Source: an uncultured Bermanella sp.
Lineage (GTDB): Bacteria > Pseudomonadota > Gammaproteobacteria > Pseudomonadales > Oceanobacteraceae
Direction: 5' to 3'
DNA length: 54,007 bases
Assembly: GCA_913058575.1 (NCBI GenBank)
Contig: CAJXRF010000036.1
Coordinates: forward strand, 1-54,007
The notes under the pieces are model-generated. The model was not told the origin of the DNA, did no database searches, and saw only the letters and a list, made by a program, of their open reading frames with translations. This document shows, in pieces, positions 1-54,007 of this stretch (within the stretch, counting starts at the first letter, position 1; each line of letters begins with the position of its first letter). Position numbers and translations under genes: made by a program.

Positions 1-72
1 CTAATGTAGAGACTTTTTACTGCTCAACATGGGCGTACACTTAACGGTATACGCCTCTGTTGGAGATGAAAA

Positions 73-618
73 ATGAAAAGGCTCTATTACTTAACCTATT
101 CCGTGGACAGCACTGAACAAATTTCAAAAGATCTACATGCCCATGGTGTGAATGACTGGCGCTTTCATGTTGTCAGTAAGGATGAAGCTGGGTTGTTTAA
201 CCATCATGTACATTCTGCCAGTATTTTATACAGAACAGACATGGTCCGTTTTGTAGAGCGAGGGGTCATATTGGGCGGTTTAATCGGTTGCGCAGCTATT
301 TTGCCTTTGGCTTTGGCTTTTAATAATGTGTTTACGCTTCCCATGGGTGCATGGCTGACCATGGGATTATTTAGCATGGTATTAGGGGCTTGGGTTGGCT
401 GCTTTGGTGGGATTTCCAGTGAAAATTATAAAATTCGCCGTTTTCACGATGCCATTGAGAAAGGGCAATATCTTGTGATGATTGATGCGCCAAAGATTCA
501 AGTTGAAGAAATTAAAGTGCTTATGCAGGCCAAGCATAGCGAAGCGCAACTTCAGCTGGAAGACTCAACCATCACTAATCCATTTGCTGGGATTGATGGC
601 AAAGTCCACATTACCTAA
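73..618 (+). CDS. Small inner-membrane protein of unknown function, 181 aa
   Basis: I do not recognise a named family with certainty. The protein has a soluble N-terminal part (residues 1-60), two adjacent hydrophobic helices (about 62-82 and 89-112, the second glycine-rich) and a soluble C-terminal part that ends in a short polar tail. This two-helix hairpin between soluble domains recalls small stress-related membrane proteins, but that is only a resemblance. The start is supported by a GGAGAT ribosome site eight bases before ATG. It stands alone, closed by a strong inverted repeat at 623-657. Confidence 0.75.
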   Translation: MKRLYYLTYSVDSTEQISKDLHAHGVNDWRFHVVSKDEAGLFNHHVHSASILYRTDMVRFVERGVILGGLIGCAAILPLALAFNNVFTLPMGAWLTMGLFSMVLGAWVGCFGGISSENYKIRRFHDAIEKGQYLVMIDAPKIQVEEIKVLMQAKHSEAQLQLEDSTITNPFAGIDGKVHIT

Positions 619-622
619 ATTT

Positions 623-657
623 AATTCGCCTTTTAATTTTAGTTTAAAAGGCGAATT
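623..657. terminator. Perfect 14-bp hairpin after the first gene
   Basis: Arms AATTCGCCTTTTAA (623-636) and its complement (644-657) enclose a 7-base loop. The hairpin lies five bases after the stop codon of the upstream gene. No clean T-run follows on the plus strand, so termination strength is uncertain. Confidence 0.55.
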
Positions 658-714
658 CCGAGTTAGGCATACTATAGGGAATCGAGTACCATTCTCTGCC
701 TAAGAGGCAGTATT

Positions 715-1134
715 ATGTTATTTATATCCCAACACGTATCCATTGACGAAGATGAAATAGAGCTCACCGCCATTCGTGCCCAAGGGGCAGGGGGGCAGAA
801 CGTGAACAAGGTTTCATCAGCCATTCATTTGCGCTTTGACGTGCAAGCTTCTTCTTTACCTGAGTTTTATAAAGAGCGATTGCTGGCTCTCAATGATTAT
901 CGACTCACTAAAGAAGGAGTCGTTATCATTAAATCTCAAGAACACAGAAGCCAAGAATTAAATAAGCAGGCCGCCCTTGAACGCTTAGTTATGCTTATTC
1001 AGCAAGCGACTATAGTGCAAAAAACAAGGCGGGCAACCAAGCCAAGCCGTTCTTCTCAACAGAAACGCATGAATAAGAAAACACAAAAAGGTCAAACCAA
1101 GCAGTTACGAGGCAGAGTGAAAGGTCACGATTGA
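715..1134 (+). CDS. arfB: Alternative ribosome-rescue factor ArfB (YaeJ), peptidyl-tRNA hydrolase
   Basis: ArfB enters stalled ribosomes that have no stop codon and hydrolyses the peptidyl-tRNA. The release-factor signature GAGGQNVNK lies at residues 24-32, with the catalytic GGQ at 26-28. The last ~35 residues are a Lys/Arg/Gln-rich tail, the part that in this family sits in the empty mRNA channel. Its 139 aa is the normal ArfB length, and the absence of other release-factor domains separates it from RF1/RF2. An AGAGG ribosome site precedes the ATG. The last four codons and the stop lie inside an inverted repeat (1124-1167) shared with the convergent kinase gene. Confidence 0.93.
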   Translation: MLFISQHVSIDEDEIELTAIRAQGAGGQNVNKVSSAIHLRFDVQASSLPEFYKERLLALNDYRLTKEGVVIIKSQEHRSQELNKQAALERLVMLIQQATIVQKTRRATKPSRSSQQKRMNKKTQKGQTKQLRGRVKGHD

Positions 1135-1167
1135 TTAAATTACCTGTTATTGAAAATCAATCGTGAC
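1124..1167. terminator. Shared convergent hairpin over the 3' ends of arfB and the kinase gene
   Basis: Arms GTCACGATTGATT (1124-1136) and AATCAATCGTGAC (1155-1167) form a perfect 13-bp stem with an 18-base loop. The stem contains the arfB stop codon and the last codons of the minus-strand kinase gene. It probably limits convergent transcription, although neither side has a clear T-run. Confidence 0.6.
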
Positions 1168-2433
1168 ATTTCTGCCGTCATTAAACTCTAAATTTTCATA
1201 TTGCCAGTTAAGTTTTTTAACGATTTTCTCAACAAGATTTAAACCCAACCCATAACCGTAATCTTCTGAGGTGGTATCGCCATCTAATGGGTTGTGGTTT
1301 GAGTTTTTAATGCTTACGCAGTAATGGTAAAGGCTAATGTCTACAGAGCCTTGTGTGGTGTATTGAAATGCATTACGAACTAAATTACTTAAAATAATGC
1401 GACAAGGTGTATGAGCTAAAAACACACTAAATTTAGGGATATTCAAGTGAAGGGTGACCTCTTTGCCTTGTAACAAGTATTCATTTTCCTTAATAATGCT
1501 GTGAAGTAGCTGCAACATATTGACTTCGCTTTTTACTAAAGATTGTTCGTCATCTCGGCCAAGCCATAGAAGGGTTTCGGTCATCTGTTGCATGTTAAAG
1601 GCAGCACGAGTAATACGCTCAACACTGGCTTGGGCTTTATTGTCCTTTAGTACCCGGCTTAATAGTTCAGAGTTGCTTTTTACCACCGCAATGGGGGTGC
1701 GTAATTCGTGACTGGCGTTTCGTAAAAACTCCTGCTCTTTATCCAGTACATTGGCGATACGCGTAAAGGTGGCTTGTTGTCGCTTGGCAATTCGATCTAA
1801 CTCTTGAAAGCCAAAAGAGGGGGCTTGCTTGCCAATATCTTTTAACGTCAGGCTATCTGCCCAGTTGGCGAGGTCGGCCATGGGCTGAGTTAAACGCTTA
1901 ATGATTAAATGCACTGCCCCCAATATGAGAATCAAAAAGCCCAAGGCTAAAGGCCAAGTGAGCCGGAACATAGAGAGCACTTGCTCTTGCGCTTGAGGGT
2001 TATGCATAAAATCAATATTGATCTCGCGGGTGAGATAAAATAACTGGCCGTCAAATAAGGGCTGGGCGACCACAAAAGCCACTGTGCTGGGGGCACTGAT
2101 GGTGGCTCTTTGGGGAGCAAAGAGTTTTACATCGCGCATTTCTAGTTGGGTTAAAAATTCTAATTCAGGAAACTGTGTTTTAACCCAAGTAGGTACCTGC
2201 TGCCACCCCATGTAGCCATTAAAGTGAATAGAGTGAGGGATTTCAGGGTGTAGTTGATTTTTATAAGCTAGGGAAAAAGCCTGCATTTCTAAATTTAGGC
2301 TCATTAAATTTGATTCATCTAACCCCCTTACAAAATACCAGTTCATGATTAAGCTGTAGCCAATAATCACTAAAATGGCCACGATGCTTTGCCACTTTAT
2401 GAGAAAAAATTTAAATGAATGTCGTTTTTTCAT
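1147..2433 (-). CDS. Sensor histidine kinase of a two-component system
   Basis: This is an inner-membrane HisKA/HATPase kinase of 428 aa. Helix 1 is at about residues 14-34 and helix 2 at about 158-178, enclosing a periplasmic sensor region of ~120 residues. A HAMP-like linker follows. The phospho-acceptor H242 lies in the H-box NASHELRTPI. The N-box has N354 in NLVRNAFQY, and the G-box is DYGYGLGL (391-398). Its partner response regulator is immediately upstream, 35 bases away, with no promoter obvious between them. The neighbouring RND pump suggests it senses something the pump handles, such as an envelope stress or an amphipathic compound. The signal cannot be read from sequence. Confidence 0.93.
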   Translation of the reverse strand: MKKRHSFKFFLIKWQSIVAILVIIGYSLIMNWYFVRGLDESNLMSLNLEMQAFSLAYKNQLHPEIPHSIHFNGYMGWQQVPTWVKTQFPELEFLTQLEMRDVKLFAPQRATISAPSTVAFVVAQPLFDGQLFYLTREINIDFMHNPQAQEQVLSMFRLTWPLALGFLILILGAVHLIIKRLTQPMADLANWADSLTLKDIGKQAPSFGFQELDRIAKRQQATFTRIANVLDKEQEFLRNASHELRTPIAVVKSNSELLSRVLKDNKAQASVERITRAAFNMQQMTETLLWLGRDDEQSLVKSEVNMLQLLHSIIKENEYLLQGKEVTLHLNIPKFSVFLAHTPCRIILSNLVRNAFQYTTQGSVDISLYHYCVSIKNSNHNPLDGDTTSEDYGYGLGLNLVEKIVKKLNWQYENLEFNDGRNVTIDFQ

Positions 2434-2468
2434 GATGCTAATTCAGCTTTGTTAAGGGGTCTTAATAA

Positions 2469-3146
2469 TTAAAGGTGTTCACTATTGAAAGCAATGCCTT
2501 GCCCTACCACAGTGTGAATTAACTTTATTTCATTTTCTTTATCGACTTGTTGGCGCAATTTAAATAAATGCACCTTAAGTGCGTCGCTGTCAGGCATGTT
2601 GTCTCCCCAAAGTGCGTGGGACAATTGGCTTCTAGAAACAACGCTTGGCGAGTGACGCATCAAGGTTTCAAGTAAGATCCAGCCACTGGGGGAGAGTTGA
2701 ATTTTACGTTGCTCTCGGTGTGCAAGTTTCTGACTAAAATCCACCTCTAAACCATGTAACGACAGCTTGTGGCCTTGGCCATTGTTGCGTTTACATAATA
2801 CTTGTATGCGGGCCACCAGTTCTAACATTTCAAATGGTTTTACAAGATAGTCATCTGTGCCAGCGTTAAAGCCGGCCAACTTATCATCTAAAGTATCTCT
2901 GGCGGTTAACATTAATACCGGCGTCGTGACGCCTTGTTCTCTTAGTATTTTACAAAAGGTCAGGCCATCCATGCGGGGCATGCTCACATCTAAAATCACT
3001 ACGTCGTAGTGGTTGTCTTTTATTAATTGTAAGCCAGCTACGCCATTGGCAGCGTGGTCACAGAACATGTTTTCTAGTTCAAGATAATCAATAATGGTGG
3101 CGGCTAAATCTTGGTTATCTTCAACCAGTAACAAGTTTAATTTCAT
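2469..3146 (-). CDS. OmpR/PhoB-family response regulator
   Basis: The 225-aa protein has a receiver domain with the acidic pocket at E9-D10, phospho-acceptor D53 in ILDVSMPRMDG and conserved K103 in LVKPFE. A winged-helix DNA-binding domain follows. I place the start at the internal ATG at 3146 (MKLNLLLVEDN), which is where receiver domains begin and which has AAAGG upstream. An in-frame extension to 3212 would translate a terminator hairpin and is rejected. It pairs with the kinase gene downstream. A PmrA/QseB-like double hexamer before the pump operon (7471-7487) is a candidate target. Confidence 0.92.
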   Translation of the reverse strand: MKLNLLLVEDNQDLAATIIDYLELENMFCDHAANGVAGLQLIKDNHYDVVILDVSMPRMDGLTFCKILREQGVTTPVLMLTARDTLDDKLAGFNAGTDDYLVKPFEMLELVARIQVLCKRNNGQGHKLSLHGLEVDFSQKLAHREQRKIQLSPSGWILLETLMRHSPSVVSRSQLSHALWGDNMPDSDALKVHLFKLRQQVDKENEIKLIHTVVGQGIAFNSEHL

Positions 3147-3180
3147 TCTGTGCGCCTTTAGTGTGAATAAGTATGAAAAT

Positions 3181-3222
3181 AGTAGGCTTAATGAAAGAAT
3201 CAGGGCTTTCATTAAGCCTACT
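3181..3222 (-). terminator. 17-bp perfect hairpin between the pump and its putative regulators
   Basis: Arms AGTAGGCTTAATGAAAG (3181-3197) and the exact complement (3206-3222) surround an 8-base loop. It begins one base after the permease stop codon and ends 34 bases before the response-regulator ATG. Downstream on the minus strand is ATTTTC rather than a long T-run. It may act as a terminator, an attenuator or an mRNA stabiliser. Confidence 0.7.
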
Positions 3223-3223
3223 T

Positions 3224-6200
3224 TTATTTAGAGGCGCTCACTTTAAAAAAGGCGGCATACATGACCGGCACCGCCCCTAACGTTAAGATGGTGCCAATGC
3301 CCAATCCAAACGCCAAAACATTCGCCATGCCATAAAAAATAGATTGAGGGTCTAAAATTAAAGGCAATAACCCCATTATAGTGGTGATTGTGGTCATGGC
3401 TATGGGCCTTAATCGTGTTAAGCAGGCATTAATAATCGCTTGGTAGTCTTCCGTGCCACTTCTGCGTTCAATATCAATACGGTCTATGAGCACAATGGCA
3501 TTGTTTATTATGATGCCGGCAAGGCTATAGATCCCCAGTGTGACCATGAAGCCAAATGGTGCATCCATTATGATTAACCCCAGAGCCGTACCAATCATAG
3601 ACAAGGGGATGGTCAGAATAATTACCAGTGCTCGGCGATAAGAATTGAACTGAATGACCAGCAATACGATCACAATGCAAATGACCATGGGCATACTGGC
3701 GCCCATGGCTAGCTGAGCCTCGGCTGATTGGGCAATAACCCCATCGTATTCTATGTGATGATTAACAGGTAAGGCACTGGCAATGGCTTGCACTTTATCT
3801 TGCACAATGAGCTGTAAATCTTGGGCGCTCATTGAGGTGCTGGTGGCTAAAACACTGATGGTGCGAAACATATCTTCACGCACAATTTTCGAATACTGGC
3901 TTACGGGGCTCAGGTTGGCCACCTGCATAAGCGGCACAGACAAACCCGTGCTGTTGGAGTGCACGGTTACGGTTCGTAATCGGTCTAAATTAAAGCGCTC
4001 TTTTTCATTGGCTTGTAAGACAATGGGAATGATATTGTCATCTTCACGATATTGCGTGGCTTGGGCACCATCAAAAAAACCTTGCAATGCATTGGCAATA
4101 TCATTTGATGTCACACCTGCACGGCGGGCTCGATATTGATCAACCTTAACCAATACTTTTACCGTGCGGTTCTCCCAGTCGGTGCGAATGTTTTTTGTGT
4201 TTGGAACGTCGTGCAGTACATCCATTATGGCTTGTGCACTTTCATAAATGACATCTTTGTCAGGCCCTTTTACTTGTATTTTTATCACGCTGGAATCAGA
4301 AGGACCGACAAACATGCGCTTAATTCGCCCTGATACATTAGGAAAATTTTCTATTACACCTTTATGTAGCTTCGCCACCATAAGGTCCATATCGACTTCA
4401 TTTTTAACATTCACTATCACAAAGCCTTTATTGTCAGCAGGGTCCTCTGGGTTCAATGAGCTGACAAAGCGGGGGCCATTAAACCCGGCATAACCAGAAA
4501 AACTGTCTATTTCAGGAAAGCGTTTTTCATCTTTTAGCCAAATGAATATCTCTTTCATTTGCAGGTTGGTGGTGCGGGCTGATGAACCCTTAGGAAGGTC
4601 AATGTACATCATGACTTGTGCGCGATCTGAGTCTGGAAAAAATTGTTTCGCTACCTTCTCCAACCCTGCTATGGCTATTATAAATAATAAAACCAATGTG
4701 CCCATGAAAATCAATTTATGCCCGAGAACCCAATGCAAGAAGGATTCGTATTTTGCATAAAATCGAGCTGTGATACTGATTTTTTCTGAATCGAGAGGTA
4801 TTGCTTTTTTATCCACTTTAATAAAAAAATAACACAATAGCGGCGTAATACACAGTGCCATAAACCAGCTGGTTAAAAGGGTGATCAGAATTACCAATGA
4901 GACGGAGCGGGTAAATTCACCGGCAACATGCTCAGCGAGCATAAGTGGTAAAAAGAATAATATGGTGGTGACAGAGGAACTTAATAGAGGCAGGGCCAGT
5001 TCTTTTCCTCCTTGGCACATGGCATCGTAGCGCTTAATCCCGAACTCCAAACGGCGTTTAAAATCCTCAGCTATGACAATGCCGTTATCCACCAACAAGC
5101 CAAGTGCAATGATCAAAGTAGACATGGCCAATTGCTCCAATGCCATGCCAGCGATTTTCATGATGCAAAGAGTGGCTAGCATAACAAACGGCACGATGGA
5201 GCCGACAATTAAACCCGTGCGCATGCCTAAGAAAAGAACCACAACGATTAAAACAATGATAAGTGTTTGAAATACATTTTCTGACGTTGCATTAATTCTT
5301 CGTGCCACCTGAACAGATTGATCGGTCGCAATGTCTATTTGGTAGCCTATGGGCAATGTTCTTTGTATGTCGGTCACTTTAAGCTTAATAAGTTTAACAA
5401 AATCCAGAACATTAACGTCTTCTAGCATGGCCACCGAAAATAGTAGTGCGGGTTCGCCATTAAAATAGGCTGGCTGATGGGGAGGATCAATGAAGTCTCG
5501 CCTTAAAGTGACAATATCTTTAAGGGCTAGAGTACTTTGAGTGCCGGGTATGGTGATGAGTGTATTAGCAATATCTTCAAGGGAATTGAAATTCCCAGTG
5601 GGCTCGATGACTAAATTTCTGGCGCCAGTGTCTATTTGCCCTCCAGGGCTAATAATGTTCTGAGTGTTTAACGCATTAATCAGCTGTGCTTGAGAAATGC
5701 CTAGCTGGGCCAGTTTCGCGCTGGGCGCTTCCATGTAAATGCGCTCATCCTGAGTGCCAATGATCTCAATTTTTTTGGCGCCTTTAACAGAATACAGTGT
5801 GTCACTTACGTGTTTTGCGATGGTGTTTAATTCACTTAAATTAAAACCTTTGCCTGTTAGTGCCAGTGTGATGACAGAGACATCGCCAAAGGAGTCATTG
5901 ACAAAAGGGGTTTGGGTGCCCTGTGGTAAGTTTACGCTAGCCTGATTAACCTTATTGCGAAGGTCTTGCCAAATATTATCAAGATTAAAATAGCGATCAT
6001 ATATTTCCACGTGAATAGTGGATTGACCGGTTTCTGAGGTGGAAGTGATTTTTTTCACTTCTGCTACTTTGCGAATTTCTTTTTCTAATGTGCGGGTAAT
6101 TAATTGCTCAACTCTTTCAGGCGACATTCCAGGATAAGAGGTACTGACAATGGCTTCGCGAATAGTCACCGTGGGGTCTTCTTGGGCGGGAAGAGTGAAA

Positions 6201-6286
6201 TAGGCCACTACGCCATTTAACAATAGTAGGGCCAAAATCATAAAAACCGATTTACGGTATTCAAATGCTAACTTGGTTAAATTCAT
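3224..6286 (-). CDS. RND-family multidrug efflux permease (HAE-1 type)
   Basis: The 1020-aa length matches AcrB-type proton-driven drug exporters of the inner membrane. The protein has the duplicated layout: TM1 at about residues 12-30, a large periplasmic pore domain, a TM2-6 bundle starting near 338, a second periplasmic domain and a terminal bundle from about 870. In helix 4 the usual Asp-Asp pair is D400-N401 (LLVDNGIVIAED). In helix 10 the lysine equivalent to AcrB K940 is Asn (about 928, in IIINNAIVLID). So the proton relay differs from AcrB, though one Asp remains. A GGAGG ribosome site precedes the ATG. The adaptor gene is 11 bases upstream. No outer-membrane channel is encoded here, so a TolC-like partner is probably elsewhere. 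Confidence 0.93.
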   Translation of the reverse strand: MNLTKLAFEYRKSVFMILALLLLNGVVAYFTLPAQEDPTVTIREAIVSTSYPGMSPERVEQLITRTLEKEIRKVAEVKKITSTSETGQSTIHVEIYDRYFNLDNIWQDLRNKVNQASVNLPQGTQTPFVNDSFGDVSVITLALTGKGFNLSELNTIAKHVSDTLYSVKGAKKIEIIGTQDERIYMEAPSAKLAQLGISQAQLINALNTQNIISPGGQIDTGARNLVIEPTGNFNSLEDIANTLITIPGTQSTLALKDIVTLRRDFIDPPHQPAYFNGEPALLFSVAMLEDVNVLDFVKLIKLKVTDIQRTLPIGYQIDIATDQSVQVARRINATSENVFQTLIIVLIVVVLFLGMRTGLIVGSIVPFVMLATLCIMKIAGMALEQLAMSTLIIALGLLVDNGIVIAEDFKRRLEFGIKRYDAMCQGGKELALPLLSSSVTTILFFLPLMLAEHVAGEFTRSVSLVILITLLTSWFMALCITPLLCYFFIKVDKKAIPLDSEKISITARFYAKYESFLHWVLGHKLIFMGTLVLLFIIAIAGLEKVAKQFFPDSDRAQVMMYIDLPKGSSARTTNLQMKEIFIWLKDEKRFPEIDSFSGYAGFNGPRFVSSLNPEDPADNKGFVIVNVKNEVDMDLMVAKLHKGVIENFPNVSGRIKRMFVGPSDSSVIKIQVKGPDKDVIYESAQAIMDVLHDVPNTKNIRTDWENRTVKVLVKVDQYRARRAGVTSNDIANALQGFFDGAQATQYREDDNIIPIVLQANEKERFNLDRLRTVTVHSNSTGLSVPLMQVANLSPVSQYSKIVREDMFRTISVLATSTSMSAQDLQLIVQDKVQAIASALPVNHHIEYDGVIAQSAEAQLAMGASMPMVICIVIVLLVIQFNSYRRALVIILTIPLSMIGTALGLIIMDAPFGFMVTLGIYSLAGIIINNAIVLIDRIDIERRSGTEDYQAIINACLTRLRPIAMTTITTIMGLLPLILDPQSIFYGMANVLAFGLGIGTILTLGAVPVMYAAFFKVSASK

Positions 6287-6297
6287 TTAGGCCTCCG

Positions 6298-7401
6298 TTA
6301 GTTAAAACGTTTAACGTGTTTGTCGAGTAAATTAACGTGCTGGCCATCTCGTAAAAATGGTACGCCAGCGATGGCAATGATTTCCCCATTTTTAATGCCG
6401 CTAGAGATGAGCACTTCATTATTAAGGATGTTCTCGACTTTTACGGTGCGTTTATATACGGATTGCTTGTTTGTATCATAAACAAATACATAGGCAGATT
6501 GATTAGTGCCAGCGCCAATGGCCCCCATGGGAAGACGGTAGATGTCACCGTGGTGGCCACTTATACCAACACCTTGGAAAGTAAAGTCAATTTCGGCAGT
6601 CATGCCAGCACGTAAATTGTCTAATTCTGATTCAATTAAAATGGTGACAGGGAAAGCATTGGCCGTTTGTGCGCGACTGCCAATTTCGGTAATGACGCCA
6701 TGGCCTTTTTTATCAGGAAAAACAGGGAAGTTAATCGAAATGGCCATGCCTTTTGATAAGTCACGAATAAGGCTTTCAGGTACTAATACATTGACTTCTA
6801 AACCGTTAATACCTGCCACTTCAAAAACGGTTTGACCAGCGCCCACTTGCATAGAAGGCTCCATTAAACGCTTGGTTATTTTTGCGTCATAAGGCGCGTA
6901 AATAACGGTGTCTTGTAGATTTTTGTTGGATATATCCAGTTGAGATTTTGCTAAGTTCACTGAGCTGTTTGCCGATTCATAGGCCATTTGAACGCTGTCG
7001 TAGCCTGATTTTGAAATAAGGCCTTTTTCAGAAAGCTCAGAATAGCGCAAGTATTCATTATGGGCTTCGGCAAGAGCGGACTTAGCCTTGTTTAAATTGG
7101 CTTGTGATGATTGTTGGCTCATTTTGAAAAGACGCTTGTCAAGTGTGGCAAGCACCTCACCTTTTTTTACCTTGTCCCCTAATTTGGCTGAAATGTGTTT
7201 TATTTTACCTCCCACTTGAAAACTTAAATCGGTGGATTCAAGTGAGTGTATGGTGCCAGACAGGCGCCTGATTTGATCAAAGCTGCTGCTTTTAACCTCT
7301 ATCCAATCAATGGGGCGAATGGTTTTGTCTTTTTCAATAGTGGTATCTTTACAGCCTGAAATCAGCAACACCAGAAATATGGCGGTTAATGTTGTGCGCA
7401 T
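6298..7401 (-). CDS. RND periplasmic adaptor lipoprotein (membrane fusion protein)
   Basis: This is the adaptor that links the RND permease to an outer-membrane channel. From the ATG at 7401 the protein starts with a lipoprotein signal ending in LLISGC, so it is probably lipid-anchored like AcrA. A barrel-sandwich half motif (KIKHISAKLGDKVKKGEVLATLD), an alanine/serine-rich coiled-coil hairpin, the returning lipoyl half and beta-barrel segments follow in order. The upstream in-frame extension to 7452 has no signal character. The ATG at 7401 has GGGAG eight bases before it. It is the first gene of the pump operon. Confidence 0.92.
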   Translation of the reverse strand: MRTTLTAIFLVLLISGCKDTTIEKDKTIRPIDWIEVKSSSFDQIRRLSGTIHSLESTDLSFQVGGKIKHISAKLGDKVKKGEVLATLDKRLFKMSQQSSQANLNKAKSALAEAHNEYLRYSELSEKGLISKSGYDSVQMAYESANSSVNLAKSQLDISNKNLQDTVIYAPYDAKITKRLMEPSMQVGAGQTVFEVAGINGLEVNVLVPESLIRDLSKGMAISINFPVFPDKKGHGVITEIGSRAQTANAFPVTILIESELDNLRAGMTAEIDFTFQGVGISGHHGDIYRLPMGAIGAGTNQSAYVFVYDTNKQSVYKRTVKVENILNNEVLISSGIKNGEIIAIAGVPFLRDGQHVNLLDKHVKRFN

Positions 7402-7470
7402 TGGCAACTCCCTAAAACTATTTGGCATTACGACAGAATAATCGGTGGCCAACAGTATGTGCCTTAGGGG

Positions 7471-7487
7471 GTTAACGTTTGGTTAAG
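7471..7487 (-). promoter_or_regulatory. Candidate response-regulator box upstream of the efflux operon
   Basis: On the minus strand the site reads CTTAAC-CAAAC-GTTAAC: two TTAA-centred hexamers with a 5-base spacer, 70 bases before the adaptor ATG. PmrA/QseB-type regulators bind hexamers with this spacing. Whether the nearby regulator binds here is inference. Confidence 0.35.
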
Positions 7488-7587
7488 GTGAAAGAGTGCT
7501 AAAGACGCAGGGCGTTGGGAGGTATTGAAAGAGCTGGGTAGGCGAAAGAGGGGATATGCTTAAAGCGACACATTAAAGGGATTGGCG

Positions 7588-8607
7588 TTATTCGGTATTG
7601 GATGTGTTAGATAACTTTTTAAATTTCACTAATACTTTTTGGGCCCGTAGCAATTTTTCTTTAATGCTAATGCTGTCAGGGCTGAGTTTTAAAGCCATTA
7701 GCCATAGGTCAACGGATTTTAAAATATTCCCTTGCCGATATAGTCTTGCAGCATTTTGGTCTAAGCTTTGCGCGTATTCCTGTCTGAGGTTTTGTGCTTG
7801 TTTCAGCGCTTTGTCTACTTGCGCTCCGTGAAAGGGTTCGTGAGATAGAATGTCGTGTACTTTCAATAATTGATCAAAATTTAAGGTGGAGACAGCGGTA
7901 GTTAATTGTCTGATTAAATCTTGCTGGCGATGAAGTATAGCTTTGTCATTAATGACGCTGAGGCCTGCATTGATGGCTTGTTTGATTTCGCCTTTACCCA
8001 GCTGACGATCAAATTCGATGGCTTTTTCATATGCTAATTGCGCATACTTGTAATCTTTTACACGCAAGGCTTGGGTGGATAATTGCAGCAGCTTTTCAGC
8101 TATTTGTTTTTTCTGTTCTTCAAGGTAATGGCTTTGGTTAAACCAATTGAAACGGTCATGATGAATTCGATTTGCCAACGCTTGTTGCCTAAATTGAGTG
8201 TCTAATAACTCAGCTTTAATTAAAGAAGACTGGGTGTTGAGTAGGCGCTCTTCATCTTTCTGAGCAAGGTTAATAGCATTTTCTAAGCCAGACAGGGAAA
8301 CACCCTTAGGTTGGGTTTGTATTAAATGACGTAACACCCCCCTAGCTTGTCCCCATTCTTGCTGACTGATAAGTAAATGAATAGTTTGACTTTGTTGTTT
8401 TAGGTGTTGCTTGGCTAGAGACTCAACCATGGCTAGCTGTTGCTGATCAAGTGGTTGTTGAGCGTGAATTTGCTCCATGGCCTTCTGGTAATTGTGCTCT
8501 TTAATAAGTTCGGCTGTGTCTTTGTACCAAATTTTTAGAGGTGTGCTGGTGCAACCTGCCATACAAATTAAGCAAAAAAGTGTAAGTTGTTTAAAGCCTT
8601 TATACAT
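7588..8607 (-). CDS. Lipoprotein with TPR-like helical repeats, function unknown
   Basis: The protein of 339 aa starts with a lipoprotein signal (lipobox-like CMAGC, cysteine at about 19). The rest is almost entirely Gln/Leu/Ala-rich amphipathic helices with TPR character. The clearest unit is near the C terminus: Ala-Arg-Leu-Tyr-Arg-Gln-Gly followed by Leu-Trp-Leu-Met-Ala-Leu and Pro-Asp-Ser. The start overlaps the end of the upstream cyclase gene by 8 bases, so the two are translationally coupled. It may therefore work with the cyclase, for example as a partner scaffold on the periplasmic side of the envelope. No enzyme motif is visible. Confidence 0.8.
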   Translation of the reverse strand: MYKGFKQLTLFCLICMAGCTSTPLKIWYKDTAELIKEHNYQKAMEQIHAQQPLDQQQLAMVESLAKQHLKQQSQTIHLLISQQEWGQARGVLRHLIQTQPKGVSLSGLENAINLAQKDEERLLNTQSSLIKAELLDTQFRQQALANRIHHDRFNWFNQSHYLEEQKKQIAEKLLQLSTQALRVKDYKYAQLAYEKAIEFDRQLGKGEIKQAINAGLSVINDKAILHRQQDLIRQLTTAVSTLNFDQLLKVHDILSHEPFHGAQVDKALKQAQNLRQEYAQSLDQNAARLYRQGNILKSVDLWLMALKLSPDSISIKEKLLRAQKVLVKFKKLSNTSNTE

Positions 8608-10009
8608 ATTCTTGCATGGCCTTTAGCTCACTTTCTTGCTGCATGAGTAAACGATTAAATTGCGGTGCTAAACCAATCACAGCATAGCCATTGATAGGGT
8701 GCTTTTTGCCTTTTACGAGAAAACTTTGGCAAGCTTCTGTGACTAATAGTGCCTCACAGGAGGAATGAAGATATATCTGTTCGCTGATGATGAGCTTATC
8801 AGGGTTGGCCAAATCACAAAGTCTTGCTGCCAAATTAACGGTATCACCAGTAATGGTAAACTGCATCCGTTCATGATCGCCAATAGCCCCTGCCAGCATT
8901 TCTCCACAATGAAGCCCAAGTCTAAATTGCAACGGCGGTAAGTTTTCTTTTGTGCGTTGTAAATTCAGCGATTCACTTAAACGAATAAATACTTGGGCTG
9001 CGCAAATGGCGTTGATTGGGTGCTTTGGGTCGTTCACATGCACCCCAAAGGTTAACATGGCACCGTCGCCAATATAGTTGTCTACGCTACCCCAGTAAAT
9101 TTTACTCACTTGGTGGAGCAAGGAATAATATTGGTTGAGGATATGGGCGATTTGTTGAGGGCTTTGTGTTTCGCTGAGCTGTGTGAAGCCGACGATGTCC
9201 ACAAAAAGAACCGACCCGGTGACAGATTTAAGAGGCTTTTTGGCTTCCTTTAAGTCCGACAATATATCTTTGGCAATGTCTTTTGAAAAATAGGTGTTGA
9301 ACTTTCCTTCAATGGATTCTTTATCCCTTAATCCCTTTAACATATGTTTAAAACTTTTAATTAAATCGCCCACTTCGTTATTTTTTATAATAGGCAGATC
9401 GGGGTCAAGATCACCTTGTGCGACTAGCTGGGTGATTTCTTGTAATTGCTTTAAAGGCTGGGTGAGTTTTCTGGCAATAAATATACTGCTTAAGATGGCT
9501 AGAATACCAATGCCGAAAATAATAAGGGTTAAGGTATTTTGTGTTTTTGCCAAAGACTCGCGAATGATGTTGTGGTCTATTTTTAGCTGTATGAAGCCTG
9601 CTGTAATGTCATGAAACAAAATGTCGGCTTGGTATATTTTGCTAAAAGGGTTTTGAATCAGATGTTTTCCCATGGCTTGGGCTACGGCGTTTTTCTTTTC
9701 ATCTAGTATGGCAATAGAATGAATATTTTCACTGCTGCGTACTAGGTTCTCCAGCATGGCCGATAAGGCTAAATGGTCATCGGCCATTAACATTTCCGCT
9801 GCGCTATTGGCTGCTTGCTGAGTAATGGTGTGAGCAAATGTGTCGGTTTGTTTTTGCACTAATTGCTGAAAATTCACTTGTAGGTAGCCCCATAAAACCC
9901 CTGAAGCAAGGCACAGCATAACGCTCATGGCCAATAACATTTGCCAAAAAAGTGGAAAGCGGACCTTGTTTAAGGAAAGCCTATTGATAACAGAAATTGA
10001 ACTGGCCAT
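8600..10009 (-). CDS. Membrane-bound class III adenylate/guanylate cyclase with HAMP domain
   Basis: The 469-aa protein has TM1 (about 22-43), a ~115-residue periplasmic sensor region, TM2 (about 160-179), a HAMP linker and a C-terminal class III cyclase domain from about 264. Metal-binding aspartates are D271 (FVDIVGFT) and D315 (YIGDGAM). The transition-state residues N392 and R396 are intact (VNLAARL). The base-recognition residues are unusual: N311 where adenylate cyclases have Lys, and Q383 where they have Asp/Thr. Catalysis thus looks possible, while the choice of ATP or GTP is open. The downstream lipoprotein gene overlaps it. Confidence 0.88.
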   Translation of the reverse strand: MASSISVINRLSLNKVRFPLFWQMLLAMSVMLCLASGVLWGYLQVNFQQLVQKQTDTFAHTITQQAANSAAEMLMADDHLALSAMLENLVRSSENIHSIAILDEKKNAVAQAMGKHLIQNPFSKIYQADILFHDITAGFIQLKIDHNIIRESLAKTQNTLTLIIFGIGILAILSSIFIARKLTQPLKQLQEITQLVAQGDLDPDLPIIKNNEVGDLIKSFKHMLKGLRDKESIEGKFNTYFSKDIAKDILSDLKEAKKPLKSVTGSVLFVDIVGFTQLSETQSPQQIAHILNQYYSLLHQVSKIYWGSVDNYIGDGAMLTFGVHVNDPKHPINAICAAQVFIRLSESLNLQRTKENLPPLQFRLGLHCGEMLAGAIGDHERMQFTITGDTVNLAARLCDLANPDKLIISEQIYLHSSCEALLVTEACQSFLVKGKKHPINGYAVIGLAPQFNRLLMQQESELKAMQEYV

Positions 10010-10115
10010 GCTTCAAGAGTGGGTGTCCATTAATGGTTTGATACGGAATAGGGCATTGTCGAGACAACGCTATTAAACACTGAATTGATCTGGGCATCTA
10101 TGAAGTATTGCTCAA

Positions 10116-10430
10116 TTAGGCCCAATCGTCTCCGTAGTTGTGCAGCAGTTCTTCACCTTGTTGTATGTCCTTAAGAGCCACCACGGTAAAGTCATCATAA
10201 TAAGCCACGTTGGCTTGTTTACTGTGGTTAATAAACTTGAGGTCATTTTCAACCTGAAATTTGTCCTGTCCGTCATTCATCCATAAAACATGAAGTCCAT
10301 CATGGGAGACAGGCTTACCTTGTAAAGTGCCGATTACGGTATCTTGTTGGATGTCTTGGGCGGCAAATAGACCTTTACCATGCAATGGGCTGTCTTTTAC
10401 AAGCGTGAGAGTTGTGATTGATTGAGTCAT
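10116..10430 (-). CDS. Small SET-domain protein (putative lysine methyltransferase)
   Basis: The 104-aa protein is little more than a minimal SET fold. The N-terminal GKGLFAAQDI segment, the FINHS motif (residues 67-71, SAM/pseudoknot) and the C-terminal GEELLHNYG (92-100, substrate tyrosine) are all in the right order. Bacterial stand-alone SET proteins are known, but their substrates mostly are not. The gene begins 3 bases after the TetR stop codon, with AGGA eight bases before its ATG, so it is the third gene of an AraC-TetR-SET operon. Confidence 0.85.
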   Translation of the reverse strand: MTQSITTLTLVKDSPLHGKGLFAAQDIQQDTVIGTLQGKPVSHDGLHVLWMNDGQDKFQVENDLKFINHSKQANVAYYDDFTVVALKDIQQGEELLHNYGDDWA

Positions 10431-10433
10431 GGG

Positions 10434-11051
10434 TTATTCCTGAGGCTGTTCTTGAATGCCTAACAATGCATTCATTCCCAGCTGTACAAATTTCATCATA
10501 TCCTGAATGGGTGGGTTTGGCGCAAAATAAGCAAGGGTAACAGGATGGGCCTGTCCAAACAAAATTCTTGCTAAATCACGGGCGCTCAATTGAGAAATCA
10601 TTTGGCCTTTATCTAAACCAGACTGGATAGTTGGCTCTATGATATCTAGCACTTTATCTTGAAACGCAATGTACTTAGGCCAGCTGTCGTCTCTAACAGA
10701 TGCGCTCCACTCTAACCAAATAGTCACTAAATCTGGGTGTTGCTGCGCCATTTTTAAAAAGCTAAAAGCGTGTTTTTGCAATGTACTAACAGGGTTTTTA
10801 AGCGCGCAATCTTGTTGATGGTACTCTTTGGCAAAATCCAGAAAAAAGCTTTCTACTGTTTGTAAAACAGCATCCACTAAATCTTCGCGAGTATTAAAAT
10901 AATTAAAGACAGTGGGCACCGACACGCCACTGGCTTCGGCCACATCAGCATGGGCGGCACGGCCAATGCCTCGCTTGGCAAAGACGTTTACAGCAGCCTC
11001 CAGCAGCTGCTGCCTACGTTGTTCAGGGTTTAAACGGGTACGTGAAGTCAT
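10434..11051 (-). CDS. TetR-family transcriptional regulator
   Basis: The 205-aa protein has an N-terminal helix-turn-helix: residues 15-60 include LLEAAVNVFAKRG and VSVPTVFNYFNTREDL, the diagnostic TetR recognition helix and aromatic patch. The C-terminal helical domain is typical for ligand binding and dimerisation, but the ligand is not identifiable. The gene starts 7 bases after the AraC gene stop and its ribosome site lies in the last codons of that gene. It probably controls its own operon, possibly together with the AraC protein. Confidence 0.92.
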   Translation of the reverse strand: MTSRTRLNPEQRRQQLLEAAVNVFAKRGIGRAAHADVAEASGVSVPTVFNYFNTREDLVDAVLQTVESFFLDFAKEYHQQDCALKNPVSTLQKHAFSFLKMAQQHPDLVTIWLEWSASVRDDSWPKYIAFQDKVLDIIEPTIQSGLDKGQMISQLSARDLARILFGQAHPVTLAYFAPNPPIQDMMKFVQLGMNALLGIQEQPQE

Positions 11052-11058
11052 GAATGGG

Positions 11059-12078
11059 TTAAGATCCTAACTTTTCATCGCCTTGGCGGTAGGCCCCAGG
11101 GGTCATGCCTGTCCATTTTTTAAATGCTCGGTGGAAAGTACTGGGTTCAGAAAATCCTAGCTTTTCAGCAACGCCTTGAATGCTTAAGTCGCCTTGTTCC
11201 AGATAATACAAGGCGGTATCACGGCGCATCTGATCTTTTAATTCCTGGTAGGTTAACCCTTCCTCTTTTAAGCGGCGACGTAGGGTTTGCGGGCTTGTGT
11301 AAAGGGCGTTGGCAACCGTATCAAAGTTGGGCATATCAAGTGATAAATCATCACCAATGATGGCTCTGATTTGGGCCACTAAACTGTTTCCTTCATCGGG
11401 TTTGGCCAGCAAGTCGGCAGGGCTGTGCTTTAAGAAATTGCGTAACGTGGTTTCATTTTGAACAATTTTTTCTGATAAAAATTTAACCGGAAAACGAAGG
11501 CCTGTGTAGCTGCCATCAAAATGGAAGTCGCAGCTAAAAAGACGTTTATATTCGGTGTGTGATTCTGGCTCTGGGTAACGGAAACTGGCCTCTACTAAAT
11601 TTATTCGACGCCCAATTAGCCAACTGCCAAAGCGGTGCCATATCACCAGGATGCTTTCGATTAAGAATCGGTCTGGGTCATTGAGGTGCTCTTCATCGAC
11701 GATAATGGTGGCAAATTGATCATCTACCACTAATTTTATCTCTGCTAAATCTAAGAAAAGTGCATAAAAACGAAAGGCCCGTCGAAAAGCTTTTTCTAGG
11801 TTAGGACAATGAATAACCGAATGACACATCATGGCAAATGAACCGAGTGGGCTAGGTTGTTTACCAAGCCCTGCATATTCGTCTTGCATTTCATGCCAGA
11901 TATTTTGCACTAGTTGGGTGTATTGACGAGCAGTGACCCGCGACATGGGCTCATGCAGTACTTCTTCTAATATGCCAGAGCGAGCGAGCAGCCCTTTTAA
12001 ATCCATTCCTTTCTCTTTAGGCCCGCGCAAGGCAGCCATTACATAATGGTAAGGAATTGAAAACTCTAATATATCCAT
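11059..12078 (-). CDS. AraC-family regulator with arabinose-binding-like N-terminal domain
   Basis: The 339-aa protein has the long (~190 residue) N-terminal effector domain of the OruR/ArgR-like AraC group. A C-terminal double helix-turn-helix follows (about 235-335) with the conserved LGFSEPSTFHRAFKKWTG motif. Regulators of this subgroup often accompany lipid, alcohol or hydrocarbon catabolism genes, but the target here is not evident. It is the first gene of the operon with TetR and SET. It faces a 350-base divergent region shared with a metallo-hydrolase gene. It is a paralogue-type match to the AraC protein at 14658. Confidence 0.92.
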   Translation of the reverse strand: MDILEFSIPYHYVMAALRGPKEKGMDLKGLLARSGILEEVLHEPMSRVTARQYTQLVQNIWHEMQDEYAGLGKQPSPLGSFAMMCHSVIHCPNLEKAFRRAFRFYALFLDLAEIKLVVDDQFATIIVDEEHLNDPDRFLIESILVIWHRFGSWLIGRRINLVEASFRYPEPESHTEYKRLFSCDFHFDGSYTGLRFPVKFLSEKIVQNETTLRNFLKHSPADLLAKPDEGNSLVAQIRAIIGDDLSLDMPNFDTVANALYTSPQTLRRRLKEEGLTYQELKDQMRRDTALYYLEQGDLSIQGVAEKLGFSEPSTFHRAFKKWTGMTPGAYRQGDEKLGS

Positions 12079-12428
12079 GGGTATATTTAACCTATTAGCC
12101 TGACCGAATTAATGTGGCTTATAACCTGAAAGCATACACAAATGGAGACTTTTCTGCAGCAGCTATTGGCCGCTGGGTTTAGCTGGGTATAAATTAATCT
12201 GTTTTGTAGTGTACTGGTAATCACCTAAATAGAGATTTACCTAGGTTGTGGAATATTGATAATGCTTTTTATACCGTTATCTAAATGGGCGGGTATAGTT
12301 CTCAAAAATTGTATGCAAGAGGGTCGTGGGCCTCTTGATTGATAATCTCAGTTATAAAGAGTCATTGTGTAATTGATTAAGCTGGGTGCTAGTGACAACC
12401 TAGTTTTTTGCTTTAGGTTTGAAATTTA
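12079..12428. other. 350-bp divergent intergenic region
   Basis: The region separates the AraC operon (minus) from the metallo-hydrolase gene (plus), so it must hold both promoters. I see an inverted repeat CAAGAGG-(8)-CCTCTTG at 12318-12339 and AT-rich stretches, but no convincing -35/-10 pair, no RNA gene and no open frame worth calling. Confidence 0.5.
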
Positions 12429-13235
12429 ATGCCCGTTCGTCAACTTTATCAGCATCAACGAGTTCAAGGGGTCAAAGTCGGTCGCTTTAACCACGGGATT
12501 AACACGCAATTTATTGTTTATCGAATGGGCAGTACGGTTATTGATGCTGGACCGAGTAATCAATGGCGACACGTGGCGAAGTTTTTAAAAAAAGAGCCAG
12601 TTAAACAATTGCTGCTCACTCATCATCATGAAGATCACAGTGGTAATGCGCAGCGGATTGCAAAACTGTTTTCAATAACGCCTAAGGCGCCTAAGCTAGC
12701 ACAAGCCAAGTTAGCAACAGGATACCCCACACCATTATTGCAAAAAATAGTGTGGGGAAGCCCGCGCCCTGTTCACACTCGCAACTTAGCCGACACTGAA
12801 TTTTTGGAAGACGCCACAAAGGTTATTCCAGTACATACCCCAGGGCATGCTAAAGATTTAACCTGTTTCCATGTGCCTAGCGAGGGTTATTTTTTTAGTG
12901 GTGATTTGTATATCGCCAAAACCATTAAAATGTTGCGTAAAGATGAGGACTTAATCGAGCTAATAAACAGCTTGAGAAAAGTTCAACAATTAGACTTTAC
13001 AACGTTGTTTTGCCCCCATGGGGGCATCATTCAAGACGGCAAGCAAGCCTTACAGCTGAAACTTAATAATATTTTACAGTTGTGCAGTGAAGTGAAAGAG
13101 CTGGCAGAAAAAGGCTGGCCTATTGATCAAATTGCTCAATATTTATTAGGGCCAGAAGACGCTACGGCAAAACTCACTAATGGTAATTTCTCGAAAACAA
13201 ACCTGATTAAGCAGTGTGCCTTAATGAACCTTTAA
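12429..13235 (+). CDS. Metallo-beta-lactamase-fold hydrolase
   Basis: The 268-aa protein carries the metal-binding HxHxDH signature (H65-E68-D69-H70 in LLLTHHHEDHSGN). Further family ligands follow in order: His in VHTPGHAKD, Asp in FFSGDLY and His in FCPHGG. This is the glyoxalase II-like branch of the superfamily, with a helical C-terminal part similar to LACTB2-type proteins. The substrate cannot be told; thioester or other ester hydrolysis is typical. No strong ribosome site is visible before the ATG. A hairpin with T-run (13253-13286) closes the gene. Confidence 0.88.
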   Translation: MPVRQLYQHQRVQGVKVGRFNHGINTQFIVYRMGSTVIDAGPSNQWRHVAKFLKKEPVKQLLLTHHHEDHSGNAQRIAKLFSITPKAPKLAQAKLATGYPTPLLQKIVWGSPRPVHTRNLADTEFLEDATKVIPVHTPGHAKDLTCFHVPSEGYFFSGDLYIAKTIKMLRKDEDLIELINSLRKVQQLDFTTLFCPHGGIIQDGKQALQLKLNNILQLCSEVKELAEKGWPIDQIAQYLLGPEDATAKLTNGNFSKTNLIKQCALMNL

Positions 13236-13252
13236 AAATTACTTAAATCATC

Positions 13253-13286
13253 ACCAGTGAAATAGGTCGATATCTCACTGGTTTTA
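13253..13286 (+). terminator. Terminator after the metallo-hydrolase gene
   Basis: ACCAGTGA (13253-13260) pairs with TCACTGGT (13275-13282), and the stem runs into TTTT. It lies between convergent genes. Confidence 0.65.
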
Positions 13287-13295
13287 AAATAGGTT

Positions 13296-14078
13296 TTAAA
13301 TGGCTTGTGGCTTTAAAAACTTTAAAGTCATGCGATCACTTTCACCAATGGCTTTATATTTTTTAATGTTGCTTTCACCTTTTATTCTAAGGGTGGGCGG
13401 TAACGTCCATACCCCGTTGGGATGAGACTTTGTATCCAGTTTGTTTGCATTAATTTCTGATGATTCTAATAAAACAAAGCCTGCTTGTTTGGCTAGCTTG
13501 ATCACATACCAACTGCTTACGTAGCCGGAATCGACCATTTGTTGAAGGTTAAAGCTATCTGGAGCTCGATGTTCAACCACACCTAATATGCCACCTGGCT
13601 TGAGGGCTTTGAAAAAGGCATCAAACGCCACTTGTTCACTGTCATTGCGCATCCAATTATGAACATTTCGGAAGGTAAGCACTCTGTCAGCAGAAGATGG
13701 ATCGGCAATATTAAGGCTTTTAGGCGGTTCAAAGTCCTTTAAAGTTAAATTTTTATAATGGTCTTTTTGCAGGCTAATTTTATCTTCAAATTGCTGCCTT
13801 GAGCGGCGAAAGAAATTAACGTTCGAATCTTTTGGAAAGTGCGCAGCGATCAATTGACCTTTGCCGTTCATTTTTTCGGCAAGCACCTCAGTGTACCAGC
13901 CACCTCCAGGCCAAATTTCCACCACAGTTTGTTCAGGCTGAATATCAAAAAAGGTTAGGGTTTGAGCGGGATGTCGGTACTGATCTCTTTGCATATTATT
14001 GGCTGATCTGTGTTCATTGGCCATGGCAAAGAGTGAGGTGAATACTAAAATAAAAGCTAAAGTTGTTTTGCCCATCAT
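13296..14078 (-). CDS. Exported class I SAM-dependent methyltransferase-like protein
   Basis: The protein starts with a signal peptide (MMGKTTLAFILVF... ending near AMANE). It then has a Rossmann methyltransferase core: motif I VVEIWPGGGWYTEVLAEKM, then an acidic strand, LTFRNVHNW and the GGILGVVEHR motif. Exported proteins of this make-up form a small conserved family of predicted methyltransferases (COG4798-like). An exported SAM enzyme is odd, since SAM is cytoplasmic, so export or the function may differ from expectation. I chose the ATG at 14078 because GGA lies just upstream; an in-frame TTG at 14087 is less likely and ATG at 14075 is an alternative. Confidence 0.8.
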   Translation of the reverse strand: MMGKTTLAFILVFTSLFAMANEHRSANNMQRDQYRHPAQTLTFFDIQPEQTVVEIWPGGGWYTEVLAEKMNGKGQLIAAHFPKDSNVNFFRRSRQQFEDKISLQKDHYKNLTLKDFEPPKSLNIADPSSADRVLTFRNVHNWMRNDSEQVAFDAFFKALKPGGILGVVEHRAPDSFNLQQMVDSGYVSSWYVIKLAKQAGFVLLESSEINANKLDTKSHPNGVWTLPPTLRIKGESNIKKYKAIGESDRMTLKFLKPQAI

Positions 14079-14087
14079 GCATTCCAA

Positions 14088-14657
14088 ATTTCAAATTAGC
14101 ATCCAGTATAGAGTAAATGCACAAAGGGCACATTGGGCATTTTTGTCTAGTTTAATGTGAGTGGATTTGAGGTTGTTTATAGGTCAGATTCTGCTTTATG
14201 AACTTCTTTATTGTTCCCAGTTATATGCTGTTGACCTAGTGTTTGTGTTTGCCTTTGGCCCTGGCAATGGTGCACCTTTTGGCATAACTGGATGCGGGCA
14301 GATAAATGGTGGCCTATTTAAAGGTATGGAGGTGCGTTAGGTGAAAAATGAGGCTGGAATGTGACTTTTCGACATGCTCTGACGAAGTGTATTTCTAAGC
14401 TGGTGATGGACGGGGAGATAAATTCAGTATGCCTGACGCGCCCAGACTGGATTGAGTTAAGACTTTAAGAATATTATCCGCCGTTGTCAGTCAATAAATA
14501 CAGTGTGGTCAGAAAAAAATCTTGGCGCACAGGGGCTGGCACAGGGTTTTATAGGAATTTTTTTGCAGTTTAATCCTATAGACTTGTGAGCCCTACGCAT
14601 TTTCTGGTACTTTCTATCCAAAAATAATAAACATTCTCCTTTTTATAGGTTGTCTTA
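14088..14657. other. 570-bp intergenic region without a gene
   Basis: The region sits between the divergent exported-methyltransferase and AraC genes. I find no supported open frame or RNA gene. The one structure worth noting is TATAGGA (14550-14556) with its complement TCCTATA (14574-14580), 78 bases before the AraC ATG, a possible operator. Confidence 0.45.
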
Positions 14658-15662
14658 ATGAGAGATGGCAGCATTTTATTGCGTCTAGTTCATGAAGCCA
14701 TGTTGCAAATGGATATTGATGCCAACAGCATTTATAGACGTTGTGGCGTGACCCTTTCTTTAACTGAAAACAAGCAGGCACGCCTTCAGCACGAAGCCAA
14801 CCGAGCTTTCTGGCAAGCTGCTGAAGAGGTTACGCAAGATCCATACATAGGCTTACATGTGGCAGAGTACATTCCTTTGTATAAGGGACATGTGCTTGAG
14901 TACTTGTTTTTAAGCAGTCCCTCGTTTGGTGAGGGCTTAAAGCGCGCATTGAGCTATCAGCGTTTAATTACCGATGTGGCTCAATCGTATTTGCAGGTTA
15001 ACGATAACGAAGCCTGTTTAGTGCTGGACACTAAAATGGGTAAAGACTTAAGCAAACACTTTAATGAATGCAGCATAGTGGGCATGATTAAGTTTTTTAA
15101 AAGCTTAACCGATGATCAGTTTACCCCAATCTATGTGGATTTTTTATACGAAGAACCCGCTGACTTAACAGATTATAGCCGTATCTTTAACTGCGAATTA
15201 CGTTTTAATCAGCCACGAAATGCCATTAGTTTTGATTCCGATGTGTTAAATGTTAAATCCCCCCATGCAGAGCCTGAGCTATTGAGGCTGCATGAAAAAG
15301 TAGCAGAACAGCACTTGGCCAAGCTAGAACAAGAAGACATGGTGTATGAAGTGAAGCGGGTGGTGGGGGAGTTACTGGAGAATCAAGACGTTAGCCTTGA
15401 TTTGGTTGCAGGGAAATTAAATCTTACCCCAAGAGCGTTGCGTTCTACTTTAACCTTAGCCGACACCAGCTTTAATCAAATACTAAGCGAGTATCGATGT
15501 TTGTTGGCCAAAAGGCTTTTGGTGCGCACACAGGAATCGGTTGAGGAAATCGTTTACTTAACGGGTTTCTCAGAACCCAGTACATTTTATCGTGCTTTTA
15601 AACGGTGGACCGATATGACGCCCATCGAATACCGTAAACTTAAAAAAGGCAGCCGCGACTAA
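14658..15662 (+). CDS. AraC-family regulator, second of the same subgroup
   Basis: The 334-aa protein has the arabinose-binding-like N-terminal domain (about 15-195) and C-terminal AraC helix-turn-helix pair. The latter ends with GFSEPSTFYRAFKRWTDMTP, nearly the same as in the regulator at 11059. The acyl-CoA dehydrogenase gene 276 bases downstream, on the same strand, is the natural candidate target. No ligand is evident. A hairpin at 15684-15710 follows the stop codon. Confidence 0.9.
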   Translation: MRDGSILLRLVHEAMLQMDIDANSIYRRCGVTLSLTENKQARLQHEANRAFWQAAEEVTQDPYIGLHVAEYIPLYKGHVLEYLFLSSPSFGEGLKRALSYQRLITDVAQSYLQVNDNEACLVLDTKMGKDLSKHFNECSIVGMIKFFKSLTDDQFTPIYVDFLYEEPADLTDYSRIFNCELRFNQPRNAISFDSDVLNVKSPHAEPELLRLHEKVAEQHLAKLEQEDMVYEVKRVVGELLENQDVSLDLVAGKLNLTPRALRSTLTLADTSFNQILSEYRCLLAKRLLVRTQESVEEIVYLTGFSEPSTFYRAFKRWTDMTPIEYRKLKKGSRD

Positions 15663-15683
15663 CCTTATCTTCCTCATTATTTG

Positions 15684-15710
15684 AGCCATCCGCCACTTTG
15701 GTGAATGGCT
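15684..15710 (+). terminator. Hairpin after the AraC gene
   Basis: AGCCAT (15684-15689) pairs with ATGGCT (15705-15710), and the stem continues inward as CGCC/GGTG with one mismatch. No T-run follows, so it is a weak terminator candidate. Confidence 0.4.
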
Positions 15711-15938
15711 TATATCAGTTGATCCTTCCCTACGCTGTATTTTTTAATTTCTCTTATATGGCTTTTATTTAATATTAAATTGTCATTTCAGCCAATGCAT
15801 CCATGGGGTGCTTATTTATGCTGCCAGCGGTATTTGGCCAAGACCTCGATTGGGCCTGTATTTCTATTTAATGTGTAAAACCGATGACACCCAAGACAGC
15901 AGGGTGAGTTGCATTTAAAGCCATGAGAGCCATAGATT

Positions 15939-17750
15939 ATGCTAGCTTATAAAGCGCCGTTAACCGATATGAAATTTTTAATTAACGATGTATTTGATTT
16001 TCAAAGTCATTATCAATCGTTACGAGGGGGAGAGGAGGCGTCTTCTGAAATGGTCGATGCCATTCTAGAGCATTGTGCCAAATTTTGTGAAAGTGAACTA
16101 TCGCCTTTAAATCAATCAGGTGACGAACAAGGCTGTCACTTTGAAAATAGACAAGTCACCACACCAGATGGTTGGAAGGGCGCTTACGATCAGTATATTG
16201 AAGGGGGTTGGCAAGGACTGTCTTTTCCAACTGAGTTTGGTGGGCAAGGTTTACCCTTATCGTTAGGGGTTTTTAAATCAGAAATGATTGGAACGGCCAA
16301 TTGGAGTTGGGGCATGTATCCCGGCTTATCTCAAGGGGCTATGAATACCATTTTAATGCACGGTAATGACAAGCAAAAAGATTGCTTTATGCAGCCTATG
16401 GTGGAGGGTCGTTGGGCAGGCACCATGTGTTTAACTGAGCCGCAATGCGGTACAGATTTAGGTCAGGTAAAAACTCGCGCAGAACTAAACAGTGATGGCA
16501 GTTATAAAATAACCGGCACCAAAATATTTATCTCATCTGGTGAGCACGATATGACTGAGAATATTATTCATATTGTGCTCGCACGATTGCCCGGGGCTCC
16601 AGCGGGCACCAATGGCATTTCATTATTCATTGTCCCCAAAGTGAATATTAATGACAGTGGGGAATTATTAGAAAGAAACACGGTTTATTGTGACTCCATA
16701 GAAAAGAAAATGGGCATCCATGGTTCTTCAACCTGTGTTATGAACTTTGAAGAGGCCAAAGGTTTTTTAATTGGTGAACAAAATAAAGGCTTGCATTGTA
16801 TGTTTACCTTTATGAATACGGCCCGAATAGGTACTTCTATTCAAGGCATTGGTTCTTGTGAGTTGGCTTATCAAGGCAGTGTGCCTTACGCAAAAGACCG
16901 TTTGTCTATGCGTTCGTTAACAGGCACTAAGCAACCTGATAGTGTGGCTGATTCGCTTATTGTTCACCCTGATGTACGACGCATGTTGTTAACCCAAAAG
17001 GCGTTTGCTGAAGGAGGCCGAGCCATGTTGTACTTTGCTTGCCAAATAGCCGATAAAATGATGGATTGCCATGCCAAAGGAGACACGCAGGCTTATGATG
17101 AATACGATGACGAATTGGGTTTTTTAACGCCCATTTTAAAAGCTTTTTTAACGGAAGCAGGCAGTGAATCGGCTAATTTAGGCATGCAAGTTTATGGCGG
17201 TCATGGTTTTATTAAAGAATGGGGTATGGAGCAGATTGTAAGAGATGCACGCATTTCAACGCTATACGAAGGCACCACTGGCGTGCAGGCACTTGATTTA
17301 TTAGGACGCAAAGTATTACTGGGAAAATTAAAAACCTTTAAGGCCTTTGTGGCTCAAATTAAGCAGTTTATTAAAGAGCATAAAAACAAAAAGGAAATGA
17401 AGCCGTTTATAAAAGTGCTTAAAAAACAAGTGCGCCAGTGGCAATGGAACACCATAAAAATAGCGTATAAAGCCAACAAAAATCGTGACATGGTGGGTTC
17501 GGCTTCGGTTGATTATTTAATGTACAGTGGTTATATCGTCATGGCCTATTTTTGGGCGAAGATGGCGGATGCTGCGCATACCAAAATAAAAGCTGAGAAA
17601 GGCCTAACCCCTTTTTATGCATCTAAAATTCAAACAGCTGAATTTTATTATGAGCGCATTTTGCCACGTACATTGTCCTTACAGGCCACCATGCAAAAAA
17701 GCCCTGAATCACTTATGCAAATGCCAGAAGAAGGCTTTACCAATAGTTAA
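15939..17750 (+). CDS. Long-form acyl-CoA dehydrogenase, 603 aa
   Basis: This is an FAD enzyme that introduces the alpha-beta double bond in acyl-CoA during beta-oxidation. It has the ACAD N-terminal helical domain, the FAD/acyl binding strand segment TEPQCGTDLGQVKT and ITGTKIFISSGEHD. The catalytic glutamate is in LYEGTTGVQALD, the position used by medium-chain enzymes. An extra ~130-residue C-terminal helical domain makes it about 600 aa, as in the FadE5/AcdH-like group seen in Pseudomonas and marine gammaproteobacteria. The ATG is preceded by only a weak ribosome site. The upstream AraC gene probably regulates it. Chain-length preference is unknown. Confidence 0.92.
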   Translation: MLAYKAPLTDMKFLINDVFDFQSHYQSLRGGEEASSEMVDAILEHCAKFCESELSPLNQSGDEQGCHFENRQVTTPDGWKGAYDQYIEGGWQGLSFPTEFGGQGLPLSLGVFKSEMIGTANWSWGMYPGLSQGAMNTILMHGNDKQKDCFMQPMVEGRWAGTMCLTEPQCGTDLGQVKTRAELNSDGSYKITGTKIFISSGEHDMTENIIHIVLARLPGAPAGTNGISLFIVPKVNINDSGELLERNTVYCDSIEKKMGIHGSSTCVMNFEEAKGFLIGEQNKGLHCMFTFMNTARIGTSIQGIGSCELAYQGSVPYAKDRLSMRSLTGTKQPDSVADSLIVHPDVRRMLLTQKAFAEGGRAMLYFACQIADKMMDCHAKGDTQAYDEYDDELGFLTPILKAFLTEAGSESANLGMQVYGGHGFIKEWGMEQIVRDARISTLYEGTTGVQALDLLGRKVLLGKLKTFKAFVAQIKQFIKEHKNKKEMKPFIKVLKKQVRQWQWNTIKIAYKANKNRDMVGSASVDYLMYSGYIVMAYFWAKMADAAHTKIKAEKGLTPFYASKIQTAEFYYERILPRTLSLQATMQKSPESLMQMPEEGFTNS

Positions 17751-17770
17751 CTTCAGTGTTACTGATCTTT

Positions 17771-17801
17771 ACAGCCATTTTCTATTAGAATAAATGGCTG
17801 T
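17771..17801 (+). terminator. Hairpin after the acyl-CoA dehydrogenase gene
   Basis: ACAGCCATTT (17771-17780) pairs perfectly with AAATGGCTGT (17792-17801) around an 11-base loop. AAAAGC rather than T-residues follows on the plus strand, so its terminator role is uncertain. Confidence 0.45.
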
Positions 17802-17864
17802 AAAAGCTCATAGGCTAGCAACAAAATTGATGAATAAAAATATCTGTGTTTAAGCGAACTATAC

Positions 17865-17898
17865 TTAAGGGCACCTCTACTAATAGAGGTGCCCTTAA
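17865..17898 (+). other. 15-bp perfect hairpin in the leader of the YbaK-like gene
   Basis: The arm TTAAGGGCACCTCTA (17865-17879) and its exact complement (17884-17898) have a 4-base loop. The hairpin ends 37 bases before the ATG and has no T-run. It could be a factor-dependent terminator, a leader structure or a mobile palindrome. Confidence 0.5.
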
Positions 17899-17935
17899 AG
17901 TACTTGGCTGAATTACCCAGGTATTGGAGGTTCTT

Positions 17936-18415
17936 ATGAGCACTATTAATCGTGTAGAGGAATATCTAACTGATCAAAGCATTCAGTATGACGTGGTTCA
18001 TCATGCTCAAAGTGATAGCTCGTTGAATTCGGCTCGGCTTGCAAAAATATCCCCCATGAAATTAGCCAAAGCAGTGGTGCTTGAAGATCATGAAGGGCGC
18101 CGAATGATGGCACTGCTGCCTAGCACACATAAAATAAGCTTCCATAAATTAACCGATGAGCTTAATCGGGATTTTCACCTTTTAACTGAAAAACAACTTA
18201 CTCCGTTGTTCGATGATTGCGCGCTGGGCGCGATCCCTGCGGTGAGTCACGCATATCAAATGGACACCATTTATGATGACTTATTAATTGAGCAAAGAGA
18301 TGTATTCTTAGAAGCAGGGGATCACTTTTCTCTTATTCATTTAAAGCATCAAGAATTTAGAAAATTGGTTAAAGATTGTCGCCATGGACGATTTAGCGGG
18401 GAAGTATTTCATTGA
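17936..18415 (+). CDS. YbaK/EbsC-type aminoacyl-tRNA deacylase domain protein
   Basis: The 159-aa protein has the YbaK/ProX fold. It shows the N-terminal helix INRVEEYLTDQSIQYDVVHH, then LAKAVVLED, the pair ALLPSTHKI, the L...DCALGAIPA stretch and a closing D...F...RKLV region. Members hydrolyse mischarged tRNAs in trans, for instance Ala- or Cys-tRNA-Pro; the specific substrate cannot be read. I placed the start at ATG 17936, five bases after GGAGG. An in-frame TTG at 17924 would lie inside the ribosome site. Confidence 0.85.
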   Translation: MSTINRVEEYLTDQSIQYDVVHHAQSDSSLNSARLAKISPMKLAKAVVLEDHEGRRMMALLPSTHKISFHKLTDELNRDFHLLTEKQLTPLFDDCALGAIPAVSHAYQMDTIYDDLLIEQRDVFLEAGDHFSLIHLKHQEFRKLVKDCRHGRFSGEVFH

Positions 18416-18508
18416 TGTGCTAAAGGGCCATCATCAATTCTTACAAGCCTATGGCAAGTGGGTGCGCTAAATTGCCTTATTAACAAATGAATCAATAAGG
18501 TTTGCTTA

Positions 18509-19390
18509 ATGCGTTTTTCAGAAGACTCGATGGATACTCTAACTTGTATAGATGGCTTGCAGCTGGATATCCATACGTGGCAGCCTATTGCTCCTAAAGG
18601 TGTCATCTTGGCAATACATGGTGGTCTTGCCCACGGGGGGGACTTTGTTACGCCCGCGTTATATTTTAAAGAACAAGGATACGCCACCGTCAGTTATGAT
18701 TTGCGTGGTCATAATAAACAAAAAAAAGTGTATATAGAAAAATTTGAGCACTTATTAGAAGACACTTTATTATTTTTACAGTGGGTTAAAAAAGCGTACC
18801 CTGGGTTACCTATTTTTATTATGGGGCATTCAGTAGGAGGCTTGTTGGCAACCTATTTAGGTTTGGGTATGTTTAAAAACGATGAAGATATTTTAGGGTA
18901 TATTATTTCCTCGCCATTCTACGTGAACGCCACGCCTATTCCGAAAGTCATGCAAAATTTATCCAGTGTTTTGTCTAAAATAGCACCAAAAATGTCGGTG
19001 CCATTAGACGATGTGATGGACTACTTAACCCATGATGAAACCATCACCATGCGTCATCGCCAAGATGAAAAAGATTTTACTCGGGCTCAGCAGTGTTCGG
19101 TTCGCTTTGCTAAAGAGCTTCAGATTGCCCAGTCAGGTTTGCCAAGCAAGATGAAAAACTGGAATGCACCCTTGTTTGCGGTGGTGGCAGGGGATGACAA
19201 ATTGGCCGACACACAAGGCACAAGGGCCCTGCTAGATGAGGTTGATCAAAACCTTTTAACCTATCAGTATCACGAAAAAAACTATCATGAAAATTTTAAT
19301 GAGCTGAACCGTGAAGACATCTTTCGTGATATACAAAATTGGATGAACACGTTAGAAAAGCAAGCCAAGGGTGTTGATCGAGCTATTTAA
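18509..19390 (+). CDS. Alpha/beta hydrolase of the monoacylglycerol-lipase type
   Basis: The 293-aa serine hydrolase has oxyanion strand LAIHGGLAHGGDF, nucleophile elbow GHSVGG, acid GDDKLADT and the catalytic His in NYHENFNE. This is the full Ser-Asp-His triad in the usual order, with the YDLRGH motif of the monoglyceride lipase/lysophospholipase group (PldB-like). No signal peptide is evident. It probably hydrolyses lipid esters in the cytoplasm. AAGG lies close before the ATG. It converges on topB, with paired hairpins at 19393-19459. Confidence 0.88.
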   Translation: MRFSEDSMDTLTCIDGLQLDIHTWQPIAPKGVILAIHGGLAHGGDFVTPALYFKEQGYATVSYDLRGHNKQKKVYIEKFEHLLEDTLLFLQWVKKAYPGLPIFIMGHSVGGLLATYLGLGMFKNDEDILGYIISSPFYVNATPIPKVMQNLSSVLSKIAPKMSVPLDDVMDYLTHDETITMRHRQDEKDFTRAQQCSVRFAKELQIAQSGLPSKMKNWNAPLFAVVAGDDKLADTQGTRALLDEVDQNLLTYQYHEKNYHENFNELNREDIFRDIQNWMNTLEKQAKGVDRAI

Positions 19391-19392
19391 TA

Positions 19393-19459
19393 ACAGGCTT
19401 GAAATACCCATTTAAACAAAGATGCCTCACTTGGCTTTCAAGCCTGTGAGGCATCTTTG
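19393..19459. terminator. Two interleaved inverted repeats between the lipase-like gene and topB
   Basis: Stem B, 14 bp: CAAAGATGCCTCAC (19417-19430) with its complement (19446-19459). Stem A, 12 bp: ACAGGCTTGAAA (19393-19404) with TTTCAAGCCTGT (19436-19447), whose 3' arm falls in the loop of stem B and overlaps it by 2 bases. Stem B should serve as bidirectional terminator; both together have pseudoknot geometry. Confidence 0.65.
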
Positions 19460-19460
19460 C

Positions 19461-21410
19461 TTATGCTGCACTAGATTTCTTTCTCTTTGGGTTACTTTTA
19501 GCACTGCTTTTTTTACGAAAACTCTTCTTTTTAAATGGGTTATGATCACTTTTAATGCCTTGCAGGGCAGTGGGGATGTGTTCTTTTGCCTGTGTTAATA
19601 GCTTAAATAAATGCCCGTTTAATGGATTCATAAACCCTTGATAATTTAACTTCTTATCACTAATGGCATCTAACTGCTGCTCCCATTGCGCGGTCATGTC
19701 AGGGGTGATGGCCGATTCCGGTAGGCTGCTAATCAGCCCAACCCCCACAGGTGTTGCGTGGATTTGTTTGCCTGATCGGCTTAAAAATTTTCGGGTGAAA
19801 AGTAACTCTATAATGCTTGCACGGGTGGCTTCTGTTCCTAAGCCATCGGTTTCTTTGAGTGTCTTTTTTATGTCTTTATTTTGTACAAAGCGGGATATGC
19901 CGGTCATGGCGGCTAATAGTGTGGCGTCAGTGAAGTGCTCAGGTGCTTGTGTTTGTTTGTCTGAAATAACCGCTTCTTGGCAAAGCCATGTTTCACCTAC
20001 GCTAATGGAAGGCAATGTTATAGGGGCTGAGCTTTTATCTTCTTTGAAAAATATTTTCCAACCCACATTGTTAGGTATTTTAGTTTGGGTTTTAAATAGT
20101 CCGCCCGCAATATTGGCTTCTAGGCTTGTTTCACAAAACTCATAAGCCGGATAAAACTGTAAAATGTATTGCTTGGCAATGTGGCTGTAAATTTGCAGTT
20201 CTGCTTTGGTTAATTGCGCTGTGGCCATGGTCTTTTGAGTGGGAATTATAGCATGGTGAGCCCCCACTTTTTTATCGCTCCATGCTTTGCTTTTAAGCGT
20301 TACTTGAGCGTGATCAACAGGATTGCTAAGGTCCTGACAGTTTTGTTTTATGGCCCCTAGCACTTTTTGAGATTCGTTAAAGTGCTGTTCTGGCAAATAT
20401 CGACAGTCAGACCTTGGGTAGGTTATTAATTTGTGACGTTCATAAAGGGATTGGCAGGTGTCTAACACCAGTTTGGCGTTCATGCCAAATTTTTTTGCCG
20501 CTTCAATTTGTAAGGTAGATAAATTAAAAGGCAAAGGTGCATTTTGCTTTTTATCTTTCTTGTTTACCTGGGTTATTTGAGCGGCCTGCCCGGTGACTCT
20601 GGCACAAACATTTTCGGCCAGTGGGCGGTGTAATAATCGGCCTTCTTCATCTTGATAAGCCTCACATGCGGCACTGGGTTGCCATTTAAGGCTAATGTAT
20701 GGGGCAGGTTGGGTGGCGTCTTTAATGATGTGGGCATGCACTTCATAAAAGTCACGGCTTTTGAAATTTTCTATTTCTTGTTGACGTTTAACCACCAGTC
20801 CGAGTAAAGGCGTTTGCACTCGGCCCACCGATAAAACCCCTTTATAGCCAGCCTTTCCCCCTTGAATGGTATAGGCGCGTGTCATGTTCATACCGTATAG
20901 CCAGTCAGCTCTAGAGCGGCATAGGGCAGAAACACACAAGGGAATGAATTCCTTATTACTGCGTAATTGTTGAAGGGCTTTTGTGACAGCAGGGGTGTTT
21001 AAATCACTAATTAATAATCGCTCAACCGTGTCTTTTTTAGGGCCTTTAACCCCTAAATAGCCGATCACTTCATCTACTAGTAATTGCCCTTCGCGATCAG
21101 GATCGCCAGCATGAACTAGGGTGGTGGCTTGTTTAACGAGCTTTCGCAAAACACTGAGCTGTTGGCGGGTCTTACTTTTGGGGGTTAATTGCCATTGTTC
21201 GGGCACGATGGGCAGGTGTTCGAGTTTCCAGGACTTAAACGCACTGTCATAAGCATCGGGTTCGGCTTGTTCTAAAAGATGACCAATGCACCAACTGACC
21301 ACATCACCGTTACCCACCTCAATGAATCCTGGTTGCTTATTGTGGGGTTTAGGCAGTGCCGCGGCGATGGCACGGCCTAAACTGGGCTTTTCGGCAATAT
21401 AAAGCTTCAT
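19461..21410 (-). CDS. topB: DNA topoisomerase III
   Basis: This type IA topoisomerase removes single-strand crossings and decatenates replication intermediates. The Toprim domain has E7 (IAEKPS) and the acidic GDPDREG motif (D103, D105). The catalytic tyrosine is Y331 in ITYPRSDCRYLP; E. coli TopB uses Tyr328. The 649-aa length fits TopB. The C-terminal ~30 residues are a Lys/Ser-rich tail (FKKKSFRKKSSAKS) that probably aids DNA binding. No zinc ribbons are present, which distinguishes it from TopA. It is monocistronic and convergent with the hydrolase gene. Confidence 0.95.
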   Translation of the reverse strand: MKLYIAEKPSLGRAIAAALPKPHNKQPGFIEVGNGDVVSWCIGHLLEQAEPDAYDSAFKSWKLEHLPIVPEQWQLTPKSKTRQQLSVLRKLVKQATTLVHAGDPDREGQLLVDEVIGYLGVKGPKKDTVERLLISDLNTPAVTKALQQLRSNKEFIPLCVSALCRSRADWLYGMNMTRAYTIQGGKAGYKGVLSVGRVQTPLLGLVVKRQQEIENFKSRDFYEVHAHIIKDATQPAPYISLKWQPSAACEAYQDEEGRLLHRPLAENVCARVTGQAAQITQVNKKDKKQNAPLPFNLSTLQIEAAKKFGMNAKLVLDTCQSLYERHKLITYPRSDCRYLPEQHFNESQKVLGAIKQNCQDLSNPVDHAQVTLKSKAWSDKKVGAHHAIIPTQKTMATAQLTKAELQIYSHIAKQYILQFYPAYEFCETSLEANIAGGLFKTQTKIPNNVGWKIFFKEDKSSAPITLPSISVGETWLCQEAVISDKQTQAPEHFTDATLLAAMTGISRFVQNKDIKKTLKETDGLGTEATRASIIELLFTRKFLSRSGKQIHATPVGVGLISSLPESAITPDMTAQWEQQLDAISDKKLNYQGFMNPLNGHLFKLLTQAKEHIPTALQGIKSDHNPFKKKSFRKKSSAKSNPKRKKSSAA

Positions 21411-21620
21411 TATTACAAACCCTTCAAAACCTACTTATTTGGTTATTGGTCTAGTGGATGACTTTTGCAGAGCTGTGATCCAGAAGATGGGCAGGCCTAC
21501 ATATATTTACTGTATATTTAAACAGGTGTTAATTCAAGTCAGCCTAGCGTTTATAAGGGGAATTTCAAGCTGCCAAGTAAATGAACTGTGTTAATATGCT
21601 TGACCAAATTTTTAAGACTT

Positions 21621-22685
21621 ATGTTCATGCCAGTTACCCATTTTATAACCCACCAAGTACACAAAGATGCCGATAAGCCAGCTGCAACATTGAGCTTTTG
21701 TGAGAATGAAGCCTTAGTTGAAGACTATGGCCAACGGGTAATGGGGCAACTTAAAGGTATCTTCATACAAAGATCAGGCAAGCGCTATGGGCGTTTCAGT
21801 CCCGAAGTGACGCAATTTAAAGCACTAACCCTTGATTGGTTAAGAGATAAGCAAAACTTTTTATCCTGGTCTAAGAAAATTTGTCATATGTTTGCCGATA
21901 AAATGGACAGCACTACCTTAGAGACCCAAGGGTATTTAGCCTTTATATTTGAAGAGCTGGTGGATGGCGACAGGCTGTATGTGTTTCATTTGCGTGAAAA
22001 AAGTAACGTGGCATTAAACAGTGAAATGGAGCTAACCGAGACGCGATTTATTGATTTCTCTAACACGGGCTTTGCCCTAAGTGTAGATACCACCGCCTTA
22101 TTAGGAAATGCTCAAGGAGAGTACCTTACCTTTAGTTTTGGCCGTGGCGATAAAGCGGTGCAAAAATTATTTTGTGAAGTCACAGGCTTCAGTGACACAT
22201 TGGATACAGAGCAAGAAACTCAAGAGTTTTTGCAAATCGTGGAAGAATACACCGCCACAATGCCCACCGAGCAAGCTAATGAAACCCGTGCCAGTATCGT
22301 CGATTATTGTGTTGAGCAAGATAAGCACGGTGAGGCGGTTGAATTTAAAATATTGTCTAGCCAATTAAATGATCAAGCACCTGAAAAGTTTGAAGAGTTC
22401 ATTGTTCAAAAACGTCAGGAGAATCGCATTAACACAGCCATTAGCGAAGCCGATCAAGAAGGTGAGCAAACCGAAAAGGCTGCTAAAACTGAATTCATAC
22501 CTGATCGAAAAAGTTTAAAAAATTACATTCGTTACAGTGGCAAGAATAAAGATCTCACGTTAAGCTTTGCTGCCACGGCTTTAGGGGGCGATATCAGCTT
22601 TGACGCAAGCGCCAGTGCATTAACCATTACTAATTTGCCTTCGCGTTTATTGAAACAGTTAAAAGCTCAGGCCAGCGCCGACTAA
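21621..22685 (+). CDS. yejK: Nucleoid-associated protein YejK (NdpA)
   Basis: The protein has the NdpA fold: N-terminal HFITHQVHKD, then the ...FSPEVTQFKALTLDWL stretch, Phe-Leu-rich helices around residue 80-110 and the C-terminal VKNYIRYSGK-like segment (here LKNYIRYSGKNKDLTLSF). YejK binds the nucleoid of gammaproteobacteria and has been linked to topoisomerase IV function; its exact role is unsettled. It is divergent from topB, an interesting neighbour given that link. I chose the ATG at 21621 (MFMPVTHF...); 21627 is equally possible, and the GTG at 21588 lacks a ribosome site. Confidence 0.87.
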   Translation: MFMPVTHFITHQVHKDADKPAATLSFCENEALVEDYGQRVMGQLKGIFIQRSGKRYGRFSPEVTQFKALTLDWLRDKQNFLSWSKKICHMFADKMDSTTLETQGYLAFIFEELVDGDRLYVFHLREKSNVALNSEMELTETRFIDFSNTGFALSVDTTALLGNAQGEYLTFSFGRGDKAVQKLFCEVTGFSDTLDTEQETQEFLQIVEEYTATMPTEQANETRASIVDYCVEQDKHGEAVEFKILSSQLNDQAPEKFEEFIVQKRQENRINTAISEADQEGEQTEKAAKTEFIPDRKSLKNYIRYSGKNKDLTLSFAATALGGDISFDASASALTITNLPSRLLKQLKAQASAD

Positions 22686-22764
22686 TTTTCAAGCACCTCA
22701 ACGACACGCTAGCGGTGCAGTCAAGCAATACATAATTACATAGCCAATGTTAAGGATAACAATA

Positions 22765-23604
22765 ATGACGAAAAGGATTTTATCTTGGGGCTTTTTGCTT
22801 CTTTTTATGTCTGGCGATCAACTAATGGCGGCTGTGCCCAAAAGTTACGATGACAAAAAGCAAGCCTACCAACACGCCATAGACAGTAATGATGTTGATG
22901 TACTAAACGAATTTATTGAAGAATATAAGCAAACAGGTTGGGATAAAAGTGCGCTTTGGCATCGCGATAAGCTTCTAGTGGAAGATGCTAAAAAAAATGG
23001 CAGCGTAGGGGCTATTAATACCTTTCTAGACACCCATCCTGATAGTGCTTGGTACAATCATGCGGTTCACTTTCGCGATAAATCAGCCTATCGGCAGGCC
23101 AAGCTCATTAATACTCTTCAAGTGTATGATGACTTTTTACTTAAATACCCAAATAGTCAATGGCATGAAAAAGTTGAGAAGCGTAGAGCGCGATTATTGA
23201 ATTCAACTAACAATACGTCGAAAAAAATCCCCTATCAAAAAAATAGTGCAAAAAAGTCCCATTATGCTGAAGGCGATCCAGAGCGCCTTTCTGTCATTGA
23301 ATTGGATAAACCCGAATCGGCTGAAGTCAGACGAAACCAAGCGGCGCTGGCTATTTATGATGATATCCGGCAACAACAAAATAAAGAAAAACAAGCCAAG
23401 CAAAAGAAAAAAGAGAAGCGCCTCGCTTTAAAGCGTTACTGTCATAAGGTTAAAGATCAACTAAGACGAATGGATGAAGGACGGCGCTGGTATCGTTTAA
23501 ACGATGAAGGGGAGCGCACTTTTTTAAGTGATACGCAAATTGATGAAGCACGGCAGAAATTAATTGATAAAAATGATAAAAAGTGTGAATTAAAAGCCGG
23601 TTAA
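22765..23604 (+). CDS. Exported protein with three helical repeats and a basic C-terminal region
   Basis: I do not recognise a family. From ATG 22765 (AAGGA upstream) there is a signal peptide ending near LMAAVPK. Three repeats of about 36 residues follow. Each has a helix that contains F(I/L)xxY/H, then a Pro/Trp turn and HRDK or HFRDK (for example WDKSALWHRDK and SAWYNHAVHFRDK), like the repeat units of tetratricopeptide-type periplasmic proteins. The C-terminal part, from about residue 150, is highly charged (KEKQAKQKKKEKR). It is probably periplasmic or envelope-associated. The cysteines near the end (CHKVKD, KKCELKAG) could form a disulfide. Confidence 0.75.
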   Translation: MTKRILSWGFLLLFMSGDQLMAAVPKSYDDKKQAYQHAIDSNDVDVLNEFIEEYKQTGWDKSALWHRDKLLVEDAKKNGSVGAINTFLDTHPDSAWYNHAVHFRDKSAYRQAKLINTLQVYDDFLLKYPNSQWHEKVEKRRARLLNSTNNTSKKIPYQKNSAKKSHYAEGDPERLSVIELDKPESAEVRRNQAALAIYDDIRQQQNKEKQAKQKKKEKRLALKRYCHKVKDQLRRMDEGRRWYRLNDEGERTFLSDTQIDEARQKLIDKNDKKCELKAG

Positions 23605-23625
23605 ATTTTCGGTGCTGTAATTGCT

Positions 23626-23657
23626 TTAAATGCAGCCTTTTAAAAGACTACATTTAA
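23626..23657. terminator. Convergent terminator before ompW
   Basis: A near-perfect palindrome is centred on CTTTTAAAAG (23637-23646), with flanking arms TTAAATG and CATTTAA. It lies 22 bases after the plus-strand stop codon and 15 bases beyond the ompW stop, so it can serve both convergent genes. Confidence 0.55.
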
Positions 23658-23671
23658 TTACCTTAAAAAGC

Positions 23672-24340
23672 TTAGTAGCGGTAACCCAAGTTTAAACGGT
23701 ACACCATAGGGTCCAAATCATAATCAACCGTTAAGTCAGGCTGACCTTCGCCAGTTAGAGTTGCGGTACTGCCAATTTGTGCGTACATGGCAGATGCATT
23801 AATAAATATGTTTTGATCCACTTTGTAATCAATGCCCACTTGCGCGGTTAGCCCAGTTGAATTATCTAGCGCTAAAGAATCATAACCTAACCCTTCTGCA
23901 CCAGTATCGGTCTCCTCATCAAAAAACACCGTGAAGTTCAAGCCTATACCGGCGTATGGCTGAATAGTGTTGGTGCTGTCTAAAAAATAATATTGGGCAG
24001 TGACAGTGGGTGGCAGCTGCTTGGTTTCCCCAATGCTGACGCCATTTAGTGTACCGCCTTTGGCTTTAATGTCATGGGTAAAAGGTGAGGCTGCTAATAC
24101 TTCAATGCCCCAGTTTTTGTCAATCATGTAGGTACTAGATAAACCCAATTGGGTATTGTCATTGGCGCTGACAGATTCATTTGGCAGCAAATTGGTCCCA
24201 TCACTTTTTGATTCCGGGTTAACAGAGGCGCTGCCCACGCGCATTAAAATATCACCGGCTTCATAAGCTTGAGAAACGCCTGAAGCTGCCAATAAAGATG
24301 CGCCTAAAACTATAGCTGGAGTGTTTAATTGTTTTAACAT
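23672..24340 (-). CDS. ompW: Outer-membrane protein OmpW
   Basis: The 222-aa protein has a signal peptide (cleavage after SQAYEAG or SQA) and the OmpW beta-barrel pattern. It begins with AGDILMRVGSASVNP and includes TYMIDKNWGIEVLAASPFTHD and PPTVTAQYYFLDS...PYAGIGLNFTVFFDE. It ends LDPMVYRLNLGYRY with a terminal aromatic, as barrel proteins do. OmpW forms a narrow hydrophobic channel and is often induced when oxygen falls. An FNR-like box with matching -10 lies upstream. An AAGGA ribosome site is present. Confidence 0.93.
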   Translation of the reverse strand: MLKQLNTPAIVLGASLLAASGVSQAYEAGDILMRVGSASVNPESKSDGTNLLPNESVSANDNTQLGLSSTYMIDKNWGIEVLAASPFTHDIKAKGGTLNGVSIGETKQLPPTVTAQYYFLDSTNTIQPYAGIGLNFTVFFDEETDTGAEGLGYDSLALDNSTGLTAQVGIDYKVDQNIFINASAMYAQIGSTATLTGEGQPDLTVDYDLDPMVYRLNLGYRY

Positions 24341-24364
24341 GTGTCTTTCCTTAAATTCGAGGCC

Positions 24365-24405
24365 ATAGTAATTAAACGCATTTTTTGTAAGGTGATTTAA
24401 ATCAA
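24365..24405 (-). promoter_or_regulatory. FNR/Anr-type class II promoter of ompW
   Basis: GTGAT-TTAA-ATCAA (24392-24405) differs from the FNR consensus TTGAT-N4-ATCAA at one base. On the minus strand a TACTAT hexamer (24365-24370) begins 28.5 bases from the box centre, which puts the box near -41.5, the class II activator position. The start codon is at 24340. Confidence 0.6.
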
Positions 24406-24572
24406 CTAATTGTAGGTAAAAAACGTTAATCCTTAATTGTTTTATTAGCTTAATTAAAGCTGATTTAGGACAGTATTTTTAGCTGAGATTTGAGGTAGGA
24501 AGGAAAGTTGCTTGAAAGGTTTTAAGCAATATTAAAAAGAGCAGGGTGTGGTTTCCTGCTCGTGGTATTGAG

Positions 24573-25190
24573 TTAGCGAATGGCCAGCATTAATGTTTGC
24601 TTGGCTAATTCATCTATACTTAAATTGCCATCTGGGCGAAACCAGGTGGCCGACCAGCTAATGGCGCCAGCTAATAAACGTCTTAAAATAAATTCGTCAT
24701 GTTGAATGGTGCCGTTTTGAATGCCTTCGCGTATAACCCTAAACCAAAGCGCTTCGTAATCATCGCGTAGTTTTAAAATGTACTTTTGGTTCTCTTCATT
24801 TAAGCTGCGCCACTCTGATACCAATACGCTCATGGCTTCGCCTGTATCCAAATGCACGCTGTCCAGCTCGCAACGAATTAACGCCAAAAGTTGGTGCTTA
24901 GGGTCCGGCTGCTGAATTAGGGCTTTGTTCATTCTGCCAATATTCACCACGATTGTTTCTTCCATTACCCCCAATAAAATATCTTCTTTGCTCTTAAAGT
25001 GATGAAACAAACTGCCTGACTGAATGCCCACGGCTTTAGCCAGTTCTCGTACAGTGGTGCGCTCATAACCTTTATTCTTAAATAAATGAGCAGCCTCGTA
25101 CATCAAACGGCCTTTCGCGCTTTGCGGGTCAGTGATCTTTCCCTGTTTAACTAACTCACTGATCACAGCGTCTGCCATGGTTTGTGTCAT
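24573..25190 (-). CDS. atuR: TetR-family regulator divergent from the atu-like operon
   Basis: The 205-aa protein has helix-turn-helix residues (MYEAAHLFKNKGYERTTVRELAKAVGI, then SGSLFHHFKSKEDIL) of the TetR group that controls acyl-CoA pathways. The C-terminal helical domain ends at LMLAIR. I set the start at 25190 because AAAGG precedes this ATG; the longer frame to 25283 would cover the palindromic operator. Position and orientation match atuR next to atuB-F. It probably represses the operon and itself until an acyl-CoA effector binds. Confidence 0.82.
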   Translation of the reverse strand: MTQTMADAVISELVKQGKITDPQSAKGRLMYEAAHLFKNKGYERTTVRELAKAVGIQSGSLFHHFKSKEDILLGVMEETIVVNIGRMNKALIQQPDPKHQLLALIRCELDSVHLDTGEAMSVLVSEWRSLNEENQKYILKLRDDYEALWFRVIREGIQNGTIQHDEFILRRLLAGAISWSATWFRPDGNLSIDELAKQTLMLAIR

Positions 25191-25248
25191 ATGTGTGCCT
25201 TTGCCCTGAACTATTTTGCCATTATTTCTGAAACATTTGCTATTGTAA

Positions 25249-25266
25249 ACCAAGCGCTTGCTTGGT
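25249..25266. promoter_or_regulatory. Palindromic operator for the TetR regulator
   Basis: ACCAAGC-GCTT-GCTTGGT has perfect 7-bp arms, with a nested CAAGCGCTTG palindrome. It lies in the divergent region, 59 bases before the TetR ATG and 86 bases before the SDR ATG. It is the only strong dyad there. Confidence 0.6.
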
Positions 25267-25351
25267 AGTGTGTTTGTTATCAATAAAAAAGTAGCTTTGC
25301 CGGTGTTTTGAGCAAAGAGATGCGTATAAAAATGGTTATTAAGAGGTTTTC

Positions 25352-26239
25352 ATGAGCTATAACAGCGTGTTCAAACAGGACTTATTTGCGGGTCAAACCA
25401 TGATAGTGACTGGTGGTGGCAGTGGTATTGGCCGTTGTTGCGCGCATGAATTAAGCCACCTTGGGGCACATGTGGTGCTTATCGGTCGAAGCCAAGACAA
25501 ATTAGAAACCGTACAGGCTGAAATAATAGAAGATGGCGGCCGTGCCGATTTCTTTACCTGTGATATTCGAGAAGAAGAATCAGTTAAAAATACTGTAGCC
25601 GCCATTGTTAAAAAACACGGCGTGGTACACGGCTTATTAAATAACGCAGGGGGCCAGTATCCCGCGCCTCTGTCGGCCATTAACCAAAAAGGCTTTGAGA
25701 CCGTGGTGCGCACCAATCTTGTTGGAGGCTTTTTGTTTGCTCGAGAGGTGTACACCCAATGCATGATTAAAAGCGGTGGCAGCATCGTGAATATCATTGC
25801 CGATATGTGGGGCGGCATGCCGGGCATGGGTCATTCAGGTGCGGCACGAGCGGGCATGGAGAACTTCACCAAAACCGCGTCATTTGAATGGGGACAATCG
25901 GGTGTGCGCGTAAACGCCATTGCGCCGGGGTGGATTATTTCAAGCGGCATGGACACCTACGATGGTGCCGCAAAAGCCATGCTGCCCATGTTAAAAGAAG
26001 CGGTGCCTCTTAAGCGTATGGGTACCGAATCGGAAGTCAGTGGCGCGGTGAGCTTCTTACTAAGCGAAGCAGCTGCTTTTGTAAGTGGGGCCACGTTACG
26101 CATTGATGGTGCTGCTTCACAAGGCAATCGCATGTGGCCATTGCCTAAAGCGAAAAACAACGAAGCTTATAATGGTTTTCACCGTGCGGTGACACCTGAA
26201 ATATTTAAAGAGAAAGAAAAAGACGAGCAGGGAGCTTAA
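25352..26239 (+). CDS. atuB: Short-chain dehydrogenase/reductase, first gene of the atu-like operon
   Basis: The 295-aa SDR has the cofactor motif TGGGSGIG (residues 21-28), NNAGG and the helix ...GVRVNAIAPGW typical of the 2,4-dienoyl-CoA reductase-like group. At the usual Ser-Tyr-Lys site the conserved YxxxK pattern is replaced: the stretch IADMWGGMPGMGHSGAARAGME has His/Ser where Tyr is expected, as in fungal/peroxisomal dienoyl-CoA reductase relatives. The C-terminal extension is charged. In Pseudomonas AtuB occupies this position, with a proposed role in terpene-alcohol or acyl-CoA oxidation. Five bases separate it from the next gene. Confidence 0.72.
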   Translation: MSYNSVFKQDLFAGQTMIVTGGGSGIGRCCAHELSHLGAHVVLIGRSQDKLETVQAEIIEDGGRADFFTCDIREEESVKNTVAAIVKKHGVVHGLLNNAGGQYPAPLSAINQKGFETVVRTNLVGGFLFAREVYTQCMIKSGGSIVNIIADMWGGMPGMGHSGAARAGMENFTKTASFEWGQSGVRVNAIAPGWIISSGMDTYDGAAKAMLPMLKEAVPLKRMGTESEVSGAVSFLLSEAAAFVSGATLRIDGAASQGNRMWPLPKAKNNEAYNGFHRAVTPEIFKEKEKDEQGA

Positions 26240-26244
26240 TTATT

Positions 26245-27870
26245 ATGCCTACTTTAGATTCTCAAATAGATACTCATGGCGATACCTTTCAAGCCAACAC
26301 GGAGTTTATGCAAGCGGCCATAAATGAATTTCGTGAAATTGAAGACAAGGTGGTTGCTAAAGAATTAGCCGCCAAAGAAAAATTTGTTAAACGCAAAAAG
26401 CTGCTGCCTCGTGAGCGTTTAAATCGCTTACTTGATGCCGGTACCCCTTTCTTAGAATTAATGCCACTAGCCGGCTATAAAATGCACGATGATAAAGACG
26501 GCAGCGGTGCGGGTGGCGGCATCATAGCAGGCATAGGGTATGTGGAGGGTGTACGTACTATGGTGTCGGTGAACAACTGCGCCATTAAAGGGGGCACCAT
26601 TTCACCTGCGGGCCTTGAAAAATCATTGCGTCTTCAAGAGATCGCGCAAGAAAACAAACTGCCCATGATGAGCCTTTCAGAAAGTGGCGGTGCTAATTTA
26701 AATTATGCCACCGACGTGTTTGTAAAAGGCGCAAAGGCTTTTGCCACTCAGGCTCGTATGTCGGCCATGGGCTTGCCACAAATTACAGTAGTGCATGGTA
26801 GTGCCACAGCAGGGGGGGCTTATCAGCCAGGTCTATCCGATTGGGTTGTGCTGGTGCGCGGTAAGGCCACTATGTATTTAGCAGGCCCACCATTATTAAA
26901 AGCCGCCACCGGTGAAATTGCCACCGATGAAGAATTAGGCGGCGCTGAAATGCACGCTCAAGTGGCCGGTACCGCAGAATACCTTGCGGAAGATGACAGC
27001 GACGGTATTCGTATTGCCCGTGAAATTATGAAAAGCATTCCATGGAATGACCAACTAACGGATTCATCTGTTTTAAATGCAAAGCTGTATGCCGAACCTA
27101 AGTTCTCGGTGGATGAACTGATTGGGGTAGTGCCTGCCGACAGTAAGCAGCCATATGATGTGCGTGAAATTTTAGCCCGCATTAGTGATGGTTCTGAATT
27201 TTTAGATTTTAAAAATGAATTCGATGCACAAACGGTCTGTGGCCGCATAAAAATAGAAGGCCATGCAGTGGGCATCATTGGTAACAATGGCCCCATCACA
27301 GCATCAGGTGCTGCCAAGGCCGCACAATTTATTCAGCTATGTGAACAAAGCAACACACCTTTGTTGTTCATTCATAACACCACAGGCTTCATGGTGGGTA
27401 CGCAAAGCGAGCAAGACGGTGTTATCAAGCACGGCTCTAAAATGATTCAAGCAGTGGCAAACGCGACGGTGCCTAAAATTAGTATTAATGTGGGTGGCTC
27501 GTACGGGGCAGGTAACTACGCCATGTGTGGCCGTGGTTTAGACCCTACCTTTATTTTTGCCTGGCCAAACAGTAAAACCGCCGTAATGGGTGGGCCTCAA
27601 GCCGGCAAGGTACTGCGTATTGTCACCGAAATGAAGCAAACTAAAATGGGAATGACACCTGACCCTAAAATGCTGGATGCCATTGAACAGGCCACAGCGC
27701 AAAAACTTGATGCGGGTTCTACTAGTCTTTTTGGTACGGCGCGTATTTGGGATGACGGGATTATTGACCCAAGAGATACTCGTCGAGTACTGGGTTACTG
27801 CTTAAGTATTTGCAATGAGGCAAAAGCACGAAACTTGCAAAGCAGTACCTTTGGTGTGGCCCGTCTGTAA
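26245..27870 (+). CDS. atuC: Acyl-CoA carboxylase beta subunit, geranyl-CoA carboxylase-like
   Basis: The 541-aa carboxyltransferase subunit belongs to the MCC/GCC lineage, which carboxylates the gamma carbon of branched enoyl-CoA. Visible features are LPRERLNRLLDAG, HGSATAGGAYQPGLSD, YLAGPPLLKAATGE, ELGGAEMHAQVAG and the C-terminal GAGNYAMCGRGLDP...WPNSKTAVMGGPQA. The loop GAYQPGLSD differs from the GAYVPAMxDE typical of methylcrotonyl-CoA carboxylase. Published work (geranyl-CoA carboxylase structure) says a Gly/Phe swap sets geranyl versus methylcrotonyl preference; which residue that is here needs an alignment. Gene order supports geranyl-CoA or a similar isoprenoid substrate. Confidence 0.8.
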   Translation: MPTLDSQIDTHGDTFQANTEFMQAAINEFREIEDKVVAKELAAKEKFVKRKKLLPRERLNRLLDAGTPFLELMPLAGYKMHDDKDGSGAGGGIIAGIGYVEGVRTMVSVNNCAIKGGTISPAGLEKSLRLQEIAQENKLPMMSLSESGGANLNYATDVFVKGAKAFATQARMSAMGLPQITVVHGSATAGGAYQPGLSDWVVLVRGKATMYLAGPPLLKAATGEIATDEELGGAEMHAQVAGTAEYLAEDDSDGIRIAREIMKSIPWNDQLTDSSVLNAKLYAEPKFSVDELIGVVPADSKQPYDVREILARISDGSEFLDFKNEFDAQTVCGRIKIEGHAVGIIGNNGPITASGAAKAAQFIQLCEQSNTPLLFIHNTTGFMVGTQSEQDGVIKHGSKMIQAVANATVPKISINVGGSYGAGNYAMCGRGLDPTFIFAWPNSKTAVMGGPQAGKVLRIVTEMKQTKMGMTPDPKMLDAIEQATAQKLDAGSTSLFGTARIWDDGIIDPRDTRRVLGYCLSICNEAKARNLQSSTFGVARL

Positions 27871-27933
27871 CGGCCACTGTTTTATTGTTATTAAAATTAG
27901 TTGTTATTAATATTTTTAAATTAGGGATTCAAA

Positions 27934-29091
27934 ATGATCATCACACCAGAACATGACGCAATTTTTAACACCGTTAAAAACTTCATTCAAAAAGAAATAA
28001 ACCCACATGCAGCCGAGTGGGAAAAAGCCGGTATTTACCCAGCCCATGAAGTATTCAAAAAAATGGGTGACCTAGGCATGCTGGGCATTAACAAAGAAGA
28101 AAAGTACGGCGGTTTGGGTTTAGATTACTCCTATAATATGTACGCAGCTGAAGCGCTGGGTTATTCAACAACCGGCGGTGTTACGTTATCTATTGGTGTG
28201 CAAACCGATATGGCCACACCTGCCATTGCCAAGTTTGGTAGCACAGAATTAAAAGAACAATTTTTAGCCCCAGCCATTGCCGGTGAATATGTTGCCGCCA
28301 TTGCGGTATCAGAACCGGGTGCCGGGTCGGATGTAGCCGGACTTAAAACCACAGCCAAAAAAGATGGCGATGACTACATTATTAATGGCTCAAAAATGTG
28401 GATCACCAATGCCACCCAAGCAGATTTCTTTTGTGTATTGGCTAACACCAGTGATGACAAGCCCCATAAAAACAAATCTTTAATTGTGGTGCCGGCTAAC
28501 TTACCAGGTATTACCATTGGTGAGAAAATTGACAAAATTGGTATGCGCTCTTCTGATACTGCGCCAATCTTTTTTGACGATGTACGCGTACCGCAGCGCT
28601 ATCGCATTGGTGCTGAAGGCACCGGCTTTATGCTGCAAATGTTGCAGTTTCAAGAAGAGCGTTTATGGGGGGCCGCCAACAGCCTTATTGGCATGGAGCA
28701 GTGCATTAACCTTACCATTGAATATTGCAAAGAACGCAAAACGTTTGGCCAGCCATTGATAAACAACCAATCAATTCACTTCCGTCTTGCTGAATTAAAA
28801 ACCGAAGTTGAATTGTTGCGTGCACTAACCTATCGCGCCAGTGACCTTATGATGGCCAAGAAAGACGTCACTGAATTAGCGTCTATGTGTAAATTAAAAG
28901 GCGGCCGTTTAGTTCGCGAAGTGGCCGACAGCTGTTTGCAATATTGGGGTGGTATGGGTTTCACCACTGATAACCCAATTTCACAAGTGTTCCGTGATGG
29001 CCGTTTGGCTTCTATTGGCGGCGGGGCTGATGAAATCATGTTGGGCATTATTTGTAAGTACATGGACATCTTGCCAAAGCGTGGTAGCTAA
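27934..29091 (+). CDS. atuD: Acyl-CoA dehydrogenase, citronellyl-CoA dehydrogenase-like
   Basis: The 385-aa protein has the complete ACAD fold: SEPGAGSDVAGLKT (FAD site), INGSKMWITNA, KMG-like IGMRSSDT and the C-terminal QYWGGMGFTTDNP. The medium-chain catalytic Glu position is Gly (about G363 in ASIGGGADEIM). A glutamate stands instead in the helix G site used by isovaleryl- and long-chain enzymes (E242 in QFQEERLW). That fits a methyl-branched substrate such as citronellyl-CoA. The gene follows the carboxylase beta subunit as atuD follows atuC. Confidence 0.83.
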   Translation: MIITPEHDAIFNTVKNFIQKEINPHAAEWEKAGIYPAHEVFKKMGDLGMLGINKEEKYGGLGLDYSYNMYAAEALGYSTTGGVTLSIGVQTDMATPAIAKFGSTELKEQFLAPAIAGEYVAAIAVSEPGAGSDVAGLKTTAKKDGDDYIINGSKMWITNATQADFFCVLANTSDDKPHKNKSLIVVPANLPGITIGEKIDKIGMRSSDTAPIFFDDVRVPQRYRIGAEGTGFMLQMLQFQEERLWGAANSLIGMEQCINLTIEYCKERKTFGQPLINNQSIHFRLAELKTEVELLRALTYRASDLMMAKKDVTELASMCKLKGGRLVREVADSCLQYWGGMGFTTDNPISQVFRDGRLASIGGGADEIMLGIICKYMDILPKRGS

Positions 29092-29103
29092 ACCATACAG
29101 GTG

Positions 29104-29189
29104 ACGAGGGGAATGGCCCCTCGTATTGACAAACGCTATTGAAATTACCTTGTCCAATTTGGTGGGTACTTCAGATTCATAAGTACCCA
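29104..29189 (+). other. Two hairpins inside the operon, before the hydratase gene
   Basis: ACGAGGGG-(5)-CCCCTCGT (29104-29124) and TGGGTACTT-(9)-AAGTACCCA (29163-29189) are perfect. The second ends just before the GAAGGA ribosome site of the gene at 29204. They may stabilise or set stoichiometry of the mRNA segments. Confidence 0.6.
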
Positions 29190-29203
29190 AGAAGGAATAT
29201 GAA

Positions 29204-30010
29204 ATGTTAGATCAAGCTTACACTGCCATCAAGCTCGAACGCGAAGAGCATATTTTGTACCTCACCCTTGATAGGCCTCAAGTGCGCAATGCCATGAGCT
29301 TAAGCATGGTAAAGGAATTGTCACAGGTTTTTACTTACCTTGAAGGGGATTTATCCATTCGTGCCGTAGTGCTGCGCGGCGAAGGGGGAAGCTTTTGCGC
29401 GGGTGGCGATATTAAAGACATGTCTTCAGCTCGTGCGGCGTTAGCCAAAGGAGATACAGACCCATTTTATGATCTGAATAAAACTTTTGGTGAATTGATT
29501 TTACAAATGAATCAAATTCCTCAAGTGGTCATTGCTATTTTAGACGGTGCGGTGTTGGGCGGTGGTTTTGGCCTAGCTTGCGTCACCGACGTGGCCATTG
29601 CCACCAACACAGCGCAATTTGCCATGCCTGAAACCACCTTGGGTATTCCTCCTGCGCAAATTGCTCCGTTTGTGGTGAAGCGTATTGGCTTAACACAAGC
29701 GCGCCGTTTAGCGTTATTGGGTAGCCGCTTTGGGGGTGAAGAGTCAGTGCAATTAGGCATTTCACATTTTTACGCCAAAGACGAAGAAGAAGTGCAGCGC
29801 TTATTAGGGCAAACCCTAGATCAGCTTAAAAAATGCGCCCCTAATGCCAATGCCATTACCAAAAAGTTAATGCTAAAAGCCGCTGAGCATGAGGCGGAAA
29901 GTTTAATTGATGATGCGGCAAAAGCATTCAGTGCCGCGGTTCAAGGTGGTGAAGGTTTAGCGGGCACCATGGCATTTGTACAAAAACAACCCGCACCTTG
30001 GGCTAAATAG
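29204..30010 (+). CDS. atuE: Enoyl-CoA hydratase-family protein, isohexenylglutaconyl-CoA hydratase-like
   Basis: The 268-aa crotonase-fold enzyme has oxyanion-hole segments FCAGGDIKDM (about 65-75) and GAVLGGGFGLACVTDVA (about 113-129). The segment FAMPETTLGIPPAQIAPFVVKRIG follows. Crotonases of this pathway hydrate the product of the carboxylase, as AtuE does for isohexenylglutaconyl-CoA and LiuC for methylglutaconyl-CoA. The position between dehydrogenase and biotin subunit matches AtuE, while LiuC would sit between carboxylase beta and alpha. The substrate assignment therefore rests on gene order. Confidence 0.78.
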   Translation: MLDQAYTAIKLEREEHILYLTLDRPQVRNAMSLSMVKELSQVFTYLEGDLSIRAVVLRGEGGSFCAGGDIKDMSSARAALAKGDTDPFYDLNKTFGELILQMNQIPQVVIAILDGAVLGGGFGLACVTDVAIATNTAQFAMPETTLGIPPAQIAPFVVKRIGLTQARRLALLGSRFGGEESVQLGISHFYAKDEEEVQRLLGQTLDQLKKCAPNANAITKKLMLKAAEHEAESLIDDAAKAFSAAVQGGEGLAGTMAFVQKQPAPWAK

Positions 30011-30034
30011 AGACCTTGCCGAGAGGGCGAAGAA

Positions 30035-32059
30035 ATGAATAAAGAATTAAACAACGGTTTTACAAAAGTATTAGTGGCCAACCGTGGTGAAATTGCATTG
30101 CGAGTAATGCGCACGGCTAAAGCCATGGGTTACGAAACCGTAGCGGTTTACAGTGAAGCTGACAGCGATGCCCCTCATGTGCAATTTGCCGATGAAGCGG
30201 TGTGCATTGGCGCGTCACAAGCCAATCAAAGCTATTTAGTAATAGATAAAATTATTGATGCCTGTTTAAAAACCGGTGCCAATGCGGTTCACCCAGGTTA
30301 CGGATTTTTATCTGAGAACACCGATTTTTGTGCCGCTTGCCAGAAAAACGGCATTACCTTCATAGGCCCAGACCCTCACGCTATTGAGCTAATGGGCAAC
30401 AAGCGTTTGGCTAAAATTGAAATGATTGAAGCCGGTGTGCCGTGTATTCCAGGTTACGAAGGCAAAGCGCAAGACGAAGCCACGCTACTGGATGAAGCCA
30501 TTAAAATTGGTTTTCCAGTCATGATTAAAGCCACCGCCGGTGGTGGTGGTCGCGGCATGCGTTTGGTGATGAGCGAAGAAGAATTTACCTCACAATTAAA
30601 AACCGCCAAGTCAGAAGCCTTAAATGCGTTTGGCAGTGACGAAATGATTTTAGAAAAAGCGGTCATGAGCCCGCGCCACATTGAAATTCAAGTGTTTGCT
30701 GACCGTCACGGCAACTGCGTGTATTTAGGTGAACGTGATTGTTCAGTGCAGCGCCGCCATCAAAAGGTGGTAGAAGAAGCCCCTTCACCGTTTGTTAGCG
30801 AAGAGCTGCGCCAAGCCATGGGTGAAGCGGCGGTGAATGCTGCAAAGGCCTGTGCTTATGTGGGCGCTGGCACGGTAGAATTTTTAACCGATGCGCAAGG
30901 TAATTTTTACTTTCTTGAAATGAACACGCGCTTGCAGGTAGAGCATCCGGTGACGGAATTAATAACCGGTGTTGATCTAGTGGCTTGGCAGCTGACAGTG
31001 GCTGCCGGTGGACAATTGCCATTACAACAGCAAGACATCATATTAAATGGCCACGCCATGGAAGTGCGTTTATACGCAGAAGACCCAGCCCTAGGATTTA
31101 TGCCGCAAACCGGTGAAATTTTACGCTGGTCTCACATGCAAACCGATGGTTTACGCATGGACAGCGGCATTCAACAAGGGCAAATAGTAAGCCCATTTTA
31201 TGACCCCATGTTGGCCAAAGTCATTGCTTACGGCGCCACCCGTGATGAGGCCCGTCGTCGCTTAATGGCAAGTCTTCGTAAATTAGAATTGCTAGGAGTG
31301 CGCTCAAACCGTGGGTTCTTGTTTAATATTTTAAACAGCCCAGTATTTGTACAAGGTGAAGCGACTACCGCTTTCATTGAGAATGACTTTGCAAACGATT
31401 CATCATTAAGCCCGCACTCTTTAACCCATGAGCAGCAAGCGTTGGCATCATGGTTGTTTTATTTAAACACCGCATTGTCTAATAAACAGGCTAATGAGCG
31501 TGCATTTTGGAGAAATTCAAACCCAGCGCCCACGTGGTTTGATTTAGAAAGCAGCAGTGAAAAACACAGTGTGGCGGTGACGGTTAAAAATGCCCAGCAC
31601 AAGCATTTTACCGTGCAAGCCAAAGACAGTGTGTTTGACTTTGTATTAATCGATCAGCAAGACCAGCAGTTAATTTATTCAGATGACGGTGTTAAAAAGA
31701 CCATCGCTTATTCGTTTAATGCGGAAGGTGATTTGTATTTAAGCAGCCATGAAGGTTGTGTACTGATTAGTGATAATACCCATGCACCGGCTGCCGCTGC
31801 GCAAGGCGCAGGTTCTGGCTTAGTGAAAGCCAGCATGGATGGCGGCATCATTGATGTGTTAGTGGAAGAGGGGGCCAGCGTCGAAAAAGGTCAAACCCTT
31901 GTGATATTAGAAGCCATGAAAATGGAGCACGCCATGAAAGCCGACGTTGATGGGGTAGTAACGGCTATTAATGTACAAAAGGGCGACCAAGTGAAAGGAC
32001 GTCAGTTGTTGCTTGAAGTGACGGCAGCGGTGCAAGAGGAAGCTCTTGAGCCAGCTTAA
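30035..32059 (+). CDS. atuF: Biotin carboxylase/BCCP alpha subunit, geranyl-CoA carboxylase-like
   Basis: The 674-aa protein carries biotin carboxylase (about 10-455): the N-terminal VLVANRGEIALRVMR, the glycine-rich ATP loop KATAGGGGRGMR, and EMNTRLQVEHPVTE. A BT-type linker domain and a C-terminal biotinyl domain with LEAMKMEH follow; the biotin-accepting lysine is about K629. It uses ATP and bicarbonate to charge biotin for the beta subunit, forming an alpha6-beta6-type enzyme by family analogy. It is the last gene of the operon, closed by two terminators at 32070 and 32122. Confidence 0.85.
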   Translation: MNKELNNGFTKVLVANRGEIALRVMRTAKAMGYETVAVYSEADSDAPHVQFADEAVCIGASQANQSYLVIDKIIDACLKTGANAVHPGYGFLSENTDFCAACQKNGITFIGPDPHAIELMGNKRLAKIEMIEAGVPCIPGYEGKAQDEATLLDEAIKIGFPVMIKATAGGGGRGMRLVMSEEEFTSQLKTAKSEALNAFGSDEMILEKAVMSPRHIEIQVFADRHGNCVYLGERDCSVQRRHQKVVEEAPSPFVSEELRQAMGEAAVNAAKACAYVGAGTVEFLTDAQGNFYFLEMNTRLQVEHPVTELITGVDLVAWQLTVAAGGQLPLQQQDIILNGHAMEVRLYAEDPALGFMPQTGEILRWSHMQTDGLRMDSGIQQGQIVSPFYDPMLAKVIAYGATRDEARRRLMASLRKLELLGVRSNRGFLFNILNSPVFVQGEATTAFIENDFANDSSLSPHSLTHEQQALASWLFYLNTALSNKQANERAFWRNSNPAPTWFDLESSSEKHSVAVTVKNAQHKHFTVQAKDSVFDFVLIDQQDQQLIYSDDGVKKTIAYSFNAEGDLYLSSHEGCVLISDNTHAPAAAAQGAGSGLVKASMDGGIIDVLVEEGASVEKGQTLVILEAMKMEHAMKADVDGVVTAINVQKGDQVKGRQLLLEVTAAVQEEALEPA

Positions 32060-32069
32060 TATTTACATG

Positions 32070-32092
32070 GCTGCTTAAAGCAGCTTTCTTTT
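32070..32092 (+). terminator. Intrinsic terminator of the atu-like operon
   Basis: GCTGCT-TAA-AGCAGC (32070-32084) is followed at once by TTTCTTTT, eleven bases after the stop codon. Confidence 0.75.
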
Positions 32093-32121
32093 AAAAAGAA
32101 GGCTGTAAAATAGGGTTTTAT

Positions 32122-32159
32122 AAAAAAGGAGGGAATGATAATTTATTCCCTCCTTTTTT
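32122..32159. terminator. Strong bidirectional terminator between the atu-like operon and intI
   Basis: AGGAGGGAAT (32127-32136) pairs with ATTCCCTCCT (32145-32154), flanked by six A residues and six T residues. It can end transcripts from both the operon and the integrase gene. Confidence 0.88.
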
Positions 32160-32202
32160 GTGCCTGATACATTTTAGACTGAGTGAATGAAGAGGTTGAA
32201 AT

Positions 32203-33213
32203 TTAGCCTGATTTTAAATCGACTGGGCTGACAATGCCACGATTGTTGATGCCCACAACGTGGGTGTAAATTTGAGTGGTTTCAATGGATGAATGACCTA
32301 ATAATTCTTGAATGGTGCGTAAGTCGGTACCTTGTTTTAAAAGCTCGGTGGCAAAGGAATGACGGAATGTATGGCAGGTGACGCGTTTGTGTATTTTAGC
32401 TTTTTGAGTGGCTTGTTTAATTGCCCGTTGAATTTGCTGTGCGCCTAGATGATGACGACGTTCGACACCTGTTCTTGGGTCTACTGAATAATGGTCAGCG
32501 GGAAATAAGTATTGCCATGCCAATTCGTATTGCGCTTTTGGCATTTTTCTAGAGAGCGCGTCGGGCATAAATACCCCAGCCATACCAATGGCTTCATCTG
32601 CTTTAAATTGGTTTTGGACAAACTCTATTTGTTGGGTTAACGCTGGCAATAAACTTTTAGGCAGTAATGTTCGGCGGCTTTTGTAGCCTTTTCCCTCCAT
32701 CACCAATAAGCCGCCATTTTTAATATCAACGTCTTTCACCCTGAGGTTAACCGTTTCGGTGATGCGTAATCCGCAGCCATATAACATTTTTACGATTAGG
32801 TTTTTTCGCCCTGAAATGCCATTGATAATTAAATGAGCTTCATCTGTTGATAATACAATGGGGATTTTTCTGGGTTTACTAGCATGCTGAAATGATAATT
32901 GACCGATGTCGATTCTTAAGAACTCTCTAAATAAAAACACTAACGCGTTTAATGCTGTCTTTTGAGTATTAATAGAGCAGCCACGAGCGTTGCCTAGATT
33001 AGATAAAAAATAATTAATGTGATCTACACATAAATCATCTTCACTGGTGTACTTCATATGGCGAATAAATCGCCCTGCCCATTGGCAATAGGTTTTCTCA
33101 GTTGCGTAAGCTAAACCTCGCGAGCGGATAAACAGCCGGTAGCGATCTTTAAGGCTTGTTGATGTGGGCTCTATAGTTGAGCGTATGTCTATAACGGGTT
33201 TTAGATTGCTCAT
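32203..33213 (-). CDS. intI: Integron integrase IntI (tyrosine recombinase)
   Basis: The 336-aa tyrosine recombinase recombines attC with attI to insert and remove gene cassettes. Catalytic residues are R150 (GCGLRITE), K175 (EGKGYKSR), H281/R284 (HTFRHSFATE), H307 (LLGHSS) and Y316 (TTQIYTHV), each offset by four from class 1 IntI1. The integron-specific insert is present: SVDPRTGVERRHHLGAQQIQRA (about 243-264 region), which other XerCD-like proteins lack. The gene is full length. Its promoter overlaps a perfect LexA box, 21 bases upstream. It is transcribed away from the cassettes. Confidence 0.96.
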   Translation of the reverse strand: MSNLKPVIDIRSTIEPTSTSLKDRYRLFIRSRGLAYATEKTYCQWAGRFIRHMKYTSEDDLCVDHINYFLSNLGNARGCSINTQKTALNALVFLFREFLRIDIGQLSFQHASKPRKIPIVLSTDEAHLIINGISGRKNLIVKMLYGCGLRITETVNLRVKDVDIKNGGLLVMEGKGYKSRRTLLPKSLLPALTQQIEFVQNQFKADEAIGMAGVFMPDALSRKMPKAQYELAWQYLFPADHYSVDPRTGVERRHHLGAQQIQRAIKQATQKAKIHKRVTCHTFRHSFATELLKQGTDLRTIQELLGHSSIETTQIYTHVVGINNRGIVSPVDLKSG

Positions 33214-33226
33214 GATGCCACGGCAC

Positions 33227-33268
33227 GCCTACACTGTAATTATATACAGTGTAGGCAGGTATTGATAA
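33227..33268 (-). promoter_or_regulatory. intI promoter with embedded LexA (SOS) operator
   Basis: CTGT-AATTATAT-ACAG (33234-33249) is a perfect LexA box inside 12-bp inverted arms (33227-33238 and 33245-33256). On the minus strand the six bases between those arms read TATAAT, a consensus -10. A TTATCA element (33263-33268), 18 bases upstream of it, can serve as -35. LexA binding should block RNA polymerase directly. Confidence 0.85.
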
Positions 33269-33473
33269 AAAGCTTCAAACTAAAGATAAAAACTGGCTTG
33301 AGAATGGAAATAGAGCCATGAAACACGTCTTAGGACCTTATATTAATAATATGCGACTTAATGACAGCGTATTAAGATATTCAATCACATGATGATAAAG
33401 CAGGGAAATATGCCCAAACGAGCAAATATGCCGCTCAAACTGTGAAAAGTTAAAAAGCTTGTAAAATTAATGA

Positions 33474-33480
33474 GTTAGGC
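33474..33480 (+). other. Candidate attI recombination point
   Basis: GTTAGGC matches the GTTRRRY core exactly, 261 bases from the intI ATG, within the usual attI distance. GTTAAGA at 33640, ten bases before the first cassette ORF, is an alternative that misses one consensus base. I could not locate a convincing cassette promoter (Pc) between 33257 and 33650. Confidence 0.45.
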
Positions 33481-33650
33481 GCGTATAAAATATTAGTTAT
33501 TGTGCATATAGACGCTTAGAAAGGTTGGCCAATTACGTCTGTATGCTTCATTATACGTGGCATTAAAAGGACTGAGTGGCGTTTTTTGTTGCGGCAAGCA
33601 CGTCACCGGACAAAAGCGTCTCGCGACGTAGAATAAACTGTTAAGACTAT

Positions 33651-33962
33651 ATGACTGTCACCTTAGATTCCTGCACAACTTTTGGTCAAATATTGATAGC
33701 TATATCTACGCTTGCGTTTATTACCTTTATTTTCTGTGTTGTAGCATTTGACTACAACGAACGTGAAGGGTGGAAAGCTAAATCTATAGAGAAAGGATTG
33801 CTTTACTTCCTGCCTCTTTACTATCCAAAAGAATCTATAAAATTGGAATACGTAAGCTGGTACCCTATATACAAGTTTTCGTTTATGGTTACCGCTTCAT
33901 CAGTTTTGTTATTATTAATTGGCAGCGGCTTCGGAGAGTTTTGTGATTACTCCAAGTCTTAA
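33651..33962 (+). CDS. Cassette protein 1: two-helix membrane protein, 103 aa
   Basis: I do not recognise a family. The protein has a hydrophobic helix at about 12-34 (ILIAISTLAFITFIFCVVAF), a charged and aromatic middle with ...EGWKAKSIEKG and YYPKESIKLEYVSWYP, and a second helix at about 75-93. Both segments are clear membrane spans. The stop codon TAA is the first part of attC1, the tight packing that marks cassette genes. No good ribosome site is visible, so translation may rely on the cassette promoter context. Confidence 0.65.
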   Translation: MTVTLDSCTTFGQILIAISTLAFITFIFCVVAFDYNEREGWKAKSIEKGLLYFLPLYYPKESIKLEYVSWYPIYKFSFMVTASSVLLLLIGSGFGEFCDYSKS

Positions 33963-34043
33963 CAAGTTTAGCCAGCATAGCCCAGCCAAAAAGACGGCTG
34001 GTCTGGACCTCGCTTCGCTCGGCCGCTGCTAAAGGCGTTATGG
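33957..34043 (+). repeat. attC1 recombination site
   Basis: The ~87-base imperfect palindrome has a TCTTAAC-type left core at 33957 and GTTATGG at 34037. Inner boxes TTTAGCCAGC (33967-33976) and GCTGCTAAA (34025-34033) pair with one bulged base, the asymmetry IntI reads. GACGGCTGG/CCAGCC pairs inside. Confidence 0.85.
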
Positions 34044-34053
34044 CAATAAATTT

Positions 34054-34725
34054 ATGAAAGTAATCGCAATATTTACACTGCTTATATCTACTATAGGCTT
34101 TATGCCTAGCTCTATAGCAAAAGAAAAAACTGCCATGGAACAAAGTAAAAAAATCGGACAATCGGCCACTGAATGGAAGAATATGTATTTCCTTGGGATT
34201 AGTAAAAATGATCCTAGTTCGCTTAATTTAAGTGAAGGACAAATTCGCGGCTTACTTTCAATGGTCAAGGTAGGTCCAGCAGTATCAACTGGTGCAGCGA
34301 TTGAACCTTCATTTCTTATGAATACAAAGGGCGTGACACCTTGGTTAGCTTTGTACACTTTAATTTATACAAAAAAGCCTGAAGCATTAGGGATTATTAC
34401 AAGGGGGGAGTCAGCTATTAATATCCCTGGAAGTTATTTAAATGGACTCTTCGAAAGCCATGTCCACTGGCCAAAGAATATAATATCTAAGTATAATTTA
34501 GAGCTTGAAGGATATAAGCCCTTCATAATTCCATTCATGCTTCATAAAGACGCCCCGCCAGTAGGTAACTTCACCCAATCAATGAAGGCACCTGACGGCA
34601 GCCTTGAGATTTTTGGAATACACGAGTTCAATGAATCAAATCCAGAAAGACTTTTAGCCGAAGTAGATGGAATTATTGAATTCATAAAAGAAAAAAGACC
34701 TGATGTTACAGCTGCGACACATTAG
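34054..34725 (+). CDS. Cassette protein 2: exported protein of unknown function, 223 aa
   Basis: The protein begins with a signal peptide (MKVIAIFTLLISTIGFMPSSIA, likely cut before KEK). The mature part has no motif I can name. It contains a Gly/Ser-rich segment at about 70-90 (LLSMVKVGPAVSTGAAIEP), a Trp-Leu-Ala-Leu-Tyr stretch and several Pro/His-rich turns (IPFMLHKDAPPVGNF), and it ends in a Glu/Lys helix. Residues such as H131, H133 and Glu are scattered with no clear catalytic set. It starts 17 bases after the attC1 cut. It is probably periplasmic. Confidence 0.7.
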   Translation: MKVIAIFTLLISTIGFMPSSIAKEKTAMEQSKKIGQSATEWKNMYFLGISKNDPSSLNLSEGQIRGLLSMVKVGPAVSTGAAIEPSFLMNTKGVTPWLALYTLIYTKKPEALGIITRGESAINIPGSYLNGLFESHVHWPKNIISKYNLELEGYKPFIIPFMLHKDAPPVGNFTQSMKAPDGSLEIFGIHEFNESNPERLLAEVDGIIEFIKEKRPDVTAATH

Positions 34726-34734
34726 CAAGTAGCA

Positions 34735-34824
34735 GCCTTAGCAAAACGCTCAAGAGCGTTTCGGCCCTAAAAACGGGCCTCCATTTGGACTGCCTTCGGC
34801 AGCCCCTTAGCATTGGCGTTAGGC
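34735..34824 (+). repeat. attC2 recombination site
   Basis: GCCTTAGC (34735-34742) pairs with GTTAGGC (34818-34824) with one bulge. AAACGCTC-AA-GAGCGTTT (34744-34761), GGCCC/GGGCC and CTGCC/GGCAG form internal hairpins. The start resembles the Vibrio-type repeat (TAACAAACGCCTCAAGAGG). The 3' core GTTAGGC is exact. Confidence 0.8.
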
Positions 34825-34845
34825 ATATAAATGGAGTTTAAATAA

Positions 34846-35241
34846 ATGATCGACATGCTGATGTGGCTATGCATATTTTCTTCTCCAATTTTGATTTGTA
34901 TCCTGGTTCGAAAGAAGTCGGTTAGATTCAAAGCTTGGCTAGCTGCATTTATTATTTCATGGGTTGTCATGGCCATTACTGTATTGGCATTATGGCTTGG
35001 ATATGACTTGTACCTTTCGTATAAATTGGAATTATTGGATAATGATGGCGATGGTAGTTGGTCAAATAAAGAAATGGAGACTTGGACTGAGGAAGATCAC
35101 AATACGATGAAACGATATTTTGGGGATGGAGGGCGCAATGTTTTTGCTGTATTTATTTTTCCTATCTTTTCATTGGTCTATTCGCTGTTAGTCACTGCAA
35201 TGTATTGGCTTATTGCCAATAAAATTAGAAAAAATGTATAA
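34846..35241 (+). CDS. Cassette protein 3: membrane protein with an EF-hand loop, 131 aa
   Basis: The protein has a helix at about 4-21, a second at about 29-53 and a third at about 102-125. Between helices two and three lies a perfect calcium-binding EF-hand loop, D65-N-D-G-D-G-S-W-S-N-K-E76: Asp at positions 1, 3 and 5, Gly at 6 and Glu at 12. The loop sits next to a short acidic helix, METWTEEDH. With two helices N-terminal of it, this segment should face one side of the membrane. Calcium binding is a direct prediction from the loop. The biological role is unknown. The gene starts 27 bases after the attC2 cut. Confidence 0.75.
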   Translation: MIDMLMWLCIFSSPILICILVRKKSVRFKAWLAAFIISWVVMAITVLALWLGYDLYLSYKLELLDNDGDGSWSNKEMETWTEEDHNTMKRYFGDGGRNVFAVFIFPIFSLVYSLLVTAMYWLIANKIRKNV

Positions 35242-35320
35242 CAAAGTAAGCCTGAATCGCTAGCAAGCTGGCTGGGAGAGCTTAGTCACTACAAGTTTTC
35301 CAAAACTGCGGGCGTTACTT
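35236..35320 (+). repeat. Doubtful attC3
   Basis: TATAAC at the stop codon of cassette gene 3 (about 35237) and GCGTTACTT near 35312-35320 resemble attC ends, but the 3' core is off consensus and internal pairing is weak. If it is not real, cassette 3 extends to 35514. Confidence 0.3.
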
Positions 35321-35459
35321 GAATTTGAAAATTTGCAATTAGAAGAAAATTCAATGCCACATCAAATGACTATTCACGGGAAGAGTACTGTGAATACCTA
35401 AATGGGTGAGGTCAGCTAAGAATAGAAAATTTGTGCTTAAAGCATTATCAAAAATAATT

Positions 35460-35520
35460 GCTTAACACCGTAATTTAATAAGGCGCCCAAGCTTTAGACG
35501 CAGCAAGCTTGGTGTTATGT
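35460..35520 (+). repeat. attC4 recombination site, short form
   Basis: GCTTAAC (35460-35466) matches RYYYAAC exactly and GTTATGT is at 35514-35520. CCAAGCTT and CAAGCTTGG are inner arms, and TAACACC pairs with GGTGTTA. Its length of 61 bases is typical of short attC sites. Confidence 0.7.
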
Positions 35521-35537
35521 GGTTTTAGAGGTTTCAT

Positions 35538-35783
35538 GTGTTCAAATGTTTAACCGGCTTCCAATACTCTGGAGATGAAATTTATGATCGACGTTGTAAG
35601 CGTTGTGGTTTGATAATTAGTATTGATCATATTGATTGTCCCCATTGTCATGGACTTTCAGATTCGGAAATGGTTTATATGCTAAACCAGAGAATCGAAA
35701 ATGAAGAGGGAAACTCTAAGCTTGGATATATATTCTCCATAATAGGGCTGGCTATTGTTGTATTTCTCTATTTTGCAACATGA
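35538..35783 (+). CDS. Cassette protein 4: four-cysteine, tail-anchored protein, 81 aa
   Basis: The protein has C20-x2-C23 and C34-x2-C37, arranged as a small zinc-ribbon (RRCKRCGL ... CPHCHGL). After a charged linker a single hydrophobic helix (about 62-79) ends in FAT, so the zinc ribbon is probably cytoplasmic and tail-anchored. Translation starts at GTG 35538, which overlaps an out-of-frame ATG (35536-35538). An in-frame stop at 35526 rules out an earlier start. The gene begins 23 bases after the attC4 cut. No attC follows it. Confidence 0.6.
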   Translation: MFKCLTGFQYSGDEIYDRRCKRCGLIISIDHIDCPHCHGLSDSEMVYMLNQRIENEEGNSKLGYIFSIIGLAIVVFLYFAT

Positions 35784-36044
35784 TTCTTAGTTAATTTTCG
35801 GATTCATAAGCTAAGTGTGACACATTTTAAACTTAAGCAAAGTGAGCTATCAGAATCCTCATTGGGCCCCTTTACCTACCCCGCAATTACACTCATAGCA
35901 TTAACCATAATCCCAATTGATATCAGCCAGTAAGTGGATGGTGGTTTACTTGCAGTTTTGGCGGTGATTGATCTCGGTACATCAGGTATTCTAGTAGGCT
36001 TGAGTTATTATTTCTTGAAATTTCTTTATATGAACTTTAAGTGA
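35784..36044 (+). pseudogene. Possible membrane-protein remnant interrupted by a TAA stop
   Basis: In the same frame as the preceding gene, the DNA reads without a stop from 35784 to a TAA at 35931-35933, then again to TGA at 36042. The second half reads LLAVLAVIDLGTSGILVGLSYYF, a clear membrane helix; the first ends ITLIALTIIPIDISQ. No start codon is apparent in the first part. One interrupted small membrane protein is the simplest reading, although a chance open frame cannot be excluded. Confidence 0.35.
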
Positions 36045-36051
36045 AAAATAT

Positions 36052-36354
36052 ATGAATATTGTAAAATCATTTTTCGCAGTCAGTGTATTTATATTCATGG
36101 CAATAGGCTTGAATGGATGCGGAACACTTACCAAAAATAACGCCCCAAAAAATGACGCTTGCCAATGCTTTTGGATGGAAAATTACTCTGGTCAATATAA
36201 GTGGGTGCCGTTTGAATCAATTCGGGCAACGGAAGGTAAAATTACCAAAGCGGAATGTTATGCGCTGGATAGTTGCGATGGTGGGTTAGGTCATTCGGGT
36301 GGTGGTTGCTATAAGTGGGCCTTAGGGCCAGAGAATAATAGGGTGCCATGGTAA
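36052..36354 (+). CDS. Small lipoprotein of unknown function, 100 aa
   Basis: The signal peptide ends in GLNGC with the lipid-modified cysteine at about 23, an acceptable though not ideal lipobox. The mature part has four further cysteines (CQCFW, AECYALDSCDGG, GGGCYKW), so it is probably disulfide-bonded and periplasmic. The Trp-Pro-rich end (ENNRVPW) is distinctive. No named family is recognised. The gene follows the interrupted remnant by 7 bases and precedes a Nudix gene. It may be a former cassette gene, but no attC flanks it. Confidence 0.65.
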   Translation: MNIVKSFFAVSVFIFMAIGLNGCGTLTKNNAPKNDACQCFWMENYSGQYKWVPFESIRATEGKITKAECYALDSCDGGLGHSGGGCYKWALGPENNRVPW

Positions 36355-36494
36355 AAAGCACCTTGGAATTTGGGATATAAAAATCCATTGCCAAGTTAAT
36401 TGATTCGATTAGCCCTTAAAAAATTGCTCGGTGAGCAAGACATCCATCCCCAAAAAAAGCAAAGAAACAGCAGTAGTTCTTTAGGTATTCATTT

Positions 36495-37034
36495 ATGCGA
36501 CTTTTAAAAATAGCTTTTCATCCTAATGTGTCACCTGAAGATATCTCAGCCACCAGTCATCATAAAATCATAGAGCGTCACGCTGCACGGGGCATTGTGC
36601 TTAGGGGTGAAAAAATTCTTCTGTTATACACACAGCGCTATCACGATTACAGCCTGCCAGGTGGCGGTATTGATGAGGGTGAGGATGAAATAGCGGGCTT
36701 AGTGCGTGAGTTAAAGGAAGAAACTGGCGCGCAAGGCGTGCGCAATATAAAAGACTTTGCCCGTTATGATGAGTACCGCCCTTGGTATAAGGGCGATGCT
36801 GACATAATTCATATGATCTCCCATTGCTATGTATGTGAGATTAATGAAGCGCTGGGCGATACTTCATTTGAGTCCCATGAGGTGAGTAATGGCATGACGC
36901 CAGTGTGGATGAATATTCATGAGGCCATTGAACATAATGAAGGGGTCATTGCCAATAGTGATAAAAAAGGGCTTTCCATTGAAAGGGAGACGTTTTTATT
37001 AAGGGTCATAGTGCAGGAATTAGTGGCTAGTTAA
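36495..37034 (+). CDS. Nudix hydrolase
   Basis: The 179-aa protein contains a complete Nudix box (about residues 57-79): G-x5-E-x7-REL-K-E-E-T-G-A, with the metal-binding RELKEETG glutamates intact. The flanking segments fit a sanitising or ADP-ribose-type pyrophosphohydrolase (HAARGIVLRGEKILLLYT, YSLPGGGID), but substrate choice is not predictable. Its ribosome site is poor. It shows no attC and is probably a resident gene. Confidence 0.85.
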   Translation: MRLLKIAFHPNVSPEDISATSHHKIIERHAARGIVLRGEKILLLYTQRYHDYSLPGGGIDEGEDEIAGLVRELKEETGAQGVRNIKDFARYDEYRPWYKGDADIIHMISHCYVCEINEALGDTSFESHEVSNGMTPVWMNIHEAIEHNEGVIANSDKKGLSIERETFLLRVIVQELVAS

Positions 37035-37207
37035 GCGGTATAGAATGTATGGCTTTGCCTAATAAACGTGTCCTATGCTCACTCTTTTTTCATAAGCTGG
37101 CGGCGCCATTGTCATAACCTCTGTGGGCCAATAAATCCATTCACTTAAAGGGTCATAAATACGCTAAAATAACCGGCTATTATCTTCTTTTTGAGCCCTT
37201 TATATTA

Positions 37208-38560
37208 ATGAGCACTGACACTCCCCAAGTCACCGAAATTGCCAAATTTAACGAACTAGGTCTTATTCCTCCCTTACTGGCGCGCTTAACTGAGTTGGAA
37301 TACCAACAGCCAACACCCATTCAAGCGCACGCTATTCCAAGTATATTAGCTGGGCGTGATCTAATTGCAGGGGCCAATACTGGTTCGGGTAAAACTGCCA
37401 CCTTTGCTTTGCCACTGTTGCAAAAGCTCTTTAAAGAGCAGGGTGAAAAATCATCAACTAATCATAGTGGCAACTATGTGTCGGCGCTCATTTTGGTGCC
37501 AACTCGCGAATTGGCCAAACAAGTGGCTGACAGCGTTAGGTCTTATGCGGTGCACTTTAACGGTCAAATCAAAACCGTGGCGGTGTTTGGTGGTGTGTCG
37601 GCCAATACTCAAATGCTCGCGCTTCGCGGTGGCACCGACATATTGGTGGCGACTCCTGGTCGATTATTAGATTTAATCACTAGCAATGCTATTAAGCTTG
37701 ATAGGGTAAAAACCCTTGTGCTAGATGAAGCCGATAGAATGTTAAGCCTAGGCTTCACTGAAGAGCTATCGGCGCTGTTGGCGCTAATGCCTAAAGCATC
37801 TGGGCCGACACCAAAACAAACCTTATTGTTTTCAGCCACCTTTCCTGAGCAAGTGCAGGCATTAACTGCGCAATTGCTAAACAACCCTGTTGAGATACAA
37901 GTACAAAACAGCGACACCAGCACTTTGGTGCAGCGAGTTTTTACGGTGAATAAGGGGCAAAAAACAGCGCTGTTGGCGTCTTTAATTAAGCAGCACCAAT
38001 GGTCACAGGTGCTTATTTTTGTGAACGCTAAAAACAGCTGTGAACACCTAGCTGAAAAACTTTCTAAGCGTGGCATTAGCGCAGAAGTGTTTCACGGTGA
38101 TAAGGGCCAAGGTGCTCGTAATCGTGTGCTTGAAGCATTTAAAGCCGGGGAGGTTGAAGTGTTAATTGCCACAGATATTGCGGCCCGTGGTTTAGACATT
38201 GAAAAATTACCCGTGGTGATTAATTTTGATCTACCCAGAAGCCCATCAGATTACATGCACCGTATTGGTAGAAGTGGCCGTGCCGGTGAAGTGGGTTTGG
38301 CCTTATCGCTTATTGATCATGAAGATTATCATCACTTTAAAGTCATTGAAAAGAAGAACAAAATCCGTCTTGAACGTGAGCAGGTGAAAGGCTTCGAAGT
38401 GAATGAGGCCTTGGTGGCATCGCTTATTGAAAGTTTGCCAGCAACTGACAAACCCATGGCTAAGCCTGAAGGCACCGGTAAGAAAAAGGCCAAGAAAAAA
38501 CGCGAAACCATATCATCAGTGAATGCTGATATTTGGTCGGGCTATTCTAAGCCTAAATAA
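37208..38560 (+). CDS. DEAD-box ATP-dependent RNA helicase (RhlE/DbpA-like)
   Basis: The 450-aa protein has every DEAD-box motif in order. These are the Q-motif (YQQPTPIQ), motif I ANTGSGKT, Ia PTRELAKQ, GG, Ib TPGRLLD, II DEAD, III SAT, IV LIFVNAK, V ATDIAARGLDI and VI HRIGRSGRAG. A short basic tail (GTGKKKAKKKRE) follows. Such helicases remodel RNA during ribosome assembly and decay and often matter in the cold. The length and basic tail place it in the RhlE-like group, but the exact orthologue is not certain. It is monocistronic. Confidence 0.93.
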   Translation: MSTDTPQVTEIAKFNELGLIPPLLARLTELEYQQPTPIQAHAIPSILAGRDLIAGANTGSGKTATFALPLLQKLFKEQGEKSSTNHSGNYVSALILVPTRELAKQVADSVRSYAVHFNGQIKTVAVFGGVSANTQMLALRGGTDILVATPGRLLDLITSNAIKLDRVKTLVLDEADRMLSLGFTEELSALLALMPKASGPTPKQTLLFSATFPEQVQALTAQLLNNPVEIQVQNSDTSTLVQRVFTVNKGQKTALLASLIKQHQWSQVLIFVNAKNSCEHLAEKLSKRGISAEVFHGDKGQGARNRVLEAFKAGEVEVLIATDIAARGLDIEKLPVVINFDLPRSPSDYMHRIGRSGRAGEVGLALSLIDHEDYHHFKVIEKKNKIRLEREQVKGFEVNEALVASLIESLPATDKPMAKPEGTGKKKAKKKRETISSVNADIWSGYSKPK

Positions 38561-38633
38561 AAAAAGTATTTGAATGCCTCTGTTAGATATTTAGCGCTCT
38601 TATTAACCTGTAAAAGCCTAAATATTATCCTGT

Positions 38634-38662
38634 CGCCAGCCAGATTATGAGTCTGGCTGGCG
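38634..38662 (+). terminator. Terminator after the helicase gene
   Basis: CGCCAGCCAGA (38634-38644) pairs perfectly with TCTGGCTGGCG (38652-38662) around a 7-base loop and is followed by TGTTCACTTTTATA. Confidence 0.6.
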
Positions 38663-38859
38663 TGTTCACTTTTATATACTCTGCTTTTAAATCGTATTGA
38701 ATCTAGAATTGAAAAATGTGATTTTGAGCTTCACAGCTTCAACCTTTTTGGCGTGAATGGTGGCGATACATTTAACGCCGCTATCTGTTACTCTTTGTGG
38801 CTAATTAAATTTATAACTCTTTTATTGTGGCGTTTAAATTCTTTTTAACGGGTGTAACT

Positions 38860-39612
38860 ATGCAAAAATCACAAAACGTTTTTATTACAGGTGCATCATC
38901 GGGTTTGGGTAAGCAAATGGCAAAAGAGTTTGCCAGCCGGGGCTATAATCTTGCCTTAACGGCGCGTCGGGTGGACATTTTAGAAACCCTTAAAGAAGAA
39001 CTAGAAAAAGAGTTTAGTATAAAGGTGTTTGTGGCCAGCCTTGATGTGCAAGACTCACAACAAACCACAGACGTGCTGGCAAAGGCGGCAAAAGAGCTGG
39101 GAGGCATAGATAAGGTACTGGCCAATGCAGGCATTGGTTATACCGAACGCATCGGTACGCCAAATGCTTTTGAGCATGCAAGGCAGATGATCAATACCAA
39201 CGTCATTGGCGCCATGGCCACCATAGACTCAGCCGTGCAGCTGTTTCGTCAACAGGGCCATGGCCATATTGTGGCCATTAGTTCGGTGGCGGCCTTTAGA
39301 GGCATGCCAAGTTCCTCTGCTTATTGTGCGTCAAAGAGTGCGGTGACGACTTATACCGAGGCGTTACGGGCCGAGACACATAAAGAAAATATAGATGTGA
39401 CGTTATTATCGCCTGGCTATATTGATACGCCTATTAATCAGGGAGCGGCCAGCCGTCCTTTTTTAATTGATTTAGAAAAAGGCGGTAATATATTGGTGAC
39501 GTTAATTGAAAAGAAGGTAAAGCGCTCAACGGTGCCGTCTTGGCCTTGGGGAGTGGTGGCAAGATTATTGGCTTGTTTGCCAACTGGGTTGTTAGTGCGT
39601 GCGGTAGGATAA
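38860..39612 (+). CDS. Short-chain dehydrogenase/reductase
   Basis: The 250-aa classical SDR has cofactor motif TGASSGLG (residues 10-17), NAGIG, catalytic Ser in AISSVAAFRG and YCASKSAV with the Tyr-x3-Lys pair. The C-terminal part is hydrophobic, with a cluster of Trp/Leu near the end (SWPWGVVARLLACLPTGLL) that could associate with the membrane. The substrate is unknown. The ATG at 38860 gives the natural SDR N terminus, with a weak GGGTG site before it. A start at 38827 would add eleven non-conserved residues. Confidence 0.87.
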   Translation: MQKSQNVFITGASSGLGKQMAKEFASRGYNLALTARRVDILETLKEELEKEFSIKVFVASLDVQDSQQTTDVLAKAAKELGGIDKVLANAGIGYTERIGTPNAFEHARQMINTNVIGAMATIDSAVQLFRQQGHGHIVAISSVAAFRGMPSSSAYCASKSAVTTYTEALRAETHKENIDVTLLSPGYIDTPINQGAASRPFLIDLEKGGNILVTLIEKKVKRSTVPSWPWGVVARLLACLPTGLLVRAVG

Positions 39613-39717
39613 GTCATTTATTTAATGGCGCGCATACAGACAAGTATGTGGTCAAATTTATAGACTATGATGAAAAACCATAAAGAAAAGCGAGAATGGC
39701 GGTAAGAGTTTTAAAAT

Positions 39718-39748
39718 AAAAAGGCCCGAATATTATTCGGGCCTTTTT
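39718..39748. terminator. Strong bidirectional terminator
   Basis: AAAAAGGCCCGAAT and ATTCGGGCCTTTTT form a 14-bp stem with a 3-base loop, between the convergent SDR and small lipoprotein genes. A-run and T-run on both sides. Confidence 0.9.
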
Positions 39749-39766
39749 GACTGAAAGTTTAAGGAA

Positions 39767-40033
39767 TTAACCTTCAACGCCAGCAGTGGCAACGGCTTCA
39801 GTTTCAGGTGCTGCTTCTTCCGCTTTTACTTCAGCGGCTTCTGTAGCAACCACTTCAGTGGCTTCAACAGCAGGAGTGGCAACGGCTTCTACTACAGGTG
39901 CAGCTTCAACAGCAGGAGCGGCAACGGCTTCTACTACAGGTGCAGCCTCAACGGCTGGTGCAGAAACAACAGCGTCTTCTCCACAAGCGGTAATGGCAAT
40001 AACAGCTAATACGATGGCTACTTGCTTTAACAT
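39767..40033 (-). CDS. Small Ala/Val/Glu-repeat lipoprotein, 88 aa
   Basis: The signal peptide ends AVIAITACG, a good lipobox with cysteine at about 17. The mature part is built from Ala-Pro-Ala-Val-Glu-Ala-Ala-Pro-Val-Val-Glu-Ala-Val-Ala repeats (14 residues) and has no aromatic residues, so it should be an extended acidic envelope tether rather than an enzyme. The repeats are nearly identical in DNA (42 bases), so the number of units may vary between strains. The gene has its own terminator at 39718-39748. It is preceded by a divergent stretch of ~300 bases. Confidence 0.7.
   Translation of the reverse strand: MLKQVAIVLAVIAITACGEDAVVSAPAVEAAPVVEAVAAPAVEAAPVVEAVATPAVEATEVVATEAAEVKAEEAAPETEAVATAGVEG
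39861..39962. repeat. 42-bp tandem repeat in the small lipoprotein gene
   Basis: Units at 39861-39902 and 39903-39944 differ at a single base, and a partial third continues to 39962. Each encodes 14 residues in frame. Confidence 0.85.
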
Positions 40034-40335
40034 TTTGATTCCCCAGAATTAAATTATTATGTGTTTAAAAAGCGAGGCTAAGATTAATGCATAAAAATTA
40101 AATTAAATATGAACCAATTACGAATTATCAATATTGTCATAACTGATTAGTGAAATTGTGATGCAGTACTGCTTGATTGGCGCAACGGGGCCAGCGCTAG
40201 AGTGTGTTTTTGCAGTTGTGACGGTATTGATGATTATGAATGGAGGAGAAGAGAGAGAAAACAAAGCCCACGGCTTAAGGTTTTTTTAAAACACTGTTGT
40301 GGTCAGTTACCTAACGATCACTTTTAGAATATAGA
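40034..40335. other. 302-bp intergenic region
   Basis: It separates two minus-strand genes and should include the promoter of the repeat lipoprotein. Just inside its far end, TTAGAATA and TATTCTAA (40324-40344) overlap the stop codon of the next gene and may act as its terminator. No other gene is seen. Confidence 0.4.
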
Positions 40336-41070
40336 TTATTCTAACAATTGGGTGTTTCTCCTTAATAGCCCTGCAGTAATCAGTAAAAGCAGATAAAAGG
40401 CACCGCTTCCCGAACTTGAAGTAGTCTCTTCGTCATCTGTATTGCTTGTATCATTTTCGCTGTCGCCATCTTCATCTTCACTATCTTCCACTATGACGGA
40501 GATGGCATCAGTAGAAAAACTTAAATCATCAATGGCCAGCATATTACTGCCAAAAGCACTGACCGTAACCGAGGCCATTAACGCATCTCCTTCATTTAAT
40601 GTTTTCTCAATATGCAGCCAGCTGCCATTCACTATGGTGCTGGTGACGTCTTCAATTACTGCATCAGTGCTGTCGATAATTTGCACTTGGCCTGTGCTGC
40701 TGGCATTACTGGTGCGAATATAAAAATCTAAAGAGGTGGCGTGGGAAGAAAAGGTAATGGTACCCACACCTGTGCTGGTGCCTCGGTTAGTGGTGCCAGC
40801 TGGGTCTAGCATCCATGATTTCGTGCCTGAATGGTAAAGTGCACCGTTGCCGATGGTGAAAGACGTGCCACCACTGAAAGTAGCCGACAAACCGTTGTTG
40901 GTGACGGTGAAATCTTGAACGGTACTAAAGTTGGTGCTTTCAAAGTTGGTGGTAAAGTTTGCGGCATAAGTGGTGGCTGACTGGAAAAGTAGAATAAACA
41001 GCAGCCATAAAAGCCCATAGCATCGAATGTAAAAGAGAAGGGCGTTAATGTTTTGTAGAAAGTGTGTCAT
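40336..41070 (-). CDS. Secreted protein with C-terminal sorting signal (GlyGly-CTERM type)
   Basis: The 244-aa protein has a long signal peptide (cut near TTYAAN), then a Ser/Thr/Asn-rich beta-sheet domain of ~150 residues resembling a carbohydrate- or lectin-like fold. A low-complexity acidic linker (EDSEDEDGDSENDTSN) follows, then a terminal motif SSSGSGAFYLLLL ... GLLRRN: small residues, hydrophobic helix, then arginines. This three-part C terminus matches the GlyGly-CTERM/rhombosortase sorting signals found in marine gammaproteobacteria. It is probably cleaved at the envelope and lipid- or surface-linked. The function of the mature domain is unknown. Confidence 0.75.
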   Translation of the reverse strand: MTHFLQNINALLFYIRCYGLLWLLFILLFQSATTYAANFTTNFESTNFSTVQDFTVTNNGLSATFSGGTSFTIGNGALYHSGTKSWMLDPAGTTNRGTSTGVGTITFSSHATSLDFYIRTSNASSTGQVQIIDSTDAVIEDVTSTIVNGSWLHIEKTLNEGDALMASVTVSAFGSNMLAIDDLSFSTDAISVIVEDSEDEDGDSENDTSNTDDEETTSSSGSGAFYLLLLITAGLLRRNTQLLE

Positions 41071-41308
41071 AGGTTATCCCTATTCATATATGTGCAAAGC
41101 GAGCCTTGTGAGTACTGATAACAATTGAGTTTTCTAGCCAGTGAAACTCATAGGTGTTCAATAGTGATGACACTAAAAGTTTAGCGGATAGGGGGCGTTT
41201 GGGTGGGTATTTGGGACACTGCTTAGATGATTAACTAATAACCTATTATGTATATCATCTAAGTAACTCAGTTTGCATTAACGAGATGCTGAATAAAGGC
41301 GATGTAGG

Positions 41309-41557
41309 CTAACCTACTACTTTAAGCACACACCAAGGAATAATAAAAAACATGGCGTTCATGAGTTTGTAAAACCCCATTAATAAATAATGAGTTTTCA
41401 CGATATCACTGCTGCTTAGCTTAAAAAATTTATGGTGAAATGCGATCACGCCGGTTTCTCGGTTTATGAGCATTAAAAACCAAAATATTAAAAATAGCGT
41501 ATTAATAACCGCGCACCAGCCTAATACAGAGCTTAGAATTTCTAGGTACATGACCAT
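41309..41557 (-). CDS. Small membrane protein, DUF6868-like, 82 aa
   Basis: The protein has two clear membrane helices (about 8-30 and 57-78) around a basic, His-rich segment (FHHKFFKLSSSDI). The pattern WCxVIN...FWFLM...KLSS...HY..MGFYK...IPW matches the small DUF6868 proteins, whose role is not known. The gene is isolated between an exported-protein gene and lpxH. Confidence 0.7.
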   Translation of the reverse strand: MVMYLEILSSVLGWCAVINTLFLIFWFLMLINRETGVIAFHHKFFKLSSSDIVKTHYLLMGFYKLMNAMFFIIPWCVLKVVG

Positions 41558-41709
41558 CCCCTTAAAGCGTTATTGTTAGATGTTTTCTTTTTACTTTACC
41601 AATGGAACATAAGTAAGCTTAGGCGATGGGCAGGAATTATTCTTGAGGTAGGTCAGTTTGGTTCTTTGTTTAATGTGTTGTTTGGCAGTTCATTGACTAA
41701 ACCGCTAGA

Positions 41710-42438
41710 TTAGACGACGGGTAAGTCAAAATCCACTAGACGATAGCCTTGCTCATTCACTTTTAAATACCAGCCTTGTGTGTACCAATCACCCAATACG
41801 ATGCGCTGGGCATTGGCGCCGTCTAGATCAAAGTCGTGTATGGCCGGGCGATGAGTGTGGCCGTGTATTAATCGGGTCACATTGGCATTTGTGAGGGATG
41901 CATCTACTTCACTTTGGGTGACATCCATGATGGTTTGTTCTTTTTGGGCATTGCCTTTTTGGCTTTCATCGCGGGCTTGGTTTGCAAAGGCCAGCCTGTC
42001 TTCAAGGCTTTTCCCTAAAAACTGTGTTTGCCATTCTTGGCTGCGCACCATTTCTCGAAAGGCCATGTATTGCGTGTCTAGGGTGCACAGGCTATCGCCG
42101 TGCATCAGTAATACTGACTCATCATTTAATGTGATGATGCTAGGGTCTTCAAGTAAGGTGATATGGGTATCTTTGCAGAATTGCTTGCCAATTAAAAAAT
42201 CGCGGTTACCGTGCATGAAAAACATCTTCACGCCGCGCTCGCTGGTGGCTTTTAAAAGGCTTTTTATACTGTCTATGTAAGGGTGGGGCACATCATCCCC
42301 AAGCCAGTAGTTAAAGAAATCTCCTAAAATATATAGGTGATCACCGTCTTGTGGCTCGAGCATAAAATCAAGAAACCCCGCAGTTATGCGGGTTTCTTCG
42401 GGAGCTAAATGTAGGTCGCTAATAAACCAATGAGTCAT
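41710..42438 (-). CDS. lpxH: UDP-2,3-diacylglucosamine diphosphatase LpxH
   Basis: LpxH makes lipid X during lipid A synthesis. The calcineurin-fold metal ligands appear in order: SDLHL (D8, H10), LGDFFNYWLGDD (D41), HGNRDFL (N79), LMHGDSL (H near 114) and the terminal IHGHTHRPAIH. At 242 aa it has the family length. In the second motif an Asn stands where most LpxH have Glu (usually DLFEAW/YW); that residue is not a metal ligand. Gene order lpxH, ppiB, glnS, cysS is the order I recall from Pseudomonas. Confidence 0.96.
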   Translation of the reverse strand: MTHWFISDLHLAPEETRITAGFLDFMLEPQDGDHLYILGDFFNYWLGDDVPHPYIDSIKSLLKATSERGVKMFFMHGNRDFLIGKQFCKDTHITLLEDPSIITLNDESVLLMHGDSLCTLDTQYMAFREMVRSQEWQTQFLGKSLEDRLAFANQARDESQKGNAQKEQTIMDVTQSEVDASLTNANVTRLIHGHTHRPAIHDFDLDGANAQRIVLGDWYTQGWYLKVNEQGYRLVDFDLPVV

Positions 42439-42551
42439 AAAATATCTTTTGGTACGGGTATTAATACAATCTTAATATCATAGCCATTATTTGTTTTATG
42501 GGTTTAACCGAACAACATTCTAGCTATACATTTTCGCTGGGTCGTAATGAA

Positions 42552-43055
42552 TTACTTAATTAATTCAGCTGATTCAATTTTAATTGGATCAACCGGCACA
42601 TCTTGATGGCCCATACGCATGCCAGTTTTCACGCCTTCAATGCGCTTAACCACGTCCATGCCATCGGTAACTTCACCAAATACGCAGTAACCCCAACCTT
42701 CAGCGTTTTTACTGGTGTGATCTAGGAAGTTGTTGTCTTTAACGTTAACGAAAAACTGGCTAGAGGCACTGTGTGGGTCATTAGTACGGGCCATGGCAAT
42801 GGTACCGGCCTTGTTAGATAGGCCGTTGTCGGCTTCGTTTTCAATAGCAGGGTGTTTGCTGGTACGTTCAGACATTTCTTCTTCCATGCCGCCGCCCTGA
42901 ACCATGAAGCCTGGGATAACACGGTGGAAGATTAAGCCGTTGAAATAACCGTCTTCAACGTACTTGATGAAATTTTCAACAGTTTTAGGCGCTTTTTCAG
43001 CATTTAGAGTTAATGTAACGTCGCCAAATGTGGTTTTTAGAAGAACCTGGGTCAT
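42552..43055 (-). CDS. ppiB: Cyclophilin-type peptidyl-prolyl isomerase B
   Basis: This is a cytoplasmic cyclophilin of 167 aa with the catalytic core FHRVIPGFMVQGG, the QFFV segment, and the GMDVVKRIEGVKTG end. No signal peptide is present, so it is PpiB rather than the periplasmic PpiA. It catalyses cis-trans isomerisation of prolyl bonds. It is divergent from glnS; 131 bases separate the two start codons and should hold both promoters. Confidence 0.96.
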   Translation of the reverse strand: MTQVLLKTTFGDVTLTLNAEKAPKTVENFIKYVEDGYFNGLIFHRVIPGFMVQGGGMEEEMSERTSKHPAIENEADNGLSNKAGTIAMARTNDPHSASSQFFVNVKDNNFLDHTSKNAEGWGYCVFGEVTDGMDVVKRIEGVKTGMRMGHQDVPVDPIKIESAELIK

Positions 43056-43186
43056 GAATTCACCTTTTGTGTGGGCTTGATATTAAAGGCTGGCTATAAT
43101 ACGGCTTTTGTTTCACGCCCGCTAGTTAAAGAGTGCCAGTAAAATGGGGCTATTCAACTGGGCAATCACCATATTGAGTTAAATTG

Positions 43187-44857
43187 ATGACTGAAGAAAA
43201 AGCCAAGCCTGCTAACTTTATTGAAAAGATCATTCAGGATGACTTGGCCAGCGGTAAACATGACAATATTCAAACTCGCTTTCCACCTGAGCCAAATGGT
43301 TATTTGCACATTGGTCATGCAAAAGCAATTTGTGTGAATTTTGGCCTTGCTCAACAGTTTGGCGGCCAATGTAACTTGCGCTTTGACGACACCAACCCAG
43401 AAAAAGAAGAAGACGAATACGTACAAGCCATTCAAAGCGATGTGAAATGGCTGGGTTTTGATTGGGCGGGTGATATTCATTACACCTCTGACTACTTTGA
43501 CCAACTTCACGAATGGGCGGTTTACCTTATTAAAGAAGGTAAGGCCTATGTCTGTGATTTATCGGCTGAACAAACCAAAGAATACCGTGGTAGCTTTGAA
43601 AAGGTGGGTACCAATAGCCCGTTCCGAGATCGTAGCATTGAAGAGAACCTAGCGTTATTTGAAAAAATGCGCTTAGGGGAATTTGACGAGGGCGCTTGCG
43701 GCTTGCGCGTTAAAATCGACATGACTTCGCCTAACATGAGCATGCGCGACCCTTATATTTACCGCATTAAAAAAGCCACTCACCATCAAACGGGTGACAA
43801 ATGGTGCATTTACCCAAGTTACGACTATGCCCATGGCCAGTCGGACGCCCTTGAAGGCATTAGCCATTCCGTGTGCACCTTAGAGTTTGCCGATCACCGT
43901 CCTTTATATGATTGGTTTATTGAAAACTTGCCTGTACCAGCGCAACCACACCAATACGAATTTGGCCGCTTAAGCATTAACTACACAGTGACATCTAAGC
44001 GTAAGTTACGGGCTTTAGTAGAAGGCAAAGTGGTAAATGGTTGGGATGACCCCCGGATGCCGACCATTAGTGGTATGCGACGTCGTGGTTATACCCCTGC
44101 TGCCATTCGTCATTTCTGTGACTCGCTGGCCGTGTCCAAAACCGATGGCACCGTAGACGTGGCGCAGCTTGAATTTTTTATTCGTGATGACTTAAACCAA
44201 AATGCCCCTCGTGGTACGTGTGTTATTAACCCGCTTAAAGTGGTGATTAATAATATGGCAGCCGATCACAGTGAAAACATCACTGTGCCTTTTTTACAGG
44301 ATCGCCCTGAAATGGGTGAACGAGACGTGCCGTTTAGCTCGGAAATTTATATCGACCAAAACGATTTTAAAGAAGAGTACAGTAAGAAATTTAAGAAAAA
44401 ATTCTGTGTTGGCAAGCGTATTCGTCTTCGTCATGGTTATGTGATTGAAGCGGAAGGCTTTGAAAAAGACGAGCAAGGTAATATTGTTCAAGTAAACGCC
44501 AAGCTAATTGAAAACACTTTAGGTTGTGACCCTGAAGACGGTGATAAACCAAAAGGCGTGGTGCATTGGATCAGCTGTGCTCATGCAGTAGAAGCCGAGC
44601 TACGTATGTACAAGCGTTTGTTTAGCGATGAAAATCCAGATGGTGGCAATAAAGACTTCATGGAATGCTTAACGCCAGATTCATTAGAAGTGACGACCGC
44701 GTTAATTGAACCCGCTTTAGCAGGTGTGGCGCCAGAGTCGGTTTTTCAGTTTGAGCGTGAAGGTTATTATGTGGCTGATCGTGTAGATCATAGTATCGAT
44801 AAACCCGTATTTAACTTAACCATTGGTCTTCGTGAAGATAAAGGATTGGCCAGCTAA
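43187..44857 (+). CDS. glnS: Glutaminyl-tRNA synthetase
   Basis: This class I synthetase has the HIGH motif at residues 41-44 (PPEPNGYLHIGHAKA), the tRNA/glutamine segment DDTNPEKEEDEY, the KMSKS equivalent VTSKRKL and the C-terminal beta-barrel anticodon domain. At 556 aa it matches the standard enzyme, and it has no extra N-terminal domain. I use the ATG at 43187; the TTG three bases earlier is not needed. The TAA stop overlaps the cysS start as TAATG, so the two are translationally coupled. Confidence 0.97.
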   Translation: MTEEKAKPANFIEKIIQDDLASGKHDNIQTRFPPEPNGYLHIGHAKAICVNFGLAQQFGGQCNLRFDDTNPEKEEDEYVQAIQSDVKWLGFDWAGDIHYTSDYFDQLHEWAVYLIKEGKAYVCDLSAEQTKEYRGSFEKVGTNSPFRDRSIEENLALFEKMRLGEFDEGACGLRVKIDMTSPNMSMRDPYIYRIKKATHHQTGDKWCIYPSYDYAHGQSDALEGISHSVCTLEFADHRPLYDWFIENLPVPAQPHQYEFGRLSINYTVTSKRKLRALVEGKVVNGWDDPRMPTISGMRRRGYTPAAIRHFCDSLAVSKTDGTVDVAQLEFFIRDDLNQNAPRGTCVINPLKVVINNMAADHSENITVPFLQDRPEMGERDVPFSSEIYIDQNDFKEEYSKKFKKKFCVGKRIRLRHGYVIEAEGFEKDEQGNIVQVNAKLIENTLGCDPEDGDKPKGVVHWISCAHAVEAELRMYKRLFSDENPDGGNKDFMECLTPDSLEVTTALIEPALAGVAPESVFQFEREGYYVADRVDHSIDKPVFNLTIGLREDKGLAS

Positions 44858-46236
44858 TGTTATCCATCTACAACACACTGACCCGTAAAAAAGAAGAATT
44901 TAAACCGCTGGTGGCTGGTAAAGTGGGCATGTATGTTTGCGGCATGACGGTTTATGATTTCTGTCATATGGGCCATGCCCGCGTGATGGTGTCGTTTGAT
45001 GTGATCGTGCGTTACCTTCGCCACCAAGGGTACGACGTCAATTATATTCGTAATATTACCGATATTGACGATAAAATCATCAACCGTGCAAATGAGAATG
45101 GCGAAGATTTTAATGTTTTAGTTGATCGCATGGTTGACGCCATGAATGAAGACTTTGCTAAATTAAATGTTTTAACGCCAGACAGTGAGCCAAAAGCCAC
45201 TGATCACATTCAAGGCATTTTAGACATGACGCAAACCCTTATTGATAAAGAGTTTGCTTATGTGGGCAAAAGTGGCGATGTTTATTATCGCGTGCGTAAA
45301 TTTGAAGGTTACGGAAAATTATCGGGTAAAGTTTTAGAAGAACTTGAATCGGGTAGCCGTGTTGATGTGGTGGAAGATAAAGAAGATCCATTGGATTTTG
45401 TTTTATGGAAAGCGGCAAAACCCGAAGAGCCATCTTGGAGCAGCCCTTGGGGTGAAGGACGCCCTGGCTGGCACATAGAATGTTCAGCCATGTCTACCTG
45501 CTGCTTAGGCAATAACTTTGATATTCACGGTGGCGGACCTGATTTAAAATTCCCTCACCATGAAAACGAAATTGCCCAAAGTGAAGCGGCCACCGGTGAA
45601 AATTATGCCAACTCCTGGATGCATGCCGGTGCGCTGCGCATTGACGGTGAGAAAATGTCCAAATCACTGGGTAACTTCTTTACCATTCGCGACGTATTAA
45701 AAGAATACGATGCTGAAGTGATTCGATTCTTTTTGGCCAGTGTTCAATACCGTAGCGAAATTAACTACAGCCAAGACGGTTTAAAAGACGCTCAAACAAA
45801 ACTAGACCGTTTGTATAACGCCCTTAAAGATTGTGACTTATCGGTAGAAGTACCAGCAGATGATGCCGCAGTGATTGACTTTAAAGGCCGCTTTGTACAA
45901 GCCATGGACGATGACTTTAATACACCTAAAGCCATTGCTGTGTTGTTTGAATTGGTCACGCAAATTAACAAAGCCCAAGGGGATGTTAAAAACCAATTGG
46001 CGGCATTATTGAAAATGCTGGCGGATGTACTGGGTTGTTTGCAAGCCGATCCCGAAGAATACTTCAAGCAAGGGGTTGAGTTAGACGATGCCTATATTCA
46101 AGACATGATTGAAAAACGCAAGCAAGCTAAGAAAGACAAAGACTTTGCCCTAGCCGACAAAATTCGTATGGATTTGGACGCACAAGGCATTGAGTTACAA
46201 GATAGCCGTGAAGGCACTACTTGGGTCAGTAAATAG
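44857..46236 (+). CDS. cysS: Cysteinyl-tRNA synthetase
   Basis: This monomeric class I synthetase of 459 aa has the zinc-site cysteine C28 (MYVCGMTVYDF), the HIGH motif HMGH (37-40), the later zinc ligands in GWHIECSAM and HHENE, and KMSKSLGNF. It attaches cysteine to tRNA-Cys. Start ATG overlaps the glnS stop by one base. Downstream lie three hairpins and a strong terminator, and no tRNA genes, which often follow cysS in Pseudomonas. Confidence 0.97.
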   Translation: MLSIYNTLTRKKEEFKPLVAGKVGMYVCGMTVYDFCHMGHARVMVSFDVIVRYLRHQGYDVNYIRNITDIDDKIINRANENGEDFNVLVDRMVDAMNEDFAKLNVLTPDSEPKATDHIQGILDMTQTLIDKEFAYVGKSGDVYYRVRKFEGYGKLSGKVLEELESGSRVDVVEDKEDPLDFVLWKAAKPEEPSWSSPWGEGRPGWHIECSAMSTCCLGNNFDIHGGGPDLKFPHHENEIAQSEAATGENYANSWMHAGALRIDGEKMSKSLGNFFTIRDVLKEYDAEVIRFFLASVQYRSEINYSQDGLKDAQTKLDRLYNALKDCDLSVEVPADDAAVIDFKGRFVQAMDDDFNTPKAIAVLFELVTQINKAQGDVKNQLAALLKMLADVLGCLQADPEEYFKQGVELDDAYIQDMIEKRKQAKKDKDFALADKIRMDLDAQGIELQDSREGTTWVSK

Positions 46237-46329
46237 GTACAGGATGTACTGTACCCTAGAAATGCAGGAGCAATTTTCTAGGGTTGAACAGATGCACTGC
46301 ATTCTAGAGATTCAAGAATAATTTCTAGA
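46236..46329 (+). repeat. Three successive hairpins after cysS, two of them related
   Basis: GGTACAG-(6)-CTGTACC (46236-46255), CCCTAGAAA-(12)-TTTCTAGGG (46254-46283) and TCTAGAGATT-(7)-AATTTCTAGA (46303-46329). The last two share the pattern CTAGA-AT-CA-GA-AAT-TTCTAG, so they look like copies of one unit that has diverged. Confidence 0.65.
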
Positions 46330-46353
46330 GTGGTTTTGTAATAAAATTGAATT

Positions 46354-46374
46354 AAGCGCCTTGGGCGCTTTTTT
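46354..46374 (+). terminator. Intrinsic terminator of glnS-cysS
   Basis: AAGCGCC-TTG-GGCGCTT is followed by a six-T run, a textbook terminator, 118 bases after the cysS stop. Confidence 0.9.
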
Positions 46375-46407
46375 CATTTATGGCTCCATTGAGTTAGGAA
46401 CCCCCGT

Positions 46408-47409
46408 TCAAATATGCCGCTCAGTTGTTAAAAGTTTTTTTACAGTCTGGGAAGGCAGCTCCCCAAATAGGGTTTTATAATCTTTTGAAAACTGGCTCAA
46501 ATGCCAAAACCCCCAGTGTGAGGCAATGTCAGAAATAGAAATGTTTTGAGTGTTGCAGTGCAGTGCGCGACGTACACTATTTAAGCGGCTGATTCGTAAA
46601 AATTGCAGTGGTGTGACCCCTAAAATAGTTTCGAAACTGTATTGAAGCGTGCGGCGGCTGACATTCGCTATGTCACATAACTGGCTAATAGTGACATTCT
46701 CAGCGATGTTTTCTTTTAAGAACTCTCTGGCCTTTAATACCACGGCCTTACGATGTTGAAAGCCTACCTGGGTATTTTTTTCTTGTTTATATGGCTGTTC
46801 TCCCTCTACAAATACTTGGAGTAGGGCCATGATTAAAATATCTTCATGGGAGGCATGCCAACTGGATTGATTGTTGAGCAGTCGTTGGAAAATAAAGTTC
46901 AAGTTTTGTAATGTTTTGGGGTTTAGAGCCAGGTGATCTTGTTTAAATAACGAAGACCAATTTATATCCAATTGCTGTACGTTGGCGGCATCCATAATTT
47001 TTTGTTGGCTAACTACTAACCCATAAATATCAAAATCCGCAGGGGTGACTAATTCGAAGTCATTATCCCCTGGGCGGCACATTATATGTTGCTTGCTGAT
47101 TTTATGACCATTTATACGACTTTCTTGGTCTGTGTTGTGTGGTAAGCCTAGCCAAATAGAATCGGACCACACATTACAACTTTGACGCATGGCTTGGCTG
47201 GTGTGCTCTTTAAATATCTGCAGCTCATCCAGTTGTACCTCGACTATGTGCCCATAGAATTTCCCCGCCCCCATCTGATCATACTGTTGTTGCCAGTTGG
47301 TTAAATTATCTGCGTGTTGGTCTGCATCAGTGGCTTCAAACCATACCCTTTGTTCAGCCCCTTCATGCTTGCACTTATTCGGTGCCATTTCTTGTGTTGA
47401 TGCATTCAT
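46408..47409 (-). CDS. eutR: AraC-family regulator EutR
   Basis: The 333-aa regulator has C-terminal AraC helix-turn-helix motifs (about 225-325): VTISQLCDIANVSRRTLQYSF and ISDIASHWGFWHLSQFSKDYKTLFGELPS. EutR activates ethanolamine genes when ethanolamine and adenosylcobalamin are both present. The gene faces eutB across 209 bases, the classic divergent regulator arrangement. The N-terminal ~200 residues are the effector domain and are not otherwise recognisable. Confidence 0.85.
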   Translation of the reverse strand: MNASTQEMAPNKCKHEGAEQRVWFEATDADQHADNLTNWQQQYDQMGAGKFYGHIVEVQLDELQIFKEHTSQAMRQSCNVWSDSIWLGLPHNTDQESRINGHKISKQHIMCRPGDNDFELVTPADFDIYGLVVSQQKIMDAANVQQLDINWSSLFKQDHLALNPKTLQNLNFIFQRLLNNQSSWHASHEDILIMALLQVFVEGEQPYKQEKNTQVGFQHRKAVVLKAREFLKENIAENVTISQLCDIANVSRRTLQYSFETILGVTPLQFLRISRLNSVRRALHCNTQNISISDIASHWGFWHLSQFSKDYKTLFGELPSQTVKKLLTTERHI

Positions 47410-47563
47410 TTGGATACTGCGGCCTAAGATTGTTATTTTTTTCAGTGATTAAAACAGACTTTTATCTTAAAAACTTTGCCGAAATTTGATAACGCAGCCA
47501 ATTTCAGTTTGTTATCTTTGTTTCATTAGATTTTAGTTTGCATGAAGTATTCCAATGGAATCA

Positions 47564-47590
47564 GCTTAACGACGCTAGGTCGTGTTAAGC
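47564..47590 (+). promoter_or_regulatory. Hairpin in the eutB leader
   Basis: GCTTAACGAC and GTCGTGTTAAGC pair with a 2-base bulge and a 5-base loop, ending 29 bases before eutB. A second small palindrome (TAAGC-AATA-GCTTA) overlaps its end. It is a possible operator or leader structure. Confidence 0.4.
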
Positions 47591-47618
47591 AATAGCTTAG
47601 AGTTTTTGAAGGTAATAA

Positions 47619-49049
47619 ATGAATACCGAAAGCGTTAATAAATCAAAATACAGATATGTACTGGGCACACACACATATATTTTTGCCGACCTAAAAGAAG
47701 TAATGGCCAAGGCGACTCCTGCCCGTTCGGGTGATCGTTTGGCAGGGGTGGCAGCCGATAGCGCGCAAGAGCGCGTGGTGGCACAAATGGTATTGGCAGA
47801 CATACCTCTTAAAACTTTTCTTAATGAACTGCTGATTCCATATGAAGAGGATGAGGTGAGTCGTTTAATCATAGACTCACACGATGCCAGTGCTTTTTTA
47901 ACCATTAGTCATTTAACAGTGGGTGACTTTCGCAATTGGTTATTGAGTGATTTAGCCACGCCACAAGTGTTAGCAGAAGTTAGATCCTGTATCACCCCTG
48001 AAATGGCAGCAGCAGTTAGTAAAATAATGCGTAACCAAGATTTAATTATGGTGGCGAAAAAATGCCATGTGACCACGGCCTTTAGAAATACCATAGGACT
48101 GCCGGGGCATTTATCTACACGATTGCAACCCAATCATCCCACGGATGATGTAACCGGCATAGCCGCCAGTTTATTAGATGGTTTGTTGCATGGTAATGGG
48201 GATGCGGTTATCGGCATTAATCCCGCGACCGATAATGTTGATCAAGCCATTCATCTAATGAAATTAATGGATGAAGTGATTCAAAAATATCAAATTCCCA
48301 CCCAGTCTTGCGTGTTAACCCATGTGACCAATACGTTAGAGGCCATTGAAAAAGGCGCCCCTGTGGATTTGGTTTTCCAAAGCATTGCCGGTACTCAAGG
48401 TACTAATGCAAGTTTTGGGTTTGATTTAAAGGTATTAGAAGAAGCGCAGCAGGCGGCGGTGTCTTTGAATCGCGGCACGGTAGGTGACAACGTGATGTAC
48501 TTTGAAACCGGCCAAGGCAGCGCTTTGTCGGCAGGAGCCCATCATGGTGTGGATCAGCAAACCTGTGAAGCAAGAGCCTATGGTGTCGCGCGACAATTTA
48601 AACCTTTATTGGTTAACACGGTGGTGGGATTCATTGGCCCTGAATATTTATTTGATGGTAAAGAAATTATTCGTGCCGGTTTAGAAGATCATTTTTGTGG
48701 GAAGTTACTGGGCTTGCCCATGGGGTGTGATGTTTGTTACACCAATCATGCGGATGCCGATCAAAACGACATGGATAATTTACTTACCTTGTTAGGGGTA
48801 GCAGGTTGTACATTTATTATGGGTATTCCAGGCTCTGATGACATTATGCTGAATTATCAAACCACGTCTTTTCATGATGCATTGTACGCAAGGCGAGTTT
48901 TAAATTTACAAGCCGCTCCTGAATTTGATCAGTGGTTAAAAGCCATGAAAATTTTCAAGGATATAAACGGCTTTGTATTGCATGACGGTGTTCCCAACGC
49001 CTTTTCTAATTCTCTTGAGAATATTTTACAAGGCTCTCATCATGAATGA
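47619..49049 (+). CDS. eutB: Ethanolamine ammonia-lyase large subunit
   Basis: EutB is the catalytic subunit of the adenosylcobalamin-dependent enzyme that turns ethanolamine into acetaldehyde and ammonia. The 476-aa protein carries the family's RSGDRLAGVAADS start, LPGHLSTRLQPNHPTDD, GINPATDN, and the late FETGQGSALSAGAHHG and GIPGSDDIMLNYQTTSFHD, all standard EutB signatures. A GAAGG site is just upstream of the ATG. No shell-protein or aldehyde dehydrogenase genes accompany it in this window. Confidence 0.96.
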   Translation: MNTESVNKSKYRYVLGTHTYIFADLKEVMAKATPARSGDRLAGVAADSAQERVVAQMVLADIPLKTFLNELLIPYEEDEVSRLIIDSHDASAFLTISHLTVGDFRNWLLSDLATPQVLAEVRSCITPEMAAAVSKIMRNQDLIMVAKKCHVTTAFRNTIGLPGHLSTRLQPNHPTDDVTGIAASLLDGLLHGNGDAVIGINPATDNVDQAIHLMKLMDEVIQKYQIPTQSCVLTHVTNTLEAIEKGAPVDLVFQSIAGTQGTNASFGFDLKVLEEAQQAAVSLNRGTVGDNVMYFETGQGSALSAGAHHGVDQQTCEARAYGVARQFKPLLVNTVVGFIGPEYLFDGKEIIRAGLEDHFCGKLLGLPMGCDVCYTNHADADQNDMDNLLTLLGVAGCTFIMGIPGSDDIMLNYQTTSFHDALYARRVLNLQAAPEFDQWLKAMKIFKDINGFVLHDGVPNAFSNSLENILQGSHHE

Positions 49050-49992
49050 ATTACTTGAACGAGATAAGCGCAAGAAAGGCACTAATATTAGTGAAGTGAA
49101 TGTTGGTGAAAAAATTAAAAAAGATAGCCTAGAAGTCAATGATAATTCACCAGTAACTAAGCAGCCTTGGCAAGCGTTGAAGCAATTTACTGCAGCACGT
49201 ATAGGTTTAGGTCGGGCGGGTATCAGTGTGCCGACTGAACACTTATTGGCCTTTCAGTTAAATCATGCACAAGCGCAGGATGCGGTGCATGAGCCGCTAA
49301 ATGTATCGGTATTGCTAAACGATATTGAAACGAAATTAAATGCCATAGGACTGCCTAAAGCAAGCTTGGTCATTCGTTCACAGGTTACCGATAGAATGCA
49401 TTACTTGCAGCGTCCTGATTTGGGGCGACGGTTAGATGATCAATCTGTTGATGAATTAAAAAAACATCAAGCACCGAAAGATAATCCTTATGATCTGGCC
49501 ATTGTCTTAGTCGATGGTTTGTCATCTTTGGCCATCCAAAAAAATGCCCCCCCATTAATAAAACTCTTGCTTCAGCGATTAGCGCAACAGCCTTTAATAA
49601 CGCCGGGAAATGCCATCTGCCATTTAGCGCCTTTAGTGGTGGTGCAACAGGGCCGAGTGGCCGTTGGTGATGAAGTGGCGCAGTGCCTTAATGCAAAGTC
49701 AGTGTTGGTTATGGTTGGTGAGCGCCCCGGGTTAAGTTCACCTGATAGTTTAGGGATGTATTTAACCTGGGCCCCTAAAGTGGGCTTAACCGATGAATCT
49801 CGTAATTGTATTTCTAATATCAGGCCCGCTGGTTTGGAATATACACAGGCGCTCAATAAACTTTGGTATTTGTTGAGTGAAAGCCATCAGCGAAAATTAA
49901 GCGGTGTGAATTTAAAAGAAAGCGCGAAAGAGCAGACAGGTATGGATTTACTTAAGTCTAGTAAAACCATAAGAAACTTTTTAATCAGTTAA
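49042..49992 (+). CDS. eutC: Ethanolamine ammonia-lyase small subunit
   Basis: EutC forms the B12-binding half of the enzyme with EutB. From the ATG at 49042 (overlapping eutB by 8 bases) the protein has 316 aa, with a longer, lysine-rich N terminus than E. coli EutC. The core from about residue 40 shows TAARIGLGRAGISVPTEHLLAFQLNHAQAQDAVH, then VLVDGLSSLAIQ, VVQQGRVAVGDE, GERPGLSSPDS and ISNIRPAGL. These are the conserved EutC segments. Coupled translation should give equal amounts of both subunits. Confidence 0.95.
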   Translation: MNELLERDKRKKGTNISEVNVGEKIKKDSLEVNDNSPVTKQPWQALKQFTAARIGLGRAGISVPTEHLLAFQLNHAQAQDAVHEPLNVSVLLNDIETKLNAIGLPKASLVIRSQVTDRMHYLQRPDLGRRLDDQSVDELKKHQAPKDNPYDLAIVLVDGLSSLAIQKNAPPLIKLLLQRLAQQPLITPGNAICHLAPLVVVQQGRVAVGDEVAQCLNAKSVLVMVGERPGLSSPDSLGMYLTWAPKVGLTDESRNCISNIRPAGLEYTQALNKLWYLLSESHQRKLSGVNLKESAKEQTGMDLLKSSKTIRNFLIS

Positions 49993-50082
49993 CTCATTAA
50001 GGGCAGTGGTTGATTTATCACTGCCCACAAATGGCACATCTTAATAATTTGAAATTTCAACAATGAAGAGCAAGGTGGTTTT

Positions 50083-51522
50083 ATGTCAGAACAAACGCAC
50101 AATCAGGAATATTTGGCCAAAAGGCAATTAAAAAAAGGCAGCGCCGGTTGGCTGCTGTTAGCTGGCTTGGGAATATCTTATGTGATTTCAGGAGATTTTG
50201 CCGGTTGGAACTTCGGCATAGCAGAAGCCGGTTGGGGGGGCTTTGCCGTCGCGTCGTGTTTAATGGCGGTAATGTATTTTGCTCTTGTGTTGTCACTGGC
50301 TGAAATGTCAGCGGCTATCCCCGCTGCAGGTGGTGGTTACAGTTTTGCCCGACAGGTTATGGGGCCAGCCGGAGGGTATTTAACTGGCTTAGCCATTTTA
50401 ATTGAATATGCGTTAGCGCCAGCCGCCATTGTCATTTTTATTGGCTCAGCATTTGAAGAACTCACGGGTTTTAATGGCCCTTGGGTATATGCTGGATTCT
50501 ATAGCGTTTTTATTGGCATGCATTTAGTGGGCGCAGGGGAGGCTTTAAAAGTCATGATGGTGATTACGGCATTGGCGATTTTTGCCATTCTGGCCACCGC
50601 CGTGGCTTTGATTGGTGATTTTGATTCAGCGTTGTTATTTGATATTGCCGCCACCGATGCCGCAGGGGCGTCTACTTTCTTGCCCATGGGTTGGTATGGT
50701 GTATGGGCCGCTTTGCCTTTTGCCATGTGGTTATTCTTAGCAGTGGAAGGTGTTCCTCTGGCGGCTGAAGAAGCTGAAAATCCAGAAAAAGATGTGCCCA
50801 AAGGCATCATTGCAGCCATGTTGTTTTTGTTAATCAGTGCTGTGTTAGTGGTGGTGTTAGTCGCGGGAACCGCCGGAGCAGCTGCCATGGGACAAAGTGC
50901 TGTACCACTTGTAGACGCGTTAAAAGCCACCGGTAGCAATAACCTAGCGGTGGTGGTGAATGTATTAGGCTTAGCAGGTTTAGTGGCCTCATTTTTCTCT
51001 ATTATATTTGGTTACAGCCGTTTGGTGTTTGCTTTGTCTCGTGCAGGGTACTTGCCTAAATTTTTATCCTTGACCAGTAAACGTAAAGCACCCACGTGGG
51101 CATTGATTATTCCTGGGGTGTTGGGTTTTATGGCATCTTTAAGTGGCGAAGGAGACTTAATGCTGGCCATGGCGGTAGTGGGTGCCACGATCTCTTATGC
51201 GCTTATGTCAGCGAGCCATATTTTATTACGAGTCAAGCAACCTGACTTGCCTCGTCCTTATAAAACCCCAGGAGGTGTATTCACTTCTGGATTAGCATTG
51301 GTCTTGTCTTTAGTGGCCCTGACAGGTGTGTATGCTTTTGACCCGCGCGCATTTAATTACACCATGATTTTATATGTATTGGGTGCCTTGTATTATTTCT
51401 TTTATAGTAAAAATCAGTTGGTGGCTAAAACGGCGGCAGAGGAATTTGATTTGTTGGCCGCGGCTGAACTGGACTTAGAAGAAGACAGTGCCCAGAGCGA
51501 CTCTAAAATTAAAGCCGCGTAA
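50083..51522 (+). CDS. eat: Ethanolamine permease (APC superfamily)
   Basis: This 479-aa amino-acid/polyamine-type permease has about 12 membrane helices. It starts LKKGSAGWLLLAGLGISYVISGDFAGWNFGI, the Eat signature, and includes AAIPAAGGGYSFARQVMGP and AVEGVPLAAEEAENP. It should import ethanolamine for eutBC, 90 bases downstream of eutC on the same strand. An acidic C-terminal tail is cytoplasmic. A 20-bp hairpin (51576-51620) ends the cluster. Confidence 0.92.
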   Translation: MSEQTHNQEYLAKRQLKKGSAGWLLLAGLGISYVISGDFAGWNFGIAEAGWGGFAVASCLMAVMYFALVLSLAEMSAAIPAAGGGYSFARQVMGPAGGYLTGLAILIEYALAPAAIVIFIGSAFEELTGFNGPWVYAGFYSVFIGMHLVGAGEALKVMMVITALAIFAILATAVALIGDFDSALLFDIAATDAAGASTFLPMGWYGVWAALPFAMWLFLAVEGVPLAAEEAENPEKDVPKGIIAAMLFLLISAVLVVVLVAGTAGAAAMGQSAVPLVDALKATGSNNLAVVVNVLGLAGLVASFFSIIFGYSRLVFALSRAGYLPKFLSLTSKRKAPTWALIIPGVLGFMASLSGEGDLMLAMAVVGATISYALMSASHILLRVKQPDLPRPYKTPGGVFTSGLALVLSLVALTGVYAFDPRAFNYTMILYVLGALYYFFYSKNQLVAKTAAEEFDLLAAAELDLEEDSAQSDSKIKAA

Positions 51523-51575
51523 TAGCGTTTAGTTGAAATGGTGTGGCGGTTAAATGGTCGTTACGCTTTAAAAAT

Positions 51576-51620
51576 TCATCTATTAAAAAGCCAGCTAATC
51601 GCTGGTTTTTTAATAGATGA
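51576..51620. terminator. Terminator of the eut cluster
   Basis: A 20-bp stem, TCATCTATTAAAAA then GCCAGC pairing with GCTGGT and TTTTTAATAGATGA, has a 5-base loop and only one wobble. The upper T-run and A-run make it suitable in both directions. Confidence 0.85.
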
Positions 51621-51651
51621 TCCCAAATTTTATAAAAGACCTAATAAAGGG

Positions 51652-52407
51652 TTAGGATTGTTTTACTAATAGGCTGATGCTCATGGCGATACAAACGGCG
51701 ACGGTCATATAACGTACAAATTCATTCCCTTTTTTAACCACCATGGCAGCGCCTAAGCGTGATCCAATAATTTGCCCAAACGCCATGGCTAAACCCACTG
51801 CCCATAAAATTTGACCTGACACAATAAACACCACTAGTGAAAATATATTGGTGGTGAAATTTAACAGCTTCGCGTGAGCGGTGGCTTGAACCATGCCCAT
51901 ACCACGCATTTTTGAATAACCCAGCGTAAAAAAAGTGCCCGTACCGGGACCAAAAAAACCATCATAAAAGCCCACGCCCGTAGCGACACTTGCGTTAAAT
52001 TGTTTTTCATTCATCTTAGCTTTTTCTTGGGGTTGGCCAAAATTTTTAGAAAATACCATGTAGATGGCTATGGCGATAAGTCCGTAGGGCATGATCAATA
52101 TGAGAATTTTACTGTCGAACATTTGAATGGCTATGGCTCCTAGAATAGCCCCAATGGAAGTGGCTAATATTGCCCATTTCTGTTGTTTGGGTGATACCAA
52201 ATCTGCTTTAATAAAAAAGCGTGTGGCGGTAAAGCTGCCAAAGCAGGCCTGTAATTTATTGGTGGCAATGGCTTGCACAGGCGGTACGCCAGCAAATAGC
52301 AAGGCTGGAATCGTGAGCAGCCCACCGCCCCCAGCTATGGTGTCGATGAAGCCTGCAATTAGGGCCACAACAGCCAGTATCGAAAGAATTTCTAAACTTA
52401 TTTCCAT
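51652..52407 (-). CDS. TSUP-family permease (TauE/SafE-type, YfcA-like)
   Basis: This 251-aa protein has about eight hydrophobic helices and the duplicated family signature. The first half has GFIDTIAGGGGLLTIPALL and IATNKLQACFGSFTA. The second has GVGFYDGFFGPGTGTFFTLGYSKMRG and AHAKLLNFTTN. TSUP proteins export sulfite, sulfonates or related anions. The YfcA-like branch is the best match, and its cargo is not established. It converges on eat with a shared terminator. Confidence 0.9.
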   Translation of the reverse strand: MEISLEILSILAVVALIAGFIDTIAGGGGLLTIPALLFAGVPPVQAIATNKLQACFGSFTATRFFIKADLVSPKQQKWAILATSIGAILGAIAIQMFDSKILILIMPYGLIAIAIYMVFSKNFGQPQEKAKMNEKQFNASVATGVGFYDGFFGPGTGTFFTLGYSKMRGMGMVQATAHAKLLNFTTNIFSLVVFIVSGQILWAVGLAMAFGQIIGSRLGAAMVVKKGNEFVRYMTVAVCIAMSISLLVKQS

Positions 52408-52474
52408 TGAATTTTTTTGTCTTATAGGGGTTTAAAAAGTGCATTAATGCCAGTTTTAACTGGCCTTAATGGGG

Positions 52475-52924
52475 TTACTTAAGTGCTTTAAAAGATTCGA
52501 TTATGTTAGCGGGAACGGGGCAACTTTTAGATTGTTGATAGTCGTAGTAAACAATAAGGCCTTCTCCCTTTGCGGCAATGCAGTCTTGAGATTCACTGAA
52601 GACTGCGTATTGCATAGTAAAGCGTTTTTCACCTGTGACTAATTTGTCTAAATCGGCAATGCGAGTGGCGATGCTGATGTTATCTGGAAAGGTAAGCGGC
52701 GCTCTAAATTGACATTGTGTGCTGGCCAAAATAGGGCCCACTTGAGTAGCCACTTTGTGAGTGTTTACGCCACTTCTCTCAAAAAATGCCATGCGTATAT
52801 TTTCAAAATAACGAAAATACACAGTGTTATTGATATGACCAAAAGCATCCATGTCACCCCAGATCACATCTTGCTGAATGGATAATGGGAAGTCTTTTAA
52901 AAAAGCCGCTTTGTTTTCGGTCAT
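52475..52924 (-). CDS. Hotdog-fold acyl-CoA thioesterase (YbgC/FcbC-like)
   Basis: The 149-aa protein is a single hotdog domain. The N-terminal WGDMDAFGHINNTVYFRYFENIRMAFF contains the catalytic Asp (DMDAFGHINN) of the 4-hydroxybenzoyl-CoA thioesterase family. It should hydrolyse an acyl-CoA in the cytoplasm; the substrate is open. The start at 52924 is chosen because the conserved domain begins there with GGAA upstream; the frame extends to 52978 without conservation. Confidence 0.85.
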   Translation of the reverse strand: MTENKAAFLKDFPLSIQQDVIWGDMDAFGHINNTVYFRYFENIRMAFFERSGVNTHKVATQVGPILASTQCQFRAPLTFPDNISIATRIADLDKLVTGEKRFTMQYAVFSESQDCIAAKGEGLIVYYDYQQSKSCPVPANIIESFKALK

Positions 52925-53057
52925 GATGGTTCCATTACCTCGGAATTGCAGAGAGTCTAGTGAGAATAGAGGATTCAAGGGGGCGGTATTGTAAGGGGCT
53001 TATGCATGGCTGGCTAGGGATGACGGTATAGTTGGTGACGATTTATGAGCATGCCTT

Positions 53058-53831
53058 TTATGGCACCTTGTCAGAAAGGCCGTAAGTTTGTAGAAGTTGT
53101 GTGAGTTGGCCATTGCCTTTAATTTTTTGGAGCATTTTATTGACCTGATTAATCGAAAGAGGGCTCGTTTTCCTTATTAATATGGTGTGATGATAGGTTT
53201 GATCTCGAATGGTGGAAGTGAGTATTTTTGACTTTAAAGTAGGATCTTGTTTAAAACGGCTATACAAATAGGATTCGGTGACGATGCCAATCTGAGATTT
53301 CTTGGCAAGGATCTGATTAATGAGGGTACTGGGGTGGTTCACAAGGTCAATATTGTAATGGGCTTTTAGCCAAGATTCATCCGCATTGAAATCAGCAAAC
53401 CCGTAGTGATAGCCTAATATGCCCAATAAGGTTTTTTTCTCTAGGGCTTGAAAAAAGCTTTGATCTTTTAATAAACTCTTAGCGGTAATGTACACTTCGC
53501 CCCCATGTAAAAAAACATCACTGGCGACCACTGCTTTTTCTTGCCAACCCCATTTTTTGCTTTCAAAAAATAACGCATCAAATAAATGGCGGTCAAAATC
53601 CATGTAGCGCCGCTTAGGGCTAGTGTGAACCAAGGTGAAATGAAAATCAGATTGTTGTTGATTAAGTAAGTGGATTAAGTCTGGGGTTAATCCTAGGGGC
53701 TTATTTTGTTTGGTTTTAATAAAAGGTGCAAAGAGATAGGCTCCCACCTTAATTTCTATCGGGGGAGCACCATAAGCCCCCTGTAGGGGCCACGAAAATA
53801 AGGCTAATATTAACAGTAAATGCAGCTTCAT
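53058..53831 (-). CDS. Periplasmic solute-binding-like protein (SBP_bac_3 type)
   Basis: The 257-aa protein has a signal peptide (cut near GAYGA) and the two-lobe pattern of amino-acid-type binding proteins. IEIKVGAYLFAPFI opens the first lobe, KPLGLTPDLIHLLNQ the ligand segment, and the C-terminal helix LTQLLQTYGLSDKVP closes the second. No ABC transporter genes are adjacent in the window. Proteins like this without transporters are common in marine bacteria and may serve as sensors. Confidence 0.8.
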   Translation of the reverse strand: MKLHLLLILALFSWPLQGAYGAPPIEIKVGAYLFAPFIKTKQNKPLGLTPDLIHLLNQQQSDFHFTLVHTSPKRRYMDFDRHLFDALFFESKKWGWQEKAVVASDVFLHGGEVYITAKSLLKDQSFFQALEKKTLLGILGYHYGFADFNADESWLKAHYNIDLVNHPSTLINQILAKKSQIGIVTESYLYSRFKQDPTLKSKILTSTIRDQTYHHTILIRKTSPLSINQVNKMLQKIKGNGQLTQLLQTYGLSDKVP

Positions 53832-53884
53832 CTATTAAATCTAGTCTTGTACTCAGCGAAGCGCTAGTTGAGTGAGCGTCTAAA

Positions 53885-54007
53885 TTAAATGGTTCCTTTG
53901 CGGCTCGGTTTTAGGTTCCAAATGCCCGCAATAATAATGAGCGAACTGCCAATAATAGTACTGACCAGCAAGTGTTCTCCCCAAAAGATAAACCCCAATA
54001 TTGCCCC
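53885..54007 (-). CDS. EamA/DMT-family transporter, 3' end only
   Basis: The last 40 codons read GAILGFIFWGEHLLVSTIIG, then SSLIIIAGIW and a short basic tail NLKPSRKGTI. This is the final pair of helices, with the conserved acidic E in FWGEH of EamA transporters. The gene continues beyond the window edge. Confidence 0.7.
   Translation of the reverse strand, partial: GAILGFIFWGEHLLVSTIIGSSLIIIAGIWNLKPSRKGTI

Follow-up and report, generated by a model that had tools for sequence, protein, structure and literature searches.

The analysed window, a stretch of 54,007 nucleotides from an uncultured, probably marine Bermanella sp., carries an integron integrase gene, intI, on the minus strand (32203..33213). 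Its product of 336 amino acids matches the integron integrase family TIGR02249 at 3.2e-110 (368 bits, cut-off 265), and the most similar solved structure is that of IntI4 (2a3v; 6.3e-72, aligned over residues 10-317). The reading frame is open, full-length, and intact; by eye, no clear Shine-Dalgarno sequence precedes its ATG. Upstream of the gene, a leader with attI spans positions 33261..33644 (no strand assigned). The attI region itself is located on the plus strand at 33558..33651, with the core ACGTAGAATAAACTGTTA at 33626-33643, and a similar stretch adjoins intI in relatives, as judged by eye. It is followed on the plus strand by the open reading frame of the first cassette (33651..33962, 103 amino acids, no family match) and by the attC-like element of this cassette (33960..34040), which was recognized by a TAACAA...GCGTTA signature and an inverted inner box. 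This simple signature was used after three home-made finders proved too strict or too noisy. It gave one attC-like element in the array of the window and misses attC-like elements that are visible by eye; therefore, all attC counts are lower bounds, and the size of the array is uncertain. Beyond the cassette region, at 39772-39974, there are 71-nt repeats with 65-73% identity to a reference copy.

A palindrome of 30 bp (33227..33256, no strand assigned) is situated between intI and the leader. Its two arms, GCCTACACTGTA (33227-33238) and TACAGTGTAGGC (33245-33256), are complementary at 12/12 positions and enclose a spacer of 6 nt, which reads TATAAT on the minus strand (33244-33239). The centre of the palindrome is occupied by the LexA box CTGTATATAATTACAG (33234..33249, minus strand), a perfect CTGT-N8-ACAG. 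A first-pass annotation of this DNA had described both the perfect LexA motif inside 12-bp perfect inverted arms and the TATAAT between the arms, and we found both exactly as it had placed them. The TATAAT (33239..33244, minus strand) is the putative -10 element of the intI promoter, which the sequence thus places inside the box. The predicted -35 element, TTATCA, is located at 33263..33268 on the same strand, 18 bp from the -10; the sigma-70 scan reported the pair as TTATCA-18-TATAAT at 33268-33239 with 10/12 matches. As the region contains three promoter-like sites against 1.9 after shuffling, which is no excess, the promoter is backed by its position and not by its score. Two other identities of the palindrome were discarded: a terminator, since no terminator-like site was found in 33150-33700, and a known RNA element, since the window has no Rfam match at gathering score.

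The bare motif CTGT-N8-ACAG occurs three times in the window (0.61 expected; three were reached in 2 of 100 shuffles) and 70 times in the genome, where the reversed pattern occurs 22 times. Hence, the bare motif is just mildly unlikely. For the full 16-mer, we derived a matrix from eight boxes of SOS genes of the same genome (two each of lexA and recN, one each of recA, dinB, an imuA-like gene, and uvrD), with intI excluded. lexA, recA, and recN exceed their family cut-offs, the dinB-like and uvrD-like genes were named from Pfam, and the imuA-like gene scores 141, below the NCBIfam cut-off of 150. On this matrix, the intI box reaches 20.8 bits, the top score of the window and above seven of the eight training boxes; the runners-up in the window score 20.5 bits at 21510 and then 11.3. 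The maxima of random sequence were 16.9 bits in 60 Markov windows and 15.6 bits in 2000 Markov leaders of 150 bp, and none of either set reached the intI box. The full 16-mer box is beyond chance. The strong box at 21510-21525 lies between the divergent genes for topoisomerase III and a 37-kD nucleoid-associated protein. The third bare motif, at 10684-10699, has a GC-richer centre and falls outside the top eight matrix scores of the window.

The draft host genome (186 contigs) has one lexA family match above the cut-off; recA and recN are also present (over cut-off). The encoded LexA aligns over residues 3-198 (1e-83) with solved LexA repressors, which we take to be E. coli LexA, and shares with them an identical RSPNAAEEHLKALARKG stretch, presumably the DNA-reading helix. 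Boxes like that of intI are found in the promoters of the host's own recA and lexA, the latter with two imperfect ones. Three integron integrases exceed the family cut-off in this genome (on C36, C80, and C110), and several split or partial ones were seen on C152, C42, C88, C70, and C31. A LexA box, scoring 17.7 bits, also precedes the C80 integrase gene. On C152, a 13-bp inverted repeat, GTATATACGGACC/GGTCCGTATATAC, was noticed by eye upstream of the split integrase gene (L137:721-750).

Relatives were scanned for boxes over at most 260 nt ahead of the matched start (less where a contig ended sooner), with a threshold of 12.5 bits, the lowest leave-one-out score of the matrix. At this threshold, a box is present in 27 of the 80 relatives scored and in 10 of the 12 nearest. 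The remaining two of the nearest 12 are L003 (4.2 bits; its contig starts about 150 nt upstream) and L006 (12.0 bits), and many of the box-less relatives belong to non-gammaproteobacterial lineages. The nearest named relatives are labelled Thalassolituus and Bermanella.

The first-pass annotation had also singled out the exact nesting of -10 and operator. The nesting is present, but it is not special, as the same arrangement recurs in the host's own lexA promoter and in that of E. coli. The best-scoring -10 has one and the same offset, +5 relative to the box, in intI of the window, in the host's own lexA (TTTACA-16-TATAAT), in E. coli K-12 lexA (TATACT), and in the C80 integrase gene (TATACA). 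The own lexA promoter, ACACTGTATATAATTACA, whose first box is CTGTATATAATTACAA, has a run of 18 consecutive bases in common with the intI box region. Among the box-bearing relatives, 18 of 27 were covered by the -10 scoring. In 11 of these 18, the -10 with the top score falls at least partly within the box; in seven (L001, L002, L007, L009, L010, L016, and L021), it lies outside, and the offset of +5 gives the top-scoring promoter in one (L024). The box is without TATAAT in L001 and L002, which are the two closest relatives. Hence, overlap is loosely shared, while the exact nesting belongs to this genome and follows the layout of lexA; as a conserved feature of integrons, it was rejected. What is striking about the nesting at intI is thus a lexA-type operator layout.

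With high confidence, we interpret the palindrome region as the operator that places a chromosomal integron integrase under SOS control. By covering the -10, LexA very probably keeps intI repressed, and SOS induction would free the gene, because the box holds a putative -10 and scores 20.8 bits, LexA is conserved, and 10 of the 12 near relatives have a box. The SOS-type control proposed in the first-pass annotation is supported by the same evidence, that is, an SOS-quality box, a conserved LexA, and the boxes of the near relatives, together with an intact intI. The simplest reading of the repression is that a LexA dimer on the 16-bp box, which holds the predicted intI -10, would keep RNA polymerase off. 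Upon DNA damage, activated RecA would lead to self-cleavage of LexA, and the intI promoter should open. The IntI then made would act on attI, at a distance of about 400 bp, to recombine cassettes. LexA binding, use of the nested -10, the rise of intI on damage, and the ensuing recombination are steps that we infer from the DNA. The observation is sound, and the switch, which is of a known kind, looks real and correctly interpreted.

The long palindrome looks like the sole odd feature of this operator, and it looks lineage-specific. Past CTGT/ACAG, 7/7 positions are paired at intI, as opposed to 1-4/7 at the eight own SOS boxes, 2/7 at 21510, and 6/7 at the C80 integrase gene. The longest arm run is 12 pairs at intI versus 8 in the other boxes compared from this genome, and it is 7 pairs among the 29 relatives listed, with runs counted for perfect half-sites only. 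The left arm, CCTAYACTGTATA, is common to L001, L002, and L012, and the matching right arm was seen in the window only. The right arm thus seems to be a lineage-specific copy of the left one, and the longer arms are probably dispensable for LexA binding. We lean slightly towards a mutational origin of the long palindrome (not of the LexA box): template switching at a quasi-palindrome would have used the left arm as the source of the right one, and no function would have been added. The distribution of the arms over the three relatives argues for such copying; however, just these three relatives are informative, the closest of them being about 80% identical in protein, and convergence is an alternative. 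A mutational origin of the arms is compatible with the SOS operator.

The 12-bp arms could also be the site of a second regulator or of IntI itself, with the LexA motif incidental or only a part of it. We consider this improbable. In its favour, the probability of seven extra pairs on each side is about 7e-5 by a post hoc estimate, and the next best case, 6/7, is again found at an integrase gene, that of C80. A conserved regulator site would, however, be shared by relatives, and this weakens the reading, since the right-arm extension is missing in L001, L002, and L012 even though the left arm is kept. Moreover, the window contains no second copy of the arm within 1 mismatch, which also rules out the arm as a repeat in the window; within 2 mismatches, there are 5 matches versus 2.9 expected.

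Very improbable is the joint control of the integrase and of a divergent cassette promoter by the single LexA site. The palindrome does lie between intI and the cassettes, but the scan reported no plus-strand promoter-like site at the palindrome, and the C122 array keeps leader and attI but lacks a box, as its highest LexA-like score is 11.5, below the threshold of 12.5. On these two grounds, bidirectional cassette control by the intI box was rejected. In addition, the cassette promoter of V. cholerae is reported to be outside SOS control (PMC3948777). That box and -10 are mere chance consensus matches in AT-rich DNA is extremely improbable: the three bare motifs in the window and the lack of an excess of promoter-like sites would fit, but random sequence never reached the matrix score of the intI box, and relatives have boxes similarly placed ahead of intI.

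A second result concerns the DNA next to the operator. The leader of the window has a copy on C122 (77% identity over 383 bases), which lacks an integrase, and a 60-base copy (87%) on C93. The homology with C122 begins at 33261, directly outside the palindrome. With at most 1 mismatch, the attI core occurs at six sites of the genome (on C36, C93, C122, C28, C48, and C109), while the reversed control gave 0. Five of them are attI-like sites without an integrase (L168-L177): C93:1359-1376, C122:8914-8931, C28:48759-48776, C48:31402-31419, and C109:11277-11294. Those on C28, C48, and C109 have only the last ~100-130 bases in common with other attI sites. Among other genomes, G002 and G005 contain the core twice each and G007 once; G003 also has one copy, but without a visible leader. 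Leader and attI without an integrase are found in the same genus at L146 and L149 (G005 C3:468264 and C3:466077, about 2.2 kb apart) and at L147 and L148 (G002 C10 and C73). The leaders contain near-palindromes, e.g., TTGGATATACGTC/GACATATATCCAA (L147:1247-1276 and alignment A1, columns 110-200).

Each of the nine integrase-less loci has an open reading frame of at least 60 amino acids that begins 6-28 bases past the crossover point, where a first cassette is expected to begin; 878 of 4000 random window points are likewise followed by such a frame. A tblastn search with intI against loci of 2.9-12 kb around the integrase-less sites gave no match, whereas the G007 integrase was found in the control locus. 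Likewise, none of the 11 matches of the genome-wide integrase family search falls on C93, C122, C28, C48, or C109. No integrase-less locus (0/9) has a LexA box of at least 12.5 bits in the 700 nt on its leader side, the C122 site mentioned above being the best. In G002 (89% complete), no integrase exceeds the cut-off; in G005, one does, with 46% identity. By signature, and hence as lower bounds, there are three attC-like elements on C122 and one each at L161, L166, and L167; the signature, which misses some elements visible by eye, found none at C28, C48, C109, C93, and L163.

We tentatively propose, at somewhat less than even confidence, a dispersed integron. The SOS-switched IntI of the window, as the sole integrase-bearing unit, would serve in trans its own attI and the five integrase-less attI sites on other contigs, so that cassette capture at six arrays would be controlled through one LexA operator; attI and parts of the leader, without the LexA promoter, would have multiplied independently in the genus. 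That the IntI of the window acts on the integrase-less sites is our inference. The other integrases (C80 and C110) might serve these sites instead, or the sites might be remains of degraded integrons. The literature listings contained nothing plainly on attI sites without an integrase, and we claim no priority. The description of IntegronFinder 2.0 states that, apart from those of class 1, attI sites are poorly characterized and go undetected (PMC9024848); hence, such arrays would be missed. If the attI sites are served in trans, part of the integrase-less cassette clusters counted so far would be live, damage-gated arrays. This side result may matter more than the operator.

The first-pass annotation had called SOS control of integrases known for Vibrio and mobile integrons, and it is indeed published (PMC3108266). 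In that study, Cambray et al. found that 624 of 1103 integrase promoters carry a LexA box, and LexA repression of intI was shown for Vibrio and for a plasmid integron. Overlap of the box with the integrase -10 is described for V. cholerae and for some mobile integrons. In V. parahaemolyticus, intIA was 9.28-fold higher in a lexA-defective strain, and LexA binding was observed by EMSA (PMC3108266). The locus described here adds one more lineage and agrees with the published view that SOS control of integrases is old and widespread. As with Vibrio intIA and class 1 intI1 (PMC3108266), its integrase promoter contains an E. coli-like LexA box; the locus differs from them in the host lineage, in the perfect TATAAT within the box, and in the longer palindrome. 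As in the Pint/Pc arrangement of V. cholerae, the LexA-box promoter of the integrase faces away from the cassettes, but Pint and Pc overlap in part, and both are CRP targets (PMC3948777). The lexA operators of the host genome and of E. coli K-12 resemble that of intI in that the best -10 begins 5 bases into the box, whereas the host's own lexA operator has two imperfect boxes and intI has a single one with perfect half-sites.
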